Assembly: GCF_000022085.1 (NCBI RefSeq)
Contig: NC_011894.1
Location: forward strand, 1,638,501-1,702,500
Reading direction: 5' to 3'
From: Methylobacterium nodulans ORS 2060
GTDB taxonomy: Bacteria > Pseudomonadota > Alphaproteobacteria > Rhizobiales > Beijerinckiaceae
DNA: 64,000 nucleotides
This document shows positions 1 to 64,000 of this stretch, piece after piece. Within the stretch, counting starts at the first letter, position 1; each line of letters starts with the position of its first letter. A model generated the notes under the pieces. The model searched no databases, was not told where the DNA came from, and saw only the letters and a list, made by a program, of their open reading frames with translations. Made by a program: the position numbers and the translations under genes.

Positions 1-99
1 CACTACCGGACCTACGAGGAGCGGCCGGCGGTTCGGGTCTATGAGCGCCGGACCCATCGCGGCTGGCGCCACCACGACTGGGACGATGACGACGAGTGA
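1..99 (+). CDS. C-terminal end of a charged, His/Arg-rich protein (partial)
   Basis: The last 32 codons of a gene that begins before the window are open in frame and stop at TGA 97-99. The tail is rich in Arg, His and Asp and ends in a WDDDDE-type acidic run. The composition resembles small secreted basic proteins next door, but no family can be named from this piece. A strong hairpin at 160-193 probably ends its transcript. Confidence 0.55.
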   Translation, partial: HYRTYEERPAVRVYERRTHRGWRHHDWDDDDE

Positions 100-159
100 T
101 TGATCGATAGCGGGCGGGAACCTCAGGAGGCTCCGCCGGAACGATCGTTCATGGAGACC

Positions 160-193
160 GACACCGGCCGGACCGCGAGGTCCGGCCGGTGTC
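160..193. terminator. Bidirectional hairpin terminator
   Basis: A perfect 14-bp inverted repeat (GACACCGGCCGGAC with its complement) surrounds a 6-nt loop and is followed by TTTA on the plus strand. It lies between the end of the partial plus-strand gene and the end of the convergent minus-strand gene, so it can serve both. Confidence 0.7.
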
Positions 194-198
194 TTTAG

Positions 199-645
199 TC
201 AGTAGCCGAAGCGGACGTGGCGGTAGCCGTGATGGCGCCAGCCGTAATGACGGCCATGGTGCCAACCGTAGTGGCGCCAGTGATGGTGCCGCCAGCCATA
301 GTGGCGATGCCTCCAGCCGTAATGGTGCCAGTAGGGGCGGTGGTGCCAGCCATAATGTCGCCAATGGTGCCGCCGGTAGCCGTAACGCACCGGATAATAG
401 GCGACGGGGCGATAGCCGTAGTGCACGGTGCGGTAGCCGAAGGGCCGGCCATAGCCGTGCCGGTACCAGCCGAGATGGCGGCCGCGGCCGTGCCATCCAT
501 GTCCGCCATGCCACCCGTGTCCGCCGTGCCAGCCCGTCCAGGCCGTGGGCGCGGTCGCCCGCCCGGTCGCCGCCGGCTCGGCCCGCAGGGCGGAGCCGAA
601 GCCGCAGACGAGCATCAGTACGAGGAGTAATCGTCCAAGACGCAT
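199..645 (-). CDS. Secreted His/Tyr/Gly/Trp-rich protein of unknown function
   Basis: This 148-residue protein starts with a clear signal peptide (RLLLVLMLVCGFGSALRA, residues 4-21) followed by a mature part built almost wholly of HGGHGWHG-, HYGWRHH- and YGYRP-like short repeats. The start at 645 has an AAGGAGGT ribosome site six bases upstream. An exact EcfG-type promoter (675-699) sits 30 bp before the start, so it is likely part of the general stress response. The His-rich repeats could bind metal or be structural in the periplasm or cell surface; no function is established. Confidence 0.75.
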   Translation of the reverse strand: MRLGRLLLVLMLVCGFGSALRAEPAATGRATAPTAWTGWHGGHGWHGGHGWHGRGRHLGWYRHGYGRPFGYRTVHYGYRPVAYYPVRYGYRRHHWRHYGWHHRPYWHHYGWRHRHYGWRHHHWRHYGWHHGRHYGWRHHGYRHVRFGY

Positions 646-674
646 CCAGACCTCCTTCCGAGTGAGGGGGCAGG

Positions 675-699
675 AACGAAGTGCGGCGCGGTTGGTTCC
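675..699 (-). promoter_or_regulatory. EcfG-type (general stress) promoter
   Basis: Read on the minus strand the site is GGAAC, 16 bases, CGTT, an exact match to the alphaproteobacterial EcfG consensus. The -10 element ends 30 bp before the start codon of the His/Tyr-rich protein at 645. The same geometry is seen at 1079-1103. Confidence 0.8.
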
Positions 700-791
700 G
701 CAGCGGCGCCCGCCTGCTCAGGACGAAGGAGCGCCGGCGTCGTCGCGACGGCACCGGCCGCAGGGGTCGGTGCCGTTGCGAAGGGCCCCAC

Positions 792-1049
792 TCAGTCGCA
801 GCTCTCCTTGTGCACGGTCTTGGACTCGCCGAGGTCGTTCTCCTTGTGCACGGTCTTGGAGCCGCAGCCCACGCCGTCCGAGGAGTGGGTCACGGTCTTC
901 TTCTCGACGGTGCCGGTGGTGCTGCGGTCGACCACCGTGCCGGCCGGGCCATCGCGATGGATGACGGTGGTGTCCTCGGCCCGGGACGCAGTCGACACCC
1001 CCGCGACGGTGGCGAGGGCGGCGAGGGCGATCAGCGTATGACGCATCAT
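792..1049 (-). CDS. Small secreted protein with duplicated SKTVHKE motif
   Basis: An 85-residue protein with a signal peptide (HTLIALAALATVAGVSTASRA) and a Thr/Val/Lys-rich mature part that contains SKTVHKENDLGE and SKTVHKESCD as a short direct repeat, with two Cys residues. It starts at ATG 1049 (or the adjacent ATG 1046), with AAGGAGC just upstream. An exact EcfG promoter at 1079-1103 precedes it, so it is probably a stress-induced periplasmic protein. No family is recognised. Confidence 0.75.
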   Translation of the reverse strand: MMRHTLIALAALATVAGVSTASRAEDTTVIHRDGPAGTVVDRSTTGTVEKKTVTHSSDGVGCGSKTVHKENDLGESKTVHKESCD

Positions 1050-1078
1050 TCCAGCTCCTTGTTCAGAACCGGCTCCTC

Positions 1079-1103
1079 AACGCCAACCCCCATGACCAGT
1101 TCC
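1079..1103 (-). promoter_or_regulatory. EcfG-type (general stress) promoter
   Basis: Minus-strand GGAAC, 16 bases, CGTT. It lies 30 bp upstream of the start at 1049, the same distance as for the promoter at 675-699. Confidence 0.8.
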
Positions 1104-1298
1104 GGCCGGACAAAATGCATATCAGGCAATCTTGTCGCACACGAATTTTCAGAAAACATAGAAATCCATCGACACTCCTGACCCCGGCTTGACCGTTCCG
1201 ATCGATGGGTTTGGCGTCGGTTCCGGCGGTTATGGGCGTCTGTAACGGGGTTGGACTGCATATGGCGCGCCCGAGGGGAAGAATTAGCAATCGGGCAG

Positions 1299-1323
1299 GG
1301 AACGGTTCCTGCTGAACGGCATT
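1299..1323 (+). promoter_or_regulatory. Probable EcfG-type promoter of the sigma-factor gene
   Basis: GGAAC, 16 bases, CATT on the plus strand. It differs from the consensus by one base in the -10 element. It lies just before the sigma-factor reading frame, which suggests autoregulation. Confidence 0.5.
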
Positions 1324-1336
1324 CCTGGCCATCAGC

Positions 1337-2107
1337 TTGGCCGACCTTGACCCGGAGCAGAGCCACTTGCGATCCGATATCCGCGGCCCGATCCCCGATG
1401 ACGGGCCCCCCGGCGCGGTCCAGGCCGTCGCCGTCCACATGGCGGTGAACGCTGCCCTGGACGGGCGTCCGGACCTGCCGCCATTCCTGCGCGACCATCT
1501 GGGCACGCATCTGCGGGCCTGTTACGCCGCGCTGCTGGCCGAGCCGCAGCCGGCGCTGCTCATCGAACTCGTCGGCCGCCTTGAGGCCGCGCTGGCGGTC
1601 GTCCGCCCGGCCTTCTCCTTCCGCGACGAACTCCTGGCGACCCTGCCGTCGCTGCGGGCTTTCGCCCTGTCGCTGACCACCACCCTCTCCCAGGCCGACG
1701 ATCTGGTACAGGAGACGCTGCTGCGGGCCTGGCAGAACCAGCACCGCTTCGAGGCCGGCACGAACCTCAAGGCCTGGCTGTTCACGATCCTGCGCAATCA
1801 GTTCTACACGGTTGCGCGCAAGCGCCGCCGGGAGGTGGAGGATGTCGACGACGCGGCGGCGGGCCGGATGGTCGCCCTGCCGGACCAGGAGGACGGGATC
1901 GCGCTGCGCGAGGTCTGGGACCAGGTGGCGCGCCTGCCGCCGCTCCAGCGGGAGGCCCTGCTTCTCGTCGCGGTGCAGGGGCTGACCTACGAGGCCGCCG
2001 CCCGGCTGATGAACTGCCAAGTCGGCACGGTGAAGAGCCGGGTCAGCCGCGCCCGCACGGCGCTGGTGGAAGCCCTCGGCGGCGCCGGAGCCTGTTTCGA
2101 GAGGTGA
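1337..2107 (+). CDS. EcfG-like ECF sigma factor with N-terminal NepR-like segment
   Basis: This is an ECF sigma factor. Region 2 is at about residues 95-160 (DDLVQETLLRAWQNQHRF, then LKAWLFTILRN), and region 4 is at about 195-245 with a helix-turn-helix (LTYEAAARLMNCQVGTVKSR). The region-2 start FRDELLATLPSLRAFALSLT is typical of EcfG, the general-stress sigma factor. Unusually, residues about 48-87 (LRDHLGTHLRACYAALLAEP, then LVGRLEAAL) look like NepR, the small anti-sigma factor that binds EcfG. The start is unsure: TTG 1337 lies very close to the promoter, while in-frame ATG 1439 keeps the NepR-like part and is equally plausible; neither has a strong ribosome site. Neighbouring genes carry EcfG promoters. 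The sigma assignment is firm; the NepR match is by eye. Confidence 0.85.
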   Translation: MADLDPEQSHLRSDIRGPIPDDGPPGAVQAVAVHMAVNAALDGRPDLPPFLRDHLGTHLRACYAALLAEPQPALLIELVGRLEAALAVVRPAFSFRDELLATLPSLRAFALSLTTTLSQADDLVQETLLRAWQNQHRFEAGTNLKAWLFTILRNQFYTVARKRRREVEDVDDAAAGRMVALPDQEDGIALREVWDQVARLPPLQREALLLVAVQGLTYEAAARLMNCQVGTVKSRVSRARTALVEALGGAGACFER

Positions 2108-2113
2108 CCCGTC

Positions 2114-2135
2114 CGGGCGGGATTCGCCCCGCCCG
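2114..2135. terminator. Hairpin between convergent genes
   Basis: CGGGCGGG, a 6-nt loop and CCCGCCCG form a GC-rich hairpin just after the sigma-factor stop. There is no T-run, so it is a weak or factor-dependent terminator at best. Confidence 0.4.
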
Positions 2136-2156
2136 TCCGGTTGCGGCGCCGCGCGC

Positions 2157-2423
2157 TCAGCGGCGGGTGCCGGAGTTCTTCGACGAGGCCGGATCATGGC
2201 CCGGCGCGTAGCCGGAGGCGCCGGACGTGCCCTTCACGCTGCCGGTGCTCTGCATCTCGTGGCCGGGCGTGTAGCCGGAGGCGCCCGTGGTGCCCTTGGC
2301 GCTCCCCGATTCGTGCATCTTCTGGCCGGGCGGCTCGTTGTGCGGGTTCGTCGTGCGGGTCTGGGCCACGGCGGCGGTCCCGAGGAGCGCCAGGGCCGTC
2401 GCGACGGAAAGCACGCGCTTCAT
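2157..2423 (-). CDS. Small secreted protein with two 21-residue repeats
   Basis: An 88-residue protein starting at ATG 2423. It has a signal peptide (MKRVLSVATALALLGTAAVA) and a mature part with two tandem 21-residue units of the type M-SGS-KGTTGASGYTPGH, then a Ser/Lys/Asn/Arg tail. The small, polar, repeated composition suggests a periplasmic or surface stress protein, but no family is recognised. It has an exact EcfG promoter at 2479-2504 and converges on the sigma-factor gene. A longer frame opening at 3569 is an antisense shadow of the sulfate permease. Confidence 0.75.
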   Translation of the reverse strand: MKRVLSVATALALLGTAAVAQTRTTNPHNEPPGQKMHESGSAKGTTGASGYTPGHEMQSTGSVKGTSGASGYAPGHDPASSKNSGTRR

Positions 2424-2478
2424 GAAAGGTCTCCCTTCAGGTGGCGGGGGTGCGCCCGGAAGCGGGCAGGACCCTCCT

Positions 2479-2504
2479 AACGGATCGTCCCGCTGAACCG
2501 TTCC
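2479..2504 (-). promoter_or_regulatory. EcfG-type (general stress) promoter
   Basis: Minus-strand GGAAC, 17 bases, CGTT. It lies about 55 bp upstream of the start of the repeat-containing secreted protein at 2423. Confidence 0.75.
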
Positions 2505-2530
2505 GTGAACGGCGCACGCCGCCGTTCGCG

Positions 2531-4237
2531 TCACGTCTCCACGGTCGCGCGACCGCCGGCCTCCCGGACGGCCTCCGCGACGCTCGACCGGAACCGCACC
2601 TGCGGCGGCCGAACGCCGTGGGTCAGCAGCACCCGCCGGATCGGCGGACGCGCGCCCGCGACGGTGACCGTCGCGCCCTGCCGGCCGGCCTTGCGGGCGA
2701 AGCCCTCGATCGTCGCGGCCGCCGTCGAGTCGAGCAGCGGCACCTCCGAAAGATCGATGACGTAAGCCTTCGGGCGCTCGCCGAGGCGGTCGAGGGCGGC
2801 ACCCACGGTCGCGGCGGCTCCGAAGAAGAAGGCGCCCGAGATCCGGTAGACGATCACGTTCGGGTCGCTGGCGAGGCGGGCATCGTAGGGCGTGCGATCG
2901 GCCGCCGCCGCATCGGCGGCATCCTCCGCGACGAGCGGCTGGCGGCGCTCCACGTCGACCGCCTGTGCCATGCGGTGCAGGAAGAGCAGCGCCCCGAGCC
3001 CGAACCCGACCAGGATGCCCTCCGTCAGGTCGCGGAACACCACGAGGAGGAAGGTTGCGAGCAGCACCAGGGCGTCGCCCCGCGAGGCGCGCAGCAGCGT
3101 GGCGAATTCGTGCTTCTCGGCCATGTTCCAGGCGACGACGGCCAGCACCGCCGCGAGCGCCGGCAGGGGGATGAAGCTCGCGAGCGGTGCCGCGACGAGC
3201 ATGAACACCAAAAGGAAGGCCGCGTGCAGCATGCCCGAGACCGGGCCGCGCGCCCCCGAGCGCACGTTGGTGGCAGTCCGCGCGATGGTACCGGTCACGC
3301 AGATGCCCCCGAACAGCGCCGAGGCGATGTTGGCGGCCCCCTGCGCCACCAGCTCGCAGTTGGAGCGATGCCGGCGCCCGGTCATCGAATCGGCCACCAC
3401 CGCCGAGAGCAGGCTCTCGATGCCGCCGAGGAGCGCGAAGGAGAGGGCGGCCGGCAGCACCTCCATCACCTTGGCCGGCGACAGGGCGGGAAGCTGCGGC
3501 GCCGGGAGATTCTGTGGAATGCCGCCGAAGCGGCTGCCAATGGTCTCCACCGGCAGGCCCGCCGCCCAAGCGAGCGCCGAGGCCGCCGCGACCGCGATCA
3601 GGAAGCCGGGCCAGTGCGGCCGGAACCGGCGCAGGACCAGGATGAGCCCGATCGCGAGCGCTGCGACGGCAAGCGCGGCCCCGTTGAGCGTCGGCAGGGC
3701 CAGGACCAGGGCCTCCAGCTTCGGGATCAAGGGCCCGGGCTCCTTGGCGGGGAGCGTCAGCCCCAGGAGGTCCTTGATCTGGCTCGCGAAGATGATGACG
3801 GCGATGCCGGCCGTGAACCCGACCGTGACCGGGTAGGGGATGTACTTGATGAAGGTGCCGAGCCGCAGGAAGCCGATGCCGAGGAGGATGATCCCCGACA
3901 GGATCGTGGCGAGAAGCAGCCCGTCGACGCCGTGCTGGTCGACGGTGGCGGCGACGAGCACGATGAAGGCCCCGGCCGGGCCGCCGATCTGGAACCGGCT
4001 GCCGCCGAGGGCCGACACGGTGAAGCCGCCGACGATGGCCGCATAGAGGCCCCGGTCGGGCGTGACCCCCGACGCGATGGCGATCGCCATGGAGAGCGGC
4101 AGCGCCACGATGGCGACCGTGAGGCCCGCCACGACGTCGGCCTTGAGGTCGGCGAGCCCGTAGCGCTCGCGCAGGATGGTCACGAGCTTCGGTGTGTAGA
4201 GGTCTGCGAAGCTGGGCGCGTGCCGCTCTGCGATCAT
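2531..4237 (-). CDS. SulP-family (SLC26) anion permease with STAS domain
   Basis: A 568-residue inner-membrane transporter. Residues about 1-430 hold the SulP membrane domain (GLADLKADVVAGLTVAIVAL, the typical first segment; FQIGGPAGAFIVLVAATVDQ; then several hydrophobic helices). Residues about 450-560 hold a cytoplasmic STAS domain (VIDLSEVPLLDSTAAATIEG). Family members carry sulfate, bicarbonate or dicarboxylates, and the substrate cannot be read from the sequence. The length is normal for the family. It stands alone, so the context does not reveal the substrate. Confidence 0.88.
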   Translation of the reverse strand: MIAERHAPSFADLYTPKLVTILRERYGLADLKADVVAGLTVAIVALPLSMAIAIASGVTPDRGLYAAIVGGFTVSALGGSRFQIGGPAGAFIVLVAATVDQHGVDGLLLATILSGIILLGIGFLRLGTFIKYIPYPVTVGFTAGIAVIIFASQIKDLLGLTLPAKEPGPLIPKLEALVLALPTLNGAALAVAALAIGLILVLRRFRPHWPGFLIAVAAASALAWAAGLPVETIGSRFGGIPQNLPAPQLPALSPAKVMEVLPAALSFALLGGIESLLSAVVADSMTGRRHRSNCELVAQGAANIASALFGGICVTGTIARTATNVRSGARGPVSGMLHAAFLLVFMLVAAPLASFIPLPALAAVLAVVAWNMAEKHEFATLLRASRGDALVLLATFLLVVFRDLTEGILVGFGLGALLFLHRMAQAVDVERRQPLVAEDAADAAAADRTPYDARLASDPNVIVYRISGAFFFGAAATVGAALDRLGERPKAYVIDLSEVPLLDSTAAATIEGFARKAGRQGATVTVAGARPPIRRVLLTHGVRPPQVRFRSSVAEAVREAGGRATVET

Positions 4238-4328
4238 GGCGGGCTGCTCTTCAGGTTGGACGGCGCGGCCGTTAAAGCAGGGTCCGTTCCACCATGAACG
4301 GATCCTGCTCCGGGTTTTTGATTGTGCC

Positions 4329-4371
4329 GCATTTTCTGCGGCGAACCGGGATCCACTTCGTCGGAAAATGC
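4329..4371. repeat. Palindromic intergenic element (single copy here)
   Basis: GCATTTTC and GAAAATGC form perfect 8-bp inverted ends of a 43-bp element lying between two minus-strand genes. From memory, similar elements are common between genes in Methylobacteriaceae and Bradyrhizobiaceae. I see only this copy in the window. Confidence 0.4.
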
Positions 4372-4372
4372 T

Positions 4373-4645
4373 CTAGCGCGACGGCCCGATCGGCGGGCCC
4401 GGGCGGGCGAGCCGCACGCCGCGGCCGCCCTCCCGGCTGGTCGCGTTGTCGCCGATGAGCTCGACCCCGGCCCGGTTGAGCGCATCGACGACCTTGGTGA
4501 GGGTGTCGACGATGCCGCGCACGTTGCCCTCGCTCGCCTCCATCCGCTGGATCGTCGGCAGCGACACGCCCGACAGCTCGGCCAGCTGACGCTGGTCGAT
4601 CCCGAGCAGCGCCCGTGCGGCGCGCATCTGTGCGGCGGTGATCAT
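4373..4645 (-). CDS. XRE-family helix-turn-helix regulator
   Basis: A 90-residue protein. Residues about 5-60 form a Cro/C1-type helix-turn-helix (QMRAARALLGIDQRQLAELS, then GVSLPTIQRME) followed by a VVDALNRAGVELIGDN segment, the usual layout of short DNA-binding proteins of this family in rhizobial genomes. The C-terminal 25 residues are Arg/Gly/Pro-rich and probably disordered. No partner toxin or phage gene is adjacent, so it is a solitary regulator with unknown targets. Confidence 0.8.
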   Translation of the reverse strand: MITAAQMRAARALLGIDQRQLAELSGVSLPTIQRMEASEGNVRGIVDTLTKVVDALNRAGVELIGDNATSREGGRGVRLARPGPPIGPSR

Positions 4646-4745
4646 GCCGGTTCCTCCGCGGGCAATATCCGTACCATAGAGGAATCATGATGTACAGAAC
4701 ATTAGCGATGATGGCTATACGATGAGCCTTTGGGTTCCGTGCGGG

Positions 4746-5300
4746 TCAGCGCGCGGCGTCGCGCTGCAGCTCGTCGGGCAGGAGCGTGGCAGCCTTCTGG
4801 CGGGCGATCAGGGCCGCGACGCCGACCGGCCGGTCGTCCCAGGCGTCGACGCCGACATCGCAGGAGCGGCGCGTGTCGGGGATCGTCCCGTGGCTGTGGC
4901 CATAGAGGTGGCGCGTGCCCCGCCACAGGCCCGGCCAGGCCCGGTGGGCGTAATGCGCGAGGAAGAACCGGCATTCCGACCCCGCCCCGTCCGGGATACG
5001 GATGCGGGCGCTCTCGGCAGGGGGATCGGCCCAGGGCAGGGTGAGCACCCGGTTGGTGTCGTGGTTGCCGCGGATCAGCCGCTTGGCGCCGTTGAGCCGG
5101 GCGAAGATCTCGCGGCAGCGGGCGCGGCTCGCGCCGGCGGCGAAATCGCCGAGATGCCAGACCTCGTCGGCAGGCGAGACCACCTCGTTCCAGAGGCGGA
5201 TCAGCGTCTCGTCGTGCTCGTCGAGGGAGGCGAAGCGCGTGCGCTGGCGCAGGATATGCGTGTCGCCGAAATGCGTATCGGCGGTGAAGAACGTAGCCAT
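4746..5300 (-). CDS. Calcineurin-like metallophosphoesterase
   Basis: A 184-residue cytoplasmic phosphoesterase starting at ATG 5300. The metal-binding motifs follow in order: FTADTHFGD (residues 4-12), VWHLGDFA, IRGNHDTN and YGHSHG near the C-terminus, i.e. D-x-H, GD, GNHD and GHxH. The compact length fits the small single-domain group that includes phage-type and Ser/Thr-phosphatase-like enzymes. Reading-frame sequence upstream of 5300 (to 5609) lacks family similarity and is not included. The substrate is unknown. Confidence 0.82.
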   Translation of the reverse strand: MATFFTADTHFGDTHILRQRTRFASLDEHDETLIRLWNEVVSPADEVWHLGDFAAGASRARCREIFARLNGAKRLIRGNHDTNRVLTLPWADPPAESARIRIPDGAGSECRFFLAHYAHRAWPGLWRGTRHLYGHSHGTIPDTRRSCDVGVDAWDDRPVGVAALIARQKAATLLPDELQRDAAR

Positions 5301-5671
5301 GCGGATCCGGAGCGAGGGCGGATCCTGCGGAGATAGGGGAGGGGCGGCGAGATCCTCGTGGCCGAGCCGCGTGGACAGATGGCGTGGCTCGGGCGGGGCG
5401 CACTGCCGATGCGCAGAGCAGGGCCGAGGCTCATGCGGTTGCAACTTCTGTTCTGTATCGATCGATGCAAGTTCGGCATCGATTGCGCGCCGGCCGGCTC
5501 CGCCTCCGGCCGGGGCGCCTCTTCCGTAGGGGGACCGGAAAAACCGCGCCATTGCACGCAGGCGGCGGGTCGCGAAACAATACGGCAACCGTAAGTCACC
5601 GTATGACAATCGACGATCCGCGGCCGGTGTGATTATTTCGAATTACGCACCTTTGATCGATTGACGGGACA
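5301..5671. other. Intergenic region without a recognisable gene
   Basis: The stretch between the divergent phosphoesterase and MucR-like genes becomes AT-richer toward 5717, as expected for a MucR-controlled promoter region. I see no convincing coding sequence in it. Confidence 0.4.
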
Positions 5672-5703
5672 GCGTGGCCGATAGAAACGTTATCAGGCCA
5701 CGC
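5672..5703 (+). promoter_or_regulatory. Hairpin in the leader of the MucR-like gene
   Basis: GCGTGGCCGATA pairs with TATC-A-GGCCACGC across a 7-nt loop, giving a 12-bp stem with one bulged A. It ends four bases before the AGGA ribosome site of the gene at 5718. It may be an RNA structure that affects translation or a DNA palindrome used as an operator. Confidence 0.5.
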
Positions 5704-5717
5704 AATAGGATGTTTCC

Positions 5718-6212
5718 ATGAGTGCAGCTACCGAAGAGACCCCAACCGGTCTGACAGAACTGACGAGCGATATCGTCGCCGCCTACGTGTCCAACAATCG
5801 CGTCTCGAGCGCGGAACTGCCCGCCGTGCTGCGGACTGTTTACGAGACGCTGAACGCGTTGCTGTCGCCGCCCGCCCCGGCGCCGGAAAAGCCTGTACCG
5901 CCGATCCCGATCAGGAAGACAGTGACGCCGGACGCCATCATCAGCCTGGAGGACGGCAAGCCCTACAAGTCGCTCAAGCGGCATCTCTCGGGGCGCGGCC
6001 TCACGCCCGACGAATACCGCCAGAAATGGGGCCTGCCGCCGGACTACCCGATGGTCGCGGCGAATTATGCGGCCCAGCGCTCCGAACTCGCCAAGAGCCT
6101 CGGTCTCGGCCAGTTGCGGCGCGAGCGCGCGGCGCAGAAGCGGGCCGCCGCGGATGCGGTGGTGAAGGGGCCGGGCCGCCGGGGCCGCCCGCGCAAGGAT
6201 CCGGCCGCGTAA
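5718..6212 (+). CDS. MucR/Ros-family transcriptional regulator lacking zinc ligands
   Basis: A 164-residue protein of the Ros/MucR family, which controls exopolysaccharide, motility and symbiosis genes. Residues about 12-50 are the family N-terminus (LTSDIVAAYVSNNRVSSAEL). Residues about 75-108 are the DNA-binding region (KPYKSLKRHLSGRGLTPDEY, then RQKWGLPPDYPMVA). The usual CxxCG pair is replaced by ISLEDG and the last His by Arg, so three of the four classical ligands are gone; some Mesorhizobium relatives also lack zinc. The C-terminus (RRGRPRKDP) looks like an AT-hook, which may add minor-groove binding. Confidence 0.85.
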   Translation: MSAATEETPTGLTELTSDIVAAYVSNNRVSSAELPAVLRTVYETLNALLSPPAPAPEKPVPPIPIRKTVTPDAIISLEDGKPYKSLKRHLSGRGLTPDEYRQKWGLPPDYPMVAANYAAQRSELAKSLGLGQLRRERAAQKRAAADAVVKGPGRRGRPRKDPAA

Positions 6213-6233
6213 ACGGCGCCGCGTAGGCGGTGG

Positions 6234-6785
6234 TCAGTCCGGGGGCGTGACGAGAAGCGGGGCCTCGGGCAGGTCGAACAGCAGGCAGGTGGTGCTGGCG
6301 GTGGCGCAGAGCCGGCCCTCCGCATCGGTCACGCGGCCCTCGGCCACCGCCTGCTGGCGCCCGGCATGCACGACCTCGCCCACCGCCGTGACGACGCCCG
6401 ACGCCTCCGTGACGGGCCGCAGATAATTCACCTTGATCTCGAGGGTCGTGTAGCCGCGGCCCTCCGGCAGCACCGAGTGCACGGCGCAGCCCATGACGCT
6501 GTCGAGGAGTGTGGCGAGCGCCCCGCCATGCACGGTCCCGATCGGATTGTAGAGGTGCTCGCCCGCGCCCATCCGCATGATCACCTGGCCGGCTTCGGCC
6601 GAGACCATCTCCATCCCGAGCAGGCTGACGATCGGGGGCCTGGGCACCTCGTCGGTCATCAGCGCCCGCAGGAACTCGAGGCCCGAGCGGCCCCGGCCGG
6701 CCCGCGCCGTGAGCCGCGGATCGCTCCATTCGACCATCCGGCGCCGCGCTGCGGGCTCCTCGGTCGGGCGGGTCTCGCTCGTCAT
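6234..6785 (-). CDS. PaaI-type hotdog-fold thioesterase
   Basis: A 183-residue protein starting at ATG 6785 with GAGAGGA just upstream. The hotdog signature is YNPIGTVHGGALATLLDSVM (His-Gly-Gly followed by the long helix), and the C-terminal strands are EIKVNYLRPV and AEGRVTDAEGRLCATASTTC. Such enzymes hydrolyse acyl-CoA or aryl-CoA thioesters in the cytoplasm. The substrate is not evident. The N-terminal 60 residues are longer than in minimal PaaI proteins. It converges on the MucR-like gene. Confidence 0.82.
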   Translation of the reverse strand: MTSETRPTEEPAARRRMVEWSDPRLTARAGRGRSGLEFLRALMTDEVPRPPIVSLLGMEMVSAEAGQVIMRMGAGEHLYNPIGTVHGGALATLLDSVMGCAVHSVLPEGRGYTTLEIKVNYLRPVTEASGVVTAVGEVVHAGRQQAVAEGRVTDAEGRLCATASTTCLLFDLPEAPLLVTPPD

Positions 6786-7041
6786 CGATCGGTCCTCTCG
6801 ACGGGCCGGGGTCCGGCCTCGCAGCAGATGCCTTGGGGACGCGGGAGCGCCCGGTCGCCGCGCCCTGGCTCCCGCCGTCGCGGCGGGAGAGACGGAACAG
6901 GAGGCCGAGCGCCTGCACGGCACGCCGCGAGACTAGAGGAGCGGTCGTCACCGGACAATGAAGCCGGGACCCGGCGTCCCGCGTCATTGACCCGCCCGCC
7001 CGCCGGACGCCAGATGCGCGGCGCAGCCCGGACGGCCCGCG

Positions 7042-8415
7042 ATGCCCTTCAACTCCCTCGTCTTCCTGCTGGCCTTCCTGCCGCTCGCGCTCGGGCTCCA
7101 TGCGCTCTGCGCGGCGTGGCGCCCGGGCTCGAGGGTGCCGCTCCTCGCCGGCCTGTCGCTGGCCTATTACGCCTGGTGGGATTGGCGCGGCCTGCCGCTG
7201 CTCGCGGCCTCGATCGGGCTGAACTGGCTCGCGGGCGAGGTCTACGGGCGCACCGGACGCGCCGCGGTGCTCACGCTCGCGCTCGGCCTCGATCTCGCGC
7301 TCCTCGGGCTGTTCAAGTATCTCGGCTTCCTCGCCGGGCTGATCGACGCCGTCACGGGGGCCGGGTTCTCCGCGCCGGCCCTGGTGCTGCCGCTCGGCAT
7401 CTCGTTCTTCACCTTCCAGCACGTCGCCTATCTGGTCGATCTCCGGCGAGGGACGGCGGCGCGGATGACGCTCACCGAATACGCGCTCTACATCGCCTTC
7501 TTCCCGCGGGTGATCGCTGGGCCGCTGGTGCGCCCGGCCGAGATCCAGCCGCAATGGAACGCCGCGCCCGCCTGGGACTTGGCCGCCGCACGCGGGCTCC
7601 TGCTGCTCGCCGCCGGCCTCGCCAAGAAGGTCGTGCTCGGCGACGGGCTTGCCGCCGCCATCGATCCGCTCTGGGCCGCGGCGGCCGCCGGCACGCCGCT
7701 CGCCCCGGCGGCGGCCCTGCAGGCGGTGCTCGGCTACGCGCTGCAGCTCTATTTCGACTTCTCCGGCTATACCGACATGGCGCTCGGCCTCGCCCTGATG
7801 GTCGGAATCCGGCTGCCGGAGAATTTCCGGGCGCCGTACCGGGCGACCTCGATCCAGGATTTCTGGCGGCGCTGGCACATCACCCTGTCGCACTTCCTGC
7901 GCGACTATCTCTACATTCCCTTCGGCGGCAGCCGGCACGGCCTGCCGCGCCAGTTCGGGGCGCTCCTCGGGACGATGACGCTCGGCGGCCTGTGGCACGG
8001 CGCGGGGCTGACCTTCGTGGCCTGGGGGGCGGCGCACGGCCTCGCCCTCGGCCTCCATCTCCTGTGGCGGCGCGCCGGCCTCGCCCTGCCGCCCCTGGCC
8101 GGCTGGGCCGCGACCTTCGCCTTCGTGGTTCTCGCCTGGGTGCCGTTCCGGGCGCCCGACTTCGCGACGGCGCTCGCGGTCTATCGCGGGCTCCTCGGCC
8201 TCGACGGCGGCGCAGCCGCCGGAGCGGCGCCGGATGCCTGGCCGCTCGCCGCGGTCGCGTTCGTGCTCGCCGTCGCGGGGCCCACCGCCCGGGACCTGAC
8301 GGCGCGGCTGCCCCTCTCCGGCCGGGTCGCCGCGGCGACCGCCCTTGTCCTCGCCGCGCTCCTGCTTCAGGTCGGCAACGACGCCAACCAGGCCTTCATC
8401 TATGCGCAGTTCTGA
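7042..8415 (+). CDS. MBOAT-family O-acyltransferase (AlgI-like)
   Basis: A 457-residue polytopic membrane protein. Family markers are the start FNSLVFLLAFLPL, LGISFFTFQHVAYLVD, YPRxxAGP-type FFPRVIAGPLVR, QDFWRRWHITLSHFLRDYLY, and the catalytic histidine in GGLWHGAGLTFVAWGAAHG. AlgI-type enzymes pass acyl groups across the inner membrane to modify polysaccharides. The next two genes overlap it in a translationally coupled operon and contain SGNH-type proteins, as in polysaccharide O-acetylation systems. The polysaccharide is unknown. Confidence 0.88.
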   Translation: MPFNSLVFLLAFLPLALGLHALCAAWRPGSRVPLLAGLSLAYYAWWDWRGLPLLAASIGLNWLAGEVYGRTGRAAVLTLALGLDLALLGLFKYLGFLAGLIDAVTGAGFSAPALVLPLGISFFTFQHVAYLVDLRRGTAARMTLTEYALYIAFFPRVIAGPLVRPAEIQPQWNAAPAWDLAAARGLLLLAAGLAKKVVLGDGLAAAIDPLWAAAAAGTPLAPAAALQAVLGYALQLYFDFSGYTDMALGLALMVGIRLPENFRAPYRATSIQDFWRRWHITLSHFLRDYLYIPFGGSRHGLPRQFGALLGTMTLGGLWHGAGLTFVAWGAAHGLALGLHLLWRRAGLALPPLAGWAATFAFVVLAWVPFRAPDFATALAVYRGLLGLDGGAAAGAAPDAWPLAAVAFVLAVAGPTARDLTARLPLSGRVAAATALVLAALLLQVGNDANQAFIYAQF

Positions 8416-9382
8416 GCCGGCCCGGCGCTTTCTCGCCCTCACGGCCCTGATCCTGGCGGGTCTGCTCGCGCTCGTGGCCGCGCGGGTCGTGTGGTTCGAC
8501 GCCTACTGGATCTTCCGCGCCGACCCGCCCTGGCGCGCGGCGACGGCGGGGGCGAACCGCCTCCTCGACCGGCAGACCCGGCGCGCCAAGGTGCTGCAGG
8601 CACTGACCCGCACCTACGGCACGGCACTGATGGGCAGCTCGACCGTCTATCACGGGCTCGACCCGCGCGACGTCGAGGCTGCGCCCGGCCCGGTCTTCAA
8701 CGCGGGCACCTCGGCGATCATCGCCGATGAATTGCCGCTCGTCGCGAGCGTGGTGGCGGCGCGGGGCGGCGTCACGCGGGTGGTGCTCGGGCTCGACTAC
8801 TACATGTTCTCGCGCCCGGAGGTGCCGGTGCATCTCGATGCCGCGCTCGCCACCGCGACGGGCCGGCTGACCGTGCGGATGGGCTCCGTGCTCGGCCGCT
8901 ACGCCATCGAGGACAGCCGCCTCGGTGCCGTTGCGGGCGCCGAGGATCCGGGCCACTGGACCTATGACGGATTCCGGGTGACGCCGCCGCTGCCGCCCGC
9001 CCTCACGCGCGAGAACGATGCGGCGCGCCGGCGCAGCACCGCCCCGTTCCGCCCCGAGACCCTGGAGAGCCTCGACCTCGTCCTCGACCGCCTCGCGGGC
9101 TTGCGGGTCGACGCCTACCTGTCGCCGGTGAGCGAGGCCCAGCGCCGTGTCCTTTCCGACCTCGGGCTCCTGGACGATTTCGACCGCTGGCGGGCGGAGA
9201 CCCTGCGGGTCGGCGCCCGGCACGGGGTGACGATCCGCGACCTCTCGGACCTCGGCGCCCGCTTCCCCTTCGATCCCGCGGCCGGATCCACGCCGGCCTG
9301 GCTCGACAACCTGCACTACACGCCGCTGATCGGCCGCCTCGTGCTGGAGGCGCTCGGCCTGCGCCGGCCGGAGAGGCCGTGA
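8402..9382 (+). CDS. Membrane-anchored SGNH-like partner of the MBOAT enzyme
   Basis: A 326-residue protein starting at ATG 8402, overlapping the MBOAT gene by 14 bp. It has one N-terminal membrane helix (FLALTALILAGLLALVAARV) and a periplasmic domain with TALMGSSTVYHG and NAGTSAIIADELP, which resembles the GDS and Gly/Asn blocks of SGNH-fold proteins of the AlgJ/AlgX type. The end WLDNLHYTPLIGRLVLE supplies a D-x-x-H-like pair. It probably completes acyl transfer to the polysaccharide in the periplasm. The family assignment is inferred from these weak motifs and from context. Confidence 0.7.
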   Translation: MRSSEPARRFLALTALILAGLLALVAARVVWFDAYWIFRADPPWRAATAGANRLLDRQTRRAKVLQALTRTYGTALMGSSTVYHGLDPRDVEAAPGPVFNAGTSAIIADELPLVASVVAARGGVTRVVLGLDYYMFSRPEVPVHLDAALATATGRLTVRMGSVLGRYAIEDSRLGAVAGAEDPGHWTYDGFRVTPPLPPALTRENDAARRRSTAPFRPETLESLDLVLDRLAGLRVDAYLSPVSEAQRRVLSDLGLLDDFDRWRAETLRVGARHGVTIRDLSDLGARFPFDPAAGSTPAWLDNLHYTPLIGRLVLEALGLRRPERP

Positions 9383-9993
9383 CCGACCCCCGCGGCCTCG
9401 CCCCGCCGGCCAAGCCCTCGGGGCTGAAGCGGCACGCGCGGCTCGCCGCGCGCGTGCCGCTGGCCGCGGAGCTCGTCCTCCTCGGCGATTCCCTCGCGGC
9501 CGGCTGGCCCGCCGCGCAGCTGCCCGCCGGGAGCTTCAACTTCGGCCTGCCGGGCGACCGCATCCAGACCACGCGCTGGCGCCTGCGCGCGGTCGATCTG
9601 CGCGCCCTCTGCCCGCGGGCCGCGATCCTCTGGGTCGGCACCAACAATTTCGGCGACGGGGACCCGGTGGCGGAGATCCTCGCGGGCCTCGATGCTCTGG
9701 CGGGCGAGCTGCGCGGGCTGTGGCGCGGCGCCGGGATCGTCCTGATCACCCTGCCCTGGCGGGCGCCGGTGGCCGCCCGTCCGGCAGGCGACCGGCCGGC
9801 CCTCAACCGCGGGATCGCCGCGCTGGCGCGCGCCCGTGGCGCGGCCCTCCTGGATGCGGAGGCCGCGCTCGGCGGGGAGGCGCAGGCCGCGCGCCATCTG
9901 GCGGCGGATCGCCTGCATGTCACGGCGGAGGGCTACGCCCGGCTCGGCGCCGCGCTCGCCCGGCTGCTCGCGGCAGGATCGCCCGAGGGATGA
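9379..9993 (+). CDS. SGNH/GDSL-family hydrolase
   Basis: A 204-residue protein with a GTG start that overlaps the preceding stop by four bases. The SGNH blocks are clear: LVLLGDSLAAGW (catalytic Ser), NFGLPGDRIQT (Gly), ILWVGTNNFGDG (Asn) and DRLHVTAEGY (Asp/His). There is no signal peptide, so it acts in the cytoplasm or is exported by another route. In this operon it may act as an esterase or acetyltransferase on the polysaccharide handled by the MBOAT protein. Confidence 0.8.
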   Translation: MTDPRGLAPPAKPSGLKRHARLAARVPLAAELVLLGDSLAAGWPAAQLPAGSFNFGLPGDRIQTTRWRLRAVDLRALCPRAAILWVGTNNFGDGDPVAEILAGLDALAGELRGLWRGAGIVLITLPWRAPVAARPAGDRPALNRGIAALARARGAALLDAEAALGGEAQAARHLAADRLHVTAEGYARLGAALARLLAAGSPEG

Positions 9994-10213
9994 GGCCGCT
10001 CGGCCTGCGCCGCCTCCCGCAGCTTCCTCCTCCGCCCTGGTGGTCCGGGCGCGGAGAGCGCGAGCGGACCGAGCACCGGGACGAGACCGCCGCAAGCGGC
10101 ACGGGCAATGCTGATCCGAAGATCAGAGGCGGTCCCGTGCTGATTCGCACAGGGTTTCCGCATGGTGATCGATAGATTGCTCCTGTCCGATGGGACCGAT
10201 GGAGCATCTTGTC

Positions 10214-10444
10214 ATGAAAGAAGCAGCACAGCCGCATGTCTCTGCCAAGGATGAGAGCCTGCCTCTGGCCGAGCCGGTCGTTCTGACGCCGGAGGAGCTC
10301 GATGCCGCGGTGGGCGGATTGCTGGCGGCCGGCGGTCTCTCGCAGATCGTGAAGGGCGGGACGACCACGACCGGGCTGATCGTGGGCCCGTACTCGCCCC
10401 TGCGTTCGATCCTCCAGGCCAACACCCTGCTCAGCCAAGGCTGA
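10214..10444 (+). CDS. Small peptide with double-glycine-type leader
   Basis: A 76-residue protein starting at ATG 10214, chosen because GGAG lies nine bases upstream; in-frame ATGs at 10190 and 10199 are possible. Residues 23-35 (VVLTPEELDAAVGG) match the LSxxELxxVxGG consensus of leaders cut after Gly-Gly by C39-peptidase exporters. The predicted product would be about 41 residues, rich in Gly, Thr, Leu and Ser and without Cys. The next gene encodes a Cys-rich protein 43 bp downstream. No exporter or modification enzyme lies in the window. It may be a bacteriocin or RiPP precursor, but the role is unproven. Confidence 0.65.
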   Translation: MKEAAQPHVSAKDESLPLAEPVVLTPEELDAAVGGLLAAGGLSQIVKGGTTTTGLIVGPYSPLRSILQANTLLSQG

Positions 10445-10487
10445 GCCCGAGAGCCGCCGGCGGCCGGCACGAAGGAGGGTCCGGACC

Positions 10488-10934
10488 ATGACCACCCGCA
10501 TCGATTGTCCGAGTGCACAACCCGGCTCCCGGACGAGCCGCGTCTTCGGTGTCATGACCGGGCCCGTCTCGCGCAGGCGGGTCGGCTACCTGACGAGCAC
10601 GGTCGAGGCGACGCCCGACCTGCTGGCGAAGTCGGGCGACGCGAAGCCGACCCAGGTGTTCCGGATCGCCGCTCCCTGCGCCAAGTCGGCCTGCAGGCAC
10701 TTCAACGGCACCTGCAGCCTCGCGCAGCGGGTGGTGGATTTCCTCCCGCCCGTCGTGAGCGCGCTGCCGCCCTGCCAGATCCGCTCCACCTGCCGCTGGT
10801 ACCTTGAGCAGGGCGCCGAAGCCTGCCTGCGCTGCCCGCAGGTCACCACGGACAAGGCCGATGCCACCGAGGAGGAGATCCGGATCGCCGATGCGGGCGA
10901 CAACCAGCCCGGCCCGGGTCCGTCCGGCGCATGA
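10488..10934 (+). CDS. Cys-rich protein of unknown function, partner of the peptide gene
   Basis: A 148-residue soluble protein with a strong ribosome site (GAAGGAGGG) before ATG 10488. Seven cysteines cluster as C64-x4-C69-x6-C76-x19-C96-x5-C102-x10-C113-x2-C116, with FNGTCSLAQR and CRWYLEQG in between. This spacing suggests a metal or iron-sulfur site, or disulfides. I recall uncharacterised proteins of this pattern beside short peptide genes in other bacteria, but can assign no function. It is very likely co-transcribed with the double-glycine peptide. Confidence 0.7.
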   Translation: MTTRIDCPSAQPGSRTSRVFGVMTGPVSRRRVGYLTSTVEATPDLLAKSGDAKPTQVFRIAAPCAKSACRHFNGTCSLAQRVVDFLPPVVSALPPCQIRSTCRWYLEQGAEACLRCPQVTTDKADATEEEIRIADAGDNQPGPGPSGA

Positions 10935-11075
10935 GCGGGTCTCATGGAAGGAGATGAGAACTGGATCGATCGGGTGAAATCCTCGGACAGGGCCTGAATA
11001 GCGTCTTTTCATATCTGGAACATCGACGCAGGGATTTGCAGGCATCAAATATCTCCCCGAAGAAACGGGGCTGAC

Positions 11076-11246
11076 ATGCACAGGCGCGCGGGGACATCGA
11101 CATTGTCCGGCGGCGGAACTCCGATCGGTCTGACGTCCGGCATCGTATCGGCTTACGTGACGAACAACGCGGTTCGCTCGGCGGAACAGCCGGCTGGCGG
11201 AGCGGTGTGCAGCCGCGGGCGCGTGCCGTTCGTCGCGGCGGAGTAA
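11076..11246 (+). pseudogene. MucR N-terminal fragment
   Basis: A 56-codon reading frame (ATG 11076, TAA 11244) contains IGLTSGIVSAYVTNNAVRSA, closely like residues 14-34 of the MucR-like protein at 5718 (LTSDIVAAYVSNNRVSSAEL). After that it turns into unrelated sequence and stops, so the DNA-binding domain is absent. It is most likely a decayed copy. If expressed, such a fragment could only act through oligomerisation. Confidence 0.6.
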
Positions 11247-11327
11247 GGCCGGATTGTCGCCTGCCGGGATCCTGGGGCCGTCACGGGCGTTCCCACGCCT
11301 CTTCGACCCTTTCGGAGGTCTCGACAG

Positions 11328-11582
11328 GTGTCCCCGTCGCCGCTGCTTCCGCTGATCGTCACCGCTGGCTTTACGGCTGGCCTGTTCGTCATCACGAAGC
11401 TGGAGAGATGGGCCGACCTCGTCGGCGGCGTGCTCGGCGTCACCGCGGTCGGCCTGTTCTGCGTGCTGCTGCTCGCGGTCGCGCCTCCGGCACCCAAGGG
11501 GAGCGGCGATGGCCGCCCGAAGGCGCATGTTCCGGTCGGCATGATGGCAGGGGCCGAGATGGCCTGGACGGCCAAGCCCTAG
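11328..11582 (+). CDS. Small two-helix membrane protein
   Basis: An 84-residue protein with a GTG start at 11328 and GGAGGT eight bases upstream. Two hydrophobic segments (LLPLIVTAGFTAGLFVI and VLGVTAVGLFCVLLLAVA) flank a short Lys/Arg/Asp loop, followed by a polar C-terminal tail. No family is recognised. A palindromic repeat (11586-11639) begins right after its stop. Confidence 0.6.
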   Translation: MSPSPLLPLIVTAGFTAGLFVITKLERWADLVGGVLGVTAVGLFCVLLLAVAPPAPKGSGDGRPKAHVPVGMMAGAEMAWTAKP

Positions 11583-11585
11583 AGG

Positions 11586-11639
11586 ATGTCCGGGAGAAGC
11601 GGGCACCGGTTCTCCGGCCGCTTTTCTCTGCCCGGACAT
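11586..11639. repeat. Dispersed palindrome, family II, copy 1
   Basis: Perfect 9-bp ends ATGTCCGGG and CCCGGACAT bracket a GAGAAG/CTTTTCTC arm and a CACCGGTTCTCCGG core. Related copies lie at 30147-30200 (reverse) and 34320-34359. Similarity to the second copy continues past the end into an AGACTCGAGAGTCT-like palindrome near 11655. The 280 bp from here to 11917 hold no gene that I can support. Confidence 0.65.
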
Positions 11640-11917
11640 ACGGCAAAGCAAAGACTCGAGAGTCTGTGGCGGGGCGCCTCCGGCCGAGCCGCATGGCGCT
11701 CTCAGCCGCGCGCCGGCTCCCGACCACGCCTGCTCTGCCGGGCCGAAGGCGCCTCCCGGATCCCGGCCTGTTGCGGCGTGTGGACGGGCGGGAGCCGCTC
11801 GGCCAGACCTTCGGCCACCCCGCAGAGCACCGGATCGCAGTGGCTCCCGAATGATCGGGGCCGGAGATCCGGCGTGATGAATCCGGGCCCGCCCTGGCCG
11901 GTGCGGGAGGGCATGGG

Positions 11918-12286
11918 TCAGCAGCTGCGGTGGAGCTGGAAGCCGTGCGGTCCGGCAAAGCCGGACACGCGGCAGCCGCCGAAGGAGCCCGAGAAGCCGT
12001 AGGCGTTCGCGCCCATCCTCCAGGTCGCGCCCCGTCCGCCGGGATAGCGTGCGGTCCGGTAGCCGTCCGGCTCCGCCGCAGGCGCGGGGCGAAGCGGCCG
12101 GTCGGCACGGCGGGGAGCGGGTGAGGGGGGCGGCGGCGCGGCGTCGGGCGGCGGGGGTTCGACCGGAGCCGCCGGGTCGGAGACCGCTGGCGGCTCGTTG
12201 CTGGCGAGGCTCAGGCCCGCGCGGGCATCCGGCGCGGCGGCCAGAGCGAGGGTGGCGGCGAGGCCGAGGAGAAACGTCTTCGTCAT
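11918..12286 (-). CDS. Secreted protein with Pro-rich linker
   Basis: A 122-residue protein starting at ATG 12286 with a signal peptide (TKTFLLGLAATLALAAAPDARA). It has a Pro/Ala-rich stretch (VEPPPPDAAPPPPSPAPRR) and a compact C-terminal part with WRMGANAYGFSGSFGGCRVS and a final Cys, which could form a disulfide with it. No family is recognised. Its start is about 165 bp from the divergent PsiF-like gene. Confidence 0.65.
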   Translation of the reverse strand: MTKTFLLGLAATLALAAAPDARAGLSLASNEPPAVSDPAAPVEPPPPDAAPPPPSPAPRRADRPLRPAPAAEPDGYRTARYPGGRGATWRMGANAYGFSGSFGGCRVSGFAGPHGFQLHRSC

Positions 12287-12452
12287 CGTGCTGCCTGATC
12301 GCGATTCGCCCGGGACCGCTGCGCCCCCGACGTCGATGGCAGCGAGTGTCCCGCACCGGGTGCGGCTCCGCGGTGCCCTGAAACACATGCGCCGAACCTT
12401 CGCCACGAAGTGCGCCGACGACTCCCGTGGCATGCAGCTTGGAGCAAGGCCG

Positions 12453-12713
12453 ATGAAACACGCTCTCCTGGCACTGTCCGCCGCCGCGCTCCTGGCGGGC
12501 CTGTCGCTCCCCGTCGGCGCGAAGGACCCGCCGGCGCGGGCGGGTGCCGCCAAGCCCGCCCCGAAACCGGAGGCGCCTGGCCCTGCCGACGAGGCTGTGC
12601 CGGGAGTCGATCCCGCCGTGCTCGCTCAGTGCCGGGCCGAGGCGGATGACAAGCGGCTGAAGGGCGAGGCGCGCAGCACGTTCATGAAGTCCTGCATCGA
12701 GCCCGAGGATTAA
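12453..12713 (+). CDS. PsiF-repeat protein, one repeat
   Basis: An 86-residue secreted protein starting at ATG 12453 with GGAGCAAGG upstream. After a signal peptide (MKHALLALSAAALLAGLSL) and a Pro/Ala/Lys linker it carries one PsiF unit (QCRAEADDKRLKGEARSTFM, then KSCIEP). PsiF repeats were named for a phosphate-starvation gene of E. coli; their biochemical role is unknown. A two-repeat relative lies at 14920. Confidence 0.75.
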   Translation: MKHALLALSAAALLAGLSLPVGAKDPPARAGAAKPAPKPEAPGPADEAVPGVDPAVLAQCRAEADDKRLKGEARSTFMKSCIEPED

Positions 12714-13041
12714 GGAGCGGGGAGGGCGGCGCCCGGGCCTCCGGTCGGACACGGCGCGGGGCGTCGGACTGGTATTGCCAGACCACCCTTCCGTGCCGGT
12801 CCCCGCTGCCGAGCGCCGGCCGCACGCCGCGCGACCGCATGTCCACCAAGCAATTCTCCCGCTCCATTCAATAATCGTTGCTGCGCTGCAGCATAGATAT
12901 GAATGAATATCCAACATATGTCGGTTCGTGCGGCATGATGTGCAGATTTGCGTGTGGAGCGCGTAGCAGAAATCGCCTCGGTGCCCAGGAACAATCGCGT
13001 TTGTGCCTGGTTGGTCGCGGTACCCAAAGGGGGGGACGCCC
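12714..13041 (+). promoter_or_regulatory. AT-richer leader region of the RTX gene, with possible EcfG promoter
   Basis: No gene is visible. The stretch around 12865-12945 is clearly AT-richer than its surroundings. At 12988-13012 lies GGAAC, 16 bases, GGTT, one base from the EcfG consensus and 30 bp before the ATG at 13042, the same distance as in the exact promoters near 0.7 and 1.1 kb. This makes a stress promoter possible but not certain. Confidence 0.4.
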
Positions 13042-14067
13042 ATGGCTATTCTCATCGGTACCGCGGGACCTGATCAGATCATCGGAACGAACGATTCAGA
13101 TGTTATCGATGGTCTCGCCGGGGATGACATCCTGCTCGGTCTGCTCGGCAATGACCAGATCAACGGTGGGTCTGGCTTCGATCGTATTGATGGTCAGGCT
13201 GGTGATGACATTATTGATACGGGTGACGATACGGACTACGCCGCCGGCGGCCCGGGCAACGACATCATCTACGGCCGGGGCGGAAATGATCAGCTGATCG
13301 GCGAAGCCGACAACGACACAATCTACGGCAACGAGGGTGACGACTACGCTGCCGGCAATCCCGGCAACGACATCCTGTACGGGGGAGACGGCAACGACTT
13401 CTTCGTTGGCGAGGCAGGCTTCGACTATGTGAGCGGCGACAACGGCAACGATTTCGTCAAGGGGGGCGACGACGACGACACCGTGCTCGGCGGCACTGGC
13501 GACGATCTCGTCGAGGGCGATCTCGGCAACGACTTCCTCGACGGTGGTGCCGGACGGGATGTGCTCTATGGCGATGCGGGCAACGACCGCATCCTCGCGG
13601 GATTGGACGACGATCAAGCGCTCGGCGGGCTCGGTGACGACGTCCTGTTCGGGGAGTTCGGGAACGACTTCCTCCGCGGCGAGGACGGCAACGACTTCAT
13701 CGGCGCGGGGGCCGGCAACGATGATCTATCGGGCGGCGCCGGCAACGACGCGCTCTACGGCGAGGCGGGCAACGACCTGCTGTTTGGCAATGCCGGCAAC
13801 GACGAGCTCGTGGGCGGCACCGGCTCCGACACCTTCGGGTTCGGCCGCGGCGACGGCCAGGATCTCATCCGCGATTTCGTGACGGGCGGGCCTGAGCGGG
13901 ACGTGATCGCCTTCAACGGCGGCGTCTTCACGTCCTTCGCCGCCGTCCAGGCGGCGACCCAGCAGGTCGGCGCCGACGCGGTGATCTCTTACGGCGCGGG
14001 CGACACGATCCGGCTACAGAACGTCCAGGCGTCGAGCCTGACGGCGGCCAACTTCACCTTCAGCTAA
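13042..14067 (+). CDS. RTX calcium-binding repeat protein
   Basis: A 341-residue protein starting at ATG 13042. From about residue 10 to 265 it consists of roughly two dozen GGxGxDxxx nonapeptides (GGAGNDALYG, GNAGNDELVGG) that form a calcium-loaded beta-roll. The C-terminal 75 residues (TFGFGRGDGQDLIRDFVTGG, then DTIRLQNVQ and a final FTFS) are the usual type I secretion region. There is no catalytic domain, so it is probably a surface or matrix protein rather than a toxin. No type I exporter is present in the window. Confidence 0.88.
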   Translation: MAILIGTAGPDQIIGTNDSDVIDGLAGDDILLGLLGNDQINGGSGFDRIDGQAGDDIIDTGDDTDYAAGGPGNDIIYGRGGNDQLIGEADNDTIYGNEGDDYAAGNPGNDILYGGDGNDFFVGEAGFDYVSGDNGNDFVKGGDDDDTVLGGTGDDLVEGDLGNDFLDGGAGRDVLYGDAGNDRILAGLDDDQALGGLGDDVLFGEFGNDFLRGEDGNDFIGAGAGNDDLSGGAGNDALYGEAGNDLLFGNAGNDELVGGTGSDTFGFGRGDGQDLIRDFVTGGPERDVIAFNGGVFTSFAAVQAATQQVGADAVISYGAGDTIRLQNVQASSLTAANFTFS

Positions 14068-14073
14068 GCATCA

Positions 14074-14102
14074 TTCGCCGAAGTGTCCCGCAGTTCGGCG
14101 AA
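14074..14102 (+). terminator. Hairpin after the RTX gene
   Basis: TTCGCCGAA and TTCGGCGAA pair across an 11-nt loop, with further GCATC/GATGC pairing outside. It begins seven bases after the stop codon. Confidence 0.45.
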
Positions 14103-14125
14103 GGATGCGGAAGCAAAGACATCCA

Positions 14126-14160
14126 AGCAGGGTGGTGCGGCTCCGCCCCGCCACCCTGCT
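14126..14160. terminator. Second hairpin after the RTX gene
   Basis: AGCAGGGTGG and CCACCCTGCT form a perfect 10-bp stem whose loop contains a second GCGG/CCGC pairing. It has no T-run. It can serve the RTX gene and the convergent small-protein gene. Confidence 0.5.
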
Positions 14161-14231
14161 TAGGATCCGGCCGCCGCGGCGGATCGCGCGGTGGACGCGG
14201 CGTGGGAGCCGGTGACCCGCAAGCCTCGCTC

Positions 14232-14360
14232 GATCCCAACGGCCTTGAGCATGACCGTCGGTTCCGTTCTCGGATCATCTCATCAAGCCTGTGGCATGAC
14301 GTCGACAATTCGAGACGCATCGACGAACGGCCCGACGCGTCGGCGTTTCGGGCCGTCGGC
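14232..14360. repeat. Dispersed palindrome, family I, copy A
   Basis: About 129 bp in the same orientation as copy D (49974-50099). It shares CCAACGGCCTTGA, GACCGTCGGTTCCG, CAAGCCT and GACAATTCGAGA-type blocks in the same order. Copies also lie at 18341-18413 and 32691-32829. Confidence 0.65.
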
Positions 14361-14428
14361 ACGACCCGAAGCAGAGAGCGTCCGGCCGCAAGGGACGACC
14401 GCCGGGCGCTCTGTGGCCGACGCCTCGC

Positions 14429-14698
14429 CTACCAGACGCGACAGACGCGCCGCGGTCCCCACGGAGTGGGATGCCACCAGCAGCGCCGCCCCCAGTAGGG
14501 ACGCGGGCCGTACCAGCCGGGGCGCCAGTGGCAGCCCCAGGGACCGCAGACCCACCGCACATCGGTGATGGTGCTCCGGCCCTGTGAGGCTCCAGGCAGC
14601 ATCGGCCCAAGTGGCGTCGCATTCGCCTCGCCGCCGAATATGAGCCCACCCATGATGAGAGCGGCAGCCGCCGCACTCGCCTTCCAGGTCCGAGTCAT
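14429..14698 (-). CDS. Small secreted Trp/Pro/Arg-rich protein (GCG/CRPN-like)
   Basis: An 89-residue protein starting at ATG 14698, with GGGAG upstream; an earlier TTG at 14713 is less likely. After a signal peptide (KASAAAAALIMGGLIFGGEANA) the mature part contains VRWVCGPWGCHWRPGWYGPR and ends RRVCRVW. This resembles small exported proteins of Methylobacterium and Bradyrhizobium with a GCG...CRP motif. The function is unknown. Confidence 0.65.
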   Translation of the reverse strand: MTRTWKASAAAAALIMGGLIFGGEANATPLGPMLPGASQGRSTITDVRWVCGPWGCHWRPGWYGPRPYWGRRCWWHPTPWGPRRVCRVW

Positions 14699-14919
14699 CT
14701 TGCTCTCCCTCAAGTCGTGAGGGCGATAGAGGCAGCGATCAAGTCAGGTTGGTTGCAGCACGAAGATCGACAGCATGTTTCCCGAGTATCGTTGCCGGAT
14801 ACGGGCGGTCAGGCATGCGCATTCGTCGTTGCGACATTCGCCTGTGCGCGGTTCGTCGGTGCCCGTTCATCCAGATTGGCTGTCCTGATATGCTGAACGT
14901 TCCGGCTGGAGGCTCGGAC

Positions 14920-15243
14920 ATGCGCTCTCTCGGTTTCGCCCTGCCCTTGATCGTCCTTCTCTCCGCGCCTGGCCTGGCGCAGGCGCCTGCTCCCTCTGCG
15001 GCTCAGACGGCGCGGCGCGAGCGGATGAAGAGCTGCAACGCCGATGCGGGCGCGCAGAAACTGACGGGAGATGCTCGCAAGAGCTTCATGGCCGACTGCC
15101 TCGCCGGGAAGAGCGCGACGGGCCCTGCCAAGGCACTCACGCCGCAGCAGGAGAAGATGAAGACCTGCAACGCCGAGGCGACCTCGAAGAGCCTGAAAGG
15201 CAAGGACCGGCAGGCATTCATGAGCACCTGTCTGAAGGGGTAG
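14920..15243 (+). CDS. PsiF-repeat protein, two repeats
   Basis: A 107-residue secreted protein starting at ATG 14920 with a GGAGG site. After a signal peptide (RSLGFALPLIVLLSAPGLAQA) it has two PsiF units: MKSCNADAGAQKLTGDARKS followed by FMADCLAG, and MKTCNAEATSKSLKGKDRQA followed by FMSTCLKG. This is the normal two-repeat layout of the family. The biochemical role is unknown. It is a paralogue of the one-repeat protein at 12453. Confidence 0.82.
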   Translation: MRSLGFALPLIVLLSAPGLAQAPAPSAAQTARRERMKSCNADAGAQKLTGDARKSFMADCLAGKSATGPAKALTPQQEKMKTCNAEATSKSLKGKDRQAFMSTCLKG

Positions 15244-15550
15244 CTCACCGGGCGCCATGGATCGCGGGCGGGCCGCTCCTCCGGACGGTTTCATGAGTGG
15301 CGACCGCTGCGCCGCAGCGAGAGCCGAGGGGCCATGGCGCCCCAGCCATCACCTGCCGGCGGAATGTCGGGATGCCGTCTCTTGCGAGATCAGAGCCGGC
15401 CGGTTCGTGCCCGCGCAGCACGGGCCATCGCGATCGGCGAAGACGTGACGTTCCATGACGGCGTCTGTCTCGTCGCGCCGTCGCAAGGCCCTGCTTCGTC
15501 CCCGTCCAGCAGGGCGGGGCATCGTGGCGGGCGGCCGAGGATCACAGGCA
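15244..15550. other. Intergenic region without a recognisable gene
   Basis: Short open frames exist but none has a convincing ribosome site or family similarity. Confidence 0.35.
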
Positions 15551-15585
15551 AAACAAAACCCCGCTCACGGCCGTGCCGGGCGAGG
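15551..15585 (-). terminator. Rho-independent terminator
   Basis: On the minus strand CCTCGC and GCGGGG (one T-G pair) close a GC-rich hairpin that is followed by TTTTGTTT. It lies 24 bp beyond the stop of the 51-residue membrane protein. Confidence 0.65.
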
Positions 15586-15608
15586 TTGATGGGCTGAGCC
15601 GGAGCCGA

Positions 15609-15764
15609 TTAGGCGGCGAGCTTCGCGGCCAGAATCTCGTTCTCGTTGCCTGCGACCAGCGGCAGGACAGGAGTCTTGGGGGTCAGGCGATCGGCGGCCA
15701 CCAGCACCAGCGAAGCGTTCACGGCGGCGGCAGCGACGAGGCCGAGGAAGGCGAGAGCGATCAT
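15609..15764 (-). CDS. Small single-helix membrane protein (51 aa)
   Basis: The frame starting at ATG 15764 encodes a hydrophobic helix (MIALAFLGLVAAAAVNASLV) and a short hydrophilic tail ending ENEILAAKLAA. The ribosome site is weak, but a proper terminator follows, which argues for a real gene. No family is recognised. Confidence 0.5.
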   Translation of the reverse strand: MIALAFLGLVAAAAVNASLVLVAADRLTPKTPVLPLVAGNENEILAAKLAA

Positions 15765-16122
15765 CTGAGAGGTTCCGAGTGGCGTTGTGCGACGCACCAA
15801 ATATGGCACCGCACAATGCTGATTGGTATACCACATACTAGATGGAAGCCATGCGGCCTCGGCATGCCTCTTCACGCGCCTCAGTTCACGCGCTTCAGCT
15901 CCGCACCCGTTTCGGGTGATGGCCCTGGGACATGGGCCTCGGCCTTGCAGGCAGGCTGACGCCGGAGGTGGTCGGGTTCCCGCCGCAGCGATGCGCAAAA
16001 GGGATCGCGCTGCCGTTTCGCGGAAGCGGCTTGGCGCGCATGGTATTCGGCTGCCCCTATCCTGCCGATGGGGCTCTCGATTCCGCCCCGCCAAACCGGT
16101 ACGCCCGGTCTGGGCCGGGCAC
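15765..16122. other. Intergenic region without a recognisable gene
   Basis: I see no gene or repeat here. The stretch at 15795-15845 is AT-richer and may hold the promoter of the 51-residue protein. Confidence 0.35.
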
Positions 16123-16611
16123 TCAGTATTCGTCCTGCGGAGCGTACCGGTCAGCCAGCGCGGTGATCATCGTTTCCAGGCGCCTGAGGTTGTTTTCAGC
16201 GTCGCGCACCTTCCCCGACATGCACTGCGTGTGGGCGGACCGATACCACAGCAACATGGTATTGAAGTCCGTCAGGCCGGCAGAGACATGCAGGCGAGCA
16301 CGACGTCCGACCTCGCGGTCGAACCACGGCCGAACCGCCTGCTCGATCTGGGCGCAGTGCGCCGCAGGCTCAGTGACAGCCGTTGCTTCGGAAGTGGGTG
16401 GCGACACCAGCATCGTTGCCCAGAATGCTGCTGTTGCAAGTGCAAAGGCCGATCCGAACAGTCTCAGAGCGGTTCTCGAACGTTGTCCGAGCCGCTTGGC
16501 GCGGCGCGACGCCGTCCATTCGAAGCGCGGCATTCCCAGAATGTCTTCAGGATGACAATAGGAGTAGTGAGCCGATCCGTCGGCATGCTGATGAGCGATG
16601 GGCTTCTGCAT
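16123..16611 (-). CDS. Hypothetical single-pass membrane protein
   Basis: A 162-residue protein starting at ATG 16611 with AAGGAGC five bases upstream. Residues about 1-48 are polar and basic, one hydrophobic helix follows (FGSAFALATAAFWATMLV), and the last 90 residues are probably periplasmic, with three Cys and a helical end (DAENNLRRLETMITALADRY). The signal-anchor topology is clear. I recognise no family. Confidence 0.65.
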   Translation of the reverse strand: MQKPIAHQHADGSAHYSYCHPEDILGMPRFEWTASRRAKRLGQRSRTALRLFGSAFALATAAFWATMLVSPPTSEATAVTEPAAHCAQIEQAVRPWFDREVGRRARLHVSAGLTDFNTMLLWYRSAHTQCMSGKVRDAENNLRRLETMITALADRYAPQDEY

Positions 16612-17369
16612 GGTAAGCTCCTTCTGTGGAGCTGCTGCACACCACGAAAGCGCTTAGACTCTCAAAGCCCTAAGCATAAGTTGCGACAGCATGAACGATT
16701 CGGCTGAACTCATGACGTCAGCCGTCGATCATGGTCGGCGTGCGGAACCGCTTACGGTGATCACCGTCAGCGGACTCGGCGGTCGCCGGTATGTGGCCTC
16801 TCACTCAAGGTTACGCATACGACACTGCAAGGAGCTTGGCTGCTGGTTCGGGCTGCAATATCGTATGTGGCGAAGCTTGAAGCAGGTTCTATTATGCCAC
16901 GGCAGCGTTCTCGCTGAAAGGTTCTTTTTGCAGAAAAACAAGAATGGTAGCGCTTTCATTGCCAGCTGGGCGGTTACACGAAGGCGAGATCATGCATGTG
17001 GTGGATGCTTATTACATGGATTACAGCAATGGACCGCGCGTTCTGACGATTGGCGACCGCATCGATATTGCACAATCGGAATTGAGGGGCGCGATCTGCC
17101 GAATGCGGCGGTGGCGTTACTGACCCGCGTTGCTCATCGAGGGCGTCGCCTGCGTCGCGGCGTTCCCGGCCGCGGATCATGGACGTCCTCTTGGCCCGCG
17201 AGTTCTTGACCCGCGAGGTCGAGCCGGAGCGTCCGACGAGGCTATGCCGATGAGCAGGAAAGCGCCGCTTCACAGCCCTTGGCGCCAGATGCGCCGGCAT
17301 CGTGGGCCCTTGGTGTGATGAGGGCGCTCCACACGTCCGAGGGAAAGACGACGGTCGATCGTGTCGCTT
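16612..17369. other. Accessory stretch with only doubtful short frames
   Basis: Base composition is lower in GC and irregular here. A 43-codon plus-strand frame at 16992-17123 (MHVVDAYYMDYSNGPRVLT start) has an AAGGCGAG site but no recognisable relatives, and a longer plus-strand frame from 16691 lacks coding character. I consider the region mostly decayed DNA. Confidence 0.3.
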
Positions 17370-17392
17370 GGAGGCCGCTATCCGCGGCCTCC
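17370..17392 (-). terminator. Hairpin after the DUF6894 gene
   Basis: GGAGGCCGC, a 5-nt loop and GCGGCCTCC form a perfect 9-bp stem eight bases past the stop codon. There is no T-run. Confidence 0.45.
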
Positions 17393-17399
17393 GCCGGCA

Positions 17400-17618
17400 T
17401 CAAGAGATCGGGATGGTGACAAGGATCGTGTCCGCTCCCGCACGTATGATGAATTTCCAGCCCCTTCCGAGGCTGGCCAGCTCTCCATCCAAGCGCATCT
17501 CTTGTATCGCGGCTTCGGCTTGCTTCAGCGCATCTGCGAGGTCGTCCGCCTCCACGCCCTCGTTGTCGGGGATGGTGGTGCGCCCATCGGTGAGGTCGAA
17601 GTGGAAGCACTGCGCCAC
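17400..17618 (-). CDS. DUF6894-type small protein
   Basis: A 72-residue protein with a GTG start at 17618 and GGGAGGGA six bases upstream. It shows the family layout: FHFDLTDGRTTIPDNEGVEA, a central helix (DDLADALKQAEAAIQEMRLD) and a final strand with an ILVTIP-type end. Such proteins occur in many paralogues in Methylobacterium and Bradyrhizobium; the function is unknown. Confidence 0.72.
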   Translation of the reverse strand: MAQCFHFDLTDGRTTIPDNEGVEADDLADALKQAEAAIQEMRLDGELASLGRGWKFIIRAGADTILVTIPIS

Positions 17619-17891
17619 GTGGCTCCCTCCCGGTGCGGATTGCGATCAACCCTGATTGCCGTCCCACGCAGTCAACCACAGTTACCCCTGACCAAAACAA
17701 AATGTGGCCTGCTTTCTTTGTGTGCAATCAGACATGTAATGATAAGCTTCACTTACTTGTTACTATTTTGGGTTGGCGGTATGCTAGAAATAGGTAGGCT
17801 GATGCGCCTAAAGAAGCGCCGCTCTAGCTCGATGGTATGAGTCTGAAGGCTGTCCGGGTAAGTATACTCACCCCCAGTTTTGGAGACAGAA

Positions 17892-18032
17892 ATGAATCTC
17901 ATGCTGTCAGAGATCGAGCCGGAGCACAAAAGCGAAGGCATTTCCTCAAACGGAACAAATATTCGCACTCATATCAAGGATCTGATCAGGAAAATTGCCG
18001 CTATTAAAAACGAAACAAAGGCACAGATATAG
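17892..18032 (+). CDS. Possible 46-residue protein in an AT-rich patch
   Basis: ATG 17892 follows GGAG by six bases and opens a 46-codon frame ending at TAG 18030. The product is charged and helical (IRTHIKDLIRKIAAIKNETK). The surrounding DNA (about 17690-18080) is far AT-richer than the rest of the window, a sign of transfer. A second short frame (17739-17840) with a hydrophobic start lies just upstream. No family is recognised. Confidence 0.4.
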   Translation: MNLMLSEIEPEHKSEGISSNGTNIRTHIKDLIRKIAAIKNETKAQI

Positions 18033-18340
18033 GATTTTCCATGAATTAATAGTCATGCTTTGATTTCTTTGTCTGAGACCATGAGGAGTTCGCCTTGCTC
18101 GCAATGTCGTTCGAGACAGCGTAATTATCTTCAGGGCTTCAAGGACGGCGAATCTGCCGGGTGTGCACCGGGATGGGGCGTATAGAATTCTTCGCATGAG
18201 CAGACGAAACCGCCGTGGAGCAGTTCGGCGCTGCGGTCGGCATGAGCCGTGTCGCGTGCAGAGGTGGTGCGATTGCGCGCGGCGCGCTGCCGGCGAAGCA
18301 CCCGCCAGAGGCAGACGGGCTCTCGGCCGCGCCGGGCCCG

Positions 18341-18413
18341 AGCTGCTGACGCATCGGGCCGTCGACAATCCGAGACCGGAACCAACGGTCATTTTCAAGG
18401 CCGGTTGGGATCA
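18341..18413. repeat. Dispersed palindrome, family I, copy B (short)
   Basis: The reverse complement carries CCAACCGGCCTTGAAAATGA, then CCGTTGGTTCCGGTCTCGGA and CGGCCCGATGCGTCAGCAG, matching copies C and D but lacking the central CCAAGCC stem. From 18414 to about 18494 it runs directly into a fragment of the family III repeat (ACGGATGAAACCGGCCG block), so two repeat families meet here. No gene is visible between 18033 and 18583. Confidence 0.6.
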
Positions 18414-18583
18414 GTTCGCCACCAGCTGCGCCGACCCTGACGGATGAAACCGGCCGCAAGGGCGCCCCCATGGCAGCCTCACCGGCCCCTGCTGAGCGCG
18501 CTATTACAAGGTGCGGCGATCGCGGATCGCGCAGGCTGCCTCTGGCCGGCGGACGAGGCCGCGCAGCCGGTTCGGACCGAGAG

Positions 18584-19096
18584 TCAGGCAGTCCGAGCGA
18601 TCAGCCGACGCGCGAAGGCCCGGGCGCGCCTCGCAGCAGCGACAGCCACTTGCCAAGCCCGGGTAGCCCGGACGGAGGCGAGCAGCGCCTCGCGCACCTG
18701 AACGACGAATCCGATCGCGACGGCGAGCCAGCTGATCGTGAGGAGCTTGGCGCGCCCTGCGTGGTAGATGCGCTCGACCAGCACGAAACTGATGAGATAG
18801 GCGCTGGCGAGGAGCGCGAGCCCGCCCCAGAGATGTCCCTCTGCCATCCAGATCACGCCGAGCACCTTCAGAGGCTCGACCCCGAGAAAGGGAACGGCGA
18901 GGAGCGCGAGAATCGCGTATCGCGGCAGGCGAGCGACACCGGCCTCCAGGCGGCGCACGAGAGCAAGCCGGGACAGCGCGTCGTAGAGGGGGCGGTAGAG
19001 CGGACGCGCCAGCTCCGCGCCGATGACGAACGCCGCGACCGCGATGTCGGCGAGGCCGAGCAGGGCGCGCATTGGCAGCGAGCGTGTTCGAGGCAT
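18584..19096 (-). CDS. Hypothetical polytopic membrane protein
   Basis: A 170-residue protein starting at ATG 19096 with GGAG upstream. Three to four hydrophobic segments are visible (LLGLADIAVAAFVIGAEL, YAILALLAVPFLGVEPLKVL, HLWGGLALLASAYLISFVLV, LLTISWLAVAIGFVVQV), and the C-terminus is Arg-rich. No family is recognised. It lies just downstream of a truncated IS3 element on the same strand. Confidence 0.6.
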   Translation of the reverse strand: MPRTRSLPMRALLGLADIAVAAFVIGAELARPLYRPLYDALSRLALVRRLEAGVARLPRYAILALLAVPFLGVEPLKVLGVIWMAEGHLWGGLALLASAYLISFVLVERIYHAGRAKLLTISWLAVAIGFVVQVREALLASVRATRAWQVAVAAARRARAFARRLIARTA

Positions 19097-19299
19097 GGCC
19101 GCTCCGGGAGACAAGGAAGCTTGGCAGGAGAGCCATGATGGCACAGTCGCTCGCGCCGAGCAGGGCCAACGCTCGTGCAGGAGTGTCGCAGACCGTCGGC
19201 TGCACGACGGCCGATGCTCCCCATGGGCCCGAAGGAGGCCCGCTCCACGGTTCCGATGCCAGAGAAAGAGGCGATCATCGCGCTTTGCGTCGGCACATG

Positions 19300-19497
19300 C
19301 TGCTCTGTCTCCAAGCCCTTCATTCGACGGACTTGGCTCGACTTCAAGCCTCCGTACTCTTTGCGCCATCGATAATACGTCACCTCGGTCACACTGATGG
19401 CGCGGATTGCTGCCGCCACAGTCCGACCCTGAGAGATCAACAGGTCCGCCTGCCGCGGCTTGGCGACAATCTCCTCGGGCTTGGGTCGCTTGGCCAT
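19300..19497 (-). pseudogene. IS3-family transposase OrfA, 5' fragment
   Basis: The first 66 codons match the IS3/IS407-group OrfA start (MAKRPKPEEIVAKPRQADLL, then VTEVTYYRWRKEYGGLKSSQ), including the helix-turn-helix. After GLETEQ the sequence becomes unrelated, so the rest of OrfA and all of OrfB are missing. A start with a GAAGGACGAG site is intact at 19497. Confidence 0.75.
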
Positions 19498-19555
19498 CTC
19501 GTCCGTCCTTCAGGCTCACAATCCATGCCAAAGAGCGGACCATTCCTGTGGGGGG
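19498..19555 (-). mobile_element. Left end of the truncated IS3 element
   Basis: Read on the minus strand, the DNA before the OrfA start begins CCCCCCACAGGAATGGTCCG and leads directly into the ribosome site. At 19556 the sequence changes to terminase coding sequence on the other strand. This is consistent with the IS end abutting the gene it disrupted. Confidence 0.5.
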
Positions 19556-19768
19556 ATCAGGCATCCGGTGCTGCGCTGGTGCGTGCACAACGCGGTGCCG
19601 GTCTACGGCGACACCGGGCTTCCCTACATCTCGAAACGGAAGAGCACGCAGGCGATCGATGTGCTGGTGGCTGCCGCAATGGCAACGGGCCGGGCCGAAT
19701 CAGGCGAGGGCGGGCGCTCGGCCTTCGACGAGGCCGACTTCGATCCGATGTGGTGCGTCGCGCTTTGA
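19556..19768 (+). pseudogene. Phage terminase large subunit, C-terminal fragment
   Basis: The frame from the IS junction to TGA 19768 encodes IRHPVLRWCVHNAVPVYGD, then KRKSTQAIDVLVAAAMATGR, the typical C-terminus of HK97-type terminase large subunits (HPVLRWC...N, K-KSTGRIDGLVALAMA). The nuclease and ATPase parts upstream are lost. It is direct evidence of an eroded prophage beside the tRNA gene. Confidence 0.65.
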
Positions 19769-19851
19769 GAAGCGCCTAAAAGGCGCTGACACCACAGTGA
19801 CACCCGGGTGTCTGACGAAGGTGACACAACACGCTAAGTCATTGAGGTTGT

Positions 19852-19928
19852 TGGCGCACCCGACACGATTCGAACGTGTGACCTTTGCCTTCGGAGGGCA
19901 ACGCTCTATCCAGCTGAGCTACGGGTGC
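19852..19928 (-). tRNA. tRNA-Arg (anticodon CCG)
   Basis: On the minus strand the 77 bases fold into a complete cloverleaf: acceptor GCACCCG/CGGGTGC, D-arm GCTC...GAGC, anticodon stem TTGCC/GGCAA with loop CTCCGAA (anticodon CCG, reads CGG), T-arm ACACG-TTCGAAT-CGTGT, and an encoded CCA. Nearby phage and integrase remnants suggest it served as an integration site. Confidence 0.95.
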
Positions 19929-20021
19929 TGACCGCGGCCCCTCAGTAGCGCAAGAGGCGGCAGGGTGCAACGGCGAAGGAGAGATTGAATCCGCTCAAGG
20001 GGATCCGGCGAGCCCTCCTCA

Positions 20022-20059
20022 GGCAAAGGTCACACGGTCGAATCGTGGCGGGTGCGCCA
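20022..20059 (+). repeat. Inverted partial copy of the tRNA-Arg 3' half (att-like site)
   Basis: These 38 bases match the 3' half of the tRNA-Arg gene at 36 of 38 positions, from the 3' anticodon stem through the CCA, but lie on the opposite strand about 95 bp away. The two changes are T to G in the T-arm. Such copies of a tRNA end are typical traces of site-specific integration; the inverted orientation implies a later inversion. Confidence 0.75.
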
Positions 20060-20737
20060 GGCAGCGAAGGATGGAGCTGCCGCGGGCCGGCAATGCGCCC
20101 CGGATGCGGACGGAGTGCGCTGCGGTCGAAGGCATGTGCCGCTCGTGCGCCGCCTGCGGGTCCGTATGGCCGAGGAGCACGATGCTCCTGAACCCGGACC
20201 GGTGCGGAGCATCGACGCCTCGACGAAGGCAGCGAGAATATCTGGGACATCGGTATCACGCACACGCCGTGCCAGGATGTGGTCCGCATACAGCGCTGCT
20301 GCCAGTGAGGAGCGCACGGGCAGCCGAGCCCCGTTCGCGACCGCCGCCGTGCAGACCGCGACCATGCCCTCCTCGGGCTGGACGATGATGCCGAAGCCCG
20401 CGTGAAACGGGCCGGCATCGAACAGTCTCATCCCGATCACGAGGTTCTCCGGCGCGGAGGCTTCGAGGCTCTCGTCGAGTAGCCAGAGCCGCCGTCCCGC
20501 AGCGAGCAGATCCTCGAGCCACACGCCCGCGTGCTCATGCCACTCGGCCACTCGGAAGGTCGAGAAGAACGCACCTGCAAGCCGTGGAGCGAGGTCCTGC
20601 TCCGGCGGAGCCAGAGCGGCGAGGCGGTCGCGCAGAAAGCTGTCGAACACGCGTCTTCCGCGCTGGTTGAGCTCGAACAGCGCGATGTCGAAGAGCATGT
20701 TCAAGACCGTTTCGTCCTCAAGCTGCGCCTGATCCAT
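20030..20737 (-). pseudogene. Hypothetical gene truncated at the att-like copy
   Basis: From ATG 20737 the frame encodes a coherent protein (QLEDETVLNMLFDIALFELN, FFSTFRVAEWHEHAGVWLED, ADHILARRVRDTDVPDILAA). Near 20230 it switches to Arg/Ser/Pro-rich sequence of non-coding character. Its stop codon lies inside the inverted tRNA-Arg copy, so the true C-terminus was probably lost at the integration boundary. I do not recognise the family. Confidence 0.5.
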
Positions 20738-20749
20738 GAGGTTGAGTTG

Positions 20750-21166
20750 CTTCGCGGAGGCCGTTCGAGGCGCCCCGCGACGCTTCCGGATCTTCCGTCG
20801 CACCGAGCCGCTCCTTGAAGCGCCAGTGCGGAGCCGCGTCATCAAACATGCCGATCTTCGCGCGGTTCGCCGGCTGCACCCCGCCTCCGAGCCAGGAGAT
20901 GAGCGACGCGGCAACCCTGTCGACCGGTCGCATGCCGGTCGCGTTCGGCACCAGCGTCGGCTGGTCGAGGGCGACGAGGCGCAGACTGCAGGCGGCGCCC
21001 TCTGCTTCGATCGCTGCGAGGGCTGCGTCAAATGACGTTGGCGGCACGAGTGTGCGGCCTCCGGCGCATGATCGAGGCGGATCGTGCAGATCGCGCCCGG
21101 CGCGCGGGGGGTGTCGGTCCAAGCCGAGTCGAAGCCGATGATACTTATCGCCCCGGCTACGCTCAC
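20750..21166 (-). pseudogene. DUF429-family gene, frameshifted and truncated
   Basis: A GTG start at 21166 opens the family N-terminus (ISIIGFDSAWTDTPRAPGAI). The continuation lies in another frame from about 21045 on (LVALDQPTLVPNATGMRPVD, RVAASLISWLGGGVQPANRA, KIGMFDDAAPHWRFKERLGA) and then breaks off near ATEDPEASRG. Family members are predicted RNase-H-like nucleases of about 250-300 residues, so about half is missing. At least one frameshift separates the pieces. Confidence 0.6.
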
Positions 21167-21445
21167 GGGCGGCTGCCCTGAATGTGAGACGCACCATCTT
21201 CTGGCAGCTCCCGCTCCTTCGGCACCTCACCCAGGCGCTTACAATCTGTCGTTCGGCTCACGGATCTCGCGCCCCGGGGGACCGGAGCAGGTCTTCGACG
21301 ACGCCAAGACAGTTCGGCTGTTCGAGGTGATCGACGAGCTGAATCGGAGTGCGGTGGCGTGACAGGGCAACTTCGGGAGAGGAAGAACGCGAAGAAGCTG
21401 TGAGCGTCCGTGGGTTCGCGCATGTCGTGTCGCAGATGCTTTCCG

Positions 21446-22078
21446 TCAATCGTTCTGCCTGTTCTGGATCATCTCCACCCACTGCTCGGTCGGCTGCGCG
21501 CCCGAGACGGCCCACTTGCGGTCGACGATGAAGAACGGCACGCCCGTGACCTGCATCTGTGCGGCTTGCTGTTCAATGTTCTCGACGAGCTGCGTTAGCT
21601 TCTCGCTGCAGAGCGCCTCGACGACGAGGTCACGATCGAGGCCTGCCGCTACGCCGATATCGAGCAGCACGTCGGAATCGCCGATGTCCCGACCCTCCTC
21701 GAAGTAGGCGCGAAAGAGCGCGCCTACGACCGGGTCGGCGCGTCCCACATGCATCCCGGCTGCGATCAGCATGTGGGCGCGTCGCGTGTTTGGCGTCCGG
21801 GTCATCCTCTCGAAGGCGAAGCTGATGCCGTCCTGTCGCCCGAGCTCGGCCATCTGCGCGTCGAGCTGGGCGCTTCGCTCGGCCCCGAACTTCCGGGCGC
21901 GGTAGAGGGCGCGCTCCATGCCCTCGGCCGGCATGTCGGGGTTGAGCTCGAAAGGCAGCCACTCGACCGCGGCGGTCTCGCGCAGGCCCAGCTGGTCAAG
22001 GGCGCGTTCGAGCCGGCGCTTGCCGAGGTAGCACCAGGGACAGATGACGTCGGAGAAGACGGCGATCGTCAGCGGCAT
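21446..22078 (-). CDS. DsbA-family thiol oxidoreductase (FrnE-like)
   Basis: A 210-residue thioredoxin-fold protein starting at ATG 22078 (GGAG upstream; an in-frame GTG at 22120 is possible). The active site is SDVICPWCYLGKRRLE, a CPWC motif near residue 11. The helical insert and the cis-Pro region VTGVPFFIVDRKWAVSGAQP fit the FrnE / 2-hydroxychromene-2-carboxylate isomerase-like group of cytoplasmic DsbA proteins. There is no signal peptide. Roles in oxidative stress are known for relatives; the substrate is unknown here. Confidence 0.85.
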   Translation of the reverse strand: MPLTIAVFSDVICPWCYLGKRRLERALDQLGLRETAAVEWLPFELNPDMPAEGMERALYRARKFGAERSAQLDAQMAELGRQDGISFAFERMTRTPNTRRAHMLIAAGMHVGRADPVVGALFRAYFEEGRDIGDSDVLLDIGVAAGLDRDLVVEALCSEKLTQLVENIEQQAAQMQVTGVPFFIVDRKWAVSGAQPTEQWVEMIQNRQND

Positions 22079-22394
22079 GGCGGGCTCCTGCTCCTGCTCG
22101 ACGTGGCTGATGGTGGTCACGAACGCTCGTCCTGCTCACCCAGGATCCGGAGCACCTGTAGGATGGGCTGGGAGCGTCGCTGAGCAGCTTGGCAGGGTCG
22201 AGGGCCAGGGGGTGGATAGCTGATCGTGTGCATGCCCGCCAGCGGCCTCCCCAGCGGTTTGGCCCCGGCAGATCAAGAAAATGCGTTTCTTAGGCGAAAC
22301 GCCAAGGGCCGACCGCCATAAAGAGCAAGTCGCGGCGCCGCGCTCTCGAAACCACACCAGAAGGAACCCAACGGATGACCTCCTCATCCGAATG
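22079..22394. other. Region without an intact gene
   Basis: The sequence between the oxidoreductase start and the integrase remnant holds no recognisable gene and probably includes the place where the integrase lost its 3' end. Confidence 0.35.
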
Positions 22395-23040
22395 CATCGG
22401 GTCGAGAGTGGGACATCGCGGCTGCTGCCGTTCTTCGTCAGGGGTAGGTGCGCGATGCGCTGATCGAGGTCGACGTGCTCCCAGCGGAGCGACAGCAGCT
22501 TGCCGCGGCGCATGCCGGTCTCGATGGCGAGCACGATCAGCGGTCGGAGATAGCGCACCCGTCCGGCATCGGCAGCAGCGGGGAGGATCTGCTCCTCGTT
22601 GCCTTCTGGACGAGCGTGCGGCCTCGTGGAACGGCAGGGCGCCTGACCAGCTTGCACGGGTTCTGGGCGAGGTAGATGCCCCACTCGCGGTGCGCCGTGT
22701 CGATCGCGTGACTGATCGTGTTCAGCTCGCGGATGACAGTCGCGGGCGCGACGGTCTTCAGGCGCTCGTCGCGGTAGGTGGCGAGGTCCGCGGTCGAGAG
22801 CAGGGCCAGGGTCCGATGACAGATCGGCCGCCGCAGGATGGCGTTGATGCGTGCCATCTCCGAGACAGAGCTGCGCTTCTTGGGCGAGACCTCGTCGCGG
22901 TAGCGCGTGAGGACCTCGGCGAGTGTCCTGCTCCCGGCCGGACGGGTGTCGGGGAGAGCGCCGCAGCGGTCGAGCTCGGCTTCGAGGTTGCGGGCCGCCA
23001 AGGACGCGCTGCCAAGGTTCGTGTGCGAGATGTGGTGAGC
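22395..23040 (-). pseudogene. Tyrosine recombinase (integrase), frameshifted and 3'-truncated
   Basis: The N-terminal core-binding part is in one frame ([60 protein letters not shown]). The catalytic part is in another frame after about 22610 ([53 protein letters not shown]). The first catalytic Arg is present ([12 protein letters not shown]), but the HxxR and Tyr motifs are missing beyond 22400. It cannot be active. It fits an element once inserted at the tRNA-Arg gene. Confidence 0.72.
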
Positions 23041-23151
23041 GCGATTCGCACCCCTCCCAAACAGAGCTGACCGTTTTGAATTGTGAAGTGATCATCCAGC
23101 GCCTGTCGAGCATCCAGCTCAACGACGGTCTACAGGCCTCATATTGCGGGT

Positions 23152-23175
23152 CCCGCCGGCCAAACGGCCGGCGGG
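23152..23175 (-). terminator. Hairpin after the aldehyde dehydrogenase gene
   Basis: CCCGCCGGCC, loop AAAC and GGCCGGCGGG form a perfect 10-bp stem 15 bases past the stop. There is no T-run. Confidence 0.5.
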
Positions 23176-23190
23176 GCCGTACCGGGATGC

Positions 23191-24711
23191 TCAGAAGAAC
23201 CCGAGCGCCTTGGGCGAGTAGCTGACCAGCATGTTCTTGGTCTGCTGATAGTGGTCGAGCATCATCCTGTGGTTCTCACGGCCGATGCCGGACTGCTTGT
23301 AGCCGCCGAAGGCCGCGTGAGCCGGATAGGCGTGGTAGCAGTTCGTCCAGACGCGGCCGGCCTGGATCGCCCGGCCGAAGCGGTAGGCCCGGGTGATGTC
23401 GCGGGTCCACACGCCGGCCCCGAGCCCGTAGAGCGTGTCGTTGGCGATCGCCAGCGCCTCCTCGTCGTCCTTGAAGGTCGTCACCGACAGCACCGGCCCA
23501 AAAATCTCCTCCTGGAAGATCCGCATCCGGTTGTGGCCCTTGAACACCGTCGGCTTCACATAGAAGCCTTGCGCGAACTCGCCCTCCAGCCGGTTGCGCT
23601 CGCCGCCGGTGAGAAGCTGCGCGCCCTCCTGCTTGCCGATGTCGATGTAGGACAGGATCTTCTGGAGCTGCTCGCCCGAGGCCTGGGCGCCGATCATCGT
23701 GGCGGGATCGAGCGGCGAGCCCTGCTTGATGGCGTTCACGCGGGCGACCGCCTTCTCGATGAAGCGGTCGTAGATCGCTTCGTGCACCAGCGCCCGGCTG
23801 GGGCAGGTGCAGACCTCGCCCTGGTTGAGGGCGAACATCGTGAAGCCCTCCAGCGCCTTGTCCAGGAAGGCGTCGTCCTCGGCCAGCACGTCCTTGAAGA
23901 AGATGTTCGGCGACTTGCCGCCCAGCTCCAGCGTGACCGGGATCAGGTTCTGGCTGGCATACTGCATGATCAGCCGGCCGGTCGAGGTCTCGCCCGTGAA
24001 GGCGATCTTGGCGATCCGCGGCGAGGAGGCGAGCGGCTTGCCGGCCTCCAGCCCGAAGCCGTTGACGATGTTGAGCACCCCGGCCGGCAGCAGGTCGCCG
24101 ACGATCTCGGCCAGCACCAGCACCGAGGCCGGGGTCTGCTCGGCCGGCTTGAGCACCACGCAGTTGCCGGCCGCCAGCGCGGGGGCGAGCTTCCACACCG
24201 CCATCAGCAGGGGGAAGTTCCACGGGATGATCTGGCCGACCACGCCGAGCGGCTCGTGGAAGTGGTAGGCGACCGTGTCCTGGTCGATCTCGGAGAGCGA
24301 GCCCTCCTGCGCGCGGATGCAGCCCGCGAAGTAGCGGAAATGGTCGATGGCGAGCGGGATGTCGGCGTGGGTGGTCTCGCGGATCGGCTTGCCGTTGTCC
24401 CAGGTCTCGGCGAGCGCGAGGAGTTCGAGGTTCTCCTCCATGCGGTCGGCCATCCTGTTGAGGATGCGGGCGCGCTCGGCCGGCGCGGTGTGGCCCCAGG
24501 CCTCCTTGGCGGCGTGCGCGGCATCGAGCGCCCGCTCGATGTCCTGCGCGTCGGAGCGGGCCACCTCGCAGATCACCCGGCCGGTGAGCGGCGACGTGTT
24601 CTCGAAGTAGCGGCCGCCGGCCGGCGCCACCCACTGGCCGCCGATGAAGTTGTCGTAGCGCGCGGAGAACGGCGAGGCCGTCGTGCCGTGCAGGAATTCG
24701 GGCTTGTTCAT
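23191..24711 (-). CDS. NAD-dependent aldehyde dehydrogenase (ExaC/AcoD-like)
   Basis: A 506-residue cytoplasmic enzyme that oxidises aldehydes to acids. Catalytic residues are visible in [18 protein letters not shown] (general base Glu) and [20 protein letters not shown] (nucleophile Cys). Cofactor motifs are [20 protein letters not shown] and [19 protein letters not shown]. The [11 protein letters not shown] form and the PKALGFF C-terminus are typical of the acetaldehyde dehydrogenase group used in ethanol or acetoin metabolism. In a methylotroph-like host it probably handles short-chain aldehydes. It stands alone between remnants, yet is full-length. Confidence 0.9.
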
Positions 24712-24774
24712 CGTATCCCTCCCCAGCTATCTCCGACAACGGAACTGTAGAATTCCAGGCCGCTGTCAAGTTTG

Positions 24775-25125
24775 CTAAGGCGATAGCTGCTTTCCCCCTG
24801 TATGGATGCCCCACCGCGGACCGCATTGATTTAGAGCAAATTCAGCGCACGTTTGGATCGCCTCTGCGGCCAAGATGATGTCGGTCCGCTTTAGCGAGGC
24901 GGTATCGGCCTTGAGCGCCGCGATTAGGCCCTCGCTCGGCGATAGGTCGCGCGTCAGCACGACGGCAAAATACTGGAAGACGATGCCGAGTCCGAAGGCG
25001 AATACGAAATCGAGGAGCCAGACCGCATACATCTTCTCGGCGAACAGCCACTGCCGGCCGAACCAGGCTACGCACCGCTTCTCGGTCGGCTGGCGCTGCC
25101 GACCCTCATGGCCCGCGAGCGTCAC
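24775..25125 (-). pseudogene. DUF4396-like membrane protein fragment
   Basis: Residues about 30-82 (MYAVWLLDFVFAFGLGIVFQ, YFAVVLTRDLSPSEGLIAAL, KADTASL) resemble one part of DUF4396 membrane proteins. The flanking parts do not match, and the expected further helices are absent. It is most likely a gene fragment. Confidence 0.45.
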
Positions 25126-25729
25126 GAGAACCCGCTACGCCTGCCAGGGCTGAAGCTACCTAACGAAGCCCGCCAGCAGGCCGTTGATGGGATCCTGGGA
25201 GTATCTCATCAGCGTGGCGATCCTGCGCGTGATCATCCTGCTGCTCGCCGGCCAGCGCACGGGCTACGAGACCTGGATCCAGACCTCGATCACCGCCGGC
25301 CGTGGGTCGCGCGCCTCTCTCACGCGCCGCAGGATCGGCCAGGTGCCCCGCCGGCCGAGGATCGCCACATGCGCTACGACGCCAAGGAATTCGCCGAGCG
25401 CTACCGCGAGCGCCCGCAGCTCCACCGCAGGGGGATCCAGTAGTTCTCCTACGACGAGATCGTCACCGCGCGGCCTCGGCCCGCAAGGAGCGGCGGAGGT
25501 TCAAGCTCCTCTGCCGTAAGCGCTCGGGGAGTGGCCCTTGTCGTCAGGCGGCCGCGCGCGAAATCAAGACTCAATACCGGCGTGCCCGCCGCAAAGCACG
25601 AGTCAAGCCAAGGGTGCGCCGGTATGAGTTGCCCGTCCGTTCGCGCGAACCGGACACTCGGAGCAAGTTCGTGTTCTGCCCCGTAAGGGGGATCCTGCCG
25701 CGGAATGCGACCGACATCGCGGGAACGCC
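25126..25729. other. Scrambled region without an intact gene
   Basis: Plus-strand pieces look partly protein-like (RYDAKEFAERYRERPQLHR near 25370-25440), but frames break repeatedly and no family is recognised. It probably contains decayed mobile or chromosomal DNA. Confidence 0.3.
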
Positions 25730-26707
25730 TCAGCCGGACCGCCATTCGCTCGGTGACCGGCCGGAGAACTTCTTGAACGCCCGGCTGAACGCCGCCTCGG
25801 AGTCGTAACCGACTTCCTGGGCCACGGCGACGACCTTGGCGCCCCCCTCGCTCAGGCGCCTGGCCGCAAGCTGCATGCGCCATCGGGTGAGATACTGGAT
25901 GGGAGGATGGCCGGTCAGCTGGGTGAACCTGCCGGCGAGCGCGGAGCGCGACGCGCCGCACGCGGCGGCGAGGTCCTCGAGCGTCCAGGCCCGGGCCGGC
26001 TCGGCGTGCAACAGCGCGAGGGCACGGCCCACCAGCGGATCGCGCAGCCCGGACAGCCAGCCGGTGCGCCCGGGGTCGAGCCGGTCCATGTAGGTCCGGA
26101 CCGCCTCGATGAGCATCAGTTCCGACAGCCGGTTGAGGACGCTCTGGGCGCCCGGGCGCCGGTGCCTCGTCTCGTGCGAGAGCAGGAGGACGAACTGGTT
26201 CAGCAACCCGTCCGTCGCCGGCGACGCGCCGCGTCCGACGCGCACGAAGCGCGGCAACGCCTCCAGCAGCGGATTGAACGGGCGCACGTCGCAGCTGAAG
26301 AATCCGCAGATCACGTGGGCGTCGCCCGCGCCGCCTGTGCCGGCCCGTAGCCGTATCGGCAGGCCGCCGACCTCGTACGGCCGGCGATGGACGTCGAGAT
26401 CGGGCTTGGCGCGCATTCCCGGCGCGCTGGAGACGGCGTGCGGCTCGCCATGCGGGATGATGGCGATGTCGCCCTCCTGCAGCTGGACGGGCTCGAACGG
26501 CGCACCGTCGACGATGGAGATCCAGCACGAGCCGCGCGTGAGCACGTGGTATTCGATCGCGTGCTGGGCGCCGGGCAGAACGGCGCCCGCGATCTGCGCC
26601 GATGGCGGCGCCTCCGCGACCCATGGCGCAGCGGCGGTGATATCGAAGAACACCGAGCCGGTCAGCCGGACCGCCGAGAGCACATCCGAAAGCACATCCG
26701 CCGTCAT
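25730..26707 (-). CDS. AraC-family transcriptional regulator with cupin domain
   Basis: A 325-residue regulator. The N-terminal half (residues about 1-200) is a cupin-type sensing domain (HVLTRGSCWISIVDGAPFEP, QLQEGDIAIIPHGEPHAVSS). The C-terminal part (about 225-320) has two helix-turn-helix motifs (WTLEDLAAACGASRSALAGR and VVAVAQEVGYDSEAAFSRAF, then KKFSGRSPSEWR). Family members of this type often control neighbouring oxidoreductase or efflux genes. The adjacent EamA gene is broken, so the present target is unclear. Confidence 0.88.
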   Translation of the reverse strand: MTADVLSDVLSAVRLTGSVFFDITAAAPWVAEAPPSAQIAGAVLPGAQHAIEYHVLTRGSCWISIVDGAPFEPVQLQEGDIAIIPHGEPHAVSSAPGMRAKPDLDVHRRPYEVGGLPIRLRAGTGGAGDAHVICGFFSCDVRPFNPLLEALPRFVRVGRGASPATDGLLNQFVLLLSHETRHRRPGAQSVLNRLSELMLIEAVRTYMDRLDPGRTGWLSGLRDPLVGRALALLHAEPARAWTLEDLAAACGASRSALAGRFTQLTGHPPIQYLTRWRMQLAARRLSEGGAKVVAVAQEVGYDSEAAFSRAFKKFSGRSPSEWRSG

Positions 26708-26764
26708 GGCCAGGAGCCTCAGATCCCCGCGCGAATCGAACCTCGGCCGGGCCGATCGCCGGAC

Positions 26765-27250
26765 TCAAAGTAAAACGCGGCGCGGGTGTTCACACGCCTG
26801 CCATCGGCCGGGCTGCCGGGTCACCGCACATCCGCGGCGCGCCCAGGCGCCGCTGCCCACGACGATCCCCGAGATGGCGAGCGCCCTGCCGGCGACCAGT
26901 TCGGTGGTCAGCGACTCTCCGAGAACCACGATCCCGAGCACCATCGCGGTCATCGGATTGAGCGTGAGATACAGGACCGTCGTGGTCGGCGCGAGCCAGC
27001 GCAGGGCCCACATGAAGAGCGGGAACTGCACGGCGCCCGCGATGGTGCCGAGGAACAGCACCGCGATCCAGCCATTGGAGCTGAATGCCGGGAGGGCGAG
27101 GCTGCCCTGCTGGACCGCGACGATCGGGGACAGGGCGGCGACCGCGAACGCCATGGCGACCGCGGTGACGAAGATCGGGCCGTGGCGCACCAAGGTGGCG
27201 CGGCTGAACCTCGCGCTGATGCACGGCTCCGCCTTCGCCGGCGATGGCAT
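26765..27250 (-). pseudogene. EamA/DMT-superfamily transporter, C-terminal half
   Basis: The frame encodes one EamA repeat with about five helices (FVTAVAMAFAVAALSPIVAV, WIAVLFLGTIAGAVQFPLFM, APTTTVLYLTLNPMTAMVLG, IVVLGESLTTELVAGRALAI). Full members have two such repeats and about 300 residues. The first half is missing: upstream of about 27195 the DNA instead carries a plus-strand fragment of another gene. A half-size protein might still dimerise, but a deletion is more likely. Confidence 0.65.
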
Positions 27251-27330
27251 GGCGGCGCTCCGCGCCCTTGCCGAGGACTACGACCGCCGCATCCTCGGGC
27301 CGGGCGTGGGGCGCCAGCTTGGCCATGGCG
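27196..27330 (+). pseudogene. Possible MBL-fold hydrolase C-terminal fragment
   Basis: The plus-strand frame reads LALMHGSAFAGDGMAALRAL, then AEDYDRRILG, which resembles the end of metallo-beta-lactamase-fold hydrolases. Nothing upstream continues it, because the EamA remnant begins at the same place on the other strand. The similarity is from memory and short. Confidence 0.35.
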
Positions 27331-27522
27331 GGATAACCCGAGGGGCCCGTGCAACGGACGCGGCCATCCGCACGCGACCGGGCAGCCGGCCCCGGAGCGG
27401 TCGGGATGCGAGATGGTCGGGAGACGTGCCGCGCCGCCCCTCATCGGGGCGACGCGGCGAAGGCATTCAGGCTTCCGGCAAACGGTGGCTGGTGCCGCCG
27501 GCTGCTGTGGCCTGTCCCGTCC

Positions 27523-28362
27523 TCACCGTCGTGTCACGACGACTTCCAGGTATTCGCTCGGCACGACCATGGTCGCGTCGCCGGACTTGTTGAAGCGCCC
27601 GATCAGGTCGGTGAGGTCCTGCGCCAGCGTTTTCCTGCCGGTGGCGTCGAGCGCCTCGAAGGCCTTCAGCATCGGGCCGTAATACGTGCGGAAGATGTCG
27701 AGGAAGTGCTGTGCCGAGCGGTAGCGGAAGACGAAGTGCCGGGACTGGGCGACGAGCGAGGACGCGTCGGCACCAAAGGCCTTCTCGATCCACTCCGGGG
27801 TTCCCCAGAGGGCCGGCGACTTGAGGCCGGGCGGCGGGGGAAGATGTTTGCCGATCGTCTTGAACATCTGGCCGATGAAGCCATCGGGCGTCCAGTTGAC
27901 CAGGCCGATGCGGCCCCCGGACCGACACACCCGCAGCATCTCGCCCGCGGTGCGGCCCTGGTCGGGACTGAACATCGCGCCGAAGGTGGACGCGACCGCG
28001 TCGAAGGACCGGTCCGCGAACGGAAGGTCCTCGGCGTCGGCCTTGCGGAACGTGACGGCCACGCCCTCGGCCTCGGCCCGCCGCCGCCCGCGATCCAGGA
28101 GGGTCTCGACATAGTCCGTGGACGTCACGTCGCACCAGCGGCGGGCGGCGGCGAGCGTGAAGTTGCCGTTGCCGGCGGCGACGTCCAGAACGCTCTGCCC
28201 CGCGCGCAGCTCCATCGCCTCCGCGAGTTGCTCGCCGACGATCTGCAGCGTCGTGCCGACGACGGCGTAGTCGCCCGACGACCAGGCCAGCTGCTGCCTG
28301 GCCTTGATGGCCTTGAGGTCCGGCGTGGCCACGGCCGGGCGGCAGTCGATGACGGTGCTCAT
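27523..28362 (-). CDS. Class I SAM-dependent methyltransferase
   Basis: A 279-residue cytoplasmic enzyme starting at ATG 28362 with GAGGGG upstream. Motif I is SVLDVAAGNGNFTLAAARRW, the acidic post-I residue is in DVTSTDYVETLLDRGRRRAE, then ADAEDLPFADRSFDAVASTF and LRVCRSGGRIGLVNWTPDGF follow in the order usual for UbiE/COQ5-like small-molecule methyltransferases. The substrate is unknown. Confidence 0.85.
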   Translation of the reverse strand: MSTVIDCRPAVATPDLKAIKARQQLAWSSGDYAVVGTTLQIVGEQLAEAMELRAGQSVLDVAAGNGNFTLAAARRWCDVTSTDYVETLLDRGRRRAEAEGVAVTFRKADAEDLPFADRSFDAVASTFGAMFSPDQGRTAGEMLRVCRSGGRIGLVNWTPDGFIGQMFKTIGKHLPPPPGLKSPALWGTPEWIEKAFGADASSLVAQSRHFVFRYRSAQHFLDIFRTYYGPMLKAFEALDATGRKTLAQDLTDLIGRFNKSGDATMVVPSEYLEVVVTRR

Positions 28363-28909
28363 GGTATCCCCTCGTCTTCTTGTGTGTTCGCTCCGGCCGT
28401 CCGCCGATGCGTCGGGCTTGCGGGGATCACCACTACTGCCGCCGACCGGCCAGGCGAATGGCTGGGCTGCCAGACTTCGTGCTCGGGCGTCCAAACCCGC
28501 TCTGGTCGTGTTCAGGTCAGTGCAGCGGGAGAGGCGCGCATTCGCGACGGCGTGCCTGCAGCACCTGCGCTGCCCCGTCTGCTGGTGGTGGCCGAGACCG
28601 GGCTGCGTGCAGCGGGACAGGTCGGATGTCCGGTCGCTGCACGCTGAGAGGATGGCGCGGGTGACGCGGACCGAAAAGGATGTTGTTGCTGCACACGCCA
28701 CGGAGCCTCGGCGACGGCGAGATCACACATCCACGCCGGAGGCATCAGGCAGAGGAGGGTGAGCAGCGAAGGGGCGGGCATCGCGCCCCGGATGCGGATG
28801 GTAGCCCGAGATCCAGGGAGCGTGCCGTTCCCGGCCGGCCCTGCGTGCCTCGACCGAGCCCCCGCCGAATTGCCCCTCATCCTTCGCCGATGCGACGGCG
28901 CGCGCCCGA
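28363..28909. other. Intergenic region without a recognisable gene
   Basis: Several frames are open on both strands because of high GC, but none has a ribosome site combined with sensible protein composition. No repeat was noticed. Confidence 0.35.
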
Positions 28910-29764
28910 TCAAGGGCTGGCTGCTCCCGAGACAGCCTTCTCGATCGCAGCCTTTGCGTCGGAGGCGTCCGGCGGGTCGATATGGCGGTATCGGGCCTGG
29001 ACGAGCCCAAACAGCCCGAAAGCTGCGAGACCGAGAGCCGTGACAGCCAGAATCGCCCAGCCGTAAGGCTGTTGTTGCAAGACGTGCAAGGCTCCGCCGA
29101 GCCCTTTGGCCTCTCGCGAACTGCTCTGAATGGCAGCAAGGACCAGGAACACTCCGACCAGCACGAACACGACACCGCGCGCCGCGAAGCCGAGCCGGCC
29201 CATCGGAACCGCCCACCGCCGAACCTCGGCAGGAGGCGCGAGCCGCTGCAGCACGTCACCCTTCCAGCCCTTGAGCAGGAAGGCAAAGCCGACCCCGATC
29301 ACCACCAAACCGACCAGTCCGATCGCCCATTGCCCGAGAGGCTTCTCGAGCACCCATGCGGTCCAGTCTTGCGCCGCCTGATCATCTCCGCCGCCGCGGC
29401 GCCGGCCAAGAGCGAGCTGGGCAGCCGACACGGCCAACCCGCCGTAGATGACGCCGCTGATCATGTGCCCGGTCCGGGTCGCGAGAGCCTTGTAGGACCT
29501 GCCGAGATGATCGGCGTCCGTCGCCGCCTCGACGACGCGCCAGACCGCAAAGCCGATGAGACCCGCTGCAATCAAGCCGAGCCAGACACGGCCGAACGGC
29601 TGGCCGAGCAGCGTGGCGAGGGCGCTGCGGCTTCCCCCCGCTTGCCCGCCGGAGCCGATTGCAGCCAGAACTGCGAGACCACCAACGAGACAGTAGACAA
29701 CACCGCGAGCTGCGTAGCCGAAGCGGGCGAGCAGCTCGAGCGTGCGGGTTTCCAGCCGGCGCAT
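28910..29764 (-). CDS. DUF1206 membrane protein
   Basis: A 284-residue inner-membrane protein starting at ATG 29764 with GGAG upstream. Three repeated units of the DUF1206 type are visible, each starting with a GYAARGVVY-like motif (LARFGYAARGVVYCLVGGLA, RTGHMISGVIYGGLAVSAAQ, MGRLGFAARGVVFVLVGVFL) and each followed by a second helix. The function of the family is unknown. An exact EcfG promoter at 29801-29825 predicts induction by general stress. Confidence 0.88.
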   Translation of the reverse strand: MRRLETRTLELLARFGYAARGVVYCLVGGLAVLAAIGSGGQAGGSRSALATLLGQPFGRVWLGLIAAGLIGFAVWRVVEAATDADHLGRSYKALATRTGHMISGVIYGGLAVSAAQLALGRRRGGGDDQAAQDWTAWVLEKPLGQWAIGLVGLVVIGVGFAFLLKGWKGDVLQRLAPPAEVRRWAVPMGRLGFAARGVVFVLVGVFLVLAAIQSSSREAKGLGGALHVLQQQPYGWAILAVTALGLAAFGLFGLVQARYRHIDPPDASDAKAAIEKAVSGAASP

Positions 29765-29800
29765 CACCGATCTCCATCCCGGCGGCGGGGAGGCACAGAG

Positions 29801-29825
29801 AACGGTGAAGCGCCGATGGTGTTCC
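29801..29825 (-). promoter_or_regulatory. EcfG-type (general stress) promoter
   Basis: Minus-strand GGAAC, 16 bases, CGTT, ending 36 bp before the DUF1206 start codon. Confidence 0.75.
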
Positions 29826-30146
29826 GGCCTCATGCAGGTGGCGGCAGCACAGTGCTCCTCGCTTCGCAGCAGAGCGTCTTGCTTCAACGTCGCCGTCGGA
29901 TGGCGGATTGCTCGGACATCCAGCCTGCATCGGGCAGAACTGCAGCCGCCGAAGTGAATCCCCGCGATCCTTCCGTCAGACCCGCCGCTGTCCCGTGCAC
30001 GCACCGGCCCGCAGCAGTCCCGCTCAGGTCGCGATGCGGCCATTCCCGCAGCCGCGGAGCGGGAGCAGCCGCGGAGCGGGATCGGACTGGAGCCTGTCGG
30101 GCCCTTCGAGAAGCGCCTGACAGACTCTCGGTCTGTGATGCGTCGG
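29826..30146. other. Intergenic region without a recognisable gene
   Basis: No gene is seen. A 17-bp unit GCAGCCGCGGAGCGGGA is present twice in tandem at about 30050-30083. Confidence 0.4.
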
Positions 30147-30200
30147 ATGTCCGGACGGAGAAAAGGTGCCGGAGAACCGGTGTCCTCTTCTCCGGGACAT
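30147..30200. repeat. Dispersed palindrome, family II, copy 2
   Basis: The reverse complement aligns with the copy at 11586-11639 over its whole length, sharing the ATGTCC ends and the CACCGGTTCTCCGG core. It lies immediately downstream of the collagen-like gene and may act in transcription termination. Confidence 0.65.
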
Positions 30201-30203
30201 ACT

Positions 30204-31166
30204 CTAGTAAGGGGACTGTGTCTCGGGGGCGGGGGCAGGCTGGATCTGCAACGGCTCACGCTCGCCGGCAGGTCGCGAGGGAGAGCGCGGAGCGCTCGGT
30301 GGCCTGCCTGACGGGCCTGCCGGCCCTCTGGGACCGGGCGGTCCCGCCGGGCCGCGCGGCCCGACCTTTCCATGAGGTCCCATCGGTCCCCTCTCGCCAG
30401 GAGGACCTGCCGGTCCAGGCTCGCCCGGAAGACCGCGGGGGCCTTGTGGGCCTGGCGCTCCCGGGTCGCCTTTCGGTCCCATGGGACCTGGCGGGCCCAC
30501 GACCCCAGGGGGGCCAGCCGTGCCGATTGGACCTGCCGGGCCGGCGGCTCCCGTCGCGCCGGCCTCTCCGGGCGGACCCGCCGGTCCGGATGGGCCTGCG
30601 GGGCCGATGTCTCCGCGAGGCCCGGGCGGGCCCGCAGGGCCAGCGTCACCCTGAGGACCGGGCGGACCTGCAGGGCCGGTGTCACCCTGGGGCCCGGGCG
30701 GGCCCGCAGGGCCGATATCGCCCCGAGATCCAGGGGGGCCGGCAGGGCCGGCGGGCCCAGGCGGACCTGCGGGGCCGGGAGGTCCCGCCGGGCCGGCGAT
30801 CTCTGTCTGCACCGCTGCTCCGGCCTCTCCCTGCGGGCCGGGCGGGCCTTGCGCGCCGGGAATCCCTGCGGGCCCCTGCTGCCCACACTCGCCAACGACG
30901 GCGCGCCGATCCTGACGCTTCGTCTGCAGCGTGACGATGCATGTGGCCGGGTGATAGATGACGCGGAACTCGAACCTGCCCCTTCCATCCGTCCTGGTTC
31001 GGAAGCGCCCGTCCAGCACAATCTCCTCGTCCGGCTCGTCGGCCGAGCCAAGCACCCACAATTCACCGGCCGTGATCTTGGCTGCAAGGATCTGCACATC
31101 GGCCAGGACCGGCGATGGGCCGAGACAAGCGGGTGTGATCGCGAACATCAGCCATCGCTTGAGCAT
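30204..31166 (-). CDS. Secreted collagen-like protein (Gly-X-Y repeats)
   Basis: A 320-residue protein. A signal peptide ([20 protein letters not shown]) is followed by an N-terminal domain to about residue 93 ([40 protein letters not shown]) with two Cys. Residues about 95-290 are Gly-X-Y triplets very rich in Pro and Ala ([20 protein letters not shown]), with one interruption (AAVQTEIA). The Pro-rich tail is [11 protein letters not shown]. Such regions can trimerise into a collagen triple helix and form surface fibres. No anchor motif is seen, so it may be secreted or periplasmic. Expansion and contraction of the repeat are likely. Confidence 0.88.
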
Positions 31167-31427
31167 TGGCCTAACTCCGAACAGCGATCCCCGGACGCGA
31201 TCGTCAGCTTGAGCATGTTCGTGCGGCGAGGGAAGCGTATCCTATCAACGGTCAACAAGTCCTGCCGTGGGACCCGTGCTCCGCTCGAGCCGGAGGGGAG
31301 CAGTCACGGCCGCGGCGGGCGCCTCGTTGCATCCGGCTTAAGAATCGCAGCGCTGCCCCGCATGCGGTTCGCACCCACCACCCGCTCGTCTATGCTCGCC
31401 GGACCTGACACCGGCCGAGATCGACAC

Positions 31428-32591
31428 GTGCAACTGACCCAGATCACCCACCATGACCTCGACGGCTATGGTGCCGCGACCGTCGTCGCGGCCTATGCCG
31501 ACCCGGGCCGCATCGTGCACGTGCCGCGATACGGCGATGTCGGCCCGATCGTCGACGACGAGCTGAAGCGCCTCGGCCGGACGCGGAAGCCCGAAATGCT
31601 GCTCCTGACGGATCTCGGTCTCGAAGAGCCGACGATCGCGTTCCTGCGCCGGTTCGCCGCCATGAACCGGCGCCGCGAACCTGCCGAGTTCCATCGGCTG
31701 ATCGTGCTCGATCACCACGCCTCGTCGGTCGAGCAGCTTCGCCGCCAGCGCCTGGAGCCTGCGGACAGCCCGGATCGCGCTCGCCCGATGCGGTTCGACC
31801 TCGGCGACCCGCACATCACCGTGCTGGTCGACGAGGGCCGCAGTGCGACCAGGATGGCCTCCGAGCACCGGGCCTTGTTCGCGACCCGCGAGGCGGATCC
31901 CGACCGCGTCGCCGATCTCGGCACGCTCATCGAGGCCGTGGACGCCCTCGATCTGTGGCTGAAGGACCGGCCGAGCTTCGCGAGCGGCCTCGCCCTCGAC
32001 GAGGTGTTCTGGGACAACGTGGCGAGTTTCGTGCCGGTCGGGCACCCGGCCCATGACCCGTTCGTATCGCGCCTTCTGCTCGATGCGAGCAGGCTGATCC
32101 GCCAGGGTGCGACGCCCGCCGCGCTCGAACGGGCGGTCCCGGCCCTGCGGGAGGGTATCGTCGACGAGTTGATGCGCGATGCGCCCGACGACGATCCGAG
32201 CCTGACGGCGCGCACGCGCCTGGCCCGGGCTCTCGCCCGCTCCGACGACCTGTTCCACGCGCTCTCCGACGGCACCTTGCTGTCGTTCGCCCTCGATCCG
32301 GGCACGTTCCAGCGGGTGTCGGACCTGGTCATGTCGGGGGGCCGGGCGTCCCGCCTGATCAACGTGCAGCGCACCGGCACGCTGTCGTTTCGCTCGAACG
32401 ACGGCACCGCGCTGAGTGGGGCACGGCTGTTCCGTGGCGGCGGGCACCACGACGCCGCAGGCGGCAGGCTGCCGAGCGGCTCGGCCTTCTCGCTCGCGGA
32501 TGCGGTCCAGCAGATCGAGCCGGTGCTGAACCCCCCGCCGCCCCGCGCCGACGACAGCCCTTTCGCGGCCCTTCGCAACTGGAAGGGCTGA
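31428..32591 (+). CDS. DHH-family phosphoesterase
   Basis: A 387-residue enzyme of the DHH superfamily, which includes NrnA/NrnB oligoribonucleases and RecJ. Motifs in order are THHDLDGYGAATVVA (I), LLTDLGLEEPT (II), LIVLDHHASS (III, the DHH), EAVDALDLW (IV), and a DHHA1-type end LFRGGGHHDAAGGRLPSG. These coordinate two metal ions. It probably degrades nanoRNA or a cyclic-dinucleotide product. The start is chosen as GTG 31428; ATG 31392 in frame is an alternative, and neither has a strong ribosome site. Confidence 0.85.
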   Translation: MQLTQITHHDLDGYGAATVVAAYADPGRIVHVPRYGDVGPIVDDELKRLGRTRKPEMLLLTDLGLEEPTIAFLRRFAAMNRRREPAEFHRLIVLDHHASSVEQLRRQRLEPADSPDRARPMRFDLGDPHITVLVDEGRSATRMASEHRALFATREADPDRVADLGTLIEAVDALDLWLKDRPSFASGLALDEVFWDNVASFVPVGHPAHDPFVSRLLLDASRLIRQGATPAALERAVPALREGIVDELMRDAPDDDPSLTARTRLARALARSDDLFHALSDGTLLSFALDPGTFQRVSDLVMSGGRASRLINVQRTGTLSFRSNDGTALSGARLFRGGGHHDAAGGRLPSGSAFSLADAVQQIEPVLNPPPPRADDSPFAALRNWKG

Positions 32592-32690
32592 CGCGAAGCC
32601 CGGATCCGGGGGCGCCTCCGGGTCGGGCGCCACCCACCGGACAGCGTCGTGCCAGAGAGCCGGAGGCGCAGCGAGCCCCCGGCTCCCGTC

Positions 32691-32829
32691 ATACCAACGG
32701 CCCAGGATGCTGACGCATCGGACCGTTGACCCATCCCGAATTTTCGATGCCAAGCCGAAGGCTTCGTGACGAGGCTTGGCGACAATTCGAGAGAGGAACC
32801 AACGGTCACATGGAAATGACCGTTGGTAT
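32691..32829. repeat. Dispersed palindrome, family I, copy C
   Basis: A 139-bp element with ends ATACCAACGG and CCGTTGGTAT (perfect 10-bp inverted repeat). Its inner CCAAGCC...GGCTTGG stem matches copy D at 49974-50099. It separates the DHH gene from a convergent gene. Confidence 0.75.
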
Positions 32830-32882
32830 CAGGCGGCGGGCCGCTCGGCTGCCGTCTGACGGGAGCACCGCCGAGGCGGTCC

Positions 32883-33239
32883 TCAGTCGAGGGAGGCCGT
32901 CTCGTTGACCTCGGCTGGCGCGGGGGTGACCGAGACCGCGTCGTTGTTGCGGCTGATCTCGATCGACCGGGCCGCGGCGCCCGCCTGCCGCGGCGTCGAG
33001 ACGATCACGCTCTGGCCTGAGGCCAGCACCGCTTCGAACCGCAGGGAGGGCGCCGCGGCCCGCGGCGCGAGCGTCACGACCACGTGGTACCCCTTGGGTT
33101 CGACCGTGTAGTAGGCAACCCCGGCCAGCGGGCCGAGATCGATGCTGGTGGCCCGAGAGGGCTTGGCGGCGTCGGCATAGGCCGAGCCGATCAGAGACGA
33201 GGCGGCCGCGGCCGCGAGGAGCGTCGTGCGGAAAGTCAT
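32883..33239 (-). CDS. Small secreted protein of unknown function
   Basis: A 118-residue protein starting at ATG 33239 with a signal peptide (TFRTTLLAAAAASSLIGSAYA). The mature part shows alternating beta-type sequence (GVAYYTVEPKGYHVVVTLAP, EAVLASGQSVIVSTPRQAG, IEISRNNDAVSVTPAPAEVN). This suggests a small beta-sandwich in the periplasm. No family is recognised. It is divergent from the LysR gene with 98 bp between them. Confidence 0.7.
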   Translation of the reverse strand: MTFRTTLLAAAAASSLIGSAYADAAKPSRATSIDLGPLAGVAYYTVEPKGYHVVVTLAPRAAAPSLRFEAVLASGQSVIVSTPRQAGAAARSIEISRNNDAVSVTPAPAEVNETASLD

Positions 33240-33337
33240 GATCCTGGTCTTTCTGGCTGGTCGGAGCCGGTTCCGGCCCCGCGTCTGCGCCCTATATGCG
33301 CTGCGCCGCAGCATGGATCAAACAGATTGCATCGATA

Positions 33338-34279
33338 ATGACTATTGATCATATCGATCTTGCCCGGATCGATCTCAACCTGCTGGTGGCCCTCGATGCG
33401 CTCCTGTCCGAGCGCAGCGTCACGCGGGCGGCGGCGCGCACCGGGGTCGGGCAATCGGCGATGAGCAGCAGTCTCGCGCGGCTGCGCGCCCTGTTCGGCG
33501 ACGAGCTGCTGACGCGCGCGCCCGAAGGGATGCGGCCGACGCCGCGGGCGCTTGCGCTCGCCGAGCCGGTGCGCTCGATGCTGCGGCAGGTCCAGTTCCT
33601 GGTGCGGCGCGACGAGGCGTTCGACCCGAGGATTGTGGAGCGCACCTTCACCATCAGCCTGCCCGACAGCACCGAGGTGCTGCTCGGGCCGACACTGCTC
33701 GCCTATCTGCGCGCCGAGGCGCCCGGGATCAGCCTGCTCCTGCGCACCATCGACCGCGCCCACATCCTGCAGGAGATCGATGCCGACCGGGTCGATCTCG
33801 CCATCGACCTGTCGTTCCGCGGGCAGCTGCACCACAAGCAGAGCCTCCTCTATCGGGACAGCTACGTCTGCCTGTTCAACGCCGCGCTGGTGGGACTGAC
33901 GCCGCCCATCTCGCTCGAGGATTACCTGCGCTTTCCCCACGTGCTGACGAGCCTCAGGGAAACCGCGCACGGGGTGGTGGACGACGCGCTCGCGAAGATC
34001 GGCCGCAGCCGCACCCTCGCGGTCACCTCGCCCCGCTTCCTCGCCGTGCCCTTCCTGGTGCGAAAGGCGCCCGTGCTGACGACCATGCACGCCCGCCTCG
34101 CGCATTTCTTCGCGGATGCGCTCGGCCTGACCGTGAGCCCCGCGCCGGTTCCGCTGGAGGACGTCGCCATGTCGATGCTCTGGCACGCCTCCTACGACGA
34201 TGATCCGGCCCATCGCTGGCTGCGGACCCTGCTGCGCCGGCTCGCGAGCGACCCGGCGAGCGGACGCGCCGGCGATTGA
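33338..34279 (+). CDS. LysR-family transcriptional regulator
   Basis: A 313-residue regulator starting at ATG 33338. Residues about 7-66 are the winged helix-turn-helix (LARIDLNLLVALDALLSERS, VTRAAARTGVGQSAMSSSLA, RLRALFGDELLTR). Residues about 90-300 are the ligand-binding domain (PTLLAYLRAEAPGISLLLRT and DADRVDLAIDLSF). The N-terminus resembles the NodD/PcpR-like branch. Its target may be the divergent secreted-protein gene. The inducer is unknown. Confidence 0.88.
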   Translation: MTIDHIDLARIDLNLLVALDALLSERSVTRAAARTGVGQSAMSSSLARLRALFGDELLTRAPEGMRPTPRALALAEPVRSMLRQVQFLVRRDEAFDPRIVERTFTISLPDSTEVLLGPTLLAYLRAEAPGISLLLRTIDRAHILQEIDADRVDLAIDLSFRGQLHHKQSLLYRDSYVCLFNAALVGLTPPISLEDYLRFPHVLTSLRETAHGVVDDALAKIGRSRTLAVTSPRFLAVPFLVRKAPVLTTMHARLAHFFADALGLTVSPAPVPLEDVAMSMLWHASYDDDPAHRWLRTLLRRLASDPASGRAGD

Positions 34280-34319
34280 TCACGCCGTGCTCCGGTCCTC
34301 TCGATCATTGATCGATCGG

Positions 34320-34359
34320 ATGTCCGGGCGGAGACAAGGTGTCCACTTCTCCCGGACAT
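34320..34359. repeat. Dispersed palindrome, family II, copy 3 (short)
   Basis: ATGTCCGGG and CCCGGACAT, the same 9-bp ends as the copy at 11586, enclose a shortened centre (GGAGACAAGGTGTCCACTTCT-like). It lies between the convergent LysR and kup genes. Confidence 0.6.
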
Positions 34360-34441
34360 CCTCCAACCCGCCAACGACCTCGACGCACGCGAAGACGCGG
34401 GCCGGCGCTCGCTCCTGCACATCGCAGCGTCTGCAAGCTGC

Positions 34442-36400
34442 TCAAACTTCCACCTCGGTGCCGACCTCCATCACTTTGCGGGCCGGGACGCAGAAGTAGC
34501 TTGCAGTCTCTTCGGCATTGCGCTGCATCAGCGCGAAAATCTCCTCTCTCCAGACCGACATGCCAGGCTTTCTCTCCGACGGAATGACCGTTTCATGACT
34601 GATGAAATAGGTCAGCTTCTCGACGTCGAGCTCGGGCAGCTGGCCCGACTCCGCAGCCAGCTGCAGGGCGGCCGGGACATTCTCCTCTTCCGTGAAGCCG
34701 AAGCGGAGAATCACCCGGCTCACATCCTTCGTGATCGGCACCACCTGGAGCCTGTCGGCATCGGGCGCCCGCGGCAGATCCAAGCTCTGAACCGTCACCA
34801 GCAGCACGCGCTCGTGCAGCACGCGCAGATGGTGAACGAAGTTCATAAGCGGCAGCGGCATGCCTTCGGTCGCCCAGGTCAGGAACGCCGCCGTCCCGGG
34901 AATGCGGGGAAGGTGCTTGGCTTCCACGCGGGCCAGAAACTCCTGTTCGGGGATGCGGACGTGCCTGCGCGCGTCCTCCATCAGCATCACCCCACGCCGC
35001 CACGTGAGCATCAGGAACGCCACGCCGGCCGCCAGCACGAGCGGGAACCAGCCGCCCTCGAACAGTTTCACGCTGTTGGCGCCGAAGAAGGTCAGGTCCA
35101 CCAACAGGAACATCCCGTTGACCATCAGAACGAGGATCGGATTGAAGCCCCATTGGCGGGCGATCAGCGCCGCCAGCACCGTCGTGATCACCATCAGCAG
35201 CGACACCGCGATGCCGTAGGCACCCGCCAGCGCGTCGGACGATCCGAAGGCCAGGACGGCGCCCAGGGTGCCGAATGCGAGGAACCAGTTCACGATCGGC
35301 ACATAGATCTGGCCTGCCTCGTGCGTCGAGGTGTGAACGATGCGCATCCGCGGGAAGAACCCGAGCTGGATTGCCTGCTGGGTGAGCGAGAACGCGCCTG
35401 AAATGATGGCCTGCGAGGCGATCACCGTCGCGAGCGTGGCGAAGCCGACCAGAGGGTAATGCGCCCAATCCGGAGCGAGCTGGAAGAACGGGTTGTCGGC
35501 TGCGGACGGGTCCTGCAGCAGCAGCGCGCCCTGGCCGAGGTAGTTCAGTGCCAGCGCCGGCAGCACGATCGAAAACCACGCCAGTCGGATAGGGCCACAT
35601 CCGAAGTGGCCCAGATCGGCATACATCGCCTCACCGCCCGTGACGGCCAGGAAGGCGGCTCCGAGCATGGCAAAGCTGACGTGCGGACCGGCCGCGAGCA
35701 GATGATGCAGGGCATGATAGGGATTCAGCGCCATCAAGGCTCGCGGTGCCTGGAGAAGGCTACCGATCCCGATTCCGGCGATCACCAGGAACCACAGCAG
35801 CATCACCGGGCCGAAGACGCGGCCGATCAAGCCGGTGCCGTGACGCTGGACGAAGAACAGGCCGATCAGAATCGCGAGCGTGATCGGCACCACGAAGGGG
35901 GTCAGGCCGGGGGCATCGACCTTCAGGCCTTCGACGGCGCTGAGCACCGATATGGCGGGCGTGATCGCGCCGTCACCGTAGAGCAAAGCTGCTCCGATCA
36001 AGCCGACCAGGAGCAGCATGGCGCGCCAGGAGCGCGGTGGCGCGTGGCGAGCGCCCAGCAGGGCCAGCATGGCGACGATCCCGCCTTCGCCCTTGTTGTC
36101 GGCGCGCAGGATGAGAACGGCGTATTTGAGCGCCACGATGAGCACGAGGGACCACAGGACGAGCGAGACGGAGCCGAGCACAGCCTCCTCTCGTGGCGCG
36201 CTCCCCCCGGTGGCGGCCTTGATGGTCTCCTTGAGCGCATAGAGAGGACTGGTGCCGATATCGCCGTAGACGACGCCCAATGCGCCGAGAGCCAGTGGTA
36301 CCGACAGATTCGGGGCGTGTCGCCGACCCGCCTCGGCCCGCGCTGCTGCTTCCACTTCAGCCTCCCTGACCGCGATTGGCGTCTCAAGAGCGCCTTGCAC
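34442..36400 (-). CDS. kup: Kup-family low-affinity potassium transporter
   Basis: A 652-residue inner-membrane K+/H+ symporter of normal family length. Signature segments are ALGVVYGDIGTSPLYALKET near residue 45, YGDGAITPAISVLSAVEGLK near 120, and about 12 hydrophobic helices up to about residue 470. The C-terminal 180 residues form the cytoplasmic domain with FLTWATEGMPLPLMNFVHHL and RVILRFGFTEEENVPAALQL. It is not clustered with other potassium genes. The N-terminal 30 residues are polar and slightly longer than in E. coli. Confidence 0.93.
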   Translation of the reverse strand: MQGALETPIAVREAEVEAAARAEAGRRHAPNLSVPLALGALGVVYGDIGTSPLYALKETIKAATGGSAPREEAVLGSVSLVLWSLVLIVALKYAVLILRADNKGEGGIVAMLALLGARHAPPRSWRAMLLLVGLIGAALLYGDGAITPAISVLSAVEGLKVDAPGLTPFVVPITLAILIGLFFVQRHGTGLIGRVFGPVMLLWFLVIAGIGIGSLLQAPRALMALNPYHALHHLLAAGPHVSFAMLGAAFLAVTGGEAMYADLGHFGCGPIRLAWFSIVLPALALNYLGQGALLLQDPSAADNPFFQLAPDWAHYPLVGFATLATVIASQAIISGAFSLTQQAIQLGFFPRMRIVHTSTHEAGQIYVPIVNWFLAFGTLGAVLAFGSSDALAGAYGIAVSLLMVITTVLAALIARQWGFNPILVLMVNGMFLLVDLTFFGANSVKLFEGGWFPLVLAAGVAFLMLTWRRGVMLMEDARRHVRIPEQEFLARVEAKHLPRIPGTAAFLTWATEGMPLPLMNFVHHLRVLHERVLLVTVQSLDLPRAPDADRLQVVPITKDVSRVILRFGFTEEENVPAALQLAAESGQLPELDVEKLTYFISHETVIPSERKPGMSVWREEIFALMQRNAEETASYFCVPARKVMEVGTEVEV

Positions 36401-36602
36401 TGCGCCGTCACTTTGATCGCGATCGCTTCACCGTTCCAGTGTTTTGGCTTGTGAAGATCAGGCTCGCGCCCCGGTGACGATGACGTTGACAGGCCCTGAG
36501 TCGGGAGACGGTCCAGGGCAGCCTGCAACCTCGGCCGAGACCCGGCGCGGCGGGATCCCGGGGCATCATGGGCGCCACGGTTCGGCCCCGCGCGGCCGCT
36601 TC

Positions 36603-37463
36603 TCAGGCCGGCTCGCTTCGGCCCTCCGGATGCCTCAGCTGCGACACGCGCATGTGCAGTTCGGTGAGAAAGTCCGCCAAGGCCGCCTCCGGATCGTCCG
36701 AGTCCCCCGTCACGGCGGTCAGGCCCCACTGGGCGAGGACGGCCTCCTGGATCGGATCGGCCCGGGACATGAAGACGAACGAGTTCGGACGGTTGCGCTC
36801 GTAGCCCGATACGCGCCAGGTCCGCCACAGCTTGTGAAGCAGCAGGCGGATGTTCATGTCGGTCATGCTGTATCCGATGAACAGGACAGTCTTGCCGAGC
36901 GCATCCGACCTGAATTTGATGTCCAGCGGCGAGTCGAATTCGAGGCGGTTGAAGTAGTCTGTCTCGGTAATCACGAGGGATTGGTCGTCCTCGAAATCGC
37001 CGTGAAATTTGATGATCTGCGTGGAGCTATCGTTGATGCGGGCGATGTCGCGCGCGTTCGCAACTTTGACGTATTTGATACCGCGGGCCTCGTAGGCAGA
37101 TTCGATATTGCGATCGTAATTGGTCGTGTAGATGATCGGAAAATCGAGATCGATGATGAGCTTGTGCAGCCGGGAATCTCCGATGTCGTGCTCGGATATC
37201 TTCCAGTTTCGGTCCATCCAGCTGCGCAGGGGGCCAATGCTGCCCTTGGAGATGCGGTAGTACTCGGCCAGGGTGTGATAGCTGATGCTGTGCCGCGGAA
37301 TGCTGTCCTGTCCCAACCCGAGCTCTTCCGCCATGTGGGCGATCAGGTCCCGCCAGGACGGCAGGCCCACGGAGATCGAAAGGCCGGCGCCCGCGAACAG
37401 GATCGCGCGGCGCTCATGGATCGCCGTCGCGAGCTGGCTCGTCAAGGTTGATGAGAAGGGCAT
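36603..37463 (-). CDS. Standalone SIR2-family protein
   Basis: A 286-residue protein made of a single SIR2 domain. NAD-binding motifs are ILFAGAGLSISVGLPSW (residues 20-36) and IYTTNYDRNIESAYE; the expected catalytic His lies in IIKFHGDFEDD; and GKTVLFIGYSMTDMNIRLLL forms the second Rossmann part. This SIR2_2-type layout differs from sirtuin deacetylases: there is no zinc ribbon. Relatives with this domain act as NAD-degrading effectors in several phage-defence systems, but here no partner gene (Argonaute, HerA, DSR module) is adjacent. Function is therefore open. GC is lower than in the neighbours. Confidence 0.8.
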   Translation of the reverse strand: MPFSSTLTSQLATAIHERRAILFAGAGLSISVGLPSWRDLIAHMAEELGLGQDSIPRHSISYHTLAEYYRISKGSIGPLRSWMDRNWKISEHDIGDSRLHKLIIDLDFPIIYTTNYDRNIESAYEARGIKYVKVANARDIARINDSSTQIIKFHGDFEDDQSLVITETDYFNRLEFDSPLDIKFRSDALGKTVLFIGYSMTDMNIRLLLHKLWRTWRVSGYERNRPNSFVFMSRADPIQEAVLAQWGLTAVTGDSDDPEAALADFLTELHMRVSQLRHPEGRSEPA

Positions 37464-37669
37464 GCAAGCTTAACTTTCCGGATTCGGAGCTAAATTATCC
37501 GGCATCGTCAACAACGATAGAGCTATGGTGTTCCTTCGTGCCGATTCGGCGACTTGTGGTTCCGAATTAACGAGGGTCAATATTATTGGAGAGGGAAAGC
37601 GCTCCAGAGCGCTCCCCGCCGAAGTGGAGGCCGGTCCGGCGCAAGGGAGCGCGAAAAATCAAAGACTGA

Positions 37670-37707
37670 AGAGCCGTGGCCGTTTCAATCGAAACGGCCA
37701 CGGCTCT
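37670..37707. terminator. Strong hairpin terminator at the SLC13 stop codon
   Basis: AGAGCCGTGGCCGTTTC pairs perfectly with its complement over 17 bp with loop AATC. It overlaps the stop codon of the SLC13 gene. Read on the minus strand it ends in TCTTCAGTCTTTGATTTTTC, which includes a T-rich run. Confidence 0.75.
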
Positions 37708-39487
37708 AGGCGAGCGGCCAGACGAGGAGGATCAGCGGCACTCCGGCGACGAGGACGAGCAGCGAGAGAGGGGCGCCGAGGCGCGCATAGTCGCCGAAGC
37801 GGTAGCCGCCGGGCCCCATGACCAGCGTGTTGCACTGGTGGCCGATCGGGGTGAGGAAGTCGCAGGCGGCGCCGATCGCCACCGCCATCAGGAAGGCGTC
37901 GGGCCGGTAGCCGAGCGTCCTGGCGAAGCTCGCGGCCAGCGGCGCCATCACCAGCACCGTCGCGGCGTTGTTCAGGAAGGGCGTCACCAGCATCGCGGCG
38001 ATCATGATCAGGGCCAGGGCGCCCCAGCCGGGCAGCAGGACCCCGACCTGCGACAGCCACCCGGCCAGGAGGTCCGTGGTGCCCGTGCTGCGCAGGGCGT
38101 CGCTCACCGGGATCAGGGCCGCCAGCATCACCAGGATCGGCCACTCCACCGCCTCGTAGGCCTCCCGGGCCGGCAGGGTCCGGAACAGCATCATGCCCAG
38201 GGCGGCGGCGAAGAACGCCACCGCGACCGGCACGAGGCTCAAGCCCACGGCGGTGATCGTGGCCGCGAGGATCGCCAGGGTGATCCAGCCGCGGCGGGTG
38301 CTGCCGAGGGAGAGGGAGCGGGAGGCGAGCGGCAGGGCGCCGAGGTCGCGCAGCCGCGCCGGCAGGCCGGCCTCGCGGCCCTGCAGCACGATGACATCGC
38401 CGGTGCGAAGCGTGATGTCGCGCAGGCGCTCGGTGAATCGTTTCCCCGCCCGGCTCACCGCCAGCAGGGTGACGTCGAAGCGGTCGTGCAGGGCGAGCCG
38501 GCCGGCCGTCTGACCGACCAGGATCGAGGTCGGTCCGAGCACGGCCTCCACGGTGCCGATCTCGTCATCGGCGCCGTCCTCGGCCTGCAGCCTGCGGTCC
38601 TGGCCGTCGAGCAGAAGGCCCGCCTCGCCGACGAAGCGGGCGAGGGCGGCGGAATCGCCGCGCAGGATCACCCGGTCGTGGGGCCGCAGCACGGCATCCG
38701 GCAGCGGCGCGGTCAGGCGGGTCTTCTCCCGCACGAGCCCCGTCACGGCCACGCCGCGATCGGGGCCCGCCGTCAGATCGGCGACCGTGCGGCCCGCGAG
38801 CGGCGAATCCGCGGGGATGCGCGCCTCGGTGGCATAGTCCGTGATCGCCACCGCCTCGTCGAGGCCGGTCGTGCCCTGCCGGCCCCGGGGCAGCAGCCGG
38901 TAGCCGACGCTCAGGAAGGCCACGCCCGCCACCGCGAGACCGATCCCCACGGGCGCGAAGTCGAACATCCCGAACGGCACGCCCGTCAGCTCGCCGCGCA
39001 GCCGCGCCACGATGATGTTCGGCGAGGTGCCGATCTCGGTCACGAGCCCGCCGAGCAGGGCCCCGAAGGCCATCGGCATCAGGAAGAGCGAGGGTGAGCG
39101 GTTGCCCTTGCGGGCGAGCTGGTAGGCGATCGGCAGCATCATGGCGAGCGCGCCGATGTTCTTGATGAAGGCGGAGAGCACGGCGACGGCGGCGACCAGC
39201 ACGGTGACCTGCGCCTGCGCGCTGCGCAGGCGGGGCGCGACGGGCCGCAGGACGGCCTCGATCGCCCCCGAGCGGGCGACGGCGGCGCTGACGACGAGCG
39301 CACTCGCGACGATGATCACGATGTCGTCCGAGAAGCCGCTGAAGGCCTGCTTGGCCGGCACGAGCCCGACGGCGATGCCGGTGACGAGCGCGAGCCCCGC
39401 CACGATGTCGTAGCGCATCCGCCCCCACAGGAAGAGCGCCATGGTGGCGCCCATGAGGGAGACGGCGAGGGTCTGGTCGACGGTCAT
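37706..39487 (-). CDS. SLC13/DASS-type permease with two RCK_C domains
   Basis: A 593-residue inner-membrane protein starting at ATG 39487. Membrane halves lie at about 1-190 (FSGFSDDIVIIVASALVVSA, FIKNIGALAMMLPIAYQLAR, GGLVTEIGTSPNIIVARLRG) and 390-593 (TPFLNNAATVLVMAPLAASF, CDFLTPIGHQCNTLVMGPGG). Between them are two TrkA-C/RCK_C regulatory domains (residues about 215-370: RPHDRVILRGDSAALARFVG and LRTGDVIVLQGREAGL). Family members carry sulfate or dicarboxylates with Na+. The substrate is not readable from the sequence. Confidence 0.87.
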   Translation of the reverse strand: MTVDQTLAVSLMGATMALFLWGRMRYDIVAGLALVTGIAVGLVPAKQAFSGFSDDIVIIVASALVVSAAVARSGAIEAVLRPVAPRLRSAQAQVTVLVAAVAVLSAFIKNIGALAMMLPIAYQLARKGNRSPSLFLMPMAFGALLGGLVTEIGTSPNIIVARLRGELTGVPFGMFDFAPVGIGLAVAGVAFLSVGYRLLPRGRQGTTGLDEAVAITDYATEARIPADSPLAGRTVADLTAGPDRGVAVTGLVREKTRLTAPLPDAVLRPHDRVILRGDSAALARFVGEAGLLLDGQDRRLQAEDGADDEIGTVEAVLGPTSILVGQTAGRLALHDRFDVTLLAVSRAGKRFTERLRDITLRTGDVIVLQGREAGLPARLRDLGALPLASRSLSLGSTRRGWITLAILAATITAVGLSLVPVAVAFFAAALGMMLFRTLPAREAYEAVEWPILVMLAALIPVSDALRSTGTTDLLAGWLSQVGVLLPGWGALALIMIAAMLVTPFLNNAATVLVMAPLAASFARTLGYRPDAFLMAVAIGAACDFLTPIGHQCNTLVMGPGGYRFGDYARLGAPLSLLVLVAGVPLILLVWPLA

Positions 39488-39739
39488 GGCGTCACCGCGC
39501 AGCCGCGCGGGGCGTGCGATCCTGGATGCGCGTTCCGGCCCGGCGCGGGGCGGGTGGATCCCGCGGCGGCGCGGGCCTCCGGTCGAAACAGCATGGTCTT
39601 CCATCCGGCCGGCGGCGAGGCTCAGAGAACCCGCCGCGGCCGTCCGGTGTTCCTGGGCTGTTTTGACGGGACCACCGCCGCGAACCGTGAGGGGCCGCAG
39701 GGCGTTGTCCGCGCCCGGTAGGGTGGGGGCGGTGGGGGC

Positions 39740-42700
39740 ATGGTGAAGCACAGGCGTCGCGTCGCGGTCGGTGAGAGCGCCGCGGAGATCATCGCACCGG
39801 CCATCCCCTCGGGGGCGCTCGCGGTCGCCCTCATCGGGCTCGCGGAGACGGCCGCGCCCCTGGTGTTCCTCGCCCGCGACGGGCGGCGGCTCGACGAGAT
39901 CGCCGCGATCCTCCGCAGCCTCGCGCCCGCGCGCCAAGTGGCGGTCTATCCGGAATGGGACTGCCTGCCGGGCGACCGCACCTCGCCGTCCCGCGGCACC
40001 ATGGGCGCGCGCGCAGGCGTGCTGCGCTGGCTGGCGGACACGGCGCACCGTCCGGATCTGCTCCTCAGCACGGCGCCGGCCCTGATCCAGCGGGTGCCGC
40101 CGCCCGAGATCTGGGCCGAGGCCCGCGTCGCGCTGCGGGTCGGCGACGGCTTCGAGGCCGCTTCCCTCACCGCCGCGCTCACCCGCCTCGGCTACATCCT
40201 CGACGAGCGCGTCGACGAGCCCGGCGAGATCGCGGTGCGCGGGCGAACCCTCGAGGTCTTCCCGGCGGCCGCGCCGCGCCCCTGCCGCATCGAGCACGAG
40301 GACGGGCGCATCACCGCGATCCGCTCCTACGATCCGGTGACCCAGCGCTCGGTCGCCGACGCGGCGGAGCTCGTCATCGATCCGGCCACCGAGCTCATTC
40401 TCGGTCCGGATGCGCCCGAGCCGCTCGCGCCCTTCACCGGCCAGGAGCACCGCCTGCCCCGCTTCTACCCCCGCCTCGCGACCGTCCTCGACGCGCTGCC
40501 GGGGGCGAGGCTGGTGGTCGAGGCCGGCGCCGAGGCGCGCGCTGCGGCCTTCTTCGAGCAGGTCACGGAGGGGAGCGCGGCCGGGGAGGCGCATCCGGCG
40601 GATGCGCGGCTCTACCTCACGCCGCCGGAATGGTCCGATGTGCTCGACCGGCACCGTTTCGCCTCGGCCGATGCGATCGGGGACGTGGCGGTGCCGGCCT
40701 TCGTCCGGGAGCGGCGCCCGGCCGCCGCCTTCGGCCGGTTCCTCACCGAGCGCCTGAGGGCGGGGGACCGCGTCCTGCTGACCGGCCCGCCCGGGCCCCT
40801 GCGCCGGCTTGCCCGCGAGGCCGTCGACCAACTCGGGCACAAGCTCCTGCGGGCGCGCAGCTGGGCCTGCGTGCTGGCGGCGGAACCCGGACAGGTGGCG
40901 GTGCTGGAGGCGCCGATCGGGGCCGGGTTCCGGGTGCCGGAGGCAGAGGTCACGGTGGTGGCCGCCGCCGACCTGCTGGGCTTGCGGGCGGCGCCGGCGC
41001 AGGGCGATGCGGCCGCGGCGCTGCCCTTCGGCGAGATCGACCTGCACCGGGGCGACGTCGCCATCCATGAGGATCACGGCCTGTGCGTCTTCGAGGGGCT
41101 GGAGCCCGTCGGCGGCCCCGACGGCGAGGCCGAGGAGGCGGCACGCCTGCGCTTCGCCGACGATGCCGTCCTGCTCGCGCCCCTGAGCCAGGCCGACCGG
41201 ATCTGGCGCTACGGGTCGGCGGCCGAGGCCGTCTCCCTGGACCGGCTCGATGGCGGCACCTGGGAGAAGCGGCGGGCGACCGTCGCGGCGGCCGTCGCCG
41301 CGACGGCGCGGCGGATGCTCGATCTCGCCGAGACCCGCCGCCGCGCCCGGGCGGAGCCCCTGATCCCGCCCGACCGGCAGATGGAGCGCTTCTGTGCCGG
41401 ATTCGGCTTTTCCCTCACGCCCGATCAGGCGGCCGCGATCGACGCGGTGCTGGAGGATCTCGCCGCGGGCCGTCCGATGGACCGCCTCGTCTGCGGCGAT
41501 GTCGGCTTCGGCAAGACGGAGGTGGCCCTGCGGGCCGCGGCGGCGGCGCTGTTCGCGGGCCGGCAGGTTGCCCTCGCGGCGCCGACCACGGTCCTCGTTC
41601 GCCAGCATACCGAGACCTTCCGGCGCCGCTTCGCGCGCTTCGGCATCGTGCCGGCGCAGCTCTCGCGCCTGACGCCTCCCGCGGAGGCCAAGCGCGTGAA
41701 GGCGGGCCTTGCCGAGGGCAGCGTGCGGCTCGTGATCGGCACCCACGCGCTCGCCGGCCGCGGCGTGCGGATGCCGGATCTCGGGCTCGTGATCATCGAC
41801 GAGGAGCAGCGCTTCGGCACCGCCCAGAAGGAGCGGCTGCGCCGCGCCGCCCGGGGCGCGCATGTCCTGACCCTCACCGCCACCCCGATCCCCCGCACGC
41901 TCCAGACGGCGCTGGTGGGCCTGCAGGACCTGAGCGTGATCGCCACGCCCCCGGTGGTCCGCCAGCCGATCCGGACCGTCATCGCGCCCTTCGCACCCGA
42001 CACGGTGCGGGCGGCGCTGATGCGCGAGCACCGCCGCGGCGGCCAGAGCTTCGTCGTCTGCCCGCGCATCGCCGATCTCGCGCCGATGGAGGCGCAGCTG
42101 CGCAGCATCGTGCCGGAGCTGACGATCGCGCTCGCGCATGGCGAGCTTCCCCCCGACACGATGGACGAGGCGATGGTCCGCTTCGCGGCCGGGGAGGGCG
42201 ACGTGCTGCTCGCCACCAACATCATCGAGAGCGGCCTCGACGTGCCGCGCGCCAACACGATGCTGGTCTGGCATCCGGAGCGGTTCGGCCTCGCGCAGCT
42301 GCATCAGCTGCGCGGGCGCGTGGGCCGCGGGCAGCGGCGGGCGGCGGCCTACCTGCTCACCGATCCGCAGGCGCGGCTCCCGGCGGCGAGCGAGAAGCGC
42401 CTGCGCACCCTCGCGGCCCTCGACCGGCTCGGCGCCGGCTTCGCGCTGAGCGCCCGCGACCTCGATCTGCGCGGCGCGGGCGACCTCTTCGGCGAGGATC
42501 AGGCCGGGCACGTCAAGCTGATCGGGCTCGACCTCTACCGCGATCTCCTGGAGCGGGCGGTGCGGGCCGCCCGCGGCGAGCCCGACGAGGCGGCGCCGGC
42601 CGAAATCAGGCTCGGCCTCGCGGGGCGCATCCCGCAGGAATACGTGCCCGAGCCGGAACTGCGCCTGAGCCTCTGTGCGCGTCTCGCGCGGCTGCGGACT

Positions 42701-43015
42701 GCCGACGAAGCCGAGGCCCTGCGGGACGAGATCGAGGATCGCTTCGGCCCGCTGCCGCCCGAGGTCGACACTCTGCTGACGCTGGCCCGGCTGCGCGCGG
42801 CCTGCCGGGACCTCGGCATCGCGCGCCTCAGCGCCGGACCGCAGGGCCTTGCCGCCGACTTCGAGCCCGGCCGGGTGGAGGCCGTCGCGCGGGCGGTGGA
42901 TGGCGTGGTCCGGCGCGGCGACCGCCTGATTCTGCACCGCCCCTGCGCCGATCCGGCCGAATGCGGGCGCCTGGCGGCCCGGTTCCTGCGGGCGCTGGAG
43001 GCCGCGCCGGCGTGA
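39740..43015 (+). CDS. Mfd-like transcription-repair coupling factor paralogue
   Basis: A 1091-residue protein with the domain order of Mfd. UvrB-like parts span about 1-330 (VAVYPEWDCLPGDRTSPSRG), a degenerate CarD/RID region about 430-480 (IDLHRGDVAIHEDHGLCVFE), a RecG-like translocase about 545-900 and a TRCF C-terminal domain about 930-1060. Helicase motifs are intact: RLVCGDVGFGKTEVALRAAA (Walker A), LVIIDEEQRFGTAQ (DEEQ), TLTATPIPRTLQ and LHQLRGRVGRGQRRAAAY. It is shorter and more diverged than housekeeping Mfd (about 1150-1180 residues), so it is probably a second copy. It is divergent from the SLC13 gene. Confidence 0.85.
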   Translation: MVKHRRRVAVGESAAEIIAPAIPSGALAVALIGLAETAAPLVFLARDGRRLDEIAAILRSLAPARQVAVYPEWDCLPGDRTSPSRGTMGARAGVLRWLADTAHRPDLLLSTAPALIQRVPPPEIWAEARVALRVGDGFEAASLTAALTRLGYILDERVDEPGEIAVRGRTLEVFPAAAPRPCRIEHEDGRITAIRSYDPVTQRSVADAAELVIDPATELILGPDAPEPLAPFTGQEHRLPRFYPRLATVLDALPGARLVVEAGAEARAAAFFEQVTEGSAAGEAHPADARLYLTPPEWSDVLDRHRFASADAIGDVAVPAFVRERRPAAAFGRFLTERLRAGDRVLLTGPPGPLRRLAREAVDQLGHKLLRARSWACVLAAEPGQVAVLEAPIGAGFRVPEAEVTVVAAADLLGLRAAPAQGDAAAALPFGEIDLHRGDVAIHEDHGLCVFEGLEPVGGPDGEAEEAARLRFADDAVLLAPLSQADRIWRYGSAAEAVSLDRLDGGTWEKRRATVAAAVAATARRMLDLAETRRRARAEPLIPPDRQMERFCAGFGFSLTPDQAAAIDAVLEDLAAGRPMDRLVCGDVGFGKTEVALRAAAAALFAGRQVALAAPTTVLVRQHTETFRRRFARFGIVPAQLSRLTPPAEAKRVKAGLAEGSVRLVIGTHALAGRGVRMPDLGLVIIDEEQRFGTAQKERLRRAARGAHVLTLTATPIPRTLQTALVGLQDLSVIATPPVVRQPIRTVIAPFAPDTVRAALMREHRRGGQSFVVCPRIADLAPMEAQLRSIVPELTIALAHGELPPDTMDEAMVRFAAGEGDVLLATNIIESGLDVPRANTMLVWHPERFGLAQLHQLRGRVGRGQRRAAAYLLTDPQARLPAASEKRLRTLAALDRLGAGFALSARDLDLRGAGDLFGEDQAGHVKLIGLDLYRDLLERAVRAARGEPDEAAPAEIRLGLAGRIPQEYVPEPELRLSLCARLARLRTADEAEALRDEIEDRFGPLPPEVDTLLTLARLRAACRDLGIARLSAGPQGLAADFEPGRVEAVARAVDGVVRRGDRLILHRPCADPAECGRLAARFLRALEAAPA

Positions 43016-43111
43016 GGCGACGCCTTGCGGTCATGGCCCGTTGCTTACCCCTCAATCATGCAAGGGGGCGGAAGGTTTCTGTTGCGCCGTCCCCCGCTCA
43101 CGCCGCTTGGC

Positions 43112-44284
43112 TCACGCGGCCTGAAGCTCCAGATCCCCCCGCAGGCAGGTGCCCCGCACCGCGAGGTCCGCATCGAGCACGACGAGGTCGGCGGCGCAGC
43201 CGGGGGCGATGCGCCCGATCCGGTGATCGAGGCCGAGCCAGCGGGCGGGCGTCAGCGAGGCCATGGTCATGGCCTCCTCCAGGCTGGCGCCGCCGCGCGA
43301 GGCCATGTGGCGCACCGCCCCCGCCATGGTGAGCGCCGAGCCCGCGAGCGTCCCGTCCGGGCCCGTGAGCCGGTCGCCCTCGCGCGTGATGGTGCGCCCG
43401 AACAGCGTGAAGCGCGTGCCGCCGCGCGGGTCGCCCACCGGCGACATCGCGTCCGTGACCAGCATCAGCCGCTCCGGCCCCTTGAGACGCCGGGCGATGG
43501 CGAGCGCCGTGTCGCCGACATGGTGGCCGTCCGCGATGATCCCGGCGAAGACGCGCGGATCGGTGAGCGCGATCCCGACCGCGCCCGCCTCGCGGGGCCC
43601 GAGCTGCGACATGGCGTTGAACAGATGCGTGGCGCCGCTGAGCCCCTCGTCGAGGGCGGCCCGGAAGGCCGTGCCGTCATCGGCCGTATGGCCGGCGCTG
43701 ACGCGGGCGCCGCGGGCCACCAGGGCCGAAACGGTGCCGGGCGGGGCGATCTCGGGCGCCAGCGTGATCAGGGTGATGCCCCGGCTGCCCAGGCCCGTCA
43801 GGAGCTCGACGTCGCCCGGCTCGAAGGCGGCGAGCCGCGCGGGATCGTGGATGCCGGGTCGCCGGGGACTGAGGAACGGACCTTCGAGATGGATGCCGAG
43901 GATGCCCGGCATCCCGGCCGCGATCGCCTCCGCCACGGCCGCGATCGCCGCGCGGATGACCGGGCGATGGTCGCTGATCAGGGTCGGCAGGAGAGCGGTC
44001 GTGCCGCCGCTTCGATGCGCCGCCGCGATCCGGGCGATGGCGGCTGGCGTCGGGTCGTCGTTGAGGAGCACGCCGCCGCCGCCATTGACCTGGAGGTCGA
44101 CGAAGCCCGGCGCCAGGATCGTGCCCGGCGGCAGGCGCACCAGCGGGAGGCCGGGAGGCGGCTGCGCGGTGAGGTCGGCGATTTGCCCGCCGCGCACCAC
44201 GACGGCGCGGGCGCCGAGGAAGACCTCGCCGTCGAAGACGCGTTCCGCGGCGATGACGCGATCGGGGCCTGGGGTGTCGCTCAC
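43112..44284 (-). CDS. nagA: N-acetylglucosamine-6-phosphate deacetylase NagA
   Basis: A 390-residue cytoplasmic enzyme converting GlcNAc-6-P to GlcN-6-P. The amidohydrolase motifs are APGFVDLQVNGGGGVLLND, GILGIHLEGPFLSPRRPG (metal-binding Glu), ARVSAGHTADDGTAF, SGATHLFNAMSQLGPREAGA and MLVTDAMSPVGDPRGG. The GTG start overlaps the previous stop (GTGA), so it is translationally coupled to the SIS-domain gene. It is the last gene of the murQ operon, where it processes GlcNAc-6-P made from MurNAc-6-P. Confidence 0.92.
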   Translation of the reverse strand: MSDTPGPDRVIAAERVFDGEVFLGARAVVVRGGQIADLTAQPPPGLPLVRLPPGTILAPGFVDLQVNGGGGVLLNDDPTPAAIARIAAAHRSGGTTALLPTLISDHRPVIRAAIAAVAEAIAAGMPGILGIHLEGPFLSPRRPGIHDPARLAAFEPGDVELLTGLGSRGITLITLAPEIAPPGTVSALVARGARVSAGHTADDGTAFRAALDEGLSGATHLFNAMSQLGPREAGAVGIALTDPRVFAGIIADGHHVGDTALAIARRLKGPERLMLVTDAMSPVGDPRGGTRFTLFGRTITREGDRLTGPDGTLAGSALTMAGAVRHMASRGGASLEEAMTMASLTPARWLGLDHRIGRIAPGCAADLVVLDADLAVRGTCLRGDLELQAA

Positions 44285-45318
44285 AGCGTTTCCGTGACCT
44301 TGGTGAGGCCCGGAGGAGCATCCGGGTCGAAACCGCGGCGGCGGGCCTCCGCCTCGATCGCCCGGTAGGCCGGCACCAGCATCAGGATCGGGTCGCAGGC
44401 GGGATGCCCGTCGCCGAGCCAGGGCAGGGAACCGGCCGGGCCGCCGCAAGCCTGCACCGGCACGCCGTCGCTGCGCAACTCCTGCACCAGGTCGTCGACG
44501 CCCGGCGCCAGGGCATCGGCCTGCCGCAGCGCCAGGACCGGCGTGTGGCGCGACAGCGCGGCGCGCGGACCATGCCGCAACTCCGCCGCGCTGTAGCCGA
44601 GGGCAGGCAGGCGCAGGGTCTCGGAGAGTTTCAGGGCGATCTCACGCACCGGCCCGAGCCCGTGACCGCGTCCGGTGACGAAGGCGGCGGTGGCTTGCCG
44701 CGCGAGATTCGCGCGCGCGAGGTCCGCGCTCCAGGCGGACCAGTCGAGCGACAGGGCCGATCCGAGCCGGTCGGGGAGGGCGGCGAGACCTTGCGCGAGG
44801 GCGCGGTCCTCCGCCCAGGCCGCCACCAGGGCGGCGCCGGCCACGAGGGAATTCACCACCGTCTTGGTCGCCGCGACGGCGCGCTCCGGCCCCGCTTCGA
44901 GCGGCAGCACGAGGTCGGCCGCCCCGGCCGCGGGCGAGGCGGCATCGTTGACGATCGCAAGGGTGAGCGCGCCGCCCTCCCGGGCGGCCTGGGTCGCGGC
45001 GACGAGGTCGGGGGAGCGGCCGGATTGCGAGATCACCACGAACAGCGCCCCCTCGACCTGCGGCGGGCGGCCATAGCCCGTCACCACGGAGGGCGCCGCG
45101 GCCGAGACCACGAGCCCGAGCCGCGTCTCGATGAGGTAGCGCAGATGGACGCCCGCATGCCCGGAACTGCCCCGCCCGCACACAACCACGAAGGGGAAGC
45201 GGCGCCGCGCCAGGGCGGTGCCGATTCGCGCGGCCTCGCCGCCCGGCGCGCAGAGGGGCGCCGCGACGGCGGGCACCTCGGCGATCTCGCGCGCCATGAG
45301 GCTCTCGGGGCCGCTCAT
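44281..45318 (-). CDS. SIS-domain aminosugar isomerase/deaminase (NagB-II-like)
   Basis: A 345-residue protein with two SIS domains: VVVCGRGSSGHAGVHLRYLI and FVVISQSGRSPDLVAATQAA in the first, FVTGRGHGLGPVREIALKLS and LPALGYSAAELRHGPRAALS in the second. This is the isomerase half of GlmS without the glutaminase domain, the layout of NagB-II deaminases that turn GlcN-6-P into fructose-6-P. ATG 45318 overlaps the murQ stop (ATGA) and its own stop overlaps nagA, which supports a role between MurQ and NagA in amino-sugar catabolism. Confidence 0.85.
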   Translation of the reverse strand: MSGPESLMAREIAEVPAVAAPLCAPGGEAARIGTALARRRFPFVVVCGRGSSGHAGVHLRYLIETRLGLVVSAAAPSVVTGYGRPPQVEGALFVVISQSGRSPDLVAATQAAREGGALTLAIVNDAASPAAGAADLVLPLEAGPERAVAATKTVVNSLVAGAALVAAWAEDRALAQGLAALPDRLGSALSLDWSAWSADLARANLARQATAAFVTGRGHGLGPVREIALKLSETLRLPALGYSAAELRHGPRAALSRHTPVLALRQADALAPGVDDLVQELRSDGVPVQACGGPAGSLPWLGDGHPACDPILMLVPAYRAIEAEARRRGFDPDAPPGLTKVTETL

Positions 45319-46226
45319 CGGGCGGGCTCCGCCGGGCGGAGATCCTCGCGGTCCGCGCCGAGCGCGCGACGTAAGCTGCCCTCGTGGCGCGCCAGCAGGC
45401 GCTCGGCCCTCTCGCGGGTGGCGCCGGTGCCGATCAGCACGGCGAGCTTGATGTCGCCCTCCGCCTCCGCCAGGGCGCGGGCCGCCGCCTCGGGATCGCA
45501 GGCGGCGAGTTCGGCCACCATGGCGACGCCGCGGGCCCGCAATTTCCGGTTCGTGGCGCGCATCGCCACCATGCGGCCCCGGTAGACCCGGCCGAGCCGG
45601 ATCATGATCAGCGTCGAGAGCAGGTTGAGGACGACCTTCTGGGCCGTGCCGGCCTTGAGCCGTGTCGAGCCGGCCACCGCCTCCTCGCCGGTCGGCACCA
45701 GCACCGGGTGGTCGCATTGCTGGAGCACCGGCGTGCCCGGATTGTTGGCGATGCCGATCGTGACGGCGCCTCGTGCCCGGGCGCACCGAAGCGCCGAGAC
45801 CGTGAACGGGGTCGTGCCGCTCGCCGAGAGGCCGACCACCACGTCCTGCGGCCCGATTCCGGCCCCGGCGATCCAGGCCGCCCCGTCGGCGGTCGAATCC
45901 TCGGCATCCTCCACCGCCTGGAGCAGGGCGCCGTGCCCGCCCGCGACGGCGAAGCCCAGCCTGTCCTCGGGCCAGTCGAAGGTCGGCGGCAGCTCGGCCC
46001 CGTCCTGCACCCCGATCCGCCCGGAGGTGCCCGCGCCGACATAGACGAGGCGTCCCTCGCGGCGCAGGCCCGCCTCCGCCGCCTCCGCGGCGGCGGCGAG
46101 CGCGGAAAGGGCCGGGCCGACCGCCGCCACCGCGGCGAGCTGCCCCTCCCACAGCGCCTTGAGGATGTCGAGGCTGTCCCAGGCGTCGAGGTCGATGTAG
46201 CGGGCGCTGGCTCCCTCGGTGCTCAT
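45315..46226 (-). CDS. murQ: N-acetylmuramic acid 6-phosphate etherase MurQ
   Basis: A 303-residue enzyme that cleaves the lactyl ether of MurNAc-6-P to give GlcNAc-6-P. Family motifs are GRLVYVGAGTSGRIGVQDGA, VVGLSASGTTPFTVSALRCA, PTGEEAVAGSTRLKAGTAQK and MVAMRATNRKLRARGVAM. The start is ATG 46226. It opens an operon with the SIS-domain gene and nagA, all joined by 4-bp overlaps, which forms a complete route from MurNAc-6-P to fructose-6-P. No MurNAc-specific PTS gene is nearby, so the source of MurNAc-6-P is unclear. Confidence 0.92.
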   Translation of the reverse strand: MSTEGASARYIDLDAWDSLDILKALWEGQLAAVAAVGPALSALAAAAEAAEAGLRREGRLVYVGAGTSGRIGVQDGAELPPTFDWPEDRLGFAVAGGHGALLQAVEDAEDSTADGAAWIAGAGIGPQDVVVGLSASGTTPFTVSALRCARARGAVTIGIANNPGTPVLQQCDHPVLVPTGEEAVAGSTRLKAGTAQKVVLNLLSTLIMIRLGRVYRGRMVAMRATNRKLRARGVAMVAELAACDPEAAARALAEAEGDIKLAVLIGTGATRERAERLLARHEGSLRRALGADREDLRPAEPAR

Positions 46227-46455
46227 CCGGTCCCGGTCCCTGAGACGCCGCACCCGGGATCGGGCCTGCGGCTCTGCTTCCCTGTCTCTAACGGACCCCG
46301 CCGTGCAAGGATCCCTGCGGGGCGCGAATCCGGCGCACGGACTTCCGGGCGCGGCCGTGACGGAGCGGATGGATAGTCCCGCAGCCCCGGAGGATCGTCA
46401 TCCTGCGGGCTGCCGCAGTCATCCCGCGGGCTGCCGTAAAGGCCGGCGCGGGCCG

Positions 46456-48075
46456 TCAGGCCAAGGTGGTGAGGTCCTGGAACCAGTGCTGGGCCTGGGT
46501 GTAGCCCTTCACCTTGGCCGCGAGGGCGTGCGGGTTGGTGTCGTGCACCACCCAGACCTGCACCGCGTCGTCCACCACGATCTCGTGGATGCGGGCGAGC
46601 ATCCGATCCTGCTCGGCGGGGTCGAAGCTCGCCTGGATCGACTCGCAGAGGGCATCCACCTCCGGGTTCCGGTAGTGGCTCCAGTTCACGCCGGTCGGCG
46701 CGATCTGCTTCGAGCTGTAGAAGCGCAGGATCGCGTAGAGCGGGTCGGAGGTGACATACGCGATGTTGCCGCCGGTCACGCCCCTGAGCGACGGGTCGGC
46801 TGCGCCCTGGCGCCACGCCGTGTAGGCCACCTCCAGCTCCACCGGCTGGAACTCCAGCGCGATGCCGATCTCGGCCCAACTACTCTGCACGAACTCGTTG
46901 ATCGGCAGCGACAGCATCTGGCCCGAGCCGCCGGTCGGGATGATGAACCTGGTGCGCAACGGATTCTGGGGGGAGTAGCCCGCCTCCCGCATCAGCTTGC
47001 GGGCGGTGTCGATGTCGTAGCCGATCTTGAAGGAGGGCTTGCCGAACCAGGGGCTCGACGGCTGCACCTGGCCCACTGCCGGGGTGGCGAGGCCACCCAT
47101 CAGCGCGACCACGCCCTCGCGGTCGATGGCGAGGTTGGCCGCCTTGCGCAGGCGCAGGTCGCGCCACGGGCTGCCCTCCAGCATCGACAGATGGTAGTTC
47201 CAGACATGCGGCGTGTCGTTGCCGGTCACCCGCATGCCCGCCGCCTTGAGGTGCGGCACCGCATCGGGCGCGGGCAGCTCCACGAGGTCGACGTCGCCGC
47301 TGAGGAGCGCGTTGACCCGCGCGAGATTGTCGGGGATGCAGGTCAGCGTGAGCCTGGCGAGCTTCGGCATCCGCCTGGGGTTCCAGTAGGTCTCGTTCGG
47401 GACGAGTTCGAGCCGCACCCGCGGCACGAGCTGGCCCATGCGGTAGGGGCCGGTGCCGGAAGGCTGGAAGGCGAACTTGGTCCAGTCGCGGCCCACCGCC
47501 TCGTACTGCGCTGGCGAGGAGACCAGGAACCACAGCATCTGGTAGGGGAACAGCGCGTCGACCGCCTTGGTGGTGACCTGCACTGTCATGGCGTCGAGCT
47601 TCCTGTAGGAGGCGACCGAGGGCAGGCGCGGGCGCACCTGCGAGGCCTGCCGCTGGTCGTAATGCGGGGCCTTGTCGTTCAGCACCTTCTCGAAATTCCA
47701 GATCACCGCATCCGCGTCGAAGACGGAGCCGTCGTGGAACGTCACGCCCTCGCGCAGGCGGAAGGTCCAGTTCTTCCGGTCGGCGGGATCGCTCTCCCAG
47801 GAGGTGGCAAGGCCCGGGATCAGTCTGCCGGGCCGGTCGGCGACATCGAGTTCCCAGGCCACCAGTGGGTCGTAGAGGGTGAGCCCGGTGAACTGGTAGC
47901 CACCCGCCCCCCGGTCCGGCTGCCCGGTGGTAAGGGGCAGGTCGAACATCGAAATGCCGTAGGTCAGGCTGCCGGACGGTGGCCCTGCGGCGAGCGCGGA
48001 CCCGGTCGGCCCCATCGCCGTGAGCGCCGCGGCGCCGGCCACGAACTGGCGGCGGGAGAGGGAGAACTGGCTCAT
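46456..48075 (-). CDS. Tat-exported ABC transporter substrate-binding protein (SBP family 5)
   Basis: A 539-residue periplasmic binding protein for peptides, nickel or similar ligands. The N-terminus is a twin-arginine signal (LSRRQFVAGAAALTAMG). Family motifs are PGLATSWESDPADRKNWTFR, LREGVTFHDGSVFDADAVIW, PSGTGPYRMGQLVPRVRLEL and LAIDREGVVALMGGLATPA. The start is ATG 48075 with a GGGGGG site. No permease or ATPase genes follow in the window, so it is an orphan here. Its ligand is unknown. Confidence 0.87.
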   Translation of the reverse strand: MSQFSLSRRQFVAGAAALTAMGPTGSALAAGPPSGSLTYGISMFDLPLTTGQPDRGAGGYQFTGLTLYDPLVAWELDVADRPGRLIPGLATSWESDPADRKNWTFRLREGVTFHDGSVFDADAVIWNFEKVLNDKAPHYDQRQASQVRPRLPSVASYRKLDAMTVQVTTKAVDALFPYQMLWFLVSSPAQYEAVGRDWTKFAFQPSGTGPYRMGQLVPRVRLELVPNETYWNPRRMPKLARLTLTCIPDNLARVNALLSGDVDLVELPAPDAVPHLKAAGMRVTGNDTPHVWNYHLSMLEGSPWRDLRLRKAANLAIDREGVVALMGGLATPAVGQVQPSSPWFGKPSFKIGYDIDTARKLMREAGYSPQNPLRTRFIIPTGGSGQMLSLPINEFVQSSWAEIGIALEFQPVELEVAYTAWRQGAADPSLRGVTGGNIAYVTSDPLYAILRFYSSKQIAPTGVNWSHYRNPEVDALCESIQASFDPAEQDRMLARIHEIVVDDAVQVWVVHDTNPHALAAKVKGYTQAQHWFQDLTTLA

Positions 48076-48229
48076 CGAAGACCCCCCGAGTGGCGCGGCC
48101 TTCGCGGCCGCCGTGATCGAGCGGCCGTCTGCAAATTGTATGCAACATGCCAGCAGGCGGCCTGCGGCGCGGCGCCGCGACGCTGGCGGCCGTATGGCGG
48201 GGGTGTCCCTGCTCTGGCACCCCCACCGG

Positions 48230-48396
48230 CCCGCATGCTGGGGTGCTGCGTAGCAGCCTCGAAGCACCCCTGAACGCCGGTCCGGGGCTTTGGTGGCTGG
48301 GAGCACCGGTCCGGTGATGCCGGCCAGAGGCTCGCTCCGGTGCGATCTTCGATCGCCAGTGCGATCTGCGATCGCCAGCACCTCAGCATGAGGGCC
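48230..48396. repeat. Dispersed palindrome, family III, copy 1 (diverged)
   Basis: Outer ends CATGCTGGGGTGC and GCACCTCAGCATGAGG enclose GCAGCCTCGAAGCACCCC, TGAACGC and CACCGGTCCGG blocks shared with the copies at 52976-53117 and 55794-55923. GCGATC-TTCGATCGCCAG is present twice inside. The region 48076-48229 holds no gene. Confidence 0.65.
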
Positions 48397-48470
48397 GTTC
48401 TGGCCTCCACGACCGTTTTCCGGAACAGGGACGGGCGGCCTTGGCTTCTTCCGGCGCCATGGGCGGATCG

Positions 48471-48488
48471 CATAAAGACATCTTTATG
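48471..48488 (+). promoter_or_regulatory. Palindromic operator upstream of ahcY
   Basis: CATAAAGA, spacer CA, TCTTTATG is a perfect 8-bp inverted repeat 62 bp before the ahcY start. It stands out as AT-rich in GC-rich DNA. Its position and form suit an ArsR-type SahR or similar regulator of the methionine/SAH cycle; the identity of the regulator is inference. Confidence 0.6.
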
Positions 48489-48549
48489 TCTTGATCGCTT
48501 CCCGGGCGGCGCGCTATAGGCCGGCCAGCAGCCGACAGGGAGCACCAGG

Positions 48550-49956
48550 ATGCCGAGCGCGCAGGACTACATCGTCAGGGACATCGGCCTGGCCGATTTC
48601 GGCCGCAAGGAGATCGCGATCGCCGAGACCGAGATGCCCGGCCTGATGGCGGTGCGTCGGGAATACGCCGCGAGCCAGCCCTTGAAGGGCGCCAAGATCG
48701 CCGGCTCGCTGCACATGACGATCCAGACCGCGGTGCTGATCGAGACCCTGAAGGCGCTCGGCGCCGACATCCGCTGGGTGTCCTGCAACATCTACTCGAC
48801 CCAGGACCACGCCGCCGCCGCGATCGCCGCTGCCGGCATCCCGGTCTTCGCCGTGAAGGGCGAGACGCTCACCGAGTATTGGGACTACACCGCCAAGCTG
48901 TTCGAGTGGCATGACGGCGGCATGCCGAACATGATCCTCGACGACGGCGGCGACGCCACGATGTTCGTGCATGCCGGCCTGCGCGCCGAGCGCGGCGACG
49001 CCGTCTTCCTCGACAAGCCCGGCTCCGAGGAGGAGGAGATCTTCTTCGCGCTCATCAAGCGCATGCTGAAGGAGAAGCCGCAGGGCTGGTTCGCCGGCCT
49101 CGCCGAGTCGATCAAGGGCGTCTCCGAGGAGACGACCACGGGCGTGCATCGCCTCTACCTGCTGGCGCGGGAGGGCAAGCTGCTCTTCCCGGCGATCAAC
49201 GTGAACGACTCGGTCACGAAGTCGAAGTTCGACAACCTCTACGGCTGCCGGGAATCGCTCGTCGACGGCATCCGCCGCGGCACCGACGTGATGATGGCCG
49301 GCAAGGTCGCCATGGTCGCGGGCTTCGGCGACGTCGGCAAGGGCTCGGCCGCCTCCTTGCGCAACGCGGGCTGCCGCGTGCTGGTGTCGGAGGTCGATCC
49401 GATCTGCGCGCTCCAGGCCGCCATGGAGGGCTACGAGGTCACCACCATGGAGGACGCCGCCCCGCGCGCCGACATCTTCGTGACCGCCACCGGCAACAAG
49501 GACGTCATCACCCTCGACCACATGCGGGCGATGAAGGACCGGGCCATCGTCTGCAACATCGGCCACTTCGACAACGAGATCCAGGTCGCGGGCCTCCGCA
49601 ACCTGAAGTGGACGAACATCAAGCCGCAGGTGGACGAGATCGAGTTCGCCGACGGCCACCGCATCATCCTGTTGTCGGAGGGCCGCCTGGTCAATCTCGG
49701 CAACGCGATGGGGCATCCGTCCTTCGTGATGTCGGCCTCGTTCACCAACCAGACCCTCGCCCAGATCGAGCTCTGGACCAACCAGGGCAAGTACGACCGC
49801 CAAGTCTACACGCTGCCCAAGGCCCTCGACGAGAAGGTCGCGGCCCTGCATCTGGAGAAGATCGGCGTGAAGCTGACGAAGCTGCGCCCCGATCAGGCCG
49901 CCTATATCGGCGTGAGCGAGAACGGGCCGTTCAAGCCCGATCATTACCGCTACTGA
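48550..49956 (+). CDS. ahcY: Adenosylhomocysteinase
   Basis: A 468-residue cytoplasmic NAD-dependent enzyme that splits S-adenosylhomocysteine into adenosine and homocysteine, which keeps SAM-dependent methylation running. Motifs are [40 protein letters not shown], the NAD site [15 protein letters not shown], and the conserved C-terminus KPDHYRY. The length matches alphaproteobacterial AhcY. A ribosome site (AGGGAG) lies upstream. The divL-murU-addAB block follows on the same strand. Confidence 0.97.
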
Positions 49957-49973
49957 GCGTTTTTACCCGACTA

Positions 49974-50099
49974 ATACCGACGGGCCTTGAAAAGGACCGT
50001 TGGTTCCGCTCTCGCATTGTCGCCAAGCCTCTGGCTTGGTGTCGAAAATTCGAGATGGGTCAACGGCCCGCTGCGTCAGCAGCCTCAAGCCGTCGGTAT
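49974..50099. repeat. Dispersed palindrome, family I, copy D
   Basis: A 126-bp element with perfect 10-bp ends ATACCGACGG and CCGTCGGTAT and an internal CCAAGCC-TCT-GGCTTGG hairpin. It begins 17 bp after the ahcY stop and could also act as its terminator. Related copies: 14232, 18341 and 32691. From here to 50368 no gene is visible. Confidence 0.75.
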
Positions 50100-50368
50100 A
50101 AATGCAGCGAGCCCGGCCGCAAGGCCGGGCTCGTCGCGTTTCGGGCGCCACCGTTCCACCTCTGTTCTGCCGCAGGTGTGGCATTTCTGTGCTCAGCCGC
50201 GGGAGACGCGACGGTTGGCCGAAATGCTGCCGCGATTTCGCTTCCGGCCGGATTCGGGAGCGCGCTACAGTCGTGGTGATTCTGGACAGGGACCCCGAGT
50301 CGCGGCGAGGGGTCGGGGAGGCGGGGCGCCGGGCGGCGCGGCGTATCCCTGTGGGAACGGGACGGGTT

Positions 50369-52861
50369 ATGGGGGTAGGACGGACGCTGCGCTGCCGGCC
50401 ACGCGCCGGCGCGGTTGCGGGCGCATGGGCGGCTGCGGCCGCGCTCACGGTGGTGCCCGGGGGGGCTGCGCAGGCGCAGCCCCTGCTTCCGGCGACCGGC
50501 GCGCTCGCGCACAACGCCATGGCGCTCGCCCTGCTGATCGGCCTGATCGTCTTCTCCACCATCCTGTCGCTGCTGCACATCCGCGAGCGCGGGCGCTGGG
50601 CGCGGCGCGAGCACGACCTCGTGGCGGAGCTCGCCGACCTGCGCGGGGCGCACGACCGGGCCGCGCTGCTGCTCGGCTCCGAGCGCCAGATCATCATCAC
50701 CTGGTGCGGGCGCGACGAGCCGCAGATCGAGGGTGACGCCAGCCTCGCCATGGACGGCACCCGCTCGGCCTCGCCGCGCCGGGTGCTGGCCTTCGGCACA
50801 TGGCTCTCGGCGGCCGACGCCGCCGCCCTCGATGCGGCGGTCGACACCCTGCGCAGCCGCGGCGAGCGCTTCCGCCTCACCGTGCGAACCCTCGGAGGCC
50901 GCACCATCGAGGCGCAGGGCCAGGCGGTGAGCGGCCGGGCGCTCCTGCGCCTGCGCGAGCTCACGGGCGAGCGCCAGGAACTCGTCGAGCTGCGGGCGAT
51001 GCTGCAGGAGGCCCGCGGCAGCCTCTCGGTGCTCGCCGCGCTCCTCGACGCAATCCCGCAGCCGGTCTGGCGCCGCGGCCGGGATGGGCGGCTCCTGTGG
51101 GCCAACGCGGCCTACGTGGCCGCCGTCGAGGCGGGCGACCGCGAGCGGGCGCTGGCGGAGGGCACCGAGCTTCTCGACCGGGTGGCCCGCGAGGAGGCGG
51201 GGCGCCGCCGCTCCAGCGGGCAGGGCGGCGCGCTGCGGGTCTCCGCCGTGATGGCGGGCGCCCGGCGCACCCTCGACGTGACCGAGGTCGCGGTCGAGAG
51301 CGGCAGCGTCGGCATCGCGGTCGACGTGTCGGAGCTCGAGAGCGTGCGCGCCGACCTGCAGCGGCAGATGGAGGCGAATGCCCGGACCCTCGACCAGCTG
51401 CCGACCGCGGTCGCCATCTTCGACGCGCGCCAGCGCCTGATCTTCCACAACGCCGCCTACCGCCAGCTCTGGGACCTCGATCCCGGTTTCCTCGACGGGA
51501 ACCCGCTCGACGGCGAGATCCTCGACGCCCTGCGCAACGCCCGCAAGCTGCCCGAGCAGGCGGATTTCCGCTCGTGGAAGACCGGCGTGCTCTCGGCCTA
51601 CCGGGCCGCGGAGGCGCAGGAGAACTGGTGGCACCTGCCGGACGGGCGCACGCTGCGCGTCGTCGCCGACCCGAATCCCCAGGGGGGACTCACCTACCTG
51701 TTCGACGACGTCTCCGAGCGCGTGCACCTCGAATCCCGCTACAACGCGCTGATGCGGGTGCAGAGCGAGACCCTCGACACGCTGAGGGAGCCCGTCGCGG
51801 TGTTCGGCTCGGACGGGCGCCTCAAGCTCGCCAACCGCGCCTTCACGGCCATCTGGCGCATCGGACCTGAGCTCCTGGGGACCCAGCCCCATATCGACGA
51901 GGTCATCGCCCTCTGCCGCCCCTTGAGCCCCGCCGAGGAGCCCTGGACCGAGATCCGCGGCGCCGTGACCGGCCTGATGGATGCGCGCCACGCGCTGGCC
52001 TGCCGGCTCGCGCTCAAGGACGGGACGGTGCTCGACTGCGCGGCCCAGCCCCTGCCGGACGGGGCGACGCTGCTCACCCACATCGACGTGACGGCGAGCG
52101 TCAATGTCGAGCGGGCGCTGACCGAGAAGAACGAGGCGCTGGAGCGCACCGCGCGACTGCGGGACGAGTTCGTGCACCACGTCTCCTACGAGCTGCGCTC
52201 GCCGCTCACCAACATCATCGGCTTCACGGAGCTGCTCGGCGACGAGACCGTGGGCGCGCTCAACACCCGCCAGCGCGAATATGCCGACCACATCATGCGC
52301 TCCTCGGCGGCGCTGCTCGTCATCATCAACGACATCCTCGACCTCGCCTCGATCGATGCGGGCTCCATGGAGCTGACGCGGGAGGTCGTGGACGTGCAGG
52401 CGACGATCGCGGCGGCGGTGCGGGGCGTCGAGGACCGCCTCGCCGAGGCGGCGATCACCCTCGATCGTGACGTGCCGGCCGATATCGGCGGCTTCGTCGC
52501 GGACGGCAAGCGCATCCGCCAGATCCTGTTCAACCTTCTGTCGAACGCCATCGGCTTCTCGGCGCCCGGCCAGACCGTGGTGGTCCAGGCCCGCAAGACC
52601 GACCGCGAGATCGCCTTCGCGGTCATCGATCAGGGCCGTGGCATGCCGCCCGAGGTGGTGGCCCGGGTCTTCGACCGTTTCGAGAGCCACACCCTCGGCA
52701 CCCGCCACCGGGGCGTCGGTCTCGGCCTGTCGATCGTGCGCTCCTTCGTGGAGCTGCATGGCGGCCGCATCGACATCGCCTCGGCCCCCGGGCAGGGGAC
52801 GAAGGTCACCTGCACCTTCCCGATCAGCGGCAGCGAACCCTCCCTGGCGGCGGCGGAGTGA
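50369..52861 (+). CDS. divL: DivL-like PAS-domain sensor pseudo-kinase with Tyr in the H-box
   Basis: An 830-residue protein starting at ATG 50369. It has one N-terminal membrane helix (MALALLIGLIVFSTILSLLH), several PAS segments (LLDAIPQPVWRRGRDGRLLW; LDQLPTAVAIFDARQRLIFH; LREPVAVFGSDGRLKLANRA), a dimerisation domain and an HATPase domain (ILFNLLSNAIGFSAPGQTVV, DQGRGMPPEVV, GVGLGLSIVRSF). The phospho-acceptor box reads DEFVHHVSYELRSPLTNIIG, with Tyr607 in place of His. This is the hallmark of DivL, the cell-cycle regulator that steers CckA through DivK in Caulobacter. Context with tsaE, amgK, murU and addAB is the usual one. Confidence 0.9.
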   Translation: MGVGRTLRCRPRAGAVAGAWAAAAALTVVPGGAAQAQPLLPATGALAHNAMALALLIGLIVFSTILSLLHIRERGRWARREHDLVAELADLRGAHDRAALLLGSERQIIITWCGRDEPQIEGDASLAMDGTRSASPRRVLAFGTWLSAADAAALDAAVDTLRSRGERFRLTVRTLGGRTIEAQGQAVSGRALLRLRELTGERQELVELRAMLQEARGSLSVLAALLDAIPQPVWRRGRDGRLLWANAAYVAAVEAGDRERALAEGTELLDRVAREEAGRRRSSGQGGALRVSAVMAGARRTLDVTEVAVESGSVGIAVDVSELESVRADLQRQMEANARTLDQLPTAVAIFDARQRLIFHNAAYRQLWDLDPGFLDGNPLDGEILDALRNARKLPEQADFRSWKTGVLSAYRAAEAQENWWHLPDGRTLRVVADPNPQGGLTYLFDDVSERVHLESRYNALMRVQSETLDTLREPVAVFGSDGRLKLANRAFTAIWRIGPELLGTQPHIDEVIALCRPLSPAEEPWTEIRGAVTGLMDARHALACRLALKDGTVLDCAAQPLPDGATLLTHIDVTASVNVERALTEKNEALERTARLRDEFVHHVSYELRSPLTNIIGFTELLGDETVGALNTRQREYADHIMRSSAALLVIINDILDLASIDAGSMELTREVVDVQATIAAAVRGVEDRLAEAAITLDRDVPADIGGFVADGKRIRQILFNLLSNAIGFSAPGQTVVVQARKTDREIAFAVIDQGRGMPPEVVARVFDRFESHTLGTRHRGVGLGLSIVRSFVELHGGRIDIASAPGQGTKVTCTFPISGSEPSLAAAE

Positions 52862-52975
52862 TCTGGTTTCCGGATGATCGCTTCGGTGACCGTATCGGTT
52901 CACCACCGGCCGGGCCGACCCCTGGTGGATGAGACCGGCTGAATGAGCGCTCCCTCCTGTGGCATCCCCACCGGC

Positions 52976-53117
52976 CCTCATGCTGAGGTGCAGCCGTAGG
53001 CTGCTTCGAAGCACCCCGGAACGCTCGTCCCAAGCTCCGGGTGGCCGGGGATCACCGGTCCGGCGTGCTTCGAGGCTCCGTGCGATCTTCGATCGCCAGG
53101 AGCACCTCAGCATGAGG
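52976..53117. repeat. Dispersed palindrome, family III, copy 2
   Basis: CCTCATGCTGAGGTGC at one end and its complement at the other enclose GCTTCGAAGCACCCC, CCGGGTGGCC and ATCACCGGTCCGG blocks. Similarity to the copy at 55794-55923 (inverted) extends outward to about 52900 through a GAGCGCTCCCTCC block. It fills the space between divL and the tsaE-amgK gene. Confidence 0.75.
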
Positions 53118-53256
53118 AGTAGGGCGGCTTCCATGCACGGTGTCGGAGAAGGGGATAGGGCTCTGCTTCTATTCTGAGGGGCGCCTCGCCCATCCGGGCG
53201 TTTTTCGCGGGATCACCGGGCCCACGGATACGTGGTTCGATTAAGGTTCCTCGTTT

Positions 53257-54846
53257 ATGACGGATCCGGGCCCCGCGAGGGCGGGCAACGAGGATGCCGG
53301 AGTGGACCGGGAGGCGATGGACGCGCGCACACCCTGGGAGATCATGCTGCCGGACGAGAGCGCGACCGAGGATCTCGGGCGCTTCCTCGCCGAATTGCTG
53401 CGGCCCGGCGATCTCGTGGCGCTCTCGGGCGGGCTCGGCGGCGGCAAGACCACGCTCGCCCGCGCCCTGATCCGCGAGCTGACGGGCGATCCCGAGCTCG
53501 AGGTGCCGAGCCCGACCTTCACGCTCATCCAGCCCTACGAGGGGCGGGACGGCCTCGCCCTGGTCCATGCCGACCTCTATCGCCTGCGCGGGCCCGACGA
53601 ACTCGTGGAACTCGGCTTCGACGAATTGACCGAGCGGGCGATCACGCTCGTGGAGTGGCCCGACCGGCTGCCGCCGCGCAGCGGCCCGACGCTCGCCATC
53701 GACCTCGCCCTCAAGCCCGAATTCGGCGACACGGCCCGCCTCGCCCGGCTGATCGGCGGGGGCGGCATGGGCGAGCGGCTGCACCGGGCACGGGCGCTGC
53801 GCGCGCTCCTCGACCGCAGCGGATGGGGCGAGGCTGTGCGCACGCCGATGCAGGGCGATGCGTCGAGCCGCGCCTACGAGCGCCTGACGCAGGCCGACGG
53901 GTCGACCGCGATCCTGATGATCGCGCCCGCCCGGCCGGACGGGCCGCCGGTGCGCGATGGCAAGCCCTACAGCGCGATCGTCAAGCTCGCCGAGAGCGTG
54001 CATGCCTTCGTGGCCATGGACCGGGCCTTGCGGGCGCTCGGCCTGAGCGCGCCGAAGATCCTCGGCGAGGATCTGGAGGCGGGGCTCCTGATCCTGGAGG
54101 ATCTCGGCTCCGAGCCGGTCGTCGACGCGAACGGGCCGCGGCCGGAGCGCTACGCGGAGGCCGTCAAGGTGCTGGCGCGGCTGCACGGCACGGCGCTGCC
54201 CGCCGTGCTGCCCGTGGCCGAGGGCCGGGACTACGCGCTGCCGCCCTACGACCTCGAGGCCCTGCTGTTCGAGGCCGAGCTCCTCGTGGACTGGTACGCG
54301 CCGCACATCGCCGGCACGCCCCTGTCGGAGGCGCAGCGCAGCGCCTTCACGGCGGCCTGGACCGAGGTGCTCGACGGCATCACCCCCGAGCGCCCCACCT
54401 GGGTGCTGCGCGACTTCCACTCGCCGAACCTGATCTGGCTGCCCGAGCGGGACGGGCTGGAGCGGATCGGCCTCATCGACTTCCAGGACGCGGTGCTGGG
54501 CCATCCGGCCTACGACGTGGCCTCGCTCCTTCAGGATGCCCGGGTCGATGCCTCGGCGGAGTTCGAGCTGCGGCTGCTCGGCCTCTACGCCCGCGAGCGC
54601 AAGCTGCGCGAGCCCGATTTCGACATGCAGGGCTTCGCGCGGGCCTACGCGGTGCTGGCCGCCCAGCGGGCGACCAAGATCCTGGGCATCTTCGCCCGTC
54701 TCGACCGCCGCGACGGCAAGCCCGGCTACCTCGCCCACCTGCCGCGGATCGAGGGCTACCTCAACCGCAACCTCGCCCACCCGGCGCTCGCCGGCGTGCG
54801 GGCCTGGTACGAGACCTGCCTGCCGCGCCTCGTTCCTGCTGCCTGA
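53257..54846 (+). CDS. tsaE-amgK: Fused TsaE (tRNA t6A ATPase) and AmgK (MurNAc/GlcNAc kinase)
   Basis: A 529-residue fusion. Residues about 25-175 are TsaE, the ATPase needed for the t6A37 modification of tRNA: VALSGGLGGGKTTLARALIR (Walker A), EVPSPTFTLIQPYEG and LVHADLYRLRG. Residues about 190-529 are an aminoglycoside-phosphotransferase-like kinase: MQGDASSRAYERLT, catalytic loop WVLRDFHSPNLIWL and RIGLIDFQDAVLGHPAYDVA. This half matches AmgK, which phosphorylates MurNAc or GlcNAc at C1, and the next gene is murU. In many genomes the two are separate adjacent genes. ATG 53257 is assumed; Met21 is an alternative. Confidence 0.88.
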   Translation: MTDPGPARAGNEDAGVDREAMDARTPWEIMLPDESATEDLGRFLAELLRPGDLVALSGGLGGGKTTLARALIRELTGDPELEVPSPTFTLIQPYEGRDGLALVHADLYRLRGPDELVELGFDELTERAITLVEWPDRLPPRSGPTLAIDLALKPEFGDTARLARLIGGGGMGERLHRARALRALLDRSGWGEAVRTPMQGDASSRAYERLTQADGSTAILMIAPARPDGPPVRDGKPYSAIVKLAESVHAFVAMDRALRALGLSAPKILGEDLEAGLLILEDLGSEPVVDANGPRPERYAEAVKVLARLHGTALPAVLPVAEGRDYALPPYDLEALLFEAELLVDWYAPHIAGTPLSEAQRSAFTAAWTEVLDGITPERPTWVLRDFHSPNLIWLPERDGLERIGLIDFQDAVLGHPAYDVASLLQDARVDASAEFELRLLGLYARERKLREPDFDMQGFARAYAVLAAQRATKILGIFARLDRRDGKPGYLAHLPRIEGYLNRNLAHPALAGVRAWYETCLPRLVPAA

Positions 54847-54879
54847 AATCCTTGCCCGCCGCCTGAAATCCTTAGCCAG

Positions 54880-55626
54880 ATGAGCGACGCCCCCATCGTC
54901 CCCGCCGTCTCCCGCGCCTTCGTGCTCGCCGCCGGGCTCGGCAAGCGCATGCGCCCGATCACCGCCACGGTGCCCAAGCCCCTGGTGGAGGTGGCCGGCC
55001 GCGCCCTCGTGGATCACGCCCTCGACCGCATCGCCGAGGCCGGCATCACCGAGGCGGTGGTCAACGTCCACTACCTCGCCGACCTCATGGAGGCGCATCT
55101 CGCGCGCCGACAGGGGCCGCCGCGGATCACGATCTCGGACGAGCGCGACAGCCTGCTGGAGACGGGCGGGGGCGTGCGCAAGGCCCTGCCGCTGCTCGGC
55201 GAGGGGCCGTTCCTCATCCTCAACTCGGATTCCTTCTGGCTGGAGGGCCCCCGCCCCAATCTCGGGCGCCTCGTGGCGGCCTGGGATCCCGAGGCCATGG
55301 ACATGCTGCTCCTCGTCGCCTCGGCGGCCACCAGCCTCGGCTATGACGGGCTCGGCGACTTCCAGATGGAGAAGGACGGCCGGCTCAGGCGCCGGGCCGA
55401 GCGGGAGGTCGCCCCCTTCGTGTATGCGGGCGTGGCGATCGTCGCGCCGGCCTTCTTCGCCGGCACGCCGGACGGGCCCTTCTCCCTCAACCTGCTGTTC
55501 GACCGCGCCGCCGCGCGGGGCCGCCTGCACGGGCTGCGCCTCGATGGGCAGTGGCTGCATGTCGGCACGCCCGAGGCGCTGCAGGACGCCGAGGAGCGGG
55601 TCCGCACCAGCGCGACGCAGCCGTGA
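54880..55626 (+). CDS. murU: N-acetylmuramate-1-phosphate uridylyltransferase MurU-like
   Basis: A 248-residue nucleotidyltransferase. The signature is FVLAAGLGKRMRPITATVPK, then PLVEVAGRALVDHALDRI; the metal-binding Asp lies in FLILNSDSFWLEGP; LLETGGGVRKALPLLG and WLHVGTPEALQDAEE follow. It uses UTP and the 1-phosphate made by AmgK to give UDP-MurNAc, which bypasses de novo synthesis and confers fosfomycin tolerance in Pseudomonas. The gene follows amgK by 33 bp, and a 13-bp direct repeat (GCCTGAAATCCTT, 54841 and 54861) spans that junction. Confidence 0.88.
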   Translation: MSDAPIVPAVSRAFVLAAGLGKRMRPITATVPKPLVEVAGRALVDHALDRIAEAGITEAVVNVHYLADLMEAHLARRQGPPRITISDERDSLLETGGGVRKALPLLGEGPFLILNSDSFWLEGPRPNLGRLVAAWDPEAMDMLLLVASAATSLGYDGLGDFQMEKDGRLRRRAEREVAPFVYAGVAIVAPAFFAGTPDGPFSLNLLFDRAAARGRLHGLRLDGQWLHVGTPEALQDAEERVRTSATQP

Positions 55627-55793
55627 GCGCGGGAGCCGGGACCCGGATCGTTCCGATCGGATCCGCCGAGCGCGCTGGCATCCTCGACTGCGCCCACGCG
55701 ACCCTCCGCGGCCGTGCCGAGGCGGTCCGCTGTCGCAATCGAAAACAGCGGTCCGTCCCCGTCCCGGACCCCGTGCCTGGAAGCCGTCCCGCT

Positions 55794-55923
55794 CCTCATG
55801 CTGAGGTGCTGCGGCGCAGCCGCAGCCTCGAAGCACGCCTGAACGCTCATCCAAGATCCGGGTGGCCTGGATCACCGGTCTGGGGTGCTTCGAGGCAGCC
55901 TGCGGCTGCACCTCAGCATGAGG
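55794..55923. repeat. Dispersed palindrome, family III, copy 3
   Basis: CCTCATGCTGAGGTGC and its complement enclose GCAGCCTCGAAGCACGCC and GGGTGCTTCGAGGCAGCC arms, giving a long near-perfect hairpin. Similarity to copy 2 continues to about 56005, close to the addB start. No gene is seen between 55627 and 56032. Confidence 0.75.
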
Positions 55924-56032
55924 GCCGGGGCTGGTTGCCACGGGAGGGAGCGCTCGGTCGGCCGGTTTCATCCGTCAGGTGCGGCTCGGCCGGTGGTGAA
56001 CGCATGCGCGACCATGTCCCGGGAGGCGCCGG

Positions 56033-59000
56033 ATGAGCGAGGACCGGATCTTCACCATCCCGCCCGGCGTGCCTTTCCTCGCCACGCTGGCGGAGGCGCT
56101 CCTCGACGGGACGCTCGCCGGGGATGTCGGGCGCGATCCGCTCGGGCTTGCGACGGTCACGCTCTACCTGCCGACGCGGCGGGCCACCCGGGCGCTTGCG
56201 GCGATCCTGGCCGAGCGCTGCGGCCCGGCCGCGCTCCTGCCGCGCATGGTGCCCCTCGGGGAGGCCGACGAGGCGGAGCTCGACCTCGCGGCGGCCCCGT
56301 TCGGCGAGCGGCAGGAGGCGGTGCTGCATCCGCCGATCCCGCCGCTCGAACGGCGGCTGATCCTCGCCCGTCTCGTCCAGGCCTGGGCAGCCAGCATCGA
56401 CCGCCAGCTCCTGCCGATGGATGCGGAGGTGCCGTTCCGCGTGCCCTCCTCGCCCGCCGACGCGGTCGGGCTCGCGGCCGACCTCGAAGGGCTGATGGAC
56501 GCGCTCACCGTCGAGGGCCTGCCCTGGGACCAGATCGGCCAGGCGGTGGAGGCCGAGTATTCGCGCTACTTCTCCCTCACCCTCGACTTCGTGCGGATCG
56601 CCGCCGAGCACTGGCCCGCGATCCTGGCCGAGCGGGGAGTGAGCGATCCGGTGGCGCGGGGCCGCGCCCTGGTGCTCGCCGAGGCCGCGCGCCTGCGCCG
56701 GGAGCGCCCGGCCGACCCGATCGTCGTGGCGGGCTCGACCGGCTCGGTGCCGGCGACGGCGGCCCTGATCGCCGCCATCGCGGCGATGCCGCGCGGCGCC
56801 GTGGTGCTGCCGGGCCTCGACCTCGCCCTCGACGAGGCGGGCTGGGCCGCCATCGACACCGGCGAGGCCATCGCCCATGGGCATCCGCAGGCGGTGATGC
56901 ACCGGCTCCTCGGCCCCGGCGCCCTCGATTGCGGCCGCGCCGCGGTGCGGCCCCTCGGCCGGCCGAGCCCGGAGGCGGAGGCGCGGGCGGCGCTGCTGTC
57001 GCAGGCCCTGCGGCCGGCCGAGACGACGGATGCCTGGGCGGACCTCGATCCGGGCCATCGCGTCTCCCTCGCCCGCGCGGGCGGGGCGGGGCTCGGCATC
57101 GTGGAGGCGGCGGACGAGCGCGAGGAGGCGCTCGCCGTGGCGGCGGCCCTGCGCGAGACCCTGGAGCGCCCGGGCCGCACCGCGGCGCTGATCACGCCCG
57201 ACCGGACCCTGGCCCGCCGGGTGGCGGCGGAGCTCAAGCGCTGGAACATCGTGGCGGACGACACGGCCGGGCAGCCGCTGGCGCTCTCCCCCGCCGGCCG
57301 GCTCGCGCGGCTCGCCGCGGACGTGGCCGCCCTCGTTGCCAAGCCCGACCGGGTGCTGGCGCTCCTCGCCCATCCGCTGGCGCGCCTGGGCTGCAGCCGG
57401 GCGGAGGTGGTGCGGGCCGCCTCCGCCCTCGAGATCGGGGTCCTGCGCGGCCCTGCGCCGGGCAAGGGCTTCGCGGGCCTTGCCGAGGCCCTGCGCGTCG
57501 CCCGCACGGAGGAGCGCCCGCACGATCCTCGAGCTCGCCGCCGCCTGACGGAGGCGGATTGGGACGCGGCGGCGGATCTGGTCGACCGGCTTTCGGTCGC
57601 CTTCCGGGACTTTTTCGCTGACGAGGACGATGCGGTGCGCGATCTCGTCGGGCTGGCGCGGGCCCACCGCACCACCTGCGATCTCCTGCTCGACGGCCCC
57701 GACGCCGTGGAGGACGAGGCCTCGGTGGCCGTCCTCGACGGCCTGTTCGACGATCTCGCGCTCGCCGAGACCGGCCTGCTCGCCGGCCGGTTCTCGGATT
57801 ATCCGGCCTTCTTCACGGCGCTCGCCCGCGAGCGGGTGGTGGCGGAGCGCCGGGCTTTGCCGCATCCGCGGCTGCGCATCCTCGGCCTCCTCGAAGCGCG
57901 CCTGTTGTCGGTCGACCGCGTGGTGGTGGCGGGGCTCGACGAGGGCGTCTGGCCGCCGAAGGCCGAGACGGATGCCTTCCTCAACCGGCCGATGCGCGGG
58001 GCGGTCGGCTTGTCTCCGCCCGAGCGGCGCCTCGGCCAGACCGCCCACGATTTCGTGCAGGCGCTCGGCTGCCCGGATGCGGTGATCACCCGCGCGCACA
58101 AGCGCGAGGGCTCGCCCATGGTGCCGTCGCGCTTCCTGCAGCGGCTGCGCGCCTTCATGGGTGAGGAGGCCTGGAGCGCGCGGGTGCGGGCGGGCGAGCG
58201 CTTCCGCGCGCTTGCGGCGGCCCTCGACCGCGGCACGGAGCCGCTGCCGCCGCGCCTCGCGCGCCCGGCCCCAAAGCCCGACCCGGCGCTTTTTCCGCGC
58301 AGCCTCAGCGTCACCGAGGTCGAGACGCTGGTGCGCGACCCCTACGCGATCTTCGCCCGCCACGTGCTCGGCCTCGATCCGCTGGAGCCGGTGGCGGTGC
58401 AGCCGAGCGCGAGCGACCGGGGCACGATCGTGCACGATGTGCTCGGCGGCTTCGCGCAGCGTTTCCCCGAGGCCCTGCCGGCGGATCCGCTCACCCCGCT
58501 CCTCGACCTCGCGGTCAACGCCTTCGCGCCGATCGCGGATGCCTATCCGGAACTCTATGCCGAGTGGTGGCCGCGCTTCGAGCGGATGGCGGGCGCCTTT
58601 CTCGCCTGGGAGGCGGAGCGCCGCCCCGGCCTCGCGCGGGTTCATGCCGAGACCTTCGGGCGCTGGCGGATCCCGATCGGTCCGGCCGAGGACTTCACCT
58701 TACGCGCCCGCGCCGACCGGATCGAGGTGACGCGCGGCGGCGGCCATGTGATCGTCGACTTCAAGACCGGCCAGCCGCCGAGCGCCAAAGAGGTCTTCGC
58801 CGGGTTCGCGCCGCAGCTGACGCTGGAAGCCGCGATGCTGCGGGCGGGCGGCTTCCGGGACCTCGGCGCCGCGGCGGCGGTGCCGGACCTCCTCTACGTA
58901 CGGGCGGGCGGCGGCAAGGTGCCGCTCGACCCTGTTCCCCTGAAGCCGCCGCGGGGCGAGGAGCGTTCCGTCGCCGATCTCGTTGACGAGCATGCGCGCC

Positions 59001-59146
59001 GCTTCCAGGCCCTGATCGCCCGCTTCCTTCAGGGTGAGGCCGCCTTCCTGTCCCGGCCCTACCCGAAATACGCCAGGGCGTATTCGGCCTACGACCATCT
59101 GGCGCGGGTGAAGGAATGGTCGCTGGTGGAGGGGGAGGGGGCGTAA
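56033..59146 (+). CDS. addB: Double-strand break repair protein AddB
   Basis: A 1037-residue subunit of the AddAB helicase-nuclease, which resects DNA ends for RecA loading and degrades foreign linear DNA. The N-terminal helicase-like part (VTLYLPTRRATRALAAILAE, VDRVVVAGLDEGVWPPKAET, DAFLNRPMRGAVGLSPPERR) lacks a clear Walker A, as in alphaproteobacterial AddB. The C-terminal RecB-type nuclease carries HVIVDFKTGQPPS (Asp and Lys of the active site near residue 905) and ends in PKYARAYSAYDHLARVKEW. Start: ATG 56033 with GGGAGG. Confidence 0.93.
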   Translation: MSEDRIFTIPPGVPFLATLAEALLDGTLAGDVGRDPLGLATVTLYLPTRRATRALAAILAERCGPAALLPRMVPLGEADEAELDLAAAPFGERQEAVLHPPIPPLERRLILARLVQAWAASIDRQLLPMDAEVPFRVPSSPADAVGLAADLEGLMDALTVEGLPWDQIGQAVEAEYSRYFSLTLDFVRIAAEHWPAILAERGVSDPVARGRALVLAEAARLRRERPADPIVVAGSTGSVPATAALIAAIAAMPRGAVVLPGLDLALDEAGWAAIDTGEAIAHGHPQAVMHRLLGPGALDCGRAAVRPLGRPSPEAEARAALLSQALRPAETTDAWADLDPGHRVSLARAGGAGLGIVEAADEREEALAVAAALRETLERPGRTAALITPDRTLARRVAAELKRWNIVADDTAGQPLALSPAGRLARLAADVAALVAKPDRVLALLAHPLARLGCSRAEVVRAASALEIGVLRGPAPGKGFAGLAEALRVARTEERPHDPRARRRLTEADWDAAADLVDRLSVAFRDFFADEDDAVRDLVGLARAHRTTCDLLLDGPDAVEDEASVAVLDGLFDDLALAETGLLAGRFSDYPAFFTALARERVVAERRALPHPRLRILGLLEARLLSVDRVVVAGLDEGVWPPKAETDAFLNRPMRGAVGLSPPERRLGQTAHDFVQALGCPDAVITRAHKREGSPMVPSRFLQRLRAFMGEEAWSARVRAGERFRALAAALDRGTEPLPPRLARPAPKPDPALFPRSLSVTEVETLVRDPYAIFARHVLGLDPLEPVAVQPSASDRGTIVHDVLGGFAQRFPEALPADPLTPLLDLAVNAFAPIADAYPELYAEWWPRFERMAGAFLAWEAERRPGLARVHAETFGRWRIPIGPAEDFTLRARADRIEVTRGGGHVIVDFKTGQPPSAKEVFAGFAPQLTLEAAMLRAGGFRDLGAAAAVPDLLYVRAGGGKVPLDPVPLKPPRGEERSVADLVDEHARRFQALIARFLQGEAAFLSRPYPKYARAYSAYDHLARVKEWSLVEGEGA

Positions 59147-59456
59147 GCGCGCGCGGCCTTTTGCGACTCGTGCCTTCCCCTACGCTCACCCCCCCTTTCC
59201 CGGACGACTGGAGCGCCAGCGGAAGGAGATCCGGGAACCAGCACGAGGACTTGCCGCGAAGCGGCTCAATATAGACACTGTCGATCACCGCTGATCGCAC
59301 GGTACAGCCCGACGTTTCCGACAGCCCAGTCTCGCTGTCCAGCCTCTCCGAGACTGCCATTTCCAGCGCTTTGGGAACGCCCGAGCTACTCCCCCACTAA
59401 GCTTGACCATGACGCGGTCCGCTGCTATATTAGGTTGAATATTATTGGGTGCCGAG
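59147..59456. other. Intergenic junction after addB
   Basis: No gene is visible. GC falls sharply from about 59400 to the next start. An imperfect hairpin formed by TCCCGGA near 59200 and TCCGGGA near 59230 may end addB transcription. Confidence 0.4.
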
Positions 59457-60620
59457 ATGGGAAGTTGTGATGCGCTCTATTATCCATTCTCCCGGTGCAT
59501 AGGCAATAGGGTCCTGAAGCAATACCTGCTGTTGTTTGACAGCATTACATTCTTGGATCCTGTGGACGACGATGATTGGCGCGGAAAGCTGTTCGAGGGA
59601 GTCGAGCATCAGGACGCAAAGTACGCCGCTTACAGAGACCTAGCGGACGCAATGCCTTGGTTGCGGCGTGAAGGGGTGATCAAGGTCCGCTCCCCTGAGG
59701 AACTCCGATCGCGGGAGCATGAGATCACGGTGGCGGCCACACTGAGCGATTTGTCGGACCCGAGTTGGGTTAATGAGGCGAACCCGTTGTCTTATGCTTT
59801 GCTGACACAGTGGTTCGATGGTCAGCCTTCGTGGAATGTCTTCCGTCCCAAGCTCCCGAATGGGGTCGTTAAGGCCCTCTACGAAGACCCTAAATTGTGC
59901 CATCATCTTTTGGCCGAAGGTGGCGATGAGTACGCTTGGCAGCTTTCTTACGCCGCCGGCTCGTCGATCGGCATCAACGTACACTTGGCAGCAGCTGAGG
60001 AACTGTCTCTCGCCCCAGTGACCGACAGCCGGCTGCACCATCATCTCATGCTGCGGAAGCTGCAGCGCGGGGTTAGCTCAGACATGACCCCAGCCCGTGT
60101 GGATCAGGTGGCGGATGCAGTCGCGACAAGGACCGTCTTCAAAGTGTTGGAGGCGATCTTACCTCCGCCCAGCCTAGATGCGCTCTCACTTGAGGACATC
60201 CTTCATTTCCGGCGGGCGACACAATCCGTACGGCGAGACTTCCTGGCGGACGTCAGACGCACAGTTTCTGCCGAAAGCGATCCTGCGCACCCGGTACAAG
60301 CCGAAAAGGTCGTGAACCGGATCACGCAAGATCTCATGAATCGCGCCCGTCGTTATGGCGCGGAACTGCAGGGTGCCCGTGCGAGGCTATGGCCCAAGCT
60401 CATCGACGTGGCGCGATCACCCACCACAGCAGGGGGAACCGCTGCAGCCCTGGCCGCCTCCTACATCACTGGATCAGGTTACGTCCTCTTGACGTCAGCT
60501 TTGCTCCCCACCCTTGGCGCGTTGAAGGCCGTAACTGAATGGAAGACTGAGGAGGACTCGGTACGCAACTCACACGCGACGTCGGTCGCGTACCTATCTC
60601 AGCTCAGCAGCCTCGCATGA
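59457..60620 (+). CDS. Unrecognised protein inserted between addB and addA
   Basis: A 387-residue protein starting at ATG 59457 (an in-frame TTG at 59445 is possible). The N-terminus MGSCDALYYPFSRCIGNRVL, then KQYLLLFDSITFLDPVDDDD, resembles in style a group of uncharacterised proteins with an ALYYPF start (DUF6236-like), but I cannot assign it. The middle is acidic and helical, and the C-terminus has a hydrophobic stretch (GTAAALAASYITGSGYVLLT). GC is clearly lower than in addB and addA, so it was probably acquired. It has its own AT-rich promoter region. Confidence 0.65.
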   Translation: MGSCDALYYPFSRCIGNRVLKQYLLLFDSITFLDPVDDDDWRGKLFEGVEHQDAKYAAYRDLADAMPWLRREGVIKVRSPEELRSREHEITVAATLSDLSDPSWVNEANPLSYALLTQWFDGQPSWNVFRPKLPNGVVKALYEDPKLCHHLLAEGGDEYAWQLSYAAGSSIGINVHLAAAEELSLAPVTDSRLHHHLMLRKLQRGVSSDMTPARVDQVADAVATRTVFKVLEAILPPPSLDALSLEDILHFRRATQSVRRDFLADVRRTVSAESDPAHPVQAEKVVNRITQDLMNRARRYGAELQGARARLWPKLIDVARSPTTAGGTAAALAASYITGSGYVLLTSALLPTLGALKAVTEWKTEEDSVRNSHATSVAYLSQLSSLA

Positions 60621-60976
60621 CATCTGCGCGGCCTCCATAGCTACGAACTTCCGCGTGACGTCGGAGCGAAGCTTTGGATCGGAGCGCTGCACGCGTAGTC
60701 GTGAACGTTGTGTTTCCGCGTCCATGCCAAGGTCCAATACTGGCGCGATGCAACATGCAGGCGCAGGTAGTGGTGGAACAGCCCCGCCGTCGCGTGCAGC
60801 CCGGCCACCGCGATCACCGCATGGCTGCAAGCTCGTGCCAGTGGTTGATCGGCCCGCGCCGGTCGCCGGCCCGCTTTCCCTGTGCATAAGCGTGGCCAAC
60901 GCTGCTGCGCCTTAATCCGGCGCAAGCCTCCGGCAGGCACAGTGATCCATCGTGCCGGGCGCGGAGGTGGGGCCGG
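60621..60976. other. Junction region before addA, possible mobile-element debris
   Basis: No intact gene. Minus-strand pieces such as AGDRRGPINHWHELAAMR (about 60830-60890) look like fragments of a coding sequence, perhaps a transposase, but this is not certain. The addA ribosome site lies at about 60962-60968. Confidence 0.35.
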
Positions 60977-63900
60977 ATGGGGATCGAGGGTTTCGTGGTC
61001 GATGCGGTCACGCGCACCGCGCAGCGGCGCGCCGCGGATCCATGTGCCTCGGCCTGGGTCTCGGCCAATGCGGGCGCGGGCAAGACCAAGGTGCTTACCG
61101 ACCGGGTGGTGCGGCTTCTGCTGCACGGGGCGGCGCCGTCGAAGATCCTCTGCCTCACCTTCACCAAGGCGGCGGCCGCGAACATGGCGATCCGCGTCTT
61201 CGAGCGGCTCGGGCGCTGGGTGACCCTCGACGCCGAGGCGCTGCGGGCCGAGCTGACCGAGCTCGAGGGCGAGCGGCCGGATGCCGCCACCTTGCGCCGG
61301 GCGCGCCGCCTCTTCGCGCGCGCCGTCGAGACGCCGGGCGGCCTCAAGATCGAGACCCTGCACGCCCTGTGCGAGCGGCTCCTCCATCTCGTGCCCTTCG
61401 AGGCGAATGTGCCGGCCCGCTTCGTCGTGCTCGATGAGGCGCAGACCCGCGAGGCGGTGGACCGCACCATCGACAACGTGCTGGCGGATGCGGTGGACGG
61501 CACCCATCCGGATCTCGCCGGGGCGCTCGGCCTCGTCGCGCCCGAGGCCGCGGGCGAGACCCTGCGCCGGGCGATCGGCGAGGCGGTGCGGGCGCGGTCG
61601 CTGCTTGGCCATCCGGACGGGCCGCAGGCGCGGCTGGAGCATTTGCGGGATGCGCTCGGGCTCGCGCCGGGCGAGACCGCCGCGGCGATCGAGGCGCGGA
61701 TGCTGGAGGAGGGTCCGGGCGACTGGGCCGGCCTCGCGGCGCGGCTGCGTACCGGCAAGGCCACCGACGAGAAGCGGGCCGAGGCGCTGGCGCTCGCCGC
61801 CGTCGCGGAAGGCCCCCAGCGCCTGCCGCTCTACCTCGCGGTCTTCTTCAAGGACGAGGGGGAGGGGGATCCCTACGCGGCGGCGACGCTCGGCACCAAG
61901 GCGGTGCCGGAGGCGGTCAAGCAGGCGCTCCTCGACGAGCAGGCGCGGCTGTCGACGCTGCGCGAGCGGCTCAAGGCGGCCCGGGCCCATGCGCGCACCT
62001 GCGCCCTGTTCACCCTCGCGGCCGAGATCCACCGGCGGGTCGAGTTGCAGAAGGCGCGTCTCGGCGCCCTCGACTTCGACGATCTGATCCACAAGACCCT
62101 CGACCTGCTGACGCGGGTCGATTCGGCCTGGGTGCTCTACAAGCTCGACCGCGGCATCGACCATGTCCTGATCGACGAGGCGCAGGACACCAATCCGGAG
62201 CAATGGGAGATCCTGCGCCGGATCACCGAGGATTTCTGCGCCGGCGCGGGGGCCCGCAGCGGCGAGATGCCCCGCACCCGCTTCGCGGTGGGCGACCCCA
62301 AGCAGTCGATCTACAGCTTCCAGGGCGCGGCGCCGGAGGAATTCGAGACCACGCGGCAGGCCTGGCGCAAGGCGGCGCTCGGGGCCGGGCTCACCTTCGA
62401 GGATGTCGGGCTCACCCTCTCGTTCCGCTCCGCCAGGGGCGTGCTGCGGGGCGTCGACGCCACCTTCGCGCTGGCGGAGCACTTTCGCGGTCTCTCCTTC
62501 GGGGATGAGGCGGTCGGCACCGTGCACGAGACCGTGCGGATCGGCGCGCCGGGGCAGGTCGAGCTGTGGCCGGCGGAGACGCCCTCGCCGGAGCCGGAGC
62601 CGGATGCCTGGGTGCAGCCGGTCGATGCCGTCGAGGCCGGCGCGCCCGCGCTCGTCGTAGCGCGGCGGGTCGCCCGGGCGGTGCGGTGCTGGACCACGAC
62701 CGGCGACGAGGCCGGCCGGATCTGGCGGCCGGGCGAGATCCTGATCCTGGTGCGCAAGCGCTCGGCGGCCTTCGAGGGCGTGATCCGGGCCCTCAAGGCG
62801 GAGGGCGTGCCGGTGGCGGGCCAGGACCGGCTCGACATCGCCGCCCATATCGCCGTGATGGATCTGGTGGCGGCCGGGCGCGCCGCGCTGCTGCCCGAGG
62901 ACGACCTCACCCTCGCCACCGCCCTCAAGACGCCGCTCGTCGGGCTCTCCGACGACGACCTCGTGCGCATTGCCGCCCGGCGCGAGGCGTCCGAATCGCT
63001 GGCCAGAGCGCTCGCCCGGCATGCCGAGGCCGGCGATCCGGCGGCGCAGCGGGGCGCCGCCGCGCTCGCGGAATGGCAGGCGCTCGCCCGCGAGACGGGT
63101 CCCTTCGGCTTCTACGCGGAACTGCTCGGGCCGCGGGGCGGCCGGACCCGGCTCGTGGCGCGCCTCGGCGGCGAGGCGGGCGATGCCATCGACGTCTTCC
63201 TCACCGCCGCCGTGCAGGCCGAGCAGGGCACGGATGCGCCCTCGCTCACCGGCTTTCTGGCCCGCTATGCGCCGAGCGGCGGGCGGGATGCGGGCGGCCA
63301 CACGGTCAAGCGCGACCTCGAATCGGTGCGCGACGAGGTTCGCGTGATGACCGTGCACGGCGCCAAGGGCCTGGAGGCGGGCCTCGTCGTGCTGATCGAC
63401 GGCTGCGAGCCGCTCGGCCGCAACGATCCGCCTCTGCTGCCGATGGAGATCGGTGACGGCACAGCCGTCCACGGCGGCACGGTGCCGGTCTGGTCGCCGT
63501 CGAAGGGGCACGATTGTCCGGCCATCGCGGCGGCCCGGGACGCCCTGCACGACCGCGCCCGCCAGGAGCACAACCGCCTGCTCTACGTCGCGATGACCCG
63601 GGCGAAGGACCGCCTCGTCATCGCCCCTTACCGGGGCAGCGACAAGGAGACCCCGGAGGCGTGGTGCGAGATGGTGCGCCGCGGCCTCGTCGAAGCCTTC
63701 GGCGGCGTCGAGCGGACCGAGATGCCCTACGGCCCGGCCGAGACCTGGCGCGAGGGGGCGGCGGTGCCGATGCCGCCCGCCCCGCCCGTTTCCGCCCCCG
63801 CCGCCGAGGCCCTGCCCGACTGGCTTTTTCGGCCGGTCGCCCCCGAGGCCGAGCCGCTGCCGCCGCTGCGCCCCTCGGGTCTCGGCGCCGCCGACGAGCC

Positions 63901-64000
63901 GCGCCGCTCGGATGCCCGCTCCAGCGACCCGGCGGCGCGCCGCCGCGGCGTGCTGATCCACGCCCTGCTGGAGCATCTGCCGGCCGTGGCGCCGGAGCGG
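60977..64000 (+). CDS. addA: Double-strand break repair helicase AddA (5' part)
   Basis: The frame opens at ATG 60977 behind GGAGGTG and stays open for 1008 codons to the window end. It is the UvrD/RecB-type helicase-nuclease subunit: AWVSANAGAGKTKVLTDRVV (Walker A), SKILCLTFTKAAAANMAIRV (Ia), VLIDEAQDTNPEQWEIL (Walker B), FAVGDPKQSIYSFQGA (III), VMTVHGAKGLEAGLVVLID (V) and NRLLYVAMTRAKDRLVIAPY (VI). The last visible residues (GVLIHALLEHLPAV) begin the C-terminal nuclease domain. It works with AddB. Confidence 0.94.
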   Translation, partial: MGIEGFVVDAVTRTAQRRAADPCASAWVSANAGAGKTKVLTDRVVRLLLHGAAPSKILCLTFTKAAAANMAIRVFERLGRWVTLDAEALRAELTELEGERPDAATLRRARRLFARAVETPGGLKIETLHALCERLLHLVPFEANVPARFVVLDEAQTREAVDRTIDNVLADAVDGTHPDLAGALGLVAPEAAGETLRRAIGEAVRARSLLGHPDGPQARLEHLRDALGLAPGETAAAIEARMLEEGPGDWAGLAARLRTGKATDEKRAEALALAAVAEGPQRLPLYLAVFFKDEGEGDPYAAATLGTKAVPEAVKQALLDEQARLSTLRERLKAARAHARTCALFTLAAEIHRRVELQKARLGALDFDDLIHKTLDLLTRVDSAWVLYKLDRGIDHVLIDEAQDTNPEQWEILRRITEDFCAGAGARSGEMPRTRFAVGDPKQSIYSFQGAAPEEFETTRQAWRKAALGAGLTFEDVGLTLSFRSARGVLRGVDATFALAEHFRGLSFGDEAVGTVHETVRIGAPGQVELWPAETPSPEPEPDAWVQPVDAVEAGAPALVVARRVARAVRCWTTTGDEAGRIWRPGEILILVRKRSAAFEGVIRALKAEGVPVAGQDRLDIAAHIAVMDLVAAGRAALLPEDDLTLATALKTPLVGLSDDDLVRIAARREASESLARALARHAEAGDPAAQRGAAALAEWQALARETGPFGFYAELLGPRGGRTRLVARLGGEAGDAIDVFLTAAVQAEQGTDAPSLTGFLARYAPSGGRDAGGHTVKRDLESVRDEVRVMTVHGAKGLEAGLVVLIDGCEPLGRNDPPLLPMEIGDGTAVHGGTVPVWSPSKGHDCPAIAAARDALHDRARQEHNRLLYVAMTRAKDRLVIAPYRGSDKETPEAWCEMVRRGLVEAFGGVERTEMPYGPAETWREGAAVPMPPAPPVSAPAAEALPDWLFRPVAPEAEPLPPLRPSGLGAADEPRRSDARSSDPAARRRGVLIHALLEHLPAVAPER

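Follow-up and report, generated by a model that had tools for sequence, protein, structure and literature searches.

An EcfG sigma factor gene of Methylobacterium nodulans with an N-terminal segment homologous to the anti-sigma factor NepR

The window, a stretch of 64,000 nucleotides from Methylobacterium nodulans ORS 2060, contains near its beginning an open frame on the plus strand (1337–2107) whose product has sigma regions 2 and 4. The database protein entry for the locus (P0001) starts at ATG 1439 and comprises 222 residues, which places the gene at 1439–2107(+); TTG 1337 is a possible alternative start, and the whole NepR-like part is contained in the product of either. The 222-residue protein begins with a segment resembling NepR, the small protein that normally keeps sigma factors of this kind inactive (1475–1594(+), residues 13–52), with helices predicted at residues 15–34 and from residue 39, joined by an EPQPAL turn. 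A short variable linker of about eight residues, delimited by column entropy and spanning 24 nucleotides (1595–1618(+)), leads from this segment to sigma region 2 (1619–1831(+); Pfam PF04542 over residues 68–131, with the invariant F61 of a 95-row alignment taken as its start), and sigma region 4 follows at 1907–2065(+) (Pfam PF08281, residues 157–209). Further along, on the minus strand, lies a gene for a transporter of the sulfate permease family whose C-terminal part is a STAS domain (2531–4237).

The part from residue 61 onward belongs to the EcfG group (ECF15) of ECF sigma factors. The frame matches PF04542 at 6e-16 and PF08281 at 4.6e-16, and the protein additionally matches the Pfam families PhyR_sigma2 (PF22029, 7.9e-13) and PhyR_sigma-like (1.5e-6). 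Regions 2 and 4 are closest to EcfG and to the sigma-like domain of PhyR, the protein groups with canonical EcfGs on our tree (see below), and the best solved relative of the sigma part is RpoE bound to NepR (5uxx_A, 3.6e-42). Its nearest named relatives belong to Methylobacterium. The 60 residues ahead of sigma region 2, with the NepR core at 13–52, correspond to the NepR-like extension of about 55 residues described for EcfG proteins of Methylobacteriaceae (PMC4814048).

A sequence-only reading of this DNA had described a sigma factor carrying a NepR-like segment ahead of region 2, on the strength of the stretches LRDHLGTHLRACYAALLAEP and LVGRLEAAL; both are present in the frame, and the described arrangement is real, as judged by the Pfam sigma regions and by comparison with separate NepRs. 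Against a profile built from 29 separate NepRs, the first 60 residues reach 32.9 bits (best of 2000 shuffles, 9.4), and the N-terminal parts of all 95 aligned proteins score at least 15.5 bits. This test is not fully independent, because 27 of the 29 NepRs had been selected by means of a model built on fused segments. Independently of that profile, a whole-genome Pfam search places two sister fusions of the same genome (L004 and L005) above the NepR cut-off. An hhalign comparison of 19 near segments, including that of the window, with the 29 separate NepRs gives 97% over 40 columns (E 1e-10, for a single comparison), and the database name of some relatives is "NepR family anti-sigma factor". 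The Pfam NepR model (PF18557) itself scores the first 99 residues at 19.0 bits (E 1.1e-3, residues 52–85 of the long frame) and the full chain at 16.9 bits, below the curated cut-off of 25.7 in both cases. We therefore call the window segment NepR-derived and not a member of the Pfam family. At E ≤ 0.01, the same model finds 69 of the 95 proteins in the alignment, among them that of the window, and misses 26. For the first 99 residues, NCBIfam holds no family, and a phmmer search against the PDB returned no match up to E 10; even the separate NepR encoded at L001 finds the PDB NepR chains weakly (7.6e-4, 0.58, and 0.9).

The segment retains the NepR signature L/I-G-x2-L-R-x2-Y, P-x-P, L-x3-L in the form of L21, G22, L25, Y29, P38, L44, and L48. 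L25 is kept in 29 of 29 separate NepRs and in 82 of 82 fused segments (those scoring above 20 bits), Y29 in 29 of 29 and 79 of 82, and P38 in 29 of 29 and 65 of 82. Two positions around the turn are mostly lost in the fusions: an acidic residue 39 is found in 26 of 29 separate NepRs versus 15 of 82 fused segments, and P36 in 27 of 29 versus 18 of 82. The window segment keeps both P36 and P38, and has A39 and L40 where separate NepRs carry D/E39 and R40 (the latter in 24 of 29). The proposal that the segment is a true NepR domain stands as to homology and signature positions, and falls short as to the Pfam cut-off and the altered turn. We regard the observation itself as confirmed: the window gene encodes an EcfG sigma factor in which residues 13–52 share homology with NepR.

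The segment is constrained, far less so than the sigma part. Among the 95 aligned proteins, which were picked for their likeness to the window protein, mean column entropy is 1.54 bits over the NepR core (residues 15–52), compared with 2.89 for the tail before it, 2.79 for the linker, 0.83 for sigma region 2, and 0.86 for region 4. Five core residues (L21, G22, L25, Y29, and L44) reach at least 90% conservation across 145 aligned proteins. The same gradient is seen against the nearest relatives, with 34 of 40 core, 139 of 151 sigma, and 6 of 12 N-terminal tail residues identical in P0003 and 32 of 40, 135 of 151, and 7 of 12 in P0002.

Two AlphaFold2 models, computed from the 95- and 145-row alignments, both show the segment as a two-helix hairpin, with block means of pLDDT over residues 11–50 of 71–83 in the first and 87–94 in the second. 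The pTM values (0.40 and 0.45) are low and leave the packing of the segment open. Neither model adopts the closed shape of NepR-bound sigma (rmsd to 5uxx_C, 23.6 and 22.7 Å), an outcome that we count, together with the low pTM, against the interpretation favored below. The structure-prediction check proposed in the sequence-only reading yields the hairpin and no NepR-bound form of the sigma domains, and we dropped the use of these models as proof of binding in cis, given their pTM values and the missing closed shape. NepR chains are absent among the best 50 matches listed per fold search, which is no evidence of a differing fold.

We also searched for EcfG-type promoter motifs around the gene with the pattern GGAAC-N15-18-SGTT, the leading G of which we take to belong to the promoter. 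The window contains seven matches (including one overlapping pair on opposite strands) versus 1.77 expected, and none of 100 shuffled windows reaches seven, the largest count being six. The spacer is 16 or 17 bases in all seven, the length found in the published EcfG promoter, GAAC-N16,17-C/GGTT (PMC4814048). Genome-wide, GGAAC-N16-17-SGTT occurs 214 times versus 183 for a reversed-pattern control, so that a single motif means little. Among the other loci of the genome, the phyR-nepR locus (L001), an expected positive control, has six matches, L007–L012 together have one, and L013 has none.

Four independent motifs fall within 2.7 kb around ecfG versus 0.066 expected; because this stretch was chosen after the cluster had been noticed, such probabilities are descriptive. 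Each of the four precedes a small gene whose product looks exported by eye. Three lie on the minus strand of the window: GGAAC-N16-CGTT at 1079–1103, before a divergent 85-residue gene (1049–792(-)); GGAAC-N16-CGTT at 675–699, with an overlapping match on the other strand, before a small gene at 645–199(-); and GGAAC-N17-CGTT at 2479–2504, before an 88-residue gene (2423–2157(-)). The fourth (L138, C7:1638294–1638319) lies 207–182 bases before the window, ahead of a plus-strand small gene that ends at window position 99 and whose start is a chosen ATG inside a longer frame. None of the four small proteins has a Pfam match. On the strand of ecfG itself, no motif occurs between the divergent promoter and the gene; likewise, the passages of PMC4814048 drawn on here report no EcfG-type promoter upstream of the ecfG genes of Methylobacterium extorquens AM1. 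Elsewhere in the window, a motif at 12988–13012(+) coincides with the start of a 354-residue Asp/Gly-rich repeat frame (13003–14067) whose product by eye resembles a calcium-binding repeat protein.

When searched against its own genome at 1e-15, the window protein matches ten places: seven EcfGs with the extension (L006–L012), one unfused (L013), and two distant ECF sigma factors. The Pfam NepR model exceeds its cut-off at five places, the window not among them, namely three separate small genes (L001, L002, and L003) and two longer frames, L004 (29 bits) and L005 (25.1 bits; 26.5 with neighbours in frame), which are NepR-EcfG fusions. L002, L004, and L005 are second copies of L013, L011, and L010. 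The genome encodes three separate nepRs alongside the seven NepR-EcfG fusions, and one of the three belongs to an unfused nepR-ecfG pair. At L001, nepR adjoins a PhyR gene with PhyR sigma-like and receiver domains. In the unfused pair (L002/L013), nepR (1405–1683 of L002; 39.5 bits, above the Pfam cut-off) and ecfG (1680–2225 of L002) overlap in different frames on one strand. This pair, which coexists with the fused EcfGs in one genome, has the same adjacent NepR and sigma modules as the window gene, and differs from it in consisting of two overlapping frames and in its place with the separate pairs on the sigma tree.

The window protein finds matches at 1e-20 in 37 of 41 genomes (its own, 24 of the genus, and 16 of the order) and at 1e-30 in 172 of 199 genomes of the family. 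Among the matches listed, the five at the order level all start at residue 56 or later. Outside the genus, eight of the fetched loci carry the fused label, all in six genomes of a single genus (g48), as does L075 (g52) with a weak score, and four with an early match start (L064, L065, L076, and L077) are separate pairs; Microvirga is among the database names of fused proteins. These loci were picked by choice among the matches listed, not randomly. In 80 of the 93 loci labelled fused, the NepR part and the sigma part are 24–36 nucleotides apart, which we count in favor of the interpretation below. Some genome-search matches contain internal stops, and we rejected their reading as split or read-through genes: in all seven loci followed to their ends, the TGA simply terminates the sigma gene. 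Two of the nine stop-containing loci fetched (L064 and L065) have nepR and ecfG as separate genes. In L065 (G075), the two share a frame, with one stop and one codon before the presumed ecfG ATG, and this locus would represent a state one stop codon short of fusion.

A tree of the sigma part alone was built by a quick method without bootstrap from 126 rows (93 labelled fused, 27 separate, and 6 none); 45 of its 120 inner branches are open. Of the 132 loci with a sigma match, which do not include L001, L003, and L048–L050, the second copies (L002, L004, and L005) and three distant ECFs (L014, L015, and L047) had been dropped. One set of 31 rows (support 92) unites the 27 separate loci, three with no label, and the fused L075 with the order-level relatives, and L075 sits with separate pairs in a starred set. 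The other 92 fused rows and three unclassified ones (L062, L066, and L090) lie outside it. By its sigma part alone, the window protein groups with fused EcfGs, in a starred set of 44 rows (43 fused and 1 unclassified). The label "fused" changes five times on the tree, four of these forced by starred branches, and 7 of the 93 such labels rest on scores of 2.6–13.0 bits (L075, L110, L115, L127, L129, L131, and L137). L013 and L078–L089, from twelve other genomes of the genus and picked because their match lacks the extension, group as a single starred clade of 13 loci, each of them preceded by a separate nepR; a fourteenth locus picked for its missing extension, L090, fell among fused rows. With the root assumed on the separate side, one fusion followed by duplication would explain all fused rows except L075, and other histories are possible.

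The NepR resemblance of such extensions has been noticed before, reportedly in a 2009 PNAS paper. The comparison with published Methylobacterium EcfGs suggested in the sequence-only reading leads to M. extorquens AM1, in which, according to a 2016 study that credits the first notice to an earlier paper, the EcfGs are extended at the N terminus by about 55 residues that resemble NepR (PMC4814048). The same source describes the extension as a feature of the Methylobacteriaceae that is absent in other Alphaproteobacteria, suggests an ancient fusion as its possible source, and states that its contribution was not known at the time. In the open-licence literature considered, we recognised no later work on it. 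EcfG1 to EcfG6 of AM1 share with the window gene the ECF sigma factor, the NepR-like N terminus, and the occurrence of several paralogues per genome (PMC4814048). The window gene differs as a further paralogue outside the presumed EcfG1 clade, set amid motif-bearing genes and with the turn EPQPALL. Canonical nepR-ecfG pairs of Alphaproteobacteria, such as RpoE-NepR of Bartonella quintana (5uxx), comprise the same two modules as separate proteins, whereas the window protein joins them in one chain through a linker of about eight residues.

We lean toward a reading in which the paralogues descend from an old nepR-ecfG fusion and the segment lies on its own sigma factor, shielding it against NepR in trans and tempering its activity. 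The seven EcfG paralogues, including the window gene, would go back to an ancient joining of neighbouring nepR and ecfG; the segment would, at least part of the time, occupy the site of free NepR on its own sigma domains; and this occupancy would keep NepR in trans off the sigma factor and temper its activity. The likeliest role of the segment would thus be that of a tethered NepR relic occluding NepR in trans. In the reported AM1 experiments, NepR bound in vitro to truncated EcfG1 only and not to the full-length protein, and in two-hybrid assays only to truncated EcfG1 and, weakly, truncated EcfG5 (PMC4814048). These binding results speak for the favored reading, as do the NepR homology, the conservation of the core relative to tail and linker, and the hairpin predicted in both models. 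By analogy, the window paralogue may act like EcfG1, with an intramolecular contact. No NepR interaction was detected for truncated EcfG2, 3, 4, and 6 (PMC4814048), and shielding therefore cannot explain every paralogue.

Alternatively, as the sequence-only reading proposed, the segment could be a true anti-sigma domain in cis; it would then be the chief restraint on its own sigma factor, released when phosphorylated PhyR binds the segment directly. Its NepR descent, the retention of most signature positions, and the presence of a PhyR gene beside nepR in this genome are in keeping with such a function. We nevertheless regard it as unlikely, as the NepR turn is altered in most fusions and in the window segment, the closed shape appears in neither AlphaFold model, and EcfG2 of AM1, which has the extension, seems constitutively active (PMC4814048).

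Somewhat less likely still is a decaying fusion relic that does not regulate the sigma factor and persists for the sake of folding or as an N-terminal handle. For the clade presumed to be EcfG1 (L009 and 15 other loci, so assigned from one copy per genome rather than by a match to the AM1 sequence), pN/pS is 0.55 for the segment versus 0.06 for the sigma part, as ratios of plain means over the 55 of 120 pairs with equal segment length. This greater tolerance of amino-acid change, which we also count against the favored reading, would suit a vestige, as would four loci that are barely NepR-like (L127, L129, L131, and L137, 2.6–6.8 bits) and three among the fused rows that give no NepR-segment match (the unclassified rows above). 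The segment ratio is still below 1, however, and the five core residues named above are held while tail and linker drift.

We consider it quite improbable that the segment, instead of acting on its own sigma domain, serves as a docking site, either bringing in PhyR or vying with free NepR for it. In AM1, two NepR homologues do co-precipitate PhyR with no sigma binding detected, but the extension changes EcfG1-NepR binding in the two-hybrid assay (PMC4814048). A complete partner switch in one protein, in which the NepR segment would inhibit its own sigma factor until phosphorylated PhyR binds the segment and the sigma factor activates the four neighbouring small-protein genes, is very improbable.

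Since the fusion has already been described in this bacterial family, the window gene mainly adds one more copy to a known arrangement. It extends the NepR extension of Methylobacteriaceae EcfGs, known but functionally unexplained, to a further paralogue. Besides this paralogue, what is new here is the unfused pair in 13 sampled genomes, together with the four motif-bearing small genes around the window gene, and we see the most useful additions in that pair and in this promoter cluster. With seven fusions beside three separate nepRs, of which one lies in an unfused pair, this single genome offers a testable setting.
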